A stretch of 35,039 bases of DNA, taken from NCBI RefSeq assembly GCF_030378065.1, contig NZ_JAUCGJ010000050.1:1-35039 (forward strand), in the 5' to 3' direction. The stretch is from Candidatus Venteria ishoeyi (GTDB lineage Bacteria; Pseudomonadota; Gammaproteobacteria; Beggiatoales; Beggiatoaceae). The position numbers and the translations under genes were made by a program. Shown here piece by piece: positions 1 through 35,039 of the stretch. The notes beneath the pieces were generated by a model, which saw nothing but the letters and a program-made list of their open reading frames with translations, did no database searches and was not told the origin of the DNA. Every line of letters begins with the position of its first letter. Position 1 is the first letter of the stretch.

Positions 1-182
1 GCGTGACCTAATATATTTAAATTTTTAACGATGACATGTATCAATAATTTTATGTAATTATCTAAACCTACACTAAAATCAGGTGGTTTTCACTATTTTT
101 TAGCTAAAAACCCGCTTTTTTACCAAACAGTTACAATTCGTTAAAAATAAATTTAATTGATATAAATTTTTTGGACAGAATC

Positions 183-1958
183 ATGATTTTTAAATCAGTG
201 GATGTCGTACATTTGTTAAAAGCCCCCGCACTGTGGATTTTCCTCACGGGTGCTTTATTGGCTTATTACGTCGGTGCTGAAGTCTCGCCGACCTGGGTCA
301 TGGAAACCGTCACCCTGGATGTTCAGGCCGATACGCAGGGTCGCTTGTTTTATGTGCAAAGAGGTTTGCCACAATACCTGCACAAGGTAAAAACAGAAAC
401 TGAAGCCGTGTTGACCACGCAGTCCTTAAAAAACTTTAGTGTGCAGGGTGAAAGACCGCCTTTACTCAAAGAGGTCATAAGCCACGATCAGCGCGTGGAT
501 GGGCAAACTCAGACACTTTATGAACAACGTCTTGCCAAACGTCATTGGGGTTTCTGGTCCTTGCTGCCGGCGCTGGTGGCGGTGTTGTTATGTTTTATTA
601 GCAAAGAACCGGTAACGGCCTTGCTTGGCGGCATAGTTGCCGGGGCTTTTTTATTGGGTCGTTATGACCTTACCGAAGACGTGCTGGTACCGCAACTGGC
701 AACCACTGGCGCGGCTGGGGTGTTGTTGCTGTATCTGTGGCTGTTGGGTGGTTTGATGGGTATCTGGAACCGCACTGGTGCAGCGCAGGCATTTGCTGAG
801 TTTATGACCCGGCATGTGGTGCGCGGCCCACGCTCTGCAAAATTAACCGCCTGGATGCTGGGTGTGATTTTTTTCCAGGGCGGCACAGTCAGCGCGGTGG
901 TGGTGGGTACCACGGTCAAACCCATTGCTGATAAAGAAAATATCAGCCATGAGGAACTGTCTTATATTGTTGATTCCACCTCCTCTCCGATTGCTTCACA
1001 ACTGGCGTTTAATGCCTGGCCAGGTTATGTGCAGGCATTTATTTTTGTTGCCGGGGTGCCGTTTCTGCTCACGGAAGCGGATCGCATTACCTTTTTCTTT
1101 GCCAGCGTGCCTTTTTGTTTTTATGCCATTTTTGCGGTTTTAAGCACCTTTCTATTAAGTATCGATAAACTGCCGTTTACTTCCCGGCAAATGCGTGCAG
1201 CGATGATTCGCGCCAGAACCACTGGGCAATTAAACGCGCCCAACGCCAATCCCTTAAGTGCAAAAGAATTACAGGCCAGTAATGTGCCACCTGGTTATAC
1301 CCCGCATGTCATTGAATTTTTTCTGCCTCTGGGGCTGCTGATTGTCGTTGCCGTGGGCACCTTTATCGCCTCCGGTTCACCGCAGGTGCGCTGGGCTTTT
1401 GGTCTGGCGTTTATCAGCGCCATGCTGCTGGCGATATTGCGGGGTATGAGTCTGCGTAATGTTATGGGTGGCGTGACTGATGGCATGAAAGGCGTGGTGC
1501 TGGGTTCGGTTATTCTGCTGTTGGCAATCACCATAGGAGGCATCAGCAAGGAAGCGGGCGGTGCGATTTATCTGGTTGAGCTGTTAGAAGGTAATCTTTC
1601 TTATTGGTTATTACCTGTGATTTTACAGTTGTTAACCATTATTATCGCATTTTCCACCGGCACCAGTTGGGGCACTTACGCGGTGGCTTTCCCTTTGGCT
1701 ATGCCCTTAGCCTGGGCAGTGGCGCAAGCCAATGGCCTGGATCACCCGCAATTGTTTATGACGATTTGTTTTGCTGCGGTGATGGATGGCTCGGTATATG
1801 GCGACCAATGCTCGCCGATTTCTGATACCACGGTATTAAGCGCCACTTGTACCGGCTGTGATTTGATGGATCATGTTAAAACTCAGATACCCCATGCCAC
1901 TATTGCCGCAGGTTTGGCGGCGATAGGCTGGACGCTGGTGACTTTGGTGTTTGTTTAA
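183..1958 (+). CDS. NhaC-type Na+/H+ antiporter family membrane protein
   Basis: This is a polytopic inner-membrane transporter of the NhaC-like ion transporter superfamily, expected to exchange protons for sodium or a small organic ion. After a first membrane segment (about residues 13-33) comes a roughly 85-residue soluble, probably periplasmic, segment. Many hydrophobic helices follow. The conserved-looking parts are the glycine-rich stretch [19 protein letters not shown], the [10 protein letters not shown] motif and the late segment [20 protein letters not shown] followed by [19 protein letters not shown]; such motifs are typical of NhaC-like proteins. I chose ATG at 183 rather than the in-frame TTG at 171 because GGAC lies about 7-11 bases upstream of the ATG. 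The substrate cannot be read from sequence; family members include lysine and tyrosine transporters. The gene appears monocistronic and ends just before a strong palindrome. Confidence 0.85.
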
Positions 1959-1986
1959 TTCTCATTTAGAAATGCCTGAATCCTGA

Positions 1987-2019
1987 AAACCTTCCAGGTC
2001 TTTAAGACCTGGAAGGTTT
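1987..2019. terminator. 14-bp perfect palindrome after the antiporter gene
   Basis: Arms at 1987-2000 and 2006-2019 (AAACCTTCCAGGTC and its complement) are separated by TTTAA. The stem could act as a bidirectional transcription terminator, although the downstream side has only a short T-rich run. Palindromes of this sequence type are also common as dispersed intergenic repeats, so its origin may be a repeat and its role secondary. Confidence 0.55.
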
Positions 2020-2382
2020 AGTGTTTCCAGTAATTTTTATAACCCCCAGAAACACAATTTGTATTTTTATCCATTTTCTGTGTTCTTCTAGCAGTACCAC
2101 AAAACCACTTTGGCCCTGTCATTTGCATCGGTCAATTGCAGTTGGTTTTGACCTAATGTCATAAAAACCAGTCACTTGCCCCCTTATATTGACCCTGTTT
2201 GCTGAACATATCCCGCCTCAGTTTCCTGTTATTCTTTACCCATCAAATGCACACAAGCCTGAGTCCTCAGTTAGCAAGAGATGGAAACAGTTTTCAGCGT
2301 CTTTAGCACTGCAAGGCACTTACATAGCGTTCAGGTAAATAAGCAGATTTGCCCAAATCATCTGCCGTATTTGATTTAAGGA
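2020..2382. other. Intergenic stretch with no supported gene
   Basis: No convincing coding region was seen. A 32-codon reading frame begins at ATG 2281 with a weak AAGAG upstream, but its composition gives no support. The promoter of the downstream regulator must lie here or in the dyad region that follows; I could not assign a confident -35/-10 pair. Confidence 0.5.
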
Positions 2383-2401
2383 TTTCATTATTTCAATGAA
2401 A
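2383..2401. promoter_or_regulatory. Dyad upstream of the HTH regulator, possible operator
   Basis: A perfect 7-bp inverted repeat, TTTCATT - ATTTC - AATGAAA, lies 24 bases before the ATG of the HTH gene and just before its ribosome-binding site. The position suits autoregulation by the HTH protein. This is inferred from position and symmetry only. Confidence 0.35.
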
Positions 2402-2425
2402 CCACAGCTAAGGTAGGAAATAAAA

Positions 2426-3256
2426 ATGTTATCACTCTACGAATGTGCACAGGAGATAAAAAAGGAAACGGGGTGGTCTCAAGAGCGTATTGGGGCAGAA
2501 ACCGGATTGGGATTGAGCACGATTAGCCGGATTTTTCGTATTCCCGGTTATCGTGGCAATGAAATTTCAAAGGTTTTAATTGGCCAATTACACGATGAGG
2601 TCGTTCCTTCTCCTTTTCCCGCATATCTGGAAATTTTATTAAATCGTTATGAGGGTTTTCGGGAAAAACTCTCACACAAAGAATTTTCAGAATATCTGGA
2701 TTCAACCGAAGTTTTGTTACTCAATCACCGAGCGTTCAGTGATGGTTCTCTGGAAGGTAGTCGTTTACGCTGGTTATTAGGTCATATTGAGTTTGATCGT
2801 GCATTTTATCTGCGCCGGGATCAAATCAATTCAACAGTGCGGGCTTTGGACTGGTATCAGCAGGCACTGGGTACGCTGGAAGATCATGCTGATCAAAAGT
2901 TACTGATACAACGTTATAAGTTACAGCAGTGCATGGTGTCTGCAAAATTTAATAGTTGCAAGCCAGGTACGCGAGCAGATGATCCCAGGATTCAGCAATG
3001 GTTAAGGGATATGGATTACTTAACCATCGTTGAAGCTGTGGTTAAAGAGGATAGCTGGAATTGGATTGCGGCAAGAAACGGACTGATTTCGGCATCTATT
3101 TTGCGTAATAGAGAAAAGTGCTTATTGTTCTGGAATGCAATGCGCAAGGTACATAAGCAATTTCACAATCCGGAATTCACACCGTCACGCGATCAGCTGG
3201 CAGTCGCCCATGACCCGGATTTAATTTGGTTTAGAACACATATCCTTCAGGGGTAA
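2426..3256 (+). CDS. XRE-type HTH regulator with long helical C-terminal domain
   Basis: A 276-residue cytoplasmic protein. Residues about 4-45 form a Cro/C1-type helix-turn-helix (SQERIGAETGLGLSTISRI: positioning helix, turn, recognition helix). The remaining 230 residues match no family I recognise. They look all-helical, and one stretch (about 125-165, ALDWYQQALGTLEDHADQK followed by a second amphipathic helix) resembles a TPR-like helical pair. The ATG at 2426 is supported by AGGTAGGA 7-14 bases upstream. The gene ends 5 bases before a small exported-peptide gene whose ribosome-binding site lies over this gene's last codons and stop, so the two are very probably co-transcribed and translationally coupled. 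An HTH domain plus helical sensor next to a small exported peptide is the arrangement of peptide-sensing regulators, but binding of the peptide is a hypothesis. Confidence 0.7.
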   Translation: MLSLYECAQEIKKETGWSQERIGAETGLGLSTISRIFRIPGYRGNEISKVLIGQLHDEVVPSPFPAYLEILLNRYEGFREKLSHKEFSEYLDSTEVLLLNHRAFSDGSLEGSRLRWLLGHIEFDRAFYLRRDQINSTVRALDWYQQALGTLEDHADQKLLIQRYKLQQCMVSAKFNSCKPGTRADDPRIQQWLRDMDYLTIVEAVVKEDSWNWIAARNGLISASILRNREKCLLFWNAMRKVHKQFHNPEFTPSRDQLAVAHDPDLIWFRTHILQG

Positions 3257-3261
3257 TTTTC

Positions 3262-3441
3262 ATGAAAAAATATTATATAACTGCCTTATTTGTTGCTACC
3301 GGCCTTTATGCCAGTACTGCAATCGCTTCTGATATGGGACGTGTCAGTCAACCGGAAAGAGACATTGCCCGTGATATGGGAAAGGTCAGCACACCGGTTG
3401 CTGTAAAAGTATCAGTACCTCTGATTCAGGTTAAGGGGTGA
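3262..3441 (+). CDS. 59-residue exported peptide with duplicated DMG[R/K]VSxP motif
   Basis: ATG at 3262 is preceded by AGGGG at 3249-3253, spacing 8. The N-terminus (MKKYY, hydrophobic core to about residue 17, then Ala20-Ile21-Ala22) is a classical Sec signal peptide with predicted cleavage before Ser23, leaving a 37-residue mature peptide. That peptide contains the same motif twice, DMGRVSQP at residues 24-31 and DMGKVSTP at 38-45, offset by exactly 14 residues, then a Val/Lys-rich tail. There are no cysteines. It is the last gene of a two-gene unit with the HTH regulator and is followed by a strong terminator at 3508-3547. I do not recognise the family. Possible roles are a signalling peptide, a precursor cut at the repeats, or a small periplasmic factor. 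Confidence 0.7.
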   Translation: MKKYYITALFVATGLYASTAIASDMGRVSQPERDIARDMGKVSTPVAVKVSVPLIQVKG

Positions 3442-3507
3442 GATACACCGTCATCAAGTAAGTTAACATCACTGTAAGCTGCCTGGTAATTTGTCAGGCA
3501 AAATGCA

Positions 3508-3547
3508 AAAATCTTTTTTTGTGCTTTCAAGCACAAAAAAAGATTTT
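3508..3547 (+). terminator. Strong intrinsic terminator after the regulator-peptide pair
   Basis: Perfect 17-bp arms (3508-3524 and 3531-3547) flank a 6-base loop TTTCAA; the stem contains GTGC/GCAC next to runs of seven T and seven A, so it could work in both directions. A smaller stem, TGCCTG (3480-3485) with CAGGCA (3495-3500), precedes it. Confidence 0.85.
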
Positions 3548-3555
3548 ATGTCATA

Positions 3556-3652
3556 TTTATAGATTTTCAGGTAAATAATATCCCATTACTGAATCATTGT
3601 TAAAAACTTGCCTGCACTCAATCTGGAAATTGAATATCTGAAAGTCTATAAA
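3556..3652. mobile_element. Small inverted-repeat element, family 3, copy 1 (97 bp)
   Basis: The ends TTTATAGATTTTCAGGTA and, on the other strand, TTTATAGACTTTCAGATA form imperfect terminal inverted repeats with 2 mismatches in 18. A second copy with the same ends (TATAGATTTTCAGGT) lies at 17525-17618. There is no coding capacity. The terminal TA would fit target duplication of the IS630/mariner type, but this was not proved. The element fills most of the gap between the peptide terminator and the J-like gene. Confidence 0.6.
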
Positions 3653-3752
3653 TCAATGTGAGCGCCCAACGCTTTATTTTTTATTTCCACACATTGAAAA
3701 CAGCCTGTATTGTTTTTTAAGTAGCTATACAGTGTTGTTGGAGGATAAGATC

Positions 3753-4136
3753 ATGATTTTTTTAGATCGTATTAAAAAAATCAGAAAGCCCACGGCTTTT
3801 TTTGAGCTAAAACCCCTTTCTGCACAAAATAACCACAATGCCCGCTTAGCCTATTACCGGTTACGCCAAGTGACGGGGGACAAGTGTTCAGATACCACAA
3901 ACATGTCCCATACGGTGATACCGCAAACTGTCAAACCGGCGTTACAGCATGAAAATCTGCCAAGTCAATGCTGTGATCATTATCATTTGCTGGGTGTCAG
4001 CCAAAATGCCAGCCCGATGCAGATACGCGAAGCGGCGCAGCAACAGCTGAATAAAATCCGTGCAGCCTATCAGGTGCTGAGCAATGGTCGCACCCGTCAA
4101 TCTTATGACGCGCGTTTGAACCGGAAACCCACATGA
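3753..4136 (+). CDS. J-domain-like protein lacking the HPD segment
   Basis: A 127-residue protein. I chose ATG at 3753, with GGAGG 8-12 bases upstream, over an in-frame GTG at 3732. The first 75 residues are basic and unrecognised. The C-terminal 50 residues keep the first strand-helix of a J domain (HYHLLGVSQNASPMQIREA) and its last helices (IRAAYQVLSNGRTRQSYDAR). The middle, which normally carries the HPD tripeptide that stimulates DnaK ATPase, has been shortened and replaced by AQQQLNK. By family knowledge a protein without HPD should not activate Hsp70, so this is probably a J-like scaffold or a decayed cochaperone. Its stop overlaps the start of the DUF4231 gene (ATGA), indicating an operon. 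Confidence 0.7.
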   Translation: MIFLDRIKKIRKPTAFFELKPLSAQNNHNARLAYYRLRQVTGDKCSDTTNMSHTVIPQTVKPALQHENLPSQCCDHYHLLGVSQNASPMQIREAAQQQLNKIRAAYQVLSNGRTRQSYDARLNRKPT

Positions 4137-4822
4137 GCAGAGATAAACCAGGGGCAGCCGCAAAATTACTGGCGGATAAGGTGGCTGAGCCTGGTGCTAA
4201 AATTGATATCCGGCATTACATCCAGCAACGCTTGCGCTATCAACAGCATTGGTATGAGCGTCAGGCGAGTAAAAATAAACGCAGTTTCATGCGTATACAA
4301 AGCATTATTATTTTTCTGAGCTTGCTGATCCCGATGGTGGTGGTGACAGAGCCGATAGTCACTTTATTTTTAAATGAGTGGATGCTCGCTTATAGCCAAA
4401 TGGAACTACCCATGAGTTGGGCGAGTATTGCCACGGCTTTATTATCTTCTTTGATTGCCATGTTGGCAGGCATGGAGAAGTTACGACAACCACAAACCCA
4501 TTGGTTTAATTATCGCGCCAATGAGGAAACCTTAAAAAAAGAGGAGTGGATGTTCCGTCTGCGGGTCGGCGCGTATGCCAATTTGCCACTGCAACGGGCC
4601 GAGCGACTTTTGGTTGAGCGGGTGGAAGGGGTGATTTCTTCAGATATTGCGCGCTTTGTTCAAAATGAATATAACGCTGTGGAGGAAGTGCTACCTAAAA
4701 AAGCCAAAGCGCCACAATTACGTACCAACCCGGCTAAAACCCGTTCGGCGGGTCATGCTAAACAGAAGGTTGAGCCAAAGATATTACGCCCTGCAACGAC
4801 AGTGCGTAAACTCAGAGCCTAA
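4133..4822 (+). CDS. DUF4231-type membrane protein
   Basis: A 229-residue protein with an amphipathic N-terminus containing the RYQQHWYERQASKNKRSF segment. Two membrane helices follow, about residues 53-75 and 97-117. After them comes the conserved-looking WFNYRANEETLKKEEWMFR stretch and a basic, Ala/Lys-rich, probably disordered tail. The pattern of a W-Y motif, two transmembrane helices and an E-E-W block matches the DUF4231 family, whose biochemical role is unknown. The start overlaps the stop of the J-like gene by four bases, so the two products may work together at the membrane (inference). The 3' end overlaps the convergent panC gene by 11 bases, leaving no room for a terminator between them. 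Confidence 0.7.
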   Translation: MSRDKPGAAAKLLADKVAEPGAKIDIRHYIQQRLRYQQHWYERQASKNKRSFMRIQSIIIFLSLLIPMVVVTEPIVTLFLNEWMLAYSQMELPMSWASIATALLSSLIAMLAGMEKLRQPQTHWFNYRANEETLKKEEWMFRLRVGAYANLPLQRAERLLVERVEGVISSDIARFVQNEYNAVEEVLPKKAKAPQLRTNPAKTRSAGHAKQKVEPKILRPATTVRKLRA

Positions 4823-5675
4823 CTTTATTTGATGATGATCCTTGGTAATTATCAATCAGACGTGTATTGCCCAGCTTGGCAGCCACTAAAATAATCAAAG
4901 CGGCTGGGGATTCGACTTTATCAGGGCGTAATAAATCCTCAGCACGGCGGATGTCAAAATAATCCACCACAAAACCCTGTTGTGCCAGCTCTGTGCTGGC
5001 AGCCTGTTCCAATGCCTGATAATTACTGCCCTCTGACTGGAGTTGCTGTGCAGTTTTTTGTAATACCTGATACAGATAAGGTGCAATGTCGCGTTGTTGC
5101 TTACTGAGGTATTGATTGCGGGAGCTTTTTGCCAAACCATCATTATCACGAATAATCGGTAAGCCGATGATGTCAATGGGCAAAAATAAATCCTGCACCA
5201 TCTGCCGTAAAATTAACCATTGCTGGTAATCTTTTTTACCAAACAAGGCAATATCTGGCCTGACTAGATTTAATAAACGCAGTACCACGCTAGTGACGCC
5301 AACAAAGTGCCCGGGGCGGATAGTGCCACATAAAATATCTCCAAGTTCCGGTACATCCACCCGCGTGGCACGTTCTTGGCCTTGTGGATACAAGCTATGA
5401 GTATCGGGCGCAAATACCGCATCCACGCCAGCTTCGCTTAAGGCGGCGCAATCGGCTTCAAAGGTCCGAGGATAACACCCAAAATCTTCATTGGGGCCAA
5501 ACTGCAAAGGGTTGACAAAAATACTGACCACCACTTCATCCGCTTGTTGTTTGGCGGCTTCCACCAGAGATAAGTGGCCGGAGTGCAGATTGCCCATAGT
5601 GGGAACCAGTGCGCGTTTAGCGGATTGTTGTTGCAGATAACTTTGTAATAAGGGAATGTTATTTAATATTTTCAT
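4812..5675 (-). CDS. panC: Pantothenate synthetase (pantoate-beta-alanine ligase)
   Basis: A cytoplasmic enzyme that joins pantoate and beta-alanine with ATP to make pantothenate, the precursor of coenzyme A. The 287-residue length is usual for the family. The nucleotidyl-transferase signature PTMGNLHSGHLSLV carries H31-x-G-H34, followed by FVNPLQFGPNEDF, FGKKDYQQWLILRQM for pantoate/ATP contacts, and the KSSRNQYLS loop near residue 190 equivalent to KMSKS. All expected motifs are present, so it should be active. panB and panD, its usual partners, are not in the window. The gene lies 33 bases downstream of tamA on the same strand and is probably read from it. Its 3' end overlaps the convergent DUF4231 gene. 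Confidence 0.95.
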   Translation of the reverse strand: MKILNNIPLLQSYLQQQSAKRALVPTMGNLHSGHLSLVEAAKQQADEVVVSIFVNPLQFGPNEDFGCYPRTFEADCAALSEAGVDAVFAPDTHSLYPQGQERATRVDVPELGDILCGTIRPGHFVGVTSVVLRLLNLVRPDIALFGKKDYQQWLILRQMVQDLFLPIDIIGLPIIRDNDGLAKSSRNQYLSKQQRDIAPYLYQVLQKTAQQLQSEGSNYQALEQAASTELAQQGFVVDYFDIRRAEDLLRPDKVESPAALIILVAAKLGNTRLIDNYQGSSSNKVRL

Positions 5676-5708
5676 GGTTTATTTTTATGATACCTTTATC
5701 AATTACAT

Positions 5709-7709
5709 TTAGAAGTCTGGCCCAATATTCAAATGCAAACGCCAGGGGCTGCTGGTCTTACTCAGGCCATAAGCAATATCCAGGCGTACCGGGCCTACCG
5801 GTGATTGCCAGCGTATGCCCGTGCCGATACCGGTTTTTAATTGCATCTTATTAAAGCGGTTAAACACATTGCCCATATCGACAAAAGCTGCGGCGCTCCA
5901 TTGTTCCAGAAAACGGTATTCATATTCAATACTGCCCACCAGCATATGCTTGCCGCTGCCCAGGGTTTCATCGCCACCATTGATTTCCTCGTATTTATAA
6001 CCACGCACGCTGTAATCGCCACCAGTGCGAAATTGTAGTTCCTTGGGTAAATCATTGGCATTAAATGTACCCAGAATGTCCAGGGTATCGACCTGGGTAT
6101 AAGCAATATCACCGCGTAGCAGTAAGCGTGAGCGTGGTGCCAAGCGGCGTATCATGCGACCTTTAAGCCAGGCCTGAGTAAACGAAACATTAGAACCCCA
6201 GCCTTTTCTTGCGGCTTTTAAACGCAGCTCCAACTGTTGGCCTTTGCTTGCGCGCAGGCGTTGATCGGCCTGGGTATAACGCCAGTTCAGACCTGCGTAT
6301 AACACCTTAAAATGGGGTCTGAGCGGGGACAGGCTGCCAATATCCGTGCCTTCCAGTTCTTCTAAAACCTCTTGCGTTGCAGCGGAAAATAACAAGGGCA
6401 TTAAATTATACTTTTCTTCCAGATAGGTCAGGCTGAGTATTTCGGTTAAGGATAAACCTGCAACATGGCGCGGGTGATATTTCGCCAGGGTGATGGAACT
6501 ATCAACCACACGGGTGCGCCCATCCAGCGTTTCGGTTCCATTAAACGGCATGTCTGAAGAATAAAAATCCTCACCCTTATAAGCCAGCGTGGTTTGTATA
6601 TAATCCGTACGGTAATCTCCCAGCGGGATAATATAACTGAGATTGGCAATCTGGCGCTGACGGTTAAACGACCAACCCAGGCTGGGTACAAAACGGTGTC
6701 CATAATGGTTGAGATAACGGTAGTTCATATCCAGCAACACGCGCACCCCGGTATCCGTACCATACCCCACGCGCACCCGGTAACTGCGGCGGTTGCGGCG
6801 CTTGAGCTTGACAGCAATGTTCACCACCTGATTTTCGCGGTCACGCCGACTTTGCAGCTTGATGTCCTGAAAATAATCACTGCCACCTAAAGCACTGCGA
6901 AACTTCAGGAATTTTTCTGTGCTGTAAAATTCTTCAGGTTTAAAAGGTATCAGGGCTTCCAATAAGGCGGGTTGAAAATAATCCTGTAAAAACTTTACCT
7001 TGCCAAAGCGGTAACGCGCCCCGGTTTCCATGTGTAAAAATAAATCAACCTGATAACTGGGTTTATGCACTAAAACCCGGTGCTGGGTAAAATTGGCATC
7101 AAAATAACCGCGCTCCTCAGCCAAATCCTGTAAGTTTTTTTTCAGCAGATCATAGGGTTTATGGCGGAACACCTCTCCAATTTTGGGTGCCTGCTGTTGC
7201 AGCAGTTGCTGAAATGCAGCATCGTCTTTGCCTGCACCGGATAAATTGATTTCCACTATTTGCAATGTGACGGGTTTTCCCTGTTTTACTATAAATATGG
7301 CCTGCCAGGTTTTATTTTGTCCATCAGGTTCGCGCAGTTCAGTCTGGATTTGAGCATGATAAAAACCAAATGTCTGCAAGGCGCGGCTCAACTCTTTGGG
7401 CGCGGACTTAAACAGGCGTTTAATGCGAATGGCGGATAGCGTGTCCAGATTTTTTTGCTGCTCCAGAGACAGATAAGCCCTGGCATTATCCAGTAAGGGG
7501 CCGGAAATACCTTTGATTTCAACTTCCAGTGCAATACTGGGTTTTGCGGGTTTATTTTGTGCTGCCTCAGGTTTTTTTTCCAACGCCCAAAGCGGTGTTG
7601 CTATCCAGCCACACAGACAAAAAAAACCTGTCAACGCAAAGCGCTTCAGAATGGGGGAAAAATGTAGGCAGGTCGTTAACATGATAAAGGATGGTAGCAG
7701 AATTGCCAT
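5709..7709 (-). CDS. tamA: TamA-like Omp85 outer-membrane assembly protein
   Basis: A 666-residue outer-membrane protein of the Omp85 superfamily. An N-terminal signal segment (hydrophobic stretch to about residue 42, ALTGFFCLCGWIATPLWA) leads to three POTRA-like domains (about 58-310) and a C-terminal beta-barrel. The barrel contains the surface-antigen signature FRTGGDYSVRGYKYEEI and a closing strand WRLHLNIGPDF ending in Phe, as barrels recognised by the BAM complex do. Length and layout fit TamA better than BamA, which has five POTRA domains and about 800 residues. TamA works with the inner-membrane-anchored TamB in envelope assembly and lipid transport. No tamB follows; panC does. The start could instead be the internal Met at residue 10, giving a more typical signal peptide; no ribosome-binding site decides it. 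Confidence 0.85.
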   Translation of the reverse strand: MAILLPSFIMLTTCLHFSPILKRFALTGFFCLCGWIATPLWALEKKPEAAQNKPAKPSIALEVEIKGISGPLLDNARAYLSLEQQKNLDTLSAIRIKRLFKSAPKELSRALQTFGFYHAQIQTELREPDGQNKTWQAIFIVKQGKPVTLQIVEINLSGAGKDDAAFQQLLQQQAPKIGEVFRHKPYDLLKKNLQDLAEERGYFDANFTQHRVLVHKPSYQVDLFLHMETGARYRFGKVKFLQDYFQPALLEALIPFKPEEFYSTEKFLKFRSALGGSDYFQDIKLQSRRDRENQVVNIAVKLKRRNRRSYRVRVGYGTDTGVRVLLDMNYRYLNHYGHRFVPSLGWSFNRQRQIANLSYIIPLGDYRTDYIQTTLAYKGEDFYSSDMPFNGTETLDGRTRVVDSSITLAKYHPRHVAGLSLTEILSLTYLEEKYNLMPLLFSAATQEVLEELEGTDIGSLSPLRPHFKVLYAGLNWRYTQADQRLRASKGQQLELRLKAARKGWGSNVSFTQAWLKGRMIRRLAPRSRLLLRGDIAYTQVDTLDILGTFNANDLPKELQFRTGGDYSVRGYKYEEINGGDETLGSGKHMLVGSIEYEYRFLEQWSAAAFVDMGNVFNRFNKMQLKTGIGTGIRWQSPVGPVRLDIAYGLSKTSSPWRLHLNIGPDF

Positions 7710-7780
7710 TTAAGGCAACTCACATTGTGTTTGCAGATAAAATCAATAAATGGTGAGCAAATTCCGTGATGGTTCAGTGC

Positions 7781-8036
7781 CACTTATCTTCCTTGTTTGC
7801 CTGCCTTGCAACCGACTCGTTCAGGCAGCGTATAAACCCGCTTAAATCCGCCAACCGCTCCCGCCACAAGGTCACTTTCTCCTCATCTGCCGTCAGTCGC
7901 GCAAAATAAGTGCTTACCACATTATCATCAAGCTGTTTACCTCACTTTCTTTCAAAGCCTGCGCTGGAAACAAGGTATACCAATGCTTAACCACTTCCTC
8001 GGCATCCCAGGTCAAACTCTGCTCATAATCCACATG
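7781..8036 (-). pseudogene. Internal fragment of a REP-associated tyrosine transposase gene
   Basis: The reverse strand matches, at roughly 85 percent by eye, the middle of the two intact transposase genes at 9828 and 11488, from HVDYEQSLTWDAEEVV to NKEDK (their residues about 77-161). The N-terminal part with the HUH motif and the C-terminal part with the catalytic Tyr are both missing. A one-base deletion after the KES codons (near 7935-7945) shifts the frame. It is a dead remnant and marks the left edge of the accessory island. Confidence 0.85.
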
Positions 8037-8127
8037 TAGTAATAGTATTTTTTTCAAATTTAGGTGAGTGCCTCCTAATTTGTTTCATCCACTGTTCAAA
8101 TTCCTGTATGATATTTTCCAGCATCAT
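8023..8127 (-). pseudogene. 5' remnant of an unknown gene cut by the transposase fragment
   Basis: An ATG pair at 8127 follows a strong AGGAAGGAA sequence. The reading frame MMLENIIQEFEQWMKQIRR runs for 34 codons and ends soon after entering the transposase fragment in the wrong frame. The good ribosome-binding site and coding-like start, against the abrupt junction at about 8036, suggest the beginning of a gene whose remainder was lost. The family is not recognised. Confidence 0.35.
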
Positions 8128-8202
8128 TTCCTTCCTGTCCTTATCTTCGCTAAAAGATTTAGGAGGGTTACGATGTTTTCACCAATTTTTCAGCCTGTCT
8201 AG

Positions 8203-8310
8203 GAGGCTGTCCGAGAATAGCAAAATCAACGATTTTGCTAAAATTAACTCATTACTTATCAATGAGTTAAAAATCCGATTTTTTGAAAAACTAAGTTCTC
8301 GGACAGTCTC
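8203..8310. mobile_element. Small inverted-repeat element, family 1, copy 1 (108 bp)
   Basis: Terminal inverted repeats GAGGCTGTCCGAGAA (8203-8217) and TTCTCGGACAGTCTC (8296-8310) differ at one position, and CTAG flanks each end as a probable 4-bp target duplication. Inside are two hairpins: AGCAAAATC/GATTTTGCT at 8219-8239 and AACTCATT/AATGAGTT at 8246-8268. There is no coding capacity, so it would have to be moved by a transposase elsewhere. A second copy lies at 22973-23074. A CTAR target fits IS5-like enzymes (inference). Confidence 0.75.
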
Positions 8311-8374
8311 CTAGAGTTCGATATTATATTTTGGGAATGCACCCGGCACGTAGGGGCTATAAAATAGACGTTAA

Positions 8375-8532
8375 GGAGCGAGAATTTTATAACTTCAGCA
8401 ACTTGGCTGGTCTTTTTCTCCATTTTCTGCGTTCCGAAAACAGTTACATAGCTTGCTATGCGCCTGTTTTCACGCCTTGAAAATGAAAAAAAATCCTGCG
8501 CCCAGTTTCTGTATTTATTTTATCCTCACTCC
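8375..8532 (-). mobile_element. Small inverted-repeat element, family 2, copy 1 (158 bp)
   Basis: Reverse-orientation copy of the 158-bp element also found at 17711-17868 and 27558-27715. The ends GGAGCGAG and CTCACTCC form the terminal repeats, flanked on both sides by TAA (8372-8374 and 8533-8535). The centre holds a nested hairpin, GAAAACAG...CTGTTTTC enclosing CATAGC-AA-GCTATG. The element ends 14 bases before the start of the DUF4258 gene. The right-hand target repeat contributes to the AAGGA that serves as that gene's ribosome-binding site. Confidence 0.85.
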
Positions 8533-8546
8533 TAAGGAAATTAAAT

Positions 8547-8822
8547 TTGTTTGAACGAGAATATAATTTAATTTGTAGATGTGTTCGAGAAAAAAAGTAT
8601 GTTATGACTCATCATGCGCTAGATGAAATGATTACCGATGACTTACATATTAGAGACATAGAAAATATCATACTCAATGGCTCAATTATTCGCAGTGAGC
8701 AAGATGCCAAAACTTTGGAAATAAAATATATTGTCTATGGGGTAAGTTGCGATGGTTTTGAAGCTGAGGTAGTTGCTAAAATCAAAAATCAGCTTGTAAT
8801 TATTACGGTGTATTTATTATGA
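8547..8822 (+). CDS. DUF4258 protein, putative toxin of a type II toxin-antitoxin pair
   Basis: A 91-residue protein of DUF4258, a family with a compact RelE-like fold that usually sits before a YgiT-type zinc-finger gene. Visible features are MTHHALDEMITDDLHIRDIENIILNG in outline (the H-A-x-x-R/E-M helix followed by I-x-I-x-D) and a final hydrophobic strand LVIITVYLL. Translation appears to start at TTG 8547, with AAGGA at 8534-8538, spacing 8; no suitable ATG exists before the conserved region. The stop overlaps the antitoxin ATG (ATGA), the usual coupling. Because a 158-bp element ends 14 bases upstream, the original promoter may have been displaced. Toxicity is inferred from family and context. 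Confidence 0.75.
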   Translation: MFEREYNLICRCVREKKYVMTHHALDEMITDDLHIRDIENIILNGSIIRSEQDAKTLEIKYIVYGVSCDGFEAEVVAKIKNQLVIITVYLL

Positions 8823-9049
8823 AAGATACAATTTGTCCTGTTTGTGGAGAAGCAGCCAAGATAAAACCCATTGCTAAAGCCTTTGGGCGTGGTGAAATGC
8901 TGTTAGTGGTTGAGGATATACCTTTAATTGTTTGCCGTCATTGCCATGAGCAATATATTACTGCTGAAACTTTGCATGAAATTGAACGCTTGCAACAAAA
9001 TAAAATGCATCAAAAGCGTTTAATTCAAGTAGAAGATTTTGCAGCTTGA
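8819..9049 (+). CDS. YgiT-type zinc-finger protein, putative antitoxin
   Basis: A 76-residue protein with two Cys pairs, C6-P-V-C9 and C39-R-H-C42, that would bind one zinc as in the N-terminal half of MqsA. It has the VVEDIPLIVCRHCHEQY pattern typical of YgiT-type proteins and a helical tail. Unlike MqsA it lacks a C-terminal HTH domain, as is normal for the short partners of DUF4258 toxins. It overlaps the toxin stop by four bases. It is predicted to bind and neutralise the upstream protein. Confidence 0.8.
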   Translation: MKDTICPVCGEAAKIKPIAKAFGRGEMLLVVEDIPLIVCRHCHEQYITAETLHEIERLQQNKMHQKRLIQVEDFAA

Positions 9050-9111
9050 CTGGATCGCCGATTCCCACTTCCCACTTGGGTGAAAAAATTGGAACGCTTC
9101 CATTTTTGTTG

Positions 9112-9140
9112 TTAATTACCTAAATCTTTACCACGAAAAT
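9112..9140 (+). repeat. 29-bp dispersed motif, copy 1
   Basis: Identical except for one base to 13756-13784 (core CCTAAATCTTTACCACGA). Both copies lie in gaps next to toxin-antitoxin genes and are followed by a C-rich GTCCCC stretch and T-rich DNA. The function is unknown; they may be remnants of a larger shared repeat. Confidence 0.6.
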
Positions 9141-9184
9141 GATAACGTCCCCTTTATTATTAAATTTAATCAGGAGAATAAAGT

Positions 9185-9526
9185 TTGCTAAACTTCCCAA
9201 AAAAGTTTACTGGTTCTTGTTGGTGGTCATATGAGCCTGTTCAAATTAAAAGAGCTATATATAGAAAAGAAAAGGAAATAGTCATTGAATTTGAAAGCGA
9301 AGATTACATTTATTTGGTTACTCTGCTTTCACAAGATGGTCGTATTTTTGAAGGTGAATTTTCTGCCACAAAAGGAAATGAACATGAAAAAGGAAAAGTT
9401 ACTGGTAGGGTATACTGGGATGAAGCTGGTCCATTGCTAATTGGGAGTTGGCAAGAAGGTGGAAATGGAACATGGTTTGTCAGGCTTCATGAAGTCGAAC
9501 ATTTTGATGATGAGAACATTGATTAA
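9185..9526 (+). CDS. Hypothetical 113-residue protein
   Basis: Starts at TTG 9185 with AGGAG at 9172-9176, spacing 8, and no earlier ATG in frame. The protein is acidic, soluble and rich in beta-strand-like segments (EIVIEFESEDYIYLVTLLS, EGEFSATKG, GKVTGRVYW, LIGSWQEGGNGTWFVRL). The last part resembles the lipocalin-like or membrane-occupation style W-x-E-x-G-x-x-G-T-W pattern seen in small proteins that sense cell-surface compounds, but I cannot name a family. It stands alone between the DUF4258/YgiT pair and the transposase units. Confidence 0.55.
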   Translation: MLNFPKKFTGSCWWSYEPVQIKRAIYRKEKEIVIEFESEDYIYLVTLLSQDGRIFEGEFSATKGNEHEKGKVTGRVYWDEAGPLLIGSWQEGGNGTWFVRLHEVEHFDDENID

Positions 9527-9567
9527 GAAACTATTTTACCTCTATCCCAACGTCCAAGAAAATTAAG

Positions 9568-9582
9568 AAAATTAAGATAGCC
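9568..9582 (+). repeat. Solo end of a transposase unit, before the intron-like fragment
   Basis: AAAATTAAGATAGCC matches the inverted ends of the two intact transposase units (AAAATTAAGACAGCC) with one mismatch. A partial second copy, AAAATTAAG, lies directly before it at 9559-9567. The intron-like fragment begins three bases downstream, so an older unit appears to have been interrupted here. Confidence 0.55.
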
Positions 9583-9585
9583 ATT

Positions 9586-9743
9586 GTGCGACAAGCGAAG
9601 CTTGTCATTTCTAACAGAGTGAAAGTCTCTGTCTGGTATAATCAAGTAATTGATTACAAGAAGGTCTAACCAACCACCAGTAGCGAGTGTTGCGCCTTTG
9701 GCGGAGCGTTGCAAGCGGTTAAGTCTGCTGCAAACGTGAACAA
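9586..9743 (+). mobile_element. 5' fragment of a probable group II intron
   Basis: Starts with GTGCGAC, matching the GUGYG 5' end of group II introns. A series of stems follows: GACAAGC-GAA-GCTTGTC (9590-9606), CAGAG...CTCTG, TAATCAA-GTAA-TTGATTA and CGCC-TTT-GGCG. Segments of the kind seen in bacterial intron domain I follow (AGTAGCGAGT, GCAAACGTGAACAAGG). Only about 158 bases remain; there is no reverse transcriptase gene and no domain V/VI. It lies between a solo transposase-unit end and the full unit A. It could be another structured RNA, but no riboswitch pattern fits. Confidence 0.55.
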
Positions 9744-9745
9744 GG

Positions 9746-11047
9746 AAAATTAAGACAGCCATTAAAATATACCTAACACCAGTATTTCTGTTATCCTGTC
9801 CTAAACTTAAAACAGAGAGGCAAAGCCATGCCCATGCCACGCAAAGCACAAGTAAGCAAACACACCAACGGTCATTATCACTGCATCAGCCGCGCCGTGC
9901 GCCGTGCTTTTTTATGTGGTGTTGATAAGCAAAGTGGGTGTGATTACGAACATAGGCGGCAATGGATATTGGACAGGCTGGAACTGCTTGCCGGGCAGTT
10001 TTCAGTTGAGGTTTGCGCTTATGCCATTATGAGCAACCATTACCATTTGGTACTGCATGTGGATTATGAGCAGAGCTTGACCTGGGATGCTGAAGAAGTG
10101 GTCAAGCGTTGGTGTACTTTGTTTCCACCGCAGGCTTTAAAAGAAAGTGATGGTAAACAGTTTGATGATGAAGTAGTCAGCGCTTATTTTGCGCGGCTGG
10201 CGGCGGATGAGGAAAAGGTGGTCTTGTGGCGCGAGCGTCTGGCAGATTTAAGCTGGTTTATGCGCTGTCTGAATGAGCCAGTTGCACGGCAGGCCAATAA
10301 TGAAGATAAGTGTACCGGGCGGTTTTGGGAAGGGCGTTTTAAATCTCAGGCTTTATTGGATGATGCCGCTTTGATTAGCTGCATGGCGTATGTTGACCTC
10401 AATCCGGTACGCACCGCCATTGCGCAAACCCCGGAAGATTCTGAATTTACTTCTTTTGCAGCAAGAGTTGAGACTGAAAAAAAATCATCCTCAAAATCAC
10501 AAAGCCAATGGCTTTTACCTTTCGCTGAGACTAAAAAGACCGGGAAACTGCAAGCCACGCAGAATGCGCATGTTTGCCTGCCCATCAGCCAGGAAGAATA
10601 TTTTGAACTGGTGGACTGGACCGGGCGTTGTATTCGTGATGGTAAACGTGGCGCTATTCCCGCGCATATTCAGCCTATTTTGCAACGTTTGGAAATCAAG
10701 CAAGATAACTGGATAGATGGCATACAATATTATGGTAATCATTTTTATAAGGTTGTTGGCATTATGCGCCATTTACTGGAAGAAACTGAAAGGCAGGGAC
10801 AGAAATGGTTTAAGGGGCAAAGTGCTGCCCGATTATTATACCAATAACGCATATTTCCATTTTACATTGAACAATGTTTATGGCGTAAAAGTACCGCCAT
10901 AGTTAACTTGTGGCTAATTTTTGGTTTTTTCATGCAATCAGGGTGTTTTTTCTGATTTATTTCTGAGTTTTAATAATTTGACTGGTTGAGGAAATTGGAA
11001 TTTTAGTGTAGTTTTATATTTTTATTTTTTTGGATGTCTTAATTTTT
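9746..11047 (+). mobile_element. REP-associated transposase unit A with inverted ends
   Basis: A complete unit: the left end AAAATTAAGACAGCC (9746-9760) matches the complement of the right end GGATGTCTTAATTTT (11032-11046) at 14 of 15 positions. It contains the transposase gene and a conserved 190-base non-coding tail with the hairpin ATGGCG...CGCCAT at 10880-10900. Unit B (11406-12717) repeats the same DNA almost base for base. No target duplication was seen at the ends. Confidence 0.75.
9828..10847 (+). CDS. REP-associated tyrosine transposase (RAYT), copy A
   Basis: A 339-residue HUH endonuclease of the IS200-like Y1 superfamily, the class that acts on REP hairpins. It carries the HUH pair H71-Y-H73 in MSNHYHLVLHVD, the N-terminal strand HYHCISRAVRRAFLCG, the GRFWEGRFKSQAL segment, and the likely nucleophile Tyr188 in AYVDLNPVR. 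The long C-terminal extension past residue 210 is typical of RAYT proteins. It differs from copy B by about ten residues and has no frame damage, so both could be active. Start: ATG 9828; a second Met is codon 3; AGAGAGG lies just upstream. RAYTs are usually single-copy and domesticated, so two intact neighbours are notable. Confidence 0.9.
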   Translation: MPMPRKAQVSKHTNGHYHCISRAVRRAFLCGVDKQSGCDYEHRRQWILDRLELLAGQFSVEVCAYAIMSNHYHLVLHVDYEQSLTWDAEEVVKRWCTLFPPQALKESDGKQFDDEVVSAYFARLAADEEKVVLWRERLADLSWFMRCLNEPVARQANNEDKCTGRFWEGRFKSQALLDDAALISCMAYVDLNPVRTAIAQTPEDSEFTSFAARVETEKKSSSKSQSQWLLPFAETKKTGKLQATQNAHVCLPISQEEYFELVDWTGRCIRDGKRGAIPAHIQPILQRLEIKQDNWIDGIQYYGNHFYKVVGIMRHLLEETERQGQKWFKGQSAARLLYQ

Positions 11048-11055
11048 CTAAACCA

Positions 11056-11079
11056 AAACCCACGCAAGCGGGTTTTTTT
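11056..11079 (+). terminator. Intrinsic terminator after unit A
   Basis: AAACCC (11056-11061) and GGGTTT (11070-11075), with CGC/GCG extending the stem inwards, are followed by a run of seven T (11073-11079). It lies 9 bases beyond the right end of unit A. Confidence 0.75.
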
Positions 11080-11115
11080 ATGTCCAACCCCAAGCCCTCC
11101 CACCTCTCCAAAAAC

Positions 11116-11397
11116 GGGGACTCCCCACATGTCCCCCAATGTCCCCGCCTGTCCCCTGAAAACCCTGTTCTTTTATACAGTACCTGCAAAAAAATTAATT
11201 AAGTCCCTGATTACAAAGCCAGGGGACACAGGGGACATATAAAAGTTATCAACAAAGAACCCTTGGGTAGCTATAGAGAGAGTACTTTTTTATTATTTTT
11301 TATATAGATAGGCCATTTTTGTGTTACTCATTGATATGTTATACACTGACTATTTTAGGGTTTTAGGTGTCCCTCGTGTCCCCTATGCTATGTTCCC
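11116..11397. repeat. Cluster of GTCCCC motifs, iteron-like
   Basis: TGTCCCC occurs three times at exactly 10-base spacing (11130, 11140, 11150). It recurs inverted as GGGGACA at 11222 and 11231, and forward again as TGTCCCT, TGTCCCC and TGTTCCC between about 11368 and 11397. A GGGGAC also occurs at 11116. Between the clusters lies AT-rich DNA (11281-11340). This fills the gap between the two transposase units, with no gene. Helical-phase repeats with AT-rich DNA resemble protein-binding iterons of a replication or regulatory site; nothing else supports a function. Confidence 0.5.
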
Positions 11398-11405
11398 TGG
11401 AAGGG

Positions 11406-12717
11406 AAAATTAAGACAGCCATTAAAATATACCTAACACCAGTATTTCTGTTATCCTGTCCTAAACTTAAAACAGAGAGGCAAAGCCATGCCCATGCCAC
11501 GCAAAGCACAAGTAAGCAAACACACCAACGGTCATTATCACTGCATCAGCCGCGCCGTGCGCCGTGCTTTTTTATGTGGTGTTGATAAGCAAAGTGGGTG
11601 TGATTACGAACATAGGCGGCAATGGATATTGGACAGGCTGGAACTGCTTGCCGGGCAGTTTTCGGTTGAGGTTTGCGCTTATGCCATTATGAGCAACCAT
11701 TACCATTTGGTACTGCATGTGGATTATGAGCAGAGCTTGACCTGGGATGCTGAAGAAGTGGTCAAGCGTTGGTGTACCTTGTTTCCACCGCAGGCTTTAA
11801 AAGAAAGTGATGGCGAACAGTTTGATGATGAAGTAGTCAGTGCTTATTTTGCGCGGCTGGCGGCGGATGAGGAAAAGGTAGTCTTGTGGCGCGAGCGTCT
11901 GGCAGATTTAAGCTGGTTTATGCGCTGTCTGAATGAGCCGGTTGCACGGCAGGCCAATAAGGAAGATAAGTGTACCGGGCGGTTTTGGGAAGGGCGTTTT
12001 AAATCTCAGGCTTTATTGGATGATGCCGCTTTGATTAGCTGCATGGCGTATGTTGACCTCAATCCGGTACGCGCTGCCATTGCGCAAACCCCGGAAGATT
12101 CTGAATTTACTTCTTTTGCAGCAAGAGTTGAGACTGAAAAAAAATTATCCTCAAAACCACAAAGCCAATGGCTTTTACCTTTTGCTGAGACTAAAAAAAC
12201 CGGGAAACCTCAAGCCACGCAAAATACGCATGTTTGCCTGTCCATCAGCCAGGAAGAATATTTTGAACTGGTGGACTGGACCGGGCGTTGTATTCGTGAT
12301 GGTAAACGTGGTGCTATTCCCGCGCATATTCAGCCTATTTTGCAACGTTTGGAAATTAAGCAAGATAACTGGATAGATGGCATACAACATTATGGTAATC
12401 ATTTTTATAAGGTTGTTGGCATTATGCGCCATTTACTGGAAGAAACTGAAAGGCAGGGACAGAAATGGTTTAAGGGGCAAAGTGCTGCCCGATTGTTATA
12501 CCAATAACGCATATTTCCATTTTACATTGAACAATGTTTATGGCGTAAAAGTACCGCCATAGTTAACTTGTGGCTAATTTTTGGTTTTTTCATGCAATCA
12601 GGGTGTTTTTTCTGATTTATTTCTGATTTATTTCTGAGTTTTAATAATTTGACTGGTTGAGGAAATTGGAATTTTAGTGTAGTTTTATATTTTTATTTTT
12701 TTGGATGTCTTAATTTT
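11406..12717 (+). mobile_element. REP-associated transposase unit B with inverted ends
   Basis: The left end AAAATTAAGACAGCC is at 11406-11420 and the right end GGATGTCTTAATTTT at 12703-12717. Its interior is nearly identical to unit A, with an extra tandem copy of a 10-base TCTGATTTAT-like segment in the 3' tail near 12611-12630. Synonymous and amino-acid differences are few, so the duplication is recent. Confidence 0.75.
11488..12507 (+). CDS. REP-associated tyrosine transposase (RAYT), copy B
   Basis: A 339-residue near twin of copy A with all catalytic features intact: H71-Y-H73 and Tyr188 in AYVDLNPVR. Substitutions are concentrated after residue 190, for example SKSQSQ to SKPQSQ, NAHVCLPI to NTHVCLSI and QYYGN to QHYGN. 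Translation signals are the same as in copy A (AGAGAGG before ATG 11488). The direct tandem arrangement could recombine to delete one copy. Confidence 0.9.
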   Translation: MPMPRKAQVSKHTNGHYHCISRAVRRAFLCGVDKQSGCDYEHRRQWILDRLELLAGQFSVEVCAYAIMSNHYHLVLHVDYEQSLTWDAEEVVKRWCTLFPPQALKESDGEQFDDEVVSAYFARLAADEEKVVLWRERLADLSWFMRCLNEPVARQANKEDKCTGRFWEGRFKSQALLDDAALISCMAYVDLNPVRAAIAQTPEDSEFTSFAARVETEKKLSSKPQSQWLLPFAETKKTGKPQATQNTHVCLSISQEEYFELVDWTGRCIRDGKRGAIPAHIQPILQRLEIKQDNWIDGIQHYGNHFYKVVGIMRHLLEETERQGQKWFKGQSAARLLYQ

Positions 12718-12725
12718 TTTTACCT

Positions 12726-12876
12726 TGGCGTAAAAGTACCGCCATAGTTAACTTGTGGCTGATTTTTGGTTTTTTCATGCAATCAGGGTGTTTTTTTTGA
12801 TTTATTTCTGAGTTTTAATAATTTGACTGGTTGAGGAAATTGGAATTTTAGTGTAGTTTTATATTTTTATTTTTTT
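12726..12876 (+). repeat. Solo 3' tail of a transposase unit
   Basis: About 151 bases repeat the non-coding tail of units A and B, from the GGCG...CGCC hairpin through the GAGGAAATTGGAATTTTAGT segment to the T-rich end. It has no transposase gene and lacks the terminal GGATGTC. The first 8 bases after unit B join directly to it. It shows that the tail can be duplicated or retained independently. Confidence 0.8.
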
Positions 12877-12954
12877 AGAATCTTGTCAGTCAGGATGTGC
12901 GCAAAGCACTGCTCGGGTTGAAAATGTTTCGATGCGCTTACCTGCTAACGAGGC
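12877..12954. other. Short gap between the solo tail and vapC
   Basis: Non-repetitive DNA between the solo tail and the 3' end of the toxin gene; no feature recognised. Confidence 0.4.
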
Positions 12955-13404
12955 TTATGTTCGAGTCCAATCATCAAACTGCAACTCAGGATGCAACCCT
13001 TGCAAGTCGTCAAATCCCAAGTCACCACTGATTAAAACGCTGCCCGTCACAATTGCAGTCGCTGCCAACATCAAATCCACATTATGCCGCCGCATTTGCC
13101 TGGCACCAAGCGTGCGTTGTGTTTGCAAAGCTTTCTTCAAATCACCGAACAATTCCGCGCCTTCCGGGAATAACGGCAGAAGCTCGAAGTCTTGCGGTGC
13201 TTGCCATATTTGTTTTCTCACCAATTCTTTCTTATCTTCCGGCGCATTTGCTAAACCATATCCCAACTCGTATAGAGTCAACACTGAAACATAAATCTCA
13301 TCGCTTTCCGCCAGGCGTGCAAACCGATCCAGTATTGGGTCGTGGGCGGGTGCATCAGAATTGTAAAAATCCGATACGGTGTTGGAGTCAAGCAAGTAGT
13401 TCAT
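12955..13404 (-). CDS. PIN-domain toxin, VapC-like ribonuclease
   Basis: A 149-residue PIN-domain endoribonuclease. The acidic active-site residues expected to hold Mg2+ are present: D6 in MNYLLDSNTVSDF, E46 in LTLYELGYG, D110 in HNVDLMLAATA and D128 in LISGDLGFDDL. By family it would cleave tRNA or other structured RNA when released from its antitoxin. It begins 4 bases inside the end of the upstream antitoxin gene on the same strand (ATGA overlap). It appears intact. Confidence 0.9.
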   Translation of the reverse strand: MNYLLDSNTVSDFYNSDAPAHDPILDRFARLAESDEIYVSVLTLYELGYGLANAPEDKKELVRKQIWQAPQDFELLPLFPEGAELFGDLKKALQTQRTLGARQMRRHNVDLMLAATAIVTGSVLISGDLGFDDLQGLHPELQFDDWTRT

Positions 13405-13688
13405 GATTCATCATGCTTAAAAGCAAAGTTATCCTTGAACTCTTGCATATCACGTTTTAGCTGCACGGTATAATCACCCAATGCGATGGGATTTTCTTTA
13501 ACCCGCCGGGCCAATCTGGCCCATTTCGAAGTGTTTTGTTGTGAGGCTTTCGGGATGGCTTGCGGCATGGTTTCAGCATGTATACGCCGAACGCTTTCCA
13601 CCAGTCGCTCAATCAGTAACAGACGTTCATCAACAGGCAACTGTTCCGCTTGATGGAATAAACTTTCTATAGCTTGTGCGTTCATCAA
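13401..13688 (-). CDS. Antitoxin partner of the PIN-domain toxin
   Basis: A 95-residue protein whose N-terminus (AQAIESLFHQAEQLPVDERLLLIERLVESV) resembles the addiction-module-component helices found in partners of RelE/PIN toxins. A C-terminal tail, WARLARRVKENPIALGDYTV, follows and could be the toxin-binding part. Its identification rests mainly on position: it overlaps the vapC-like start by four bases. GGAAA upstream of the ATG suggests a fair ribosome-binding site. Confidence 0.7.
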   Translation of the reverse strand: MMNAQAIESLFHQAEQLPVDERLLLIERLVESVRRIHAETMPQAIPKASQQNTSKWARLARRVKENPIALGDYTVQLKRDMQEFKDNFAFKHDES

Positions 13689-13755
13689 TTTATTTCCTTT
13701 TTGAGGTGTACTTCATTTGTCAGGTTCAAATCGAAATTCATGACAACTTTTGGCA

Positions 13756-13784
13756 TTAATCACCTAAATCTTTACCACGAAAAT
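13756..13784 (+). repeat. 29-bp dispersed motif, copy 2
   Basis: Matches 9112-9140 with one mismatch and is likewise followed by a C-rich GTCCCCC stretch. It lies upstream of the antitoxin/VapC pair in the 241-base gap that otherwise holds nothing recognisable. Confidence 0.6.
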
Positions 13785-13929
13785 TGTCCCCCTTATTGCC
13801 TTTATTGCTGGTTTTCGAAGCAGTGAGTGGGCTATGGTCTCAAGCAAAAATGAGGTTGAGGATTAACTGCTATTCAGCATTAGGCAGACGCAACAAGGGC
13901 TGACTCGCTTAAGGTGACAGCTAAACCCA

Positions 13930-14184
13930 TCAATTTAACCCTAAGCGTACCCGCGCTTCAGCAAGCGAAACTTCGCGCCCGGCTTCTATATCCGCAAGTC
14001 CTTGGATAATGGTGCGCATAAATTCGATATTGGCTTCGGTACGTTGATAATCTTCCAAAGCTTGGATGACCGCCACACCTTCCCCGGCCTGAGTCAATAC
14101 GACAGGTTGATGACTGTCGGCGGCGCGGCGAACCACCAGTGTCGGGTTGGTTTGAATGTCGGTTAAAGGCAAGGTGAGTTGCAT
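13930..14184 (-). CDS. Phd/YefM-type antitoxin without a partner
   Basis: An 84-residue protein of the Phd/YefM superfamily. The N-terminal DNA-binding part MQLTLPLTDIQTNPTLVVRRA aligns with the usual S-x-x-E/D-A-R-x-x-L-x-x-L-V start. It is followed by QPVVLTQAGEGVAVIQALEDYQR, equivalent to the R-x-G-x-x-x-A-V-L-x-S-x-x-D-Y-E signature. The C-terminal helix ends in EVSLAEARVRLGLN. Partners normally follow immediately. Here the 241 bases downstream on this strand contain no toxin reading frame, so it is an orphan, perhaps kept as an anti-addiction factor or in decay. Confidence 0.75.
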   Translation of the reverse strand: MQLTLPLTDIQTNPTLVVRRAADSHQPVVLTQAGEGVAVIQALEDYQRTEANIEFMRTIIQGLADIEAGREVSLAEARVRLGLN

Positions 14185-14391
14185 GGTGTTTGTCCTCAGT
14201 TATTGAAACCACTGTACAAAAAACTAATAGCGCTTTCGCTTAGAATTTCAAATGCTTTCTTGTACAATTTAGCTGATTTTCACGAAATAATATACCCAAA
14301 TTAGATTAGGCTGACGATAAGAAACCCAATAAGGCCGAATGTTGGGCTTCGCCAAAAAACGAAAAAATGGGAAAAACGGGGACACAGTCCC

Positions 14392-14409
14392 TGGAAGCTC
14401 CAGCTTCCA
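14392..14409. terminator. Hairpin downstream of the recD2 gene
   Basis: TGGAAGCT - CC - AGCTTCCA, an 8-bp perfect stem 16 bases past the stop of the minus-strand helicase gene. There is no T run on the exit side, so termination is uncertain. Palindromes of this kind also occur as dispersed repeats. Confidence 0.35.
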
Positions 14410-14424
14410 CAAGCCATAATATTT

Positions 14425-16917
14425 TCACAAGGCCGCTTTGTTGCTCCCAGCCCTCTCCTGTATCAACGCCTCCAAAGCCGTCTGCCGCTGACTGGTATCC
14501 TGCTGCCTTATCGCCATAGACAATGCCTTTCTGGTACCCACAAACACCGCCAGTTGTTTTGCCCTGGTCAAGCCGGTGTAAATGAGGTTGCGGTAGAGCA
14601 TATTAAAATGCTGGGTGAGGACGGGGATAATCACCGCTTTGAATTCCGAACCTTGTGATTTGTGGATGGTGATGGCGTAGGCCAGGTCAAGTTCCATGAT
14701 GTCTTCTTTTTTGTAGTAGACCTCTCTGTTATCCGGGTAGAAGGAGACAATGGCCGTCAGGTCTTCGTTGTCGATTTGAGTGATTTTTCCAATATCACCG
14801 TTGAATACGTTGAGGTCGTAGTTGTTGCGGCGGTGGATGACTCTGTCGCCTTCTCGGAAGATTTTTTCTCCGACTTTGAGTTGGCTTTTGCCATTCATGG
14901 GGGGATTGGCGACTTGTTGTATGACTTTGTTCAGGTTGGCGGTGCCAAGGCTGCCACGGGTCATGGGGGTGAGAATTTGAATCTCGGTATCTTGCCCGTG
15001 ATATTTGGGTATCCATTCCAGGTAGAGTTTGACCACGATGTCGATGGCGGACAGGCCGTAATGCAGCGATGACCAGGGGTGTACTTTTTTTAATACAGAT
15101 TTTAGCGCATTCACCTGGTTTTCGGTTTTGTGTAGTTTTTCCAGGTCAACGTGTTTGAATTTATTGGGTACGATAAATTCCGCTTCGTAGGGGGAAGTAA
15201 TGTCTTCCTGGATGCGGAATTTAAAAGGGCTGTCTTCAGCGGATGCCAGCGTTTCCAGTTCTGCGGTTTTCCAGTCGAAGTGGCGTTTTACGCGGGTGAT
15301 AAAGCTGATTTGTTCTTTGCTGGCTTCGTCTGAGTCAAGAAAAAGGCAGTCTGTGCCATCCTGCCAGATGCTTGGTTTTTTAAAGGGTGAGTCTATGTAG
15401 GGGGTTTGGCCCTGATTAATCTGGTGAGCGTATTTGATAATCAGGGAGGCTTGCGCCTGACGAAAGACTTTGGTGAGGCGATAACAGGGAATCACGCCGG
15501 AGGCGATGATGTCTTTTATGACGTTGCCAGCGCCAACTGAGGGGAGTTGGTCGGGGTCGCCGATAAAGAGCACTTGGCAGTCCGGGGGGATCGCTTTGAG
15601 CAGGGATGCCGTCAGGCTGATGTCGAGCATGGAGCATTCGTCAACAATGAGGAAGTCGGCTTCCAGCGGCATTTCTTCATTTCTCTGAAATTCTCCATTT
15701 TTCCATTCGAGCAGGCGGTGTATGGTTTTGGCTTCTCTGCCAATGACTTCACTCATGCGCTGGGTGGCCCGCCCGGTTGGCGCTGCAAGCAGGACTTTTT
15801 TCTTCATCGCTTCCAGCAGCCGGACAATGACGAGGGTGGTGGTGGTTTTGCCGCAGCCGGGGCCGCCGGTGAGGATTGCAAATGGGTGTTGGACAACGCC
15901 TTTTACGCCATCGGCTTGTTCTTCACTGAGTGAGATTGATTTGTGCTGGCAGTAGCGGGTAATCCAGCTTGCGATTCTTTCCGGTTCAGTGTCTATGTCT
16001 TGTTTTATTTCCTGAAGTTTTTTGGCAACCGTGGCTTCGTCATAGAACAGGGTCTTGGAATAGTAGCAGGTATATTCGGTATCTTCTTTGCTGAGTTGGC
16101 GGGTTCTGAGCTGGTTGTCCTGCTGCATGAGTTCAAGGTAGGCGGGGAGTTGTTCGCCAAGGTTCATTTCAATCAGTTCGATGATTCCGGCGTTTATTTG
16201 TGCTTCGGTCAGAAAGCAGTGGCCTTGTTCCCGACTGGCGGCGAGGACGTGTTTAATTGCGGCAATCATGCGTTGCTGGCTGGTTTCCGACAGGCCGATG
16301 CTGAGGGCGACTTTGTCCGCCGAGAAGAAGCCGATGCCGTAAAAGTCATTGGCCAGACGGTAGGGGTCTTCGGTGACGGTGGCGATGGATTTGTCGCCGT
16401 ATTCTTTGTAAATCCGCACGGCAAAGAGGGTGCTGATGCCATGCCCCTGGAGAAATATCATGACATTTCTGATGGCCCGGTGTTCAGTCCAGGCTTGTTC
16501 AATCATGGTAAGTTTCTTTTTGGCGATGCCGGCAACGTCAGTGAGCCTGTGAATCTCATTTTCAAATATTTCCAGGGTTTTGTCCTGAAAGTGTTTGACG
16601 ATTTTCTTGGCGGTTTTGGGGCCGACGCCTTTAATCAGACCGGAACCCAGGTATTTTTCAATCGCCGCCGTTGTCGCCGGTCTTTTTTCAATGGCCTCAA
16701 GGGCTTTGAACTGGCGACCGTATTTGTGATCTATCGTCCAGGAACCACGAAATTCCATAGTAGCCCCGGCAAAGACTTTGGTTTGGTGGACGGTTACTGT
16801 TTCTTGTTGCTGCGGTGCGTTGAAGGGCTGCACACGCAGAACCGACCAGCCGGTGTCGGGGTTGTGGTAGGTGACTCGGTTGACAATGCCGGTGAGGGTT
16901 TCGGTGATGGTGTGCAT
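14425..16917 (-). CDS. recD2: RecD2-like ATP-dependent DNA helicase
   Basis: An 830-residue superfamily 1B helicase moving 5' to 3'. The N-terminus ITGIVNRVTYHNPDTGWSVLRV is the RecD2 OB-like domain. A helix-hairpin-helix stretch (YLGSGLIKGVGPKTAKKIV in outline, about residue 90) follows. Walker A is GGPGCGKTTTT (about 349-357), Walker B is LIVDECSMLD (about 415-425), then GDPDQLPSVGAGNVI, and near the C-terminus the UvrD-type YAITIHKSQGSEF motif. All motifs are intact. A stretch of about 130 residues (about 515-645) before TPMTRG is longer than I expect for the family and may be an extra domain. RecD2 proteins act without RecBC in DNA repair. The gene stands alone between toxin-antitoxin loci. 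Confidence 0.9.
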   Translation of the reverse strand: MHTITETLTGIVNRVTYHNPDTGWSVLRVQPFNAPQQQETVTVHQTKVFAGATMEFRGSWTIDHKYGRQFKALEAIEKRPATTAAIEKYLGSGLIKGVGPKTAKKIVKHFQDKTLEIFENEIHRLTDVAGIAKKKLTMIEQAWTEHRAIRNVMIFLQGHGISTLFAVRIYKEYGDKSIATVTEDPYRLANDFYGIGFFSADKVALSIGLSETSQQRMIAAIKHVLAASREQGHCFLTEAQINAGIIELIEMNLGEQLPAYLELMQQDNQLRTRQLSKEDTEYTCYYSKTLFYDEATVAKKLQEIKQDIDTEPERIASWITRYCQHKSISLSEEQADGVKGVVQHPFAILTGGPGCGKTTTTLVIVRLLEAMKKKVLLAAPTGRATQRMSEVIGREAKTIHRLLEWKNGEFQRNEEMPLEADFLIVDECSMLDISLTASLLKAIPPDCQVLFIGDPDQLPSVGAGNVIKDIIASGVIPCYRLTKVFRQAQASLIIKYAHQINQGQTPYIDSPFKKPSIWQDGTDCLFLDSDEASKEQISFITRVKRHFDWKTAELETLASAEDSPFKFRIQEDITSPYEAEFIVPNKFKHVDLEKLHKTENQVNALKSVLKKVHPWSSLHYGLSAIDIVVKLYLEWIPKYHGQDTEIQILTPMTRGSLGTANLNKVIQQVANPPMNGKSQLKVGEKIFREGDRVIHRRNNYDLNVFNGDIGKITQIDNEDLTAIVSFYPDNREVYYKKEDIMELDLAYAITIHKSQGSEFKAVIIPVLTQHFNMLYRNLIYTGLTRAKQLAVFVGTRKALSMAIRQQDTSQRQTALEALIQERAGSNKAAL

Positions 16918-17030
16918 GATGGCTTGGGTTTGGGAAGTTGCGTTAATGTTACACTGATGTAAGCTGATGCGCTATGTTGTGGTGTTTTTATATGACTTGG
17001 GCGGGTTATAACGCTTTCATCAAGTCCCTC

Positions 17031-17059
17031 TTGTTACCCATACGTGTCTTGCGTATACT
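17031..17059 (+). promoter_or_regulatory. Promoter of the HigB-like/HigA-like locus
   Basis: TTGTTA (17031-17036) and TATACT (17054-17059), spaced by 17 bases, make a good sigma-70 match. The expected start point falls at or next to the ATG at 17066, so the mRNA may be leaderless for the toxin remnant, with the antitoxin translated from a site inside it. Confidence 0.6.
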
Positions 17060-17065
17060 TTTGTC

Positions 17066-17164
17066 ATGAACAGTGTATTTGTCGAATCAAGCATCTTTGT
17101 GACAGCCGATCAAAAACGTTATTTGAAAGCATTTGTAGAGGTATGGCGCAATGAGCAGTCGTGA
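17066..17164 (+). pseudogene. HigB/RelE-type toxin gene collapsed by in-frame deletion
   Basis: A 32-codon frame: MNSVFVESSIF joined to VTADQKRYLKAFVEVWRNEQS. From family knowledge, the first half is the usual start of HigB-2-type RelE toxins (MNxxFIESxxF). The second half resembles their last 20 residues (LTxxQKxxLxxxVExW). The roughly 75-80 central codons that hold the fold and catalytic residues are missing, but the frame is kept. Its stop lies 13 bases inside the antitoxin gene, as in intact loci. The product cannot be an RNase; it may survive only because it keeps translation coupled to the antitoxin. Confidence 0.7.
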
Positions 17165-17465
17165 TTTATTTGCAGAACTTAGCTCCGCACTGGCTGAAGC
17201 TAAAGCGCATTCAGAGGGTAAGGTGACGTTGCGGACTCACAAGGCAAGCGATGTCCATGACCTGAATATCACCCCATCAGAAATTGTGGGCATCCGTGAG
17301 CATTTCAATTTATCTCGCGGTGTTTTTGCTCAGCTTTTACACACCTCAGCACGAACGCTGGAGAACTGGGAACAGGGTCGTAGTGCACCAAATGGTCAGG
17401 CTGTAACACTATTAAAGCTAGTACAACGGTACCCGGAAACATTAGCGCATATTGCCGAGTTATAA
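17151..17465 (+). CDS. HTH antitoxin of HigA/NadS type
   Basis: A 104-residue protein. The N-terminal helix (SSRDLFAELSSALAEAKAH) and the KVTLRTHKASDVHDLNITP segment precede an XRE-type HTH at about 48-80 (IREHFNLSRGVFAQLLHTSARTLENWEQG). It ends with an ALxLLKLVQRYPETL-like helix. This layout is typical of antitoxins encoded after HigB-2-type toxins, which bind the toxin and repress their own promoter. The gene is intact although the toxin gene before it is not, so it now acts, if at all, as a stand-alone repressor. The ATG is at 17151, inside the toxin remnant. Confidence 0.85.
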   Translation: MSSRDLFAELSSALAEAKAHSEGKVTLRTHKASDVHDLNITPSEIVGIREHFNLSRGVFAQLLHTSARTLENWEQGRSAPNGQAVTLLKLVQRYPETLAHIAEL

Positions 17466-17472
17466 CATTCTG

Positions 17473-17493
17473 GTGCAGGTTACAAACCTGCAC
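17473..17493. repeat. Perfect 9-bp hairpin after the HigA-like gene
   Basis: GTGCAGGTT - ACA - AACCTGCAC, beginning 8 bases after the antitoxin stop. There is no T run, so it is either a weak terminator or a dispersed palindrome. Confidence 0.5.
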
Positions 17494-17524
17494 TGGAACG
17501 CAGCAAAGTGTATTTTTTACCCGC

Positions 17525-17618
17525 TATAGATTTTCAGGTCAATGTTTTACGGATACCCCCCCTTCGGAGGGGTGTTATCCGTTGGCTCTTCGAGAAATTC
17601 TTTACCTGAAAATCTATA
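17525..17618. mobile_element. Small inverted-repeat element, family 3, copy 2 (94 bp)
   Basis: Perfect 15-bp terminal inverted repeats, TATAGATTTTCAGGT at 17525-17539 and its complement at 17604-17618. The interior has a second hairpin, CCCCT-TCGG-AGGGG flanked by GGATA...TTATCC. Its right end lies where the yoeB-like coding sequence stops, so it (or an event linked to it) removed the toxin's C-terminus. A related copy is at 3556-3652. Confidence 0.75.
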
Positions 17619-17965
17619 TATCGTATGGGGCGTAAGGCTGGAAAGATTATGTTTTAAGGGTTCAGGCTTGCCGATGCCGGTGGTGGGATTATCACGCGGC
17701 ATTTCTTTTAGGAGTGAGGATGAAATAAATACAGAAACTGGGCGCAGGATTTTTATTCATTTTCAAGGCGTGAAAACAGGCGCATAGCAAGCTATGTAAC
17801 TGTTTTCACAACGTAGAAAATGGAGAAAAAGACCAGCCAGGTTGCTGAAGTTGTAAAATTCTCACTCCTTAATACGTGGCAAAGTGCCTTGTGTAGTTTT
17901 TTATCTCTCTCCCTGAGTGCTTCGTAAACCGACCAGGTATTGCCTTCAAATACCAGTGATTTCAT
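17619..17965 (-). pseudogene. YoeB/Txe-type toxin gene broken by two small elements
   Basis: Reading the minus strand from ATG 17965 gives MKSLVFEGNTWSVYEALR and onward to KALCHVL, where the 158-bp element at 17711-17868 interrupts it. Beyond the element the same gene resumes as KEMPRDNPTTGIGKPEPLK and HNLSSL. Deleting the element with one TTA restores an uninterrupted frame. Coding similarity ends near 17637, next to the element at 17525-17618, so the last 25-30 residues, where family knowledge places the catalytic Arg, His and Tyr, are lost. The gene start overlaps the end of the YefM-type antitoxin by 20 bases, the normal arrangement. The locus cannot make an active toxin. Confidence 0.85.
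17711..17868 (+). mobile_element. Small inverted-repeat element, family 2, copy 2, inside yoeB
   Basis: 158 bp, with ends GGAGTGAG and CTCACTCC, flanked by TTA on both sides (17708-17710 and 17869-17871). The internal nested hairpin is GAAAACAG...CTGTTTTC around CATAGC-AA-GCTATG. The host sequence on either side forms one yoeB-like reading frame, which fixes the exact borders and the 3-bp target duplication. Confidence 0.9.
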
Positions 17966-18182
17966 CGATTTCCCCGGCTGTTGGTTTATATCCATTGTTA
18001 TTGCTATGGGTTTTCATGGAAGCGGCTATTTGTTTCATTAAATCACTGTTTTGCAGGACGTAGAGCGTTTCCTGTTCACGCTCCCAGTCATTGGCGCTCA
18101 CCACAACAAAATCTTCCCCGGCGCGGCGCGTGACTTTAATCGGTATATGTTGATTAACGACCTGTTCCACAAAGCTTTTCAA
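17946..18182 (-). CDS. YefM-type antitoxin, 5' end lost
   Basis: Phd/YefM family: IPIKVTRRAGEDFVVVSANDWEREQETLYVLQNSDLM is the conserved signature region in outline. The only start available is TTG 18182 (78 residues). The frame upstream of it still encodes family-like residues (SVNKFRDN), preceded by CAT CCC CCG and a TAG stop with no initiation codon, so the original start and promoter are gone. The DNA-binding N-terminus would be incomplete. The antitoxin overlaps the broken yoeB start. Either it is translated weakly from TTG or it is a pseudogene. Confidence 0.7.
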   Translation of the reverse strand: MKSFVEQVVNQHIPIKVTRRAGEDFVVVSANDWEREQETLYVLQNSDLMKQIAASMKTHSNNNGYKPTAGEIDEITGI

Positions 18183-18316
18183 ATTGTCTCTAAATTTGTT
18201 GACGCTCGGGGGATGCTAACGGATTCGGAAAAAAGTAGCGTTTGCAGGAAAATAAATTATACTTTCAGGGATAAACAGTTAAGCTTCTTATGAAATTCCC
18301 GCTCCAAAGAAATATT

Positions 18317-19213
18317 ATGACGCTAAAACGAAAATTAATCAGTTTTGACTGGGCAATTAAAAAAGTCCTCCGTAGTAAAGCTAATTTTGGCATTCTTGAA
18401 GGCTTTCTCAGCGAATTGTTGTTCACTGATATCACCATTCTCGAAGTGCTGGAAAGTGAAGCGAACAAAGAGACTTCAGAAGAAAAATACAACCGGGTAG
18501 ATATCAAGGTAAGAGATGCCAAAGGTAAAATCCTGATTATCGAAGTGCAATATTCGCGGGAAATGGACTATTTTCAGCGTATTTTATATGGTGCTTGCAA
18601 GGTCATCACTGAACATCTTCCAGAAGGTGCTGCCTATGCCGATGTTACAAAAATCATTTCGGTGAATATTTTATACCATGAGTTAGGCACAGGAGATGAT
18701 TATATCTACCATGGTACAACGCATTTTATCGGTTTGCATAAACACACTGAGCTAGCACTTAGTAAAGCCCAGCAAAAACTCTACCCGGCTGAACAAATTG
18801 CAGATTTATACCCTGAATATTATTTAATTAATGTTAAAAATTTTGATGATATTGCTAAAGATCGGCTGGATGAATGGGTTTATTTTCTGAAGAATGAAGA
18901 GATTAAGGATAATTTTAAGGCAAAAGGCTTACAAGAGGCCAAACAAAAACTGGATGTTTTGAAAATGAATCCAAGTGATCGTCAGGACTATGAGTTGTAT
19001 CAGACTAAACTCCATCATGATGCCAGTATTTATCAGTCCACCTATGTGCTTGGTCAAATAAATGGGATTGAGCAAGGGATTGAGCAGGAGCGAGCCAAAA
19101 ACCAGCTTGAAAAACTTGCAATGGCTAAAAAGATGCAACAACAAGGTATGGCAATTGAAACTATTGCTGAATTAACCGGACTTTCAAAAGCAGAAATTGC
19201 TAACATCTCTTAA
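18317..19213 (+). CDS. Rpn-family PD-(D/E)XK nuclease / transposase-like protein
   Basis: A 298-residue protein of the recombination-promoting nuclease (Rpn) group. I chose ATG 18317 (MTLKRKLISFDWAIKKVLR) over 18290 because family members begin there. The nuclease core shows RVDIKVRDAKGKILIIEVQ, that is D-x(n)-E-x-Q near residues 65-85. ILYGACKVITEHL and YHELGTGDDYIYHGTTHFIG follow, then a coiled C-terminus ending in an HTH-like segment GMAIETIAELTGLSKAEIA, as in many Rpn proteins that auto-truncate or regulate. Family members cut DNA and some act in phage defence. It stands alone just right of the toxin-antitoxin remnants. It appears intact. Confidence 0.85.
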   Translation: MTLKRKLISFDWAIKKVLRSKANFGILEGFLSELLFTDITILEVLESEANKETSEEKYNRVDIKVRDAKGKILIIEVQYSREMDYFQRILYGACKVITEHLPEGAAYADVTKIISVNILYHELGTGDDYIYHGTTHFIGLHKHTELALSKAQQKLYPAEQIADLYPEYYLINVKNFDDIAKDRLDEWVYFLKNEEIKDNFKAKGLQEAKQKLDVLKMNPSDRQDYELYQTKLHHDASIYQSTYVLGQINGIEQGIEQERAKNQLEKLAMAKKMQQQGMAIETIAELTGLSKAEIANIS

Positions 19214-19255
19214 TACAACAGAGTGGCCCACAATAATATTCATCTGGGAACCGAT

Positions 19256-21073
19256 ATGAAAAGTTTTCTGACACCACTTAAAGCCTTGCGTCAATTAGCC
19301 AGAGATCCAGTGACGCTACCGATAGAACCGCGCCCTGCTGCGCCCAATTATCGAGGCTTCCATGTCAATGATTGGGATGCCTGTATCGGCTGTGGCACTT
19401 GTGAAAGCATTTGTGATAACAAGGCCATTCATATGGTGGATATTAAAGGGCTGCCGGAAAATCCGGTGCAGGGCATTAAAGCCCTGCGTCCGGCGATTGA
19501 TTACGGACGCTGCTGCTGGTGTAGCCTGTGCGTGGATATTTGTCCTAGCGGTTCTTTGGCCTTGTCGCGGGAATATGTGCATATTGATCAGGATTTGGAC
19601 AGCTTTTTTATCCTGCCCGATGAAAAAGGCATACACGGTTTGGATTATCCCAAAGGCTGGTCAAAATCTGATGATGCAGATTTACTGGACTTGAAACGTC
19701 AGGCCATGCCGGAAATGACAGCCGATGTCCGCATTGACTCCTTTGCAGAAATTGTTGAAGGTTTCACTAAACAAACTGCTGTGTTTGAAGCTTCACGCTG
19801 CATACAATGCGGCATGTGCCACGATGCCTGCCCCGCGCATATGGATGTGCCGGAATATATTCGCGCCATCTGGGAAGGTGATGCGGAAGAAGCCGTGCGC
19901 CAGATTTATAAAACCAACCCGCTGGCCCATGTTTGCGGGCGCGTGTGTACCCATCGCTGTGAAACGGCCTGTTCCATCAGCGTGCGCGGTGAAGCGGTCA
20001 GTATTCGCTGGCTGAAACGTTATGCGATGGACTCGGTTTCCCATGAAGTGGTAAAAAAAATTGCTACTGAAGGCAAGGCCGAGCAAAGCAGCGGCAAACG
20101 GGTTGCAATCATTGGCTCCGGCCCCGCTGGTTTGACTGCCGCTTATGATTTGGCGCGCGCAGGCCATGCCGTCACCCTGTTTGAAGCCTTTGCCAAACCG
20201 GGTGGCATGATGCGCTGGGGCATTCCTGAGTACCGCCTGCCTTATGAGCGCCTGGATGAAGATGTCGCGGTGATTGAAGCCATGGGCGTGGACATCCGCT
20301 GCAACAGCGCAGTTGGTGACAAGATACAAATGGCGGAACTGGAACGGGACTATGACGCGGTTATGCTGGGCATTGGTCTGCACGGCGGTCGTTCCACCCG
20401 CATTCCCGGCTCTGAACATGCGGACGTGTATTCTGCGGTAGATTTATTACACCGCATTACCGGAAAACAGGACTTTGAACTACCAAAATCAGCCGTGGTG
20501 ATTGGCGGTGGTAATGTGGCGTTTGACATTGCTCGCTCTTTGGCACGTTTACAAAAACAGGCTTTTAATCAGGTGGATGTCACCATCACCGCACTGGAGC
20601 CTGAAGATAAGATGCTGGCGGATCCGGCAGAAGTGCGGGAAGCAGAGGAAGAAGGCGTTATTTTATATAACAGCCGTGGCCCCCGGGTTTGCACTATTGA
20701 ACAAGACCAGCTTACCGGCTTGGAAACCGTGCATTGCGTGTCAATTTTTGATGAGCAGGGGCGTTTCCATCCACAATATGATGAAGAAAATATTATTGTG
20801 CATGATGCGGAAATGGTGGTGGAAGCAATTGGTCAGGTGGCGCAGACTGATTTTCTGGGTGAAGATTTGATTGAGCGGCTGGAATGGGATCAGCGCGGTC
20901 GTCCTGTTATCAATAATAATGGACAGACTTCCGAGCCTTGGTTATGGGCGGCGGGGGATATGGTTAAAGGCCCGGACGTGATTCACGCCATTGCCGGTGG
21001 GCATCAGGTTGCCGCCAGTATTCATGCCTGTTTGCAAGCCAGTATCAATGGTTTAAAAGGAGTATCCTCATGA
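19256..21073 (+). CDS. Fe-S/FAD oxidoreductase, GltD-like with extra ferredoxin domain
   Basis: A 605-residue protein. I chose ATG 19256, with GGGAA upstream, over GTG 19223. The N-terminus is a two-cluster ferredoxin: CIGCGTCESICDNKAIH, then CCWCSLCVDICPSGSL. Next comes the glutamate-synthase-type Fer4_20 domain, CIQCGMCHDACPAHMDV, with VCGRVCTHRCETAC. It is followed by an FAD fold (GSGPAGLTAAYDLARAG, near residue 285) and an NAD(P)H fold (VVIGGGNVAFDIARSLA, near 410), closing with WAAGDMVKGPDVIHAIAGGHQVA. The design moves electrons from NAD(P)H through FAD and clusters to a partner. The stop overlaps the next ATG, so the likely partner is the ferritin-like protein encoded there. It is not GltD itself, since no gltB is present. 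Confidence 0.85.
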   Translation: MKSFLTPLKALRQLARDPVTLPIEPRPAAPNYRGFHVNDWDACIGCGTCESICDNKAIHMVDIKGLPENPVQGIKALRPAIDYGRCCWCSLCVDICPSGSLALSREYVHIDQDLDSFFILPDEKGIHGLDYPKGWSKSDDADLLDLKRQAMPEMTADVRIDSFAEIVEGFTKQTAVFEASRCIQCGMCHDACPAHMDVPEYIRAIWEGDAEEAVRQIYKTNPLAHVCGRVCTHRCETACSISVRGEAVSIRWLKRYAMDSVSHEVVKKIATEGKAEQSSGKRVAIIGSGPAGLTAAYDLARAGHAVTLFEAFAKPGGMMRWGIPEYRLPYERLDEDVAVIEAMGVDIRCNSAVGDKIQMAELERDYDAVMLGIGLHGGRSTRIPGSEHADVYSAVDLLHRITGKQDFELPKSAVVIGGGNVAFDIARSLARLQKQAFNQVDVTITALEPEDKMLADPAEVREAEEEGVILYNSRGPRVCTIEQDQLTGLETVHCVSIFDEQGRFHPQYDEENIIVHDAEMVVEAIGQVAQTDFLGEDLIERLEWDQRGRPVINNNGQTSEPWLWAAGDMVKGPDVIHAIAGGHQVAASIHACLQASINGLKGVSS

Positions 21074-21579
21074 GTGATATAAACCCGGAAGGCAGTGGTT
21101 ATGAGCAGTTAAAAGCACGACAAACACTGGCAGAAGTGTTGGAAACCGTATTAAGTTTTGAGCAAACCGCTTATGCTTTTTACAGCGCCTTAACCGAAAA
21201 AGTCAGTAAGCGCCTGCGCCCACTGGTTAAAGAACTGGCTGAGGAAGAGCAGCAACACTGCCTGTTGTTTGAGGATTTGAAAAATAATCCCGCAGTGCGC
21301 GCAGTGATTGCGCAACGTATTAAAACGCCAGAAAATGATCATAAATTTTCAGATTACATCCACATGCCGGAACTGGATGAAAATCCCGATGATCAAAGCA
21401 TCCTGCAATATGCCATTGGTCGCGAACATGCGGCGATGGAACAATATGACGGGCTGGCGCAGGAATCTCCAAATGCAGTTTTAAAAGACACTTTTACCTG
21501 GCTGGCACAGGAAGAATTGGCGCATAAAAAAGAACTGGAAAAACGTTATTATCAATTGGTGTATTTATCTCATGAGTAA
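21070..21579 (+). CDS. Ferritin-like diiron protein, rubrerythrin type
   Basis: A 169-residue four-helix protein. Diiron ligands are clear: E31 (SFEQTAYAFY), E60-x-x-H63 (EEEQQH), E119 (GREHAAMEQY) and E149-x-x-H152 (QEELAHKKELEKRY). It has no C-terminal rubredoxin domain, so it needs an external electron donor. It is encoded between the oxidoreductase (ATG/TGA overlap of 4 bases) and the SEC-C gene (8-base overlap), so all three are translated from one mRNA. A role in peroxide reduction or iron handling with electrons from the upstream protein is inferred. Confidence 0.85.
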   Translation: MSDINPEGSGYEQLKARQTLAEVLETVLSFEQTAYAFYSALTEKVSKRLRPLVKELAEEEQQHCLLFEDLKNNPAVRAVIAQRIKTPENDHKFSDYIHMPELDENPDDQSILQYAIGREHAAMEQYDGLAQESPNAVLKDTFTWLAQEELAHKKELEKRYYQLVYLSHE

Positions 21580-22972
21580 AATTGGCAGAAATTCGCCCTG
21601 TCCTTGTGGCAGTGGCAAGAAGTACAAAAAATGTTGTCTGGGTCGGGACGAGGAAAAACAACAGCTGGAAAATAACCCCGACAGCCTGTTTGAAGAGGTG
21701 CCGGAAGAAGAGGTGCCGGAAGAAGATGAGTGGACAGATGATTGGGAGGACGACTGGGAAGATCATGGGGAAGATGATGATGAGGAGGAGGTGGGTGATG
21801 CTGACGAAAAAACAGCGCATTCGCCACAGCAAACGGTTAATCTTAAAAAAGTTGATAAGAGCACCCCTGAGATTGATGAAGACCAGCAACAAATTGTTGA
21901 CCAATGGTGGGCGCAGCTTGAGGACTATGATGACCCGGAAGCCCAGATAAAACATCTGGAAAGCTTCATGAATCAGCATCCAGCATTACTGGAAAATCTG
22001 GAGCCGGTAGAAATGTTACTGGATCTTGAACCTGCATTATCCAAGCAGGGTAAAGTCGAGACTTATATCGCTGCTTTAGAACGCTTGAATCTTGAGTTTC
22101 CAAAAGTTTACCTAAAAGAATTTGCTTATCTGGATCCAACGATGATTCAGTACCTGGTCACGCAGCAACGTTTTGATGAGGTTCCTGCTTACCTGGAGCG
22201 GTTTAAGGAATATGGTGCCAGTGAGGTTGATATGCTGTTCCCCTTGCTGGAATTTCTCCGAGCCAACGATTGTACGGATTGGGTCGCGGACGTGACGCAC
22301 GCAACCTATGATGCCGTGACACATTCCTCAGAAATCTTCAATGGCGACTCCATTTTGGAACCTTTGTTGATGACTTATTATGCGCCTTATCTGGATAAGG
22401 CTTATGCAGCAGCGGATTTACGCGAGCTAAGTCATACCCTGGGACAATTAAATATTGATTTTAAGGATGGCTTTCTGGAACCGGAAGGTCTGGAACAGTA
22501 TTTTCAGGATATCCTGGAACCTCTGGATGCAGCCTTTTTTAATACGTTCGCTAGTGAAGACAACATTTATGTTTATTACGCCCGCGTTGAACAGAATTTC
22601 ATGGGTTATTTACACCGTGAAAAAGGCATCGGCTGGATTAAGGCGGAATATTACCAGGAACTGGTACAGCGCTATATCAATACGATTACCCCTGATGGCA
22701 AACGCCCGAAACACCCCTTTATTTTTACCAAAACACTGACTGAGCAAACCATCTCCAAGACTTGTAAGGATCTCTTTTCTCTGGATGTAACCCGCAGCTT
22801 ATCCATGTTCAGCGCCTTGTATTGGTTTGCCGAATATCTAGCGCAGTACAATGCCATACGCGAAGATGAGTGTGCGGATATTCAATCCTGGTTAAGAGAA
22901 TGGCGCGATCAACTGTGGCCGGAGTTTTTGAAATCTGATATTGCTGCAACTGCATTTCAGGACTTTCCCTAA
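21572..22972 (+). CDS. SEC-C motif protein with acidic linker and helical C-terminal region
   Basis: A 466-residue protein. The N-terminal zinc motif PCPCGSGKKYKKCC (C10, C12, C21, C22) is the SEC-C motif found at the end of SecA and in many small proteins. Residues about 38-70 form a very acidic tract with short repeats (EEVPEEEVPEEDEW, DDWEDDWED). The rest is helical, with helix pairs such as QRFDEVPAYLERFKEYG, and is not recognised. It starts inside the ferritin gene. Its stop codon TAA is also the left flanking repeat of an inserted small element at 22973, so the original 3' end may be preserved only because the target duplication supplies TAA. Confidence 0.75.
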   Translation: MSKIGRNSPCPCGSGKKYKKCCLGRDEEKQQLENNPDSLFEEVPEEEVPEEDEWTDDWEDDWEDHGEDDDEEEVGDADEKTAHSPQQTVNLKKVDKSTPEIDEDQQQIVDQWWAQLEDYDDPEAQIKHLESFMNQHPALLENLEPVEMLLDLEPALSKQGKVETYIAALERLNLEFPKVYLKEFAYLDPTMIQYLVTQQRFDEVPAYLERFKEYGASEVDMLFPLLEFLRANDCTDWVADVTHATYDAVTHSSEIFNGDSILEPLLMTYYAPYLDKAYAAADLRELSHTLGQLNIDFKDGFLEPEGLEQYFQDILEPLDAAFFNTFASEDNIYVYYARVEQNFMGYLHREKGIGWIKAEYYQELVQRYINTITPDGKRPKHPFIFTKTLTEQTISKTCKDLFSLDVTRSLSMFSALYWFAEYLAQYNAIREDECADIQSWLREWRDQLWPEFLKSDIAATAFQDFP

Positions 22973-23074
22973 GAGGTTGTCCGAGAATAGCAAAATCAGT
23001 GATTTCTCTAAAATTAACTCATTACTTATCAATGAGTTAAGATTTTTTAAAAAACTGAGTTCTCAGGCAGCCTC
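22973..23074. mobile_element. Small inverted-repeat element, family 1, copy 2 (102 bp)
   Basis: Left end GAGGTTGTCCGAGAA and right end TTCTCAGGCAGCCTC match copy 1 (8203-8310), with the same AACTCATT/AATGAGTT inner hairpin. Flanks are CTAA on the left, which contains the stop codon of the SEC-C gene, and CCAG on the right, so the target repeat has decayed or was never exact. Confidence 0.75.
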
Positions 23075-23112
23075 CCAGGAGAGAAACAATCTGACTCCCC
23101 AATTATTTTTTG

Positions 23113-23202
23113 CCGCAGAATACGCGGAAAACACAGAAAAAAACCTAAAGTTAATCCATTCCGCGTATTTCAGCGAATTCCGCAGCGAATTCCGCAGCGA
23201 AA
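23113..23202. repeat. Inverted and tandem short repeats before the kinase gene
   Basis: CCGCAGAATACGCGGAA (23113-23129) faces TTCCGCGTATTTCAGCG (23159-23175) as an imperfect inverted repeat. The 12-base unit AGCGAATTCCGC then occurs twice plus a partial third (23172-23202). This could be a terminator for the upstream operon or part of the kinase leader. Confidence 0.5.
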
Positions 23203-23246
23203 TCTACAATGAGGGTTTGAACGGTTACATTTAAAGGAATCATCAT

Positions 23247-26200
23247 ATGCGCGGTATCCATTTCAAATTAAAAACCAAACTGATATTTCTCACCCTGACG
23301 GCTGCAATATTGCCAGTGTTGGCGGTCGGGCTGTGGAGTGTATCGGTTGCCACTGATTCTCTGGTGGCTGGCACTTATGCCCAGTTGGAAGCCGCTGCAA
23401 TGAGCCGTAAAGCAGAACTGGAGCGCTTATTTCGTAATTTTTCTGAAAGTGCGATATTTGCCGCTTCATTGCCCTCGGTCTACGATTATTTCGATAAATT
23501 TGAGGCCATTGGCCTTGACCCTGATTTGGGTTTTGCCAGTACCAAGTATCAGACCGCCCTGCAAGACTATGCACCCGTTTTGAAAAATCATACAATAAAT
23601 TTTCAGGATTTATATCTGATTACAAACAGCGGTGATATTGTGTATTCCGCGCAGCAGGGTGAAAACTTCGGCAAGAACCTGAAAAAAGATCCTGAACTTG
23701 CCAGCACCGGTCTGGCCCGCGCATATCAACGCGCCCTGGCAGAACAACAAGCCATATTCGAGGATTTTTCTCTGTACCCATCGCTTAAAGGCGTGCCTGC
23801 CGCATTTTTTGCGCTCCCCCTGGAAGTTGGTAAAACCGCCAAGGGCGGGATTCTGATCGTGCGAATTGACACAGAAAAAATCAATCAACTGACACATGAA
23901 GCCATTAGTTTGAGTGAAACCTCAGAAGCTTATCTGGTGGGGCCGGACTATAAGCTGCGTTCAGGTCATCAAGATGCTGGCATCAGCCTGAAAACTTCAC
24001 TTATCAGTAAAATCGAAGCAAATGGGAAAAGCAGAAGCCTAATCAGTCGGGCGCTGCAAGGGGAATCTGGCAGGCAAATCACCTCCGACTGGGATAATGA
24101 ACATCCGGTTGCAGCAGTGTTCATGCCAATGAAAGCCTTTGATCAGACTTGGGCCTTGATGGTAGAAATTCACGAATATGAGATGCGCGGCCCGGTTATT
24201 CATTTCATTAAGCAGGTTTCCAGCGTTGGTGTCGGTATGTTTATCCTGGTGTTATTACTGGGCAGTGCCGTAACCTACAATATTTTACGCCAATTAGGCG
24301 GCGATCCAATGCTGATTCAGCAATTGGCGCACAATATTGCCAAGGGGAATTTGCACACCATTACAGCCAGCAGCAACAAGGATAGCGTCTATACGGCTAT
24401 GCAGGAAATGATGCAAAGCCTGCACGGTATTATTCAAGTCTCCGGACACGCATTAAGCAGCCTCGCACAGGGCGATCTTAAAGCGCGTATTGATGCTAAT
24501 GCCGGTTTTGTTGGTGATTTTGCGCTAACCCGCGCAGCTACCAATGACATGGTGAAAAATCTGCGAGAGATTATTATTGAAACCAATACCGTGTTGCGTA
24601 AGCTCGCGCAAGGTGAGCGTCAGATTGAAGTGGTTGGCAGGTTTCCCGGTGATTTTGTTGAGATTAAAAATGCCCTGGAGGACAGCATAGCCAAACTTGC
24701 GCAGGCAACAGCAGAAAATGAACGCCAGAACTGGCTGAAAACAGGGCAGGCACAGTTGAACGAACGTTTGCGCGGAGAGCAGGATATTCGTACTTTGGCA
24801 AAAAATAGTATTGATTTTCTGGTCACTTATCTTGATCTGCAAATTGGCTTGTTTTACGTGATTGAAAAAGATGATGACAGTCAAAGTTATTTGCGGGTTG
24901 CTGCGGATTACGGCTATCTGCATGATGATAACAGTCATGCACATAAATTTTATATCGGCGAAGGACTGGTGGGGCAGGCGGTATTGGAACGCAAGCCGAT
25001 TGTACGTCATCACAGCCAGGAAGAATCCACCCGCATCAACCAATCTGGCCTGGCTCAGGTGATACTCAGTGAAGTCATGTTGCTGCCATTTTTATATGAA
25101 GATACGGTTAAAGGTGTTATTGAGCTGGGTTCAAATAACAATTTCAGCAGCTTGCAGCGTGACTTTCTGCTACAAGCCATGCCCAGTATCGCTATTGCCT
25201 TGAATGCCTCTGAATCACGTAGCCGCACTCAGGAGTTGCTGGAACAAAGCCAGACGCAGTCCGAGGAGTTGCAAGCTCAGCAGGTGGAAATGCAGCACAC
25301 CAATGAAGAATTGCAAAGTCAAACTGAAGAGTTACAAGCGCAGCAGGAAGAGCTCAGCCAAGCCAATGAAACTTTAGAAAGACGTGGTAGGGAAATGGAG
25401 CGCCAGCAACAAGCGGTGGAAGAAAAGAATGCAGAATTAGAAGAAGCGCGGATAACCATTCAAAGCAAAGCAGAAGATCTGGAACTGGCCAGTAAATACA
25501 AATCTGAATTTCTGGCGAATATGTCGCATGAACTGCGTACCCCGCTTAACAGTCTGCTGATTCTTGCACAATTACTGGAAACGAATAAAGATGGCAATCT
25601 GACGGATAAACAAATTGAATGCGCACATACCATACACGGTGCAGGCAATGACTTGCTGGCCTTGATTAATGAGATTCTTGATTTATCCAAAGTTGAAGCG
25701 GGTAAGGTTGATATGCATCCAGAAAAACTTAAGCTGGATAAGATCATTACAACGCTGGAGCAAAAATTTCGCCATGTGGCTGAAAATAAATGCCTGTATT
25801 TTAATATGCAAAAGGCAAATAAGCTGCCCGAGTTCATTCATACTGATCCACAACGTTTACATCAGATTATTAACAACCTGCTCTCCAATGCTTTCAAATT
25901 TACGGCACAAGGCGGTATTACGCTCGATATGCGCCGCCCTGATACTGATGAGGATTTATCCCGCAGTGGTTTGAATCCTGCTGAAACGATTGTATTTAGC
26001 GTTGCTGATACGGGTATCGGCATTCCTAGGGAAAAACAAAAAGTCATTTTTGAAGCCTTTCAACAGGCTGATGGTTCTACCAGTAGACGTTTTGGTGGTA
26101 CCGGGCTGGGTTTATCAATTTCCCGGCAATTGGTACAGTTAATGGGGGGAGAAATTCAAATCCACAGCAAGGAAAACGCAGGCAGCCGGTTTATCATTTA

Positions 26201-27557
26201 CCTGCCGGAAGAAATTGCCCGAACTGATTTAAACCAAGGCGATGGCGATGACAATGCCATTGCTTCTGTTTCACCCATTGAATCAGCATATCAGGCGACC
26301 CCAGAGGCTGAGGCAACACCCATCTTCACGCCTGAACCCCAGGAAAACTACATCATTGATGATCGACAGCAGTTAAGTGATGAGGATAAAAGCCTGTTGA
26401 TTATTGAAGATGACCATGCTTTTGCAAAAACCCTGATGAATTTAGCCCAGGAAAAAGACTTTAAGTGCCTGCTTGCTGAAGATGGCAGGGAAGGGTTGAT
26501 ACTGGCAGAAGAATTTAAACCCAGTGCCATTATGCTGGATGTGGGTTTGCCACAGGTTGATGGCTGGACGGTGATGGAAAAACTCAAAGACAATCCCAGT
26601 ACCCGCCATATTCCAGTGCATTTTGTCTCCGGCGGCGATGACCACCAGGAAGCACGCAAAATGGGCGCGGTGGGTTATGCAATCAAGCCTGTGAGTATGG
26701 GTGATTTAAGTGAAGTGTTCAAAAAAATTGAGTATTTTATTAACAAAACCGTGAAAGATTTATTACTGGTAACCGACAGTGAACAACATGCTCAGAACGT
26801 GCTGGAGGTCATCAGTAATGCCCAGGTGAATTGTACCCAGGCGAATACCCAGCAAGATGCTTTAAGGCTGCTGTGTAGTAAGGAATATGAGTGTATTGTA
26901 TTAGATATCAGTGTGGAACACGATACGGGAATGCAGTTGCTGGAACAGCTCAGCGATGATGAAAAATTAATGCAAATGCCCATTATCATCTATACTGAAC
27001 GCCATTTAACAGAAGCTGAAGACAATGCTTTGCAACAGTATAGGAATAGTCTGAATATTAAAGCGGTGCGCTCTCCTGAACGACTACTGGATGAAGCGAC
27101 TTTATTTCTGCATGGCATTAATGCAAAACTACCAGAAGCACAACGTAATATGTTGCGTATGGTGCATGATAAAGAAGCCATTTTAAGCCAGAAAAAAGTA
27201 CTGGTTATTGATGATGATGTGCGTAATAGCTTTGCCATAACCGTCGCTTTGGAAGCTAAGGGCATGAATGTGATTATGGCACCCAATGGCAAAGATGGCT
27301 TGAAGCAATTGGATGATAACCCGGATACGGCGCTGGTACTCATGGATATTATGATGCCGGAAATGGATGGTTATGAAACCATGCGCGAAATCCGCACAAA
27401 AAACCATTATCGCAAACTACCCATTATTGCGTTAACGGCGAAAGCCATGAAAGGTGATCGTATTAAATGTATTGAAGCGGGAGCCAGTGATTATCTGGCC
27501 AAGCCGGTAGAGACGGATAAATTATTATCTTTATTGCGGGTGTGGCTGTATCAGTAA
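23247..27557 (+). CDS. Hybrid sensor histidine kinase with GAF domain and three receivers
   Basis: A 1436-residue membrane sensor. Start ATG 23247 has AAAGGAA 7-13 bases upstream. Order: TM1 (about 12-32), a large periplasmic sensor of probable Cache type (to about 322), TM2 (VGVGMFILVLLLGSAVTYN, about 327-346), a HAMP region that appears repeated (to about 470), GAF (about 510-660), a Gln/Glu-rich coiled coil (about 665-750), HisKA with H760 in MSHELRTPLN, an ATPase domain with NNLLSNAFKFT, DTGIGIP and GGTGLGL, then REC1 (D near 1097, LDVGLPQVDGW), REC2 (D near 1219, LDISVEHDTG, diverged) and REC3 (D near 1365, MDIMMPEMDGYE, ending in YLAKPV). There is no HPt or output domain, so it must pass phosphate to other proteins. 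No partner regulator is adjacent. Its TAA stop coincides with the target repeat of an inserted element. Confidence 0.9.
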   Translation: MRGIHFKLKTKLIFLTLTAAILPVLAVGLWSVSVATDSLVAGTYAQLEAAAMSRKAELERLFRNFSESAIFAASLPSVYDYFDKFEAIGLDPDLGFASTKYQTALQDYAPVLKNHTINFQDLYLITNSGDIVYSAQQGENFGKNLKKDPELASTGLARAYQRALAEQQAIFEDFSLYPSLKGVPAAFFALPLEVGKTAKGGILIVRIDTEKINQLTHEAISLSETSEAYLVGPDYKLRSGHQDAGISLKTSLISKIEANGKSRSLISRALQGESGRQITSDWDNEHPVAAVFMPMKAFDQTWALMVEIHEYEMRGPVIHFIKQVSSVGVGMFILVLLLGSAVTYNILRQLGGDPMLIQQLAHNIAKGNLHTITASSNKDSVYTAMQEMMQSLHGIIQVSGHALSSLAQGDLKARIDANAGFVGDFALTRAATNDMVKNLREIIIETNTVLRKLAQGERQIEVVGRFPGDFVEIKNALEDSIAKLAQATAENERQNWLKTGQAQLNERLRGEQDIRTLAKNSIDFLVTYLDLQIGLFYVIEKDDDSQSYLRVAADYGYLHDDNSHAHKFYIGEGLVGQAVLERKPIVRHHSQEESTRINQSGLAQVILSEVMLLPFLYEDTVKGVIELGSNNNFSSLQRDFLLQAMPSIAIALNASESRSRTQELLEQSQTQSEELQAQQVEMQHTNEELQSQTEELQAQQEELSQANETLERRGREMERQQQAVEEKNAELEEARITIQSKAEDLELASKYKSEFLANMSHELRTPLNSLLILAQLLETNKDGNLTDKQIECAHTIHGAGNDLLALINEILDLSKVEAGKVDMHPEKLKLDKIITTLEQKFRHVAENKCLYFNMQKANKLPEFIHTDPQRLHQIINNLLSNAFKFTAQGGITLDMRRPDTDEDLSRSGLNPAETIVFSVADTGIGIPREKQKVIFEAFQQADGSTSRRFGGTGLGLSISRQLVQLMGGEIQIHSKENAGSRFIIYLPEEIARTDLNQGDGDDNAIASVSPIESAYQATPEAEATPIFTPEPQENYIIDDRQQLSDEDKSLLIIEDDHAFAKTLMNLAQEKDFKCLLAEDGREGLILAEEFKPSAIMLDVGLPQVDGWTVMEKLKDNPSTRHIPVHFVSGGDDHQEARKMGAVGYAIKPVSMGDLSEVFKKIEYFINKTVKDLLLVTDSEQHAQNVLEVISNAQVNCTQANTQQDALRLLCSKEYECIVLDISVEHDTGMQLLEQLSDDEKLMQMPIIIYTERHLTEAEDNALQQYRNSLNIKAVRSPERLLDEATLFLHGINAKLPEAQRNMLRMVHDKEAILSQKKVLVIDDDVRNSFAITVALEAKGMNVIMAPNGKDGLKQLDDNPDTALVLMDIMMPEMDGYETMREIRTKNHYRKLPIIALTAKAMKGDRIKCIEAGASDYLAKPVETDKLLSLLRVWLYQ

Positions 27558-27715
27558 GGAGTGAGGATAAAATAAATACAGAAACCGGGCGCAGGATTTT
27601 TATTCATTTTCAAGGCCTGAAAACAGGCGCATAGCAAGCTATGTAACTGTTTTCATAACGCAGAAAACGGAGAAAAAGGCCAGCCTGGTTTCGGGAATTA
27701 TAAAATCCTCGTTCC
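27558..27715 (+). mobile_element. Small inverted-repeat element, family 2, copy 3 (158 bp)
   Basis: Same 158-bp element as at 8375 and 17711, with ends GGAGTGAG and CTCGTTCC. It is flanked by TAA at 27555-27557, which is the kinase stop codon, and TAA at 27716-27718. It fills most of the gap between the kinase and the next gene and places its nested hairpin right after the kinase stop. Confidence 0.85.
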
Positions 27716-27757
27716 TAAACTTGTTTATTACTTCGGGATACCGGATAATTTTAGATT

Positions 27758-29497
27758 ATGTCTGTTAAGAAAAAAACTACTTCCCCACATTTTAAACATC
27801 AATATGTTTTTACGCCGGTACCACGCCGCCAGCAAAAGCCTAAATCCCATTTGGGTTTATGGTTATTACTTCTGGTGTTGGTAGCAGGTAGCGCCGGTGC
27901 CTGGTTTGCCTGGCGGATGGAGATGCTACCGCTTGATTTGCTGTTTTCCTGGTTGCAACCTGAGGCTCAGAAAGAAACGCCTGTAACCGGTTCCAGCCAG
28001 TCCACACCTGCCAAAACAGTGCTTGCAACACCGCCAGCACAATCTCAAACTGATGCGCCAAAGCAAAATAAACCTGCTGCACCGCCGCCGATTAAGCCTG
28101 CAAAGCAACCAGGCATAGAAAAACCACCCGTGGTAGAAAAAACTGCGCCAGTACCCGTAGCGCAAAAAGTTACAGCCGCCAAAGAAATACAAGCAAAAAC
28201 CATTGAGCCAAGTCCGCTTGTGCTCAATGAGCCACCCGCAAAAATAGCCAAGCCCGGTAGAGAAACGCCACCGGCAAATACAGCGCAAGCACAGCCACCC
28301 GCAGAACCTGTATTGCCAATGGTCGCTCCGGCTAACAGTCAGGACAATCAGCCCCGGGTCGTTGCAGAAATTGCCGTGGCAGACAAACCGTTGCCCGTTG
28401 CGGCAAAACCGGGGACTTGGATATTATCACCACCTGAACCGACAGCAACCGAGACTGCTGCCGAAACTCAGCCAACGACGGTGGCTGATAAGCCGGTGAT
28501 TGCGGCAACGACAGAAATAACCGCAGAAACTGGCGAAGCACAAACAGTGCTCCCTGCAAGTCAGGAAATGGACGCGAAGGAAGTGATGCCAGCAACCATG
28601 CCTGTACCCTTGCAACAAGCGGAACAATTACTGGCGCAAGCAGAAAAACAGATACAGCGGATGCGCCTGACCTCACCCATAGGCGATAATGCCCAGGAAA
28701 CCTGGGAAACCTTATTGACATTAGATAAACAAAAAGCCAATACGGTATTTAATGCGATTATGCAAAAATATCTGGAACAAGGGCAAAAACAGATTGTCAA
28801 AGGCCGTTTTAAAGGTGCCAGGGAGACTTATGAAAAAATCAGGCACTTAAATACTCAAAACAATACGCCTCACCCCGTCCCTGAACAATTGCGTAAAGCC
28901 CTGATTCAAAGTCGGCTGAAAATCGCTAACAAACAAATGAAAAAAAGGCGTTATAGCACACCTAAAAATAACAACGCCTATGACAGCTATCAAGCGATAC
29001 TGGCTTTTGATCCCAAAAATCGCAAGGCATTGGCGGGATTGAAAAAAATTGCAGATATTTATGCAACCTTAGCTGCCAGAAGCTTAAAAGACGGCAGTAT
29101 TAATGATGCGCGCTTATTAATTCAACGGGGACTGAAAGCGCGACCGAAACATAAAAGGCTGCTTGGTATCCAACGCACACTGAACCGACAACTCAAAGAT
29201 CCCATAGGCAGTCTGTTAACAAAGGCCAGTCAACAACTGAGCGCCAATCGTTTAACCTCACCACCCGGTAATAATGCCTATGAAACCTATCGCCAGATAC
29301 TGCAAAAAGCCCCGGACAATGACAAGGCCCACCAGGGGCTGCAACAGGTCGCGCAGCGTTATGTAACACTGGCCCAGAAAGAATTTGATAAGGGTGAGTT
29401 GCAACAGTGCATGGCTTTGCTCAATGAAGGGCTGGCCATTGCGCCAAATAACACCGCATTAGTACAGCTCAAGCAGCAGGTTTTACTGACTTATTAA
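27758..29497 (+). CDS. Membrane-anchored Pro/Ala-rich protein with three C-terminal repeats
   Basis: A 579-residue protein. A basic N-terminus is followed by one membrane helix (HLGLWLLLLVLVAGSAGAWF, about 30-52), a long Pro/Ala/Lys/Thr-rich tract (about 60-280) suited to spanning the periplasm, and three helical repeats of about 95-100 residues. The repeats are marked by MRLTSPIGDNAQETW (about 302), RRYSTPKNNNAYDSY (about 397) and NRLTSPPGNNAYETY (about 497), each continuing with QxIL, a proline-containing turn, and TPR-like helices. By family knowledge such R-L-T-x-P-x-x-N-A repeats occur in envelope TPR proteins and in some protein kinases. It could be a scaffold for envelope complexes. 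The ATG at 27758 has no clear ribosome-binding site. The preceding gap is an inserted element, so a link to the kinase gene is uncertain. Confidence 0.7.
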   Translation: MSVKKKTTSPHFKHQYVFTPVPRRQQKPKSHLGLWLLLLVLVAGSAGAWFAWRMEMLPLDLLFSWLQPEAQKETPVTGSSQSTPAKTVLATPPAQSQTDAPKQNKPAAPPPIKPAKQPGIEKPPVVEKTAPVPVAQKVTAAKEIQAKTIEPSPLVLNEPPAKIAKPGRETPPANTAQAQPPAEPVLPMVAPANSQDNQPRVVAEIAVADKPLPVAAKPGTWILSPPEPTATETAAETQPTTVADKPVIAATTEITAETGEAQTVLPASQEMDAKEVMPATMPVPLQQAEQLLAQAEKQIQRMRLTSPIGDNAQETWETLLTLDKQKANTVFNAIMQKYLEQGQKQIVKGRFKGARETYEKIRHLNTQNNTPHPVPEQLRKALIQSRLKIANKQMKKRRYSTPKNNNAYDSYQAILAFDPKNRKALAGLKKIADIYATLAARSLKDGSINDARLLIQRGLKARPKHKRLLGIQRTLNRQLKDPIGSLLTKASQQLSANRLTSPPGNNAYETYRQILQKAPDNDKAHQGLQQVAQRYVTLAQKEFDKGELQQCMALLNEGLAIAPNNTALVQLKQQVLLTY

Positions 29498-29640
29498 GGA
29501 ACGGTCAGTAAATAACTAATGTATTTAACGTGTCTTTTTATCCGTTGTTTTATTCCTTACTCAGATTATTGCACGTCATAACCATACCTGAAAAAAGGCA
29601 AACCGTGTATGATCAGCGCTTTTTAAAAGGAAAATAAACC

Positions 29641-30435
29641 ATGTCTGAAATGCGGACAGAAACCCCCTTAAATATCGCAGGTGTTGAATATAACTCCCGC
29701 TTATTGGTTGGTACCGGCAAATACAAAGATATGCAGGAAACTGACGAGGCGACGCAGGCCAGTGGTGCGCAAATCGTGACCATTGCCATTCGCCGCAGCA
29801 ATATCGGGCAAAATAAGGATGAGCCGAATTTACTGGATGTGATTTCTCCAGAAAAATACACCCTGCTGCCCAATACCGCAGGTTGTTATAACGTGGCTGA
29901 CGCCGTGCGCACCTGTAAACTGGCGCGGGAATTACTAGATGGTCATGATTTGGTTAAGCTGGAAGTATTAGGAGATGAGAAAACCTTATTCCCGGATATT
30001 ACCGCCACGCTGGAAGCTGCTGAAATTCTGGTGAAAGATAACTTCAAAGTCATGGTTTATACCAATGATGACCCGATTATTGCCAAGCGCCTGGAAGAAA
30101 TCGGTTGCGTGGCAGTAATGCCTTTAGCCGCGCCGATTGGCTCAGGTTTAGGCATCCGCAACCCGCTGAATATTTTGACCATCGTTGAAAATGCCAGCGT
30201 GCCAATTATTGTCGATGCTGGCGTAGGCACGGCTTCCGATGCTGCCGTGGCGATGGAATTAGGTTGTGACGGGGTGTTGATGAATACTGCAATCGCTGCT
30301 GCCAAACAGCCGGTATTAATGGCTTCAGCAATGAAAAAAGCCATAGAAGCCGGACGTGAAGCGTATCTGGCGGGACGTATGCCACGCAAACGTTATGCCA
30401 GTGCCTCTTCTCCTGTTGATGGCTTATTTTTCTAA
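29641..30435 (+). CDS. thiG: Thiazole synthase
   Basis: Cytoplasmic enzyme that forms the thiazole phosphate of thiamine from deoxyxylulose phosphate, dehydroglycine and ThiS thiocarboxylate. It has 264 residues, the usual size. The Schiff-base lysine is K106 in [45 protein letters not shown] and [12 protein letters not shown] are the phosphate- and substrate-binding motifs. GGAAAA lies upstream of ATG 29641. thiS, which usually sits directly before thiG, is not in the window, and the 143-base leader shows no TPP riboswitch pattern. The trhP gene follows 74 bases later on the same strand. Confidence 0.95.
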
Positions 30436-30459
30436 GGATTAGCGTGAGGTGGAAGCGGT

Positions 30460-30482
30460 TTTCAGCCGTATAACGGCTGAAA
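30460..30482 (+). terminator. Hairpin between thiG and trhP
   Basis: TTTCAGCCG - TATAA - CGGCTGAAA, a perfect 9-bp stem. It could stabilise or partly terminate the thiG transcript; there is no T run. Confidence 0.4.
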
Positions 30483-30509
30483 GAAGCTTGCGCCGAACTC
30501 AGGTTAAAC

Positions 30510-31844
30510 ATGAAAAAACCCGAACTCCTGGCCCCGGCTGGTACTTTAAAAAATATGCGTTATGCACTGGCTTATGGTGCGGATGCAGTGTATGCCGGAC
30601 AGCCGCGCTACAGCCTGCGAGTGCGTAATAATGATTTTAATCACATGGATAATCTGGCGCTGGGCATAGCGGAAACCCATGCCCAGGGCAAACAGTTTTT
30701 TGTGGCGGCGAATATCTCTCCGCACAACAGCAAACTGAAAACCTTTATGGATGACTTAGCACCGATCATCGCCTTAAACCCCGATGCGCTGATTATGGCT
30801 GATCCAGGCTTGATTATGTGGGTGCGCGAGCGTTGGCCTGATATGCCGATACATTTATCGGTGCAAGCCAATACCGTGAATTACGCAGCAGTGCAGTTCT
30901 GGCAAAAACTGGGCTTGAGCCGGGTGATTCTATCGCGCGAACTGGCGCTGGATGAAGTCAAGGAAATTCGTCAGCAATGCCCGGATATTGAACTGGAAGT
31001 ATTTGTTCATGGTGCTTTGTGTATTGCCTATTCCGGGCGTTGTTTATTATCGGGCTATCTTAGCCACCGTGATCCCAATCAAGGCAGTTGTACCAATACC
31101 TGTCGCTGGGATTATAAAGCGCATCCTGCCGCCGAAGATGAGACCGGTGATATACAGATCGCCCAGCCTGTTTTAACGACGGCAGCACAGGCCACGGATC
31201 AAGTATTCCTGCTGGAAGAACACAATCGTCCTGGCGAATACATGCCAGCATTTGAAGATGAGCATGGCACTTATATCATGAACTCCAAAGATTTGCGGGC
31301 GGTGCAGCATGTGGCGGAGTTAATCGACATTGGCGTGGATTGTCTGAAAATTGAAGGCCGCACCAAATCTCATTATTATGCAGCGCGCACCAGCCAAGTC
31401 TATCGGCACGCAATTGATGATGCAATGGCTGGCAAGAGCTTTGATTTTGGCTTGATGGATGAACTGGAAAATCTGGCCAACCGGGGCTATACCGAAGGTT
31501 TCTACCGCCGCCATCTGCCGCAGGAATATCAGAATTACGAGCAGGGCATTTCCCGCAGCGACCGCCAGCAATTTGTTGGCGAAATTCTCAGCGCTGATGA
31601 AGACTGGCTGGAAGTGGATGTGAAAAACCACTTTGAAGTGGGCGATCAATTTGAATTAATGCTGCCGGGATTCTGTCACAATTTTAGCCTGGAAGCCATG
31701 CAAGATAAAGAACGTCAGAATATCACGGTGGCAAAAGGTTCCGGGCATATCGTCTGGATTCCAAAACCGGCTGAGGTGAAAGATATTGCTTATGGGCTAT
31801 TGTTGCGTGATTTGAAACAGGATTGGCGGGAGCCGGTTGCTTAA
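30510..31844 (+). CDS. trhP: tRNA 5-hydroxyuridine synthesis protein TrhP (U32 peptidase family)
   Basis: A 444-residue U32-family protein, also called YegQ, that in E. coli hydroxylates U34 of certain tRNAs using prephenate-derived chemistry. The start ELLAPAGTLKNMRYALAYGADAVYAG is the family N-terminus. The PROSITE-type U32 region appears as ELEVFVHGALCIAYSGRC in outline, followed by the cysteines of a probable Fe-S site (about residues 169, 176, 192 and 196 in SCTNTCRW). KIEGRTKSHYYAA and the C-terminal barrel end the protein. Length and motifs point to YegQ/TrhP rather than the shorter UbiU/UbiV. Confidence 0.9.
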   Translation: MKKPELLAPAGTLKNMRYALAYGADAVYAGQPRYSLRVRNNDFNHMDNLALGIAETHAQGKQFFVAANISPHNSKLKTFMDDLAPIIALNPDALIMADPGLIMWVRERWPDMPIHLSVQANTVNYAAVQFWQKLGLSRVILSRELALDEVKEIRQQCPDIELEVFVHGALCIAYSGRCLLSGYLSHRDPNQGSCTNTCRWDYKAHPAAEDETGDIQIAQPVLTTAAQATDQVFLLEEHNRPGEYMPAFEDEHGTYIMNSKDLRAVQHVAELIDIGVDCLKIEGRTKSHYYAARTSQVYRHAIDDAMAGKSFDFGLMDELENLANRGYTEGFYRRHLPQEYQNYEQGISRSDRQQFVGEILSADEDWLEVDVKNHFEVGDQFELMLPGFCHNFSLEAMQDKERQNITVAKGSGHIVWIPKPAEVKDIAYGLLLRDLKQDWREPVA

Positions 31845-31880
31845 ACTTGTCTGGCATCAACAACATGGATAAGGCAACCA

Positions 31881-32738
31881 TCACTGATACGCCCCCGTCC
31901 CCAGAAAATCCAGCACTGCCGGTGCGCCATCCTTGAAAATACGGGTAAGCTGTTCCACTTTTTTGAAACTCTCCAAATCGTTGACATATTTCAGCATCAA
32001 CACCGCACCGCCTAATGAGGTATTTTGTTGCATGCGGTAAATTGGCAGGAACAGGCTGGAAAACTTATCCAAATCAAGATTCTGTGCCAACAGGCTGGTA
32101 TAAGGATCGGATAGTTTGTCAGTCCAACTGCTGTTTGCCCATGACTGTTTTATGCCGGTGGGATTGATGGCTTCGGAAAAGACCTGTTTAATCAATGTGT
32201 AAAAATTGCTGGAAATTTCCCGGTTACGCAAGCCTTGTTGCAGCACGGATACGCCAACCCTGGTTGGCTCCACCATCTTTTGCGGCAACAGGTATTCACT
32301 GGCACCTGCCGCAAAACCCATTACCGATAAGCCAAACTCAACAATATTTATTGATTTACCGCTGATTAACTGGTTGGTCAATGTCATCAATTCCTTGGCA
32401 GAATAAGAAGCCGTCATGGTTTCTCCCTGCTGGTTAAGGCGTTGATAATAGGTTTCCCGCAGTTGTTGATCAACTGCAATATAAAGCCGATCAGCCAATG
32501 CCACATGGGCTTTAACCGTTTCCAGTTCATTATTATTCAAAGCCTGGCGGATATTATTTTCCAATGCCGCCTTGCTTGCCACCGGCTTCAGCTTTTGCTT
32601 GATGCGACACTGCACGGCGTGATCACTATTATCCGCACCACAGCCGGAGCCTCCCCGAATAATGCCGCCGGGCGAATTGATAACACAGGCATTCAGGGTG
32701 AACAAAGCCAAAATAAATAAAATTCGTGTGTACATCAT
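31881..32738 (-). CDS. Hypothetical lipoprotein
   Basis: A 285-residue protein with a signal peptide and lipobox (FTLNAC, Cys18), so it should be attached to the membrane, probably the outer one. The Gly-rich segment after the Cys (NSPGGIIRGGSGCGADNSD) includes two further cysteines that could form a disulfide. The rest is helical and unrecognised; a mildly hydrophobic stretch, NIVEFGLSVMGFAAGASEYLL, lies near residue 140. Start: ATG 32738 with AAAGGTAG upstream; the second Met is equally possible. It converges with trhP, 36 bases apart. Confidence 0.65.
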   Translation of the reverse strand: MMYTRILFILALFTLNACVINSPGGIIRGGSGCGADNSDHAVQCRIKQKLKPVASKAALENNIRQALNNNELETVKAHVALADRLYIAVDQQLRETYYQRLNQQGETMTASYSAKELMTLTNQLISGKSINIVEFGLSVMGFAAGASEYLLPQKMVEPTRVGVSVLQQGLRNREISSNFYTLIKQVFSEAINPTGIKQSWANSSWTDKLSDPYTSLLAQNLDLDKFSSLFLPIYRMQQNTSLGGAVLMLKYVNDLESFKKVEQLTRIFKDGAPAVLDFLGTGAYQ

Positions 32739-32905
32739 GAGCTACCTTTAGGGTTAAATTATCCTGTTTTTCATTGTACTATTATCCGCTATAAACCGGT
32801 GCTGTTTAGAAAAATTATACTGATAAATTCTCAAATGTCGCACAGGTGCAAACATACGGGCTTGAAGTTTTATAAAGATGTGAATAAACGCAAAAAGGAT
32901 AAACC

Positions 32906-33568
32906 ATGTACAACTGGCTACAAGAACTCATCAACGATGCCAAGCAATTTTCTGACTTTGCGCCAGGTGCTGATGAGACGCGCATCACTGAAGTTGAAGA
33001 AAAACTGGGTATCATTCTGCCACCTTCTTATTGTGAATTTCTTTTGCGTTGGGATGGTGCAAAAATATGCAGCATGCAGATATTCTCCTGCGCCAAACTG
33101 CTGGAATATGTTGAAGAGGAATGCGGTTTTGCATTATATGACGGGGAACTGCGGTGGACCGCTGATAGCGATAAAAACTATCGCCACATTTATGCGCTCA
33201 AACCCACGCATTTTCTGGCTTTTTGTGAACCTGAGTATTCTTCTGATCTGTATTGTTTTGATACCAGTCGTACTTTGGATAATGAGTTTTTGATCTGTAA
33301 GTTCAGCCATGATGATGACGACCTGGAACGCCTGGTGCGTCCTGAAGTACCGTCATTTGAGCTTTGGCTGATGAAAAAACTCTATGATGAAATGGATTTG
33401 GTTGACTTGTTTCTTGATGATGATTTGGAAGAAGAAGCAGCGGAAAGCTATCTGATTGAACGTAGCGAGTATTGGGGTGATTACCTGAAGAAAATGCTCA
33501 CTGCCGCCGGGGCAGATATGACGGTGTTGCCGAGTCAGTGTTGGCAAGCGTGGCGGAAAACACTTTAA
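32906..33568 (+). CDS. SMI1/KNR4 (SUKH) family protein
   Basis: A 220-residue soluble acidic protein. The N-terminus has the SUKH signature ITEVEEKLGIILPPSYCEFLLRWDGAKI (in outline: E-x-x-L-G-x-x-L-P-x-x-Y-x-x-F-L-x-x-x-N/D-G). Then come LAFCEPEYSSDLYCFDTSR and the closing DDDDLERLVRPEVPSFELWL. After about residue 165 there is an acidic helical extension (VDLFLDDDLEEEAAE). SUKH proteins often act as immunity proteins against polymorphic toxins, but no toxin gene is next to it, so it may be an orphan immunity gene or a housekeeping member. AAAAGGATAA precedes the ATG. Confidence 0.8.
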   Translation: MYNWLQELINDAKQFSDFAPGADETRITEVEEKLGIILPPSYCEFLLRWDGAKICSMQIFSCAKLLEYVEEECGFALYDGELRWTADSDKNYRHIYALKPTHFLAFCEPEYSSDLYCFDTSRTLDNEFLICKFSHDDDDLERLVRPEVPSFELWLMKKLYDEMDLVDLFLDDDLEEEAAESYLIERSEYWGDYLKKMLTAAGADMTVLPSQCWQAWRKTL

Positions 33569-33613
33569 GGGACGAGGTAGGCACTCGAGCAGTTTTTAAT
33601 TCATTCCCGTTCT

Positions 33614-34822
33614 TTACCAACGCAAACGGTAGGCGATTCCCAAGCCGCCGCGAGTCATTTCCCGGCGGTAGTTCATACCCATGCGTAGTTGCTTGTATTG
33701 TTGTTCCGAGATATTAAAATGCAAGTCGAAGCCGTATTCATCGGTGCTGTCCAGGGTGATGCGGTACTTGTGATGATGATTTCGCCCACCTGGTGGATGG
33801 TGTATTTTCTGTACAATTTTACCTTCGTAGAGCAGCGGTGTTTGCGGTGCTATCAGCATATTGCTGAACAAAATCAGGCTATAAACTGTAAACCCCGCAT
33901 AGATTGCGCTGCCACCCAACAGCAGCGCTAATAGCCAAAGGCTTTTGCGAATTTCCGGCAACAGCCAGAATGCCGCCAAGGCACCGAAAACCATTGCGCT
34001 AATAAGATAATAAGCAGCAAGATGAAAAATTTGTTGCGGGAAGTGTTCGAGCCATATTAACAAGCCTATTTCCGTCAGCAACGGCAGCAGAACTAGCGCA
34101 CTAATGAGTCCATTATACCGCTTTCGGGGATGTTCTACGGATGAGGACGGCTTGGGTTCCAGTTGTATTTGCAGCCATTTTGATTTGTACTGGTAGATGA
34201 AAAATACCACCAGCACCCAAAAAATACCGAATAAAATCGTTGCGTATGCCCAAAAACGGTTGCCGGCACGGCGTTTTGCCTGCGCCGCGGCAGACTGTTT
34301 GCTGGAAAATATCAACTTTCCCTTGTAGACCAGTTGGCGAGCCTTACAGCGCATGGTTTTATAGTCTGGCAAACACCAAATAGTAATCGGTTCTTTCCGG
34401 CGTAAATGCTGAAACAGCAGCGCCCCTTTGTCAGGAATGAGCGCAGCGGAAATGGAAACATGGAATTCTAATAACTCGTTTGTAATACTAATCCAGGCGC
34501 GTCCCTCACTGCCACGCGAGCTGGAACCGGATTCACTGATTTCCAGGTTGTGAATCGGGCCGCTAAAGACGGACAGTTGTTTCTGAGCTTGATAAGATAC
34601 TTCGCCGCCTTCCAGCCATAGCATAAACAAACCGAAATAAACAATACCCAGACAGATGCGCAAATAGCTTGTGAGTTCTTTATTGGCTGGCATCGCGCAG
34701 TAATACAGCAGGATTCCGCTTACTAGCAACCCCGCAAAGGAAAATGGATGCCATTCCACGGAGTAAAAGGCAAGCCACAGACACAGCAGAGCAATACTGA
34801 TACATAATAAATGTTTTTTCAT
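33614..34822 (-). CDS. Hypothetical multi-pass membrane protein
   Basis: A 402-residue protein if started at ATG 34822 (MKKHLLCISIALLCLWLAF); an earlier in-frame start at 34852 would add ten residues ahead of the first membrane helix and seems less likely. Three helices lie at the N-terminus. A soluble beta-rich segment of about 110 residues follows (ending near KQSAAAQAKRR). One helix (WAYATILFGIFWVLVVFFI) and four more come next. The C-terminal tail has a His-rich stretch (HHPPGGRNHHHKY). The family is not recognised. It converges with the SUKH gene. Confidence 0.6.
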   Translation of the reverse strand: MKKHLLCISIALLCLWLAFYSVEWHPFSFAGLLVSGILLYYCAMPANKELTSYLRICLGIVYFGLFMLWLEGGEVSYQAQKQLSVFSGPIHNLEISESGSSSRGSEGRAWISITNELLEFHVSISAALIPDKGALLFQHLRRKEPITIWCLPDYKTMRCKARQLVYKGKLIFSSKQSAAAQAKRRAGNRFWAYATILFGIFWVLVVFFIYQYKSKWLQIQLEPKPSSSVEHPRKRYNGLISALVLLPLLTEIGLLIWLEHFPQQIFHLAAYYLISAMVFGALAAFWLLPEIRKSLWLLALLLGGSAIYAGFTVYSLILFSNMLIAPQTPLLYEGKIVQKIHHPPGGRNHHHKYRITLDSTDEYGFDLHFNISEQQYKQLRMGMNYRREMTRGGLGIAYRLRW

Positions 34823-34871
34823 TTCACACAAATTAGCAAAATTAGCAGACAAGTTAAAATTAGAAAAAGTT

Positions 34872-35013
34872 AAAATTAGCAGACAGCCAATAAATTAAAA
34901 ATATAAAACAACACTATTGTTCTATTTCCTCAGCCAAGTCAAATTATAAAATTCAGAGATAAACCAGGAAAAACAGCCTGATCGTATGAAAAAAACCAAA
35001 AATCAGCCATAAC
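34872..35013 (-). repeat. Diverged end of another transposase unit
   Basis: The minus strand reproduces the non-coding tail of units A and B. The order is the same: TGGCTGATTTTTGG, then ATCAGGCTGTTTTT, GAATTTTATAATTTGAC, GGCTGAGGAAATAGAA, TTTTATATTTTTAAT and the end TTGGCTGTCTGCTAATTTTA. The terminal inverted-end sequence is present at 34872-34888 with a 2-base insertion and is partly repeated at about 34838-34851. The hairpin part is not recognisable up to the window edge. Confidence 0.7.
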
Positions 35014-35039
35014 CTACCTATAGCAAGTCGTTTAGTGCC

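Follow-up and report, generated by a model that had tools for sequence, protein, structure and literature searches.

In relatives of Thioploca and Thiomargarita among the sulfur bacteria, a hitherto undescribed pair of adjacent genes encodes a regulator and a small exported peptide with a conserved DM(G/E)RVS stretch; it has the appearance of a peptide-signalling switch, of a type found until now mostly in Gram-positive bacteria. The pair resides in a stretch of DNA of 35,039 nucleotides from Candidatus Venteria ishoeyi (hereafter, the window), which is contig C65 of a 4.4-Mb genome (G000). The explanation that fits best, to which we give an even chance, is that of a peptide-sensing regulator module of a diderm bacterium, built like the RRNPP systems or like PatX-HetR. 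Gene order, conservation, co-occurrence, motif position and predicted fold are the observed basis of this module, from which we infer processing, return and binding of the peptide, the DNA target and the physiological role. Sensing is favored because the association of an HTH with a domain of the peptide-groove type, the translational coupling to an exported precursor carrying a motif, the occasional duplication and the scattered copies resemble a receptor with its pheromone.

Organization of the locus and of the peptide

The initial annotation described a 276-codon regulator gene and, after a gap of 5 bases, a 59-codon peptide gene, and both reading frames are found where it had set them (Table 1). 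It also rightly placed the ribosome-binding site for the peptide within the regulator gene: the sequence AGGGG, at the very end of the latter and 8 bases before the peptide ATG, reads as a fair candidate site. The strong terminator supposed to close the unit fared less well. The 129 bases following the peptide gene fold far better than shuffled sequences, yet an 18-pair hairpin was scored as a terminator on the minus strand only, and termination by the two hairpins is best regarded as possible. Promoter-like sites were no more frequent in the window (3 hits) than in shuffled sequence (3.9). No shared operator emerged, either from the best common 14-mers located at most 260 bases upstream of seven linked regulators, or from the 14-mers found upstream of ten regulators and three unlinked peptide genes, none of which were better than those obtained in 20 shuffles.

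Table 1. Features of the regulator-peptide locus (positions are those of the window)
Feature	Position	Strand	Basis
Regulator with HTH and TPR-like helical domain (predicted), 276 aa	2426..3256	+	ORF; weak HTH profiles at residues 10-38; AlphaFold2 model; homologues
Candidate ribosome-binding site of the peptide gene, within the end of the regulator gene	3249..3253	+	Read from the sequence
Small precursor, predicted to be exported by Sec, 59 aa, mature part SDMGRVSQPERDIARDMGKVSTP...	3262..3441	+	ORF; family alignment; leave-one-out profile E 2.5e-9 among 133 sequences
First motif, DMGRVS	3331..3348	+	[DE]M[GED]RVS conserved in 10/10 peptides
Second copy of the motif, DMGKVS	3373..3390	+	Second copy in 3/10 peptides
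Two hairpins following the peptide gene, where the transcript may end	3480..3550	+	Folding z -4.9; second hairpin called a terminator on the minus strand only

Elsewhere in the window (3753-4822), the gene for a DUF4231/SLATT-like membrane protein is overlapped at its start by one that encodes a partial DnaJ domain. Positions 9744-12879 contain a duplication, the copies of which are spaced 1660 bases apart; identical blocks of 300 bases start at 9744 and 11404, and two ORFs of 339 aa, assigned to no Pfam family, begin within these blocks.

The precursor was said to carry a clean Sec signal peptide and a mature part of 37 residues. By inspection, both statements hold, because the peptide opens with an MKK n-region and a hydrophobic core, and has A-I-A just before SDMGRVS, and the mature length is correctly predicted. 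By inspection of the alignment, all ten peptides of the family have a basic n-region followed by a hydrophobic core, and a small residue where cleavage is likely. Past the signal sequence, the peptides are for the most part hydrophilic, and no membrane segment is obvious by eye in the alignment; the linked peptides of seven regulators measure 40-62 aa. Every peptide is recognized, among 133 sequences, by a profile from which it was left out (E 3.3e-8 to 4.6e-12); the profiles for members of the two closest pairs excluded the partner as well. Nine of the ten members ranked second behind decoy d118 and one ranked first, but d118 is the peptide encoded by contig C52 of G014 (G014:C52) with a longer start, and all members rank first once it is set aside.

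The mature peptide of the window carries the sequences DMGRVSQP and DMGKVSTP, the starts of which are 14 residues apart, as originally noticed, and repeats of equal quality turned up in 0.0004 of 300,000 shuffles of the mature sequence. The duplication is therefore real in the peptide of the window, but is conserved in only three of the ten peptides (window, G014:C52 and G030:C157, with spacings of 14, 16 and 16 residues), and does not hold as a trait of the family. By contrast, all ten peptides carry [DE]M[GED]RVS with its start 0-3 residues past the likely point of signal-peptidase cleavage, whereas their tails diverge. Five columns are invariant, the start M and the M-R-V-S of the motif; the residue preceding the latter is D, and E once. 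Judging from the alignment, the rule of the family is one exposed N-terminal motif, not the doubled motif. In the comparison of the G014:C52 and G030:C157 peptides the six motif residues feature no amino-acid change, while the pN of the tail is 0.32. The tail pN is 0.52 for the peptides of G002 and Thiomargarita PC08, a pair uninformative on selection, because its motif lacks silent changes as well.

Distribution of the pair

Close relatives of the regulator reside in genomes of Candidatus Halobeggiatoa (classified as Gammaproteobacteria, Thiotrichales, Thiotrichaceae), Thioploca and Thiomargarita, or in genomes labelled Thiotrichaceae or Thiotrichales. Of 42 genomes of the family, 8 hold full-length regulators, nine in all, and fragments occur in G026 and G041. 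A tenth regulator, frameshifted near the end, comes from Thiomargarita PC08 (L037), which entered the analysis through a scan of one genome per species, is possibly outside the 42 genomes, and is excluded from the counts referring to them. Family homologues are 48-56% identical to the regulator of the window, and the five other regulators which are linked to a peptide and unbroken measure 276-280 codons, against 276 in the window.

A short peptide, predicted to be exported, follows seven of the ten regulators (window, G002, G007, G021, G026, G033 and PC08). In six of the seven pairs the genes either overlap by 4 bases (G002, G033) or are at most 9 bases apart (3 in PC08, 4 in G007, 5 in the window, 9 in G026); the gap is 142 bases in G021. 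No peptide adjoins the regulators of G014 and G030, nor the second regulator of the genome of the window (L012, G000:C54:19115-19936, minus strand), which is 48% identical to the first and might read the peptide of the window. Three unlinked peptide genes, identified by the seven-row profile and then by a DNA pattern scan, are located in G014 (contigs C17 and C52) and G030 (C157), genomes in which the only regulator has no peptide beside it. To the question whether the peptide always follows an HTH protein of this family, the answer is accordingly yes for seven of the ten peptides, and no for three, which are confined to regulator-bearing genomes. The opposite possibility, that the peptide is found mostly away from such regulators, does not apply, since seven of the ten intact copies adjoin one. 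One of the unlinked copies (L126, G014:C17, 5757-10414) encodes a DMGRVS peptide and lies between the genes for an unassigned 339-aa protein and for an SLT transglycosylase, with a gene of the phage-integrase family nearby; this locus may be a mobile element equipped with its own signal gene.

When the 42 genomes were searched with the ten-peptide profile, E values below 1e-12 were obtained at 9 places in 8 genomes, the same 8 which carry a full-length regulator. The 9 sequences are rows of the profile itself, so the informative part is the absence of the peptide, at the same threshold, in the other 34 genomes, and co-occurrence does not translate into a probability, because the 8 carriers are related, though bearing six genus labels. 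A diverged peptide could be missed in a regulator-free genome, since the seven-row profile scored the unlinked peptides only at E 0.003-0.2. Six weak matches to the peptide profile (E 0.014-0.05) fall in ORFs of at least 163 aa or in a frame with a stop, as established by reading two of them (G004 and G028) and judged from the table for four. A scan of the DNA for the pattern GANATGGRNMGNGTNWSN, which does not favor carrier genomes, hit 43 places in 21 of the 42 genomes. By eye, a signal sequence precedes the motif at 11 places (9 genes), all in the 8 carriers, and is missing at the other 32; G000:C65, G002:C1:2007776 and G021:C333 were already known from earlier searches. A second pair of G026 has decayed, leaving remnants of both genes side by side, in which VMADMGRLSS is still readable.

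In a pattern-based scan of one genome per species, 7 loci were found, all from Thiotrichales, and all further relatives came from the class to which these belong. Run on 369 of its genomes, the regulator profile matched, outside the family, just two genomes, both from a single other family, plus one HTH-sized sequence at E 5e-4; the peptide profile matched G000, G021 and one sequence with two stops, at E 9e-4. A wider regulator profile, run on 398 genomes of the phylum, detected the genome of the window and two weak, partial matches. Viral contigs, phages and plasmids contained no relative of the regulator, and a tblastn search of plasmids with one peptide gave only E 3 or worse. The ADMGRVS DNA pattern occurs at 23 stretches of viral contigs; all were rejected, as none follows a convincing signal sequence.

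A distant branch of the regulator includes 11 copies distributed in 9 of 20 genomes of another gammaproteobacterial family, all from one genus. Three of them were compared with the regulator of the window, and are 25-26% identical to it. Three of the 11 (L154, L155, L162) overlap by 4 bases the downstream gene for a lipoprotein of 93-94 aa ending in SDDMERLD; around the other eight no short exported peptide was found among ORFs of at least 25 aa within 900 bases. The lipoprotein gene keeps the amino acids of its last 20 codons (pN 0.02-0.06, pS 0.20-0.94), and is hence genuine, its end being under constraint. The likeness of DMERL to the DMERV of the first branch, for which the chance is about 0.001 in shuffled sequence, is no more than suggestive, because the motif was loosened after DMERL had been seen. 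If true, one regulator family would read motifs of one kind, presented by two unrelated carriers.

Fold of the regulator and likeness to known systems

The regulator was thought to consist of an HTH and a long helical, partly TPR-like domain. Helical repeats of the TPR-like type are borne out by the predicted fold, but the HTH is weak by profile and poorly modelled. HTH_3 matches the regulator of the window at E 0.0064, under its Pfam cut-off; among 12 members, HTH_31 and HTH_3 match weakly six and five, respectively, whereas Pfam TPR families match none at E 5. Other than the weak HTH, family scans produced scattered matches and nothing convincing. The AlphaFold2 model, derived from an alignment of seven sequences, has a mean pLDDT of 80.5. 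The HTH part reaches only 38-53, while from residue 61 on, where the model is nearly all helical, blocks of ten residues range from 82 to 97, with one at 78.

Foldseek ranked the TPRs of kinesin light chain first (TM-score 0.50). ComR of Streptococcus suis came third (E 0.058, TM-score 0.21), a Rap protein fourth (E 0.072, TM-score 0.23) and PlcR fortieth (E 0.33); TM-scores of RRNPP receptors are 0.21-0.23, and no match of this search reaches E 0.001 or is better than E 0.05. With a second structure aligner, kinesin light chain scored Z 12.8 (rmsd 4.3 over 182 residues) and RapI Z 11.1 (rmsd 4.1 over 159 residues), values which, by the aligner's own warning, helical repeats attain easily, and the scores of 14-3-3 and other helical proteins resemble that of RapI. 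Solved peptide receptors (ComR, Rap, RapI) are thus among the matches of the two programs, and superhelices of this TPR-like kind often bind peptides. RRNPP receptors were found neither in a profile search of PDB chains at E 1, nor among the five NCBIfam families matched by the regulator at E 1. The C-terminal domain is TPR-like by its model, and its likeness in fold to RRNPP receptors is weak. The possibility that this domain belongs to an unrelated enzyme or phage family finds no support, the fold being TPR-like and the scans having revealed no such family. Residues invariant in 12 members of the two families include W116, Y144, Y164, N176, W213, N218 and W268; RRNPP receptors hold the peptide through conserved asparagines that line the groove. 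Kinesin light chain, the best match, carries a TPR superhelix which binds short linear peptides, but the likeness is in fold only, as the protein is a eukaryotic cargo adaptor with no HTH.

The RRNPP (or RRNPPA) receptors of Firmicutes include those of the systems Rap-Phr, NprR-NprX, PlcR-PapR, PrgX-PrgQ and Rgg-SHP, as well as ComR and AimR. The program RRNPP_detector, which was applied to Firmicutes and viruses, selects candidates by the length of the receptor (250-500 aa) and its TPR and DNA-binding profiles, and by the size (10-100 aa), Sec signal and spacing (-60 to 400 bases) of an adjacent precursor (PMC10075063). Intragenic duplication is reported for RRNPP precursors too (PMC10075063). 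The mature signal is usually placed at the C-terminus of the precursor, a rule to which PMC10075063 notes exceptions. Receptor length, precursor size, the Sec-type signal (by inspection) and spacing in the window pair are all within this scheme; the regulator has, by prediction, C-terminal helical repeats, and the peptide exhibits an intragenic duplication. By contrast, the host is a diderm of the Gammaproteobacteria, the regulator matches in sequence neither RRNPP receptors nor TPR profiles, the motif is set at the mature N-terminus and is followed by a variable tail, and some precursor genes are unlinked to a regulator. The pair was not filed as RRNPP because it lacks a TPR profile match and sequence homology, carries the motif at the wrong end and was not found in Firmicutes, the scan of one genome per species having yielded Thiotrichales only; at most, and by analogy, it may work like an RRNPP system.

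The initial annotation regarded the architecture as of Firmicutes type, and unusual in a Gram-negative chromosome. The conserved pair does occur in a diderm, but Firmicutes are not the only precedent, because the PatX-HetR system of filamentous cyanobacteria is diderm too (PMC12756182, PMC7761841). As described there, PatX is exported by Sec, must leave the cytoplasm to mature, matures outside it, and inhibits the DNA-binding protein HetR; its short motif is HRGTGR, cleavage by the peptidase PatP has been reported 27 residues before the motif, and patX is stated to accompany hetR in every case (PMC12756182, PMC7761841). The setting, diderm and multicellular, the small exported protein with a short motif and the DNA-binding regulator are shared, in part by prediction, by the sulfur-bacterial pair. 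Yet, the regulator is of another family, HetR being absent among the 19 Pfam families matched by 12 regulator members at E 5, and the motif is different, as RG(S/T)GR is not found in the sulfur-bacterial peptides, in which [DE]M[GED]RVS occurs.

Alternative roles of the exported peptide

In the model proposed the two genes would be made together and constitute one functional module. The small precursor would be exported by Sec and cut by signal peptidase, exposing a mature N-terminus which begins with, or near, [DE]M[GED]RVS. The motif, trimmed to an oligopeptide, would most likely re-enter the cytoplasm via a permease of the Opp/Dpp type, bind the TPR-like groove and alter the DNA binding of the regulator. 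In this way the module may report peptide export, cell density, or filament neighbors sharing a periplasm. A way back for the peptide may exist, because every one of the 8 carriers encodes peptide-binding proteins of the permease type (PF00496), a feature which does not discriminate, since 41 of the 42 genomes have them. The complex was modelled by reading the Thioploca regulator through its stop into the in-frame peptide: the tethered peptide did not dock, the motif block having a pLDDT of 51 and the tail of 33-54, which is weak evidence either way. The architecture assigned to peptide-sensing systems is real and conserved, while the sensing function is something we infer.

Sensing is not given more than an even chance because a second explanation, less likely though to be reckoned with, is compatible with almost all the evidence, and neither an operator nor docking was found. 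The regulator may simply switch the production of an exported peptide which acts outside the cytoplasm, on the envelope, on neighbors or on a surface receptor, and never returns, its mature N-terminus binding an extracytoplasmic partner. That the motif closely follows the likely cleavage site in all ten peptides is what would be expected if a free mature N-terminus matters, and speaks somewhat for such one-way control; unlinked peptide genes, including the one near an integrase gene, go in the same direction. The co-occurrence of regulator and peptide fits one-way control as well, but is not required by it, no operator common to regulator and unlinked peptide genes was found, and RRNPP-type HTH-TPR proteins are ligand sensors. 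That the genes form a toxin-antitoxin-like or immunity pair, in which the HTH protein represses a harmful small exported peptide, looks improbable. The two-gene unit with an HTH protein and the joint decay of both genes in G026 would agree with it; on the other hand, the mostly hydrophilic mature peptides (by eye) are devoid of an obvious membrane segment, peptides persist on other contigs with no adjacent regulator, and scans gave only weak HTH-type and scattered matches, among them those to an antitoxin family with an HTH (E 0.13, one of nine members) and to the JetA defence model (E 0.0016, 15 bits). Very improbable, finally, is that the small ORF is a functionless by-product, and the regulator an ordinary HTH repressor. 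Three of the ten family regulators, and eight of the 11 distant ones, do lack an adjacent small exported ORF, but leave-one-out E values of 3.3e-8 or better, the presence of the peptide in all 8 genomes with a full-length regulator against its detection in none of 34 others, and the existence of unlinked copies are hardly compatible with a by-product.

A bolder picture can also be drawn, which we consider less likely than not. Giant sulfur bacteria, several of which are filamentous, would run a circuit of their own, in which the fresh-cut N-terminus DM(G/E)RVS of an exported precursor is the message, read inside the cell by the HTH-TPR regulator, and extra message genes are located elsewhere, including one near an integrase gene. 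This would be a Gram-negative counterpart of RRNPP sensing, acting possibly along the filament as PatX does in cyanobacteria. Gene-encoded peptides read by cytoplasmic TPR regulators are treated as a trait of Firmicutes, and the signals of Pseudomonadota as typically small molecules (PMC10075063). A conserved predicted module in Thiotrichales would extend the peptide-sensing principle to diderms, the peptide being released into a periplasm that the cells of a filament may share. Among the titles and openings of abstracts listed in literature searches, those on Beggiatoa, quorum sensing and peptide included no peptide signal for this group, and those on RRNPP in Gram-negatives or Proteobacteria and on tetratricopeptide regulators no report of such a system in it; DMGRVS was not mentioned in the portion of the literature covered. 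The six-residue motif can be synthesized and tested directly.

In three loci a third small ORF is found after the peptide gene (L004, 2532-2771, reverse complement; L007, 2458-2664; L037, 4984-5169), matching no Pfam family above cut-off. In L008 and L010, which represent two genera, genes encoding tandem peptidoglycan-binding domains reside downstream of the module (reverse complement).
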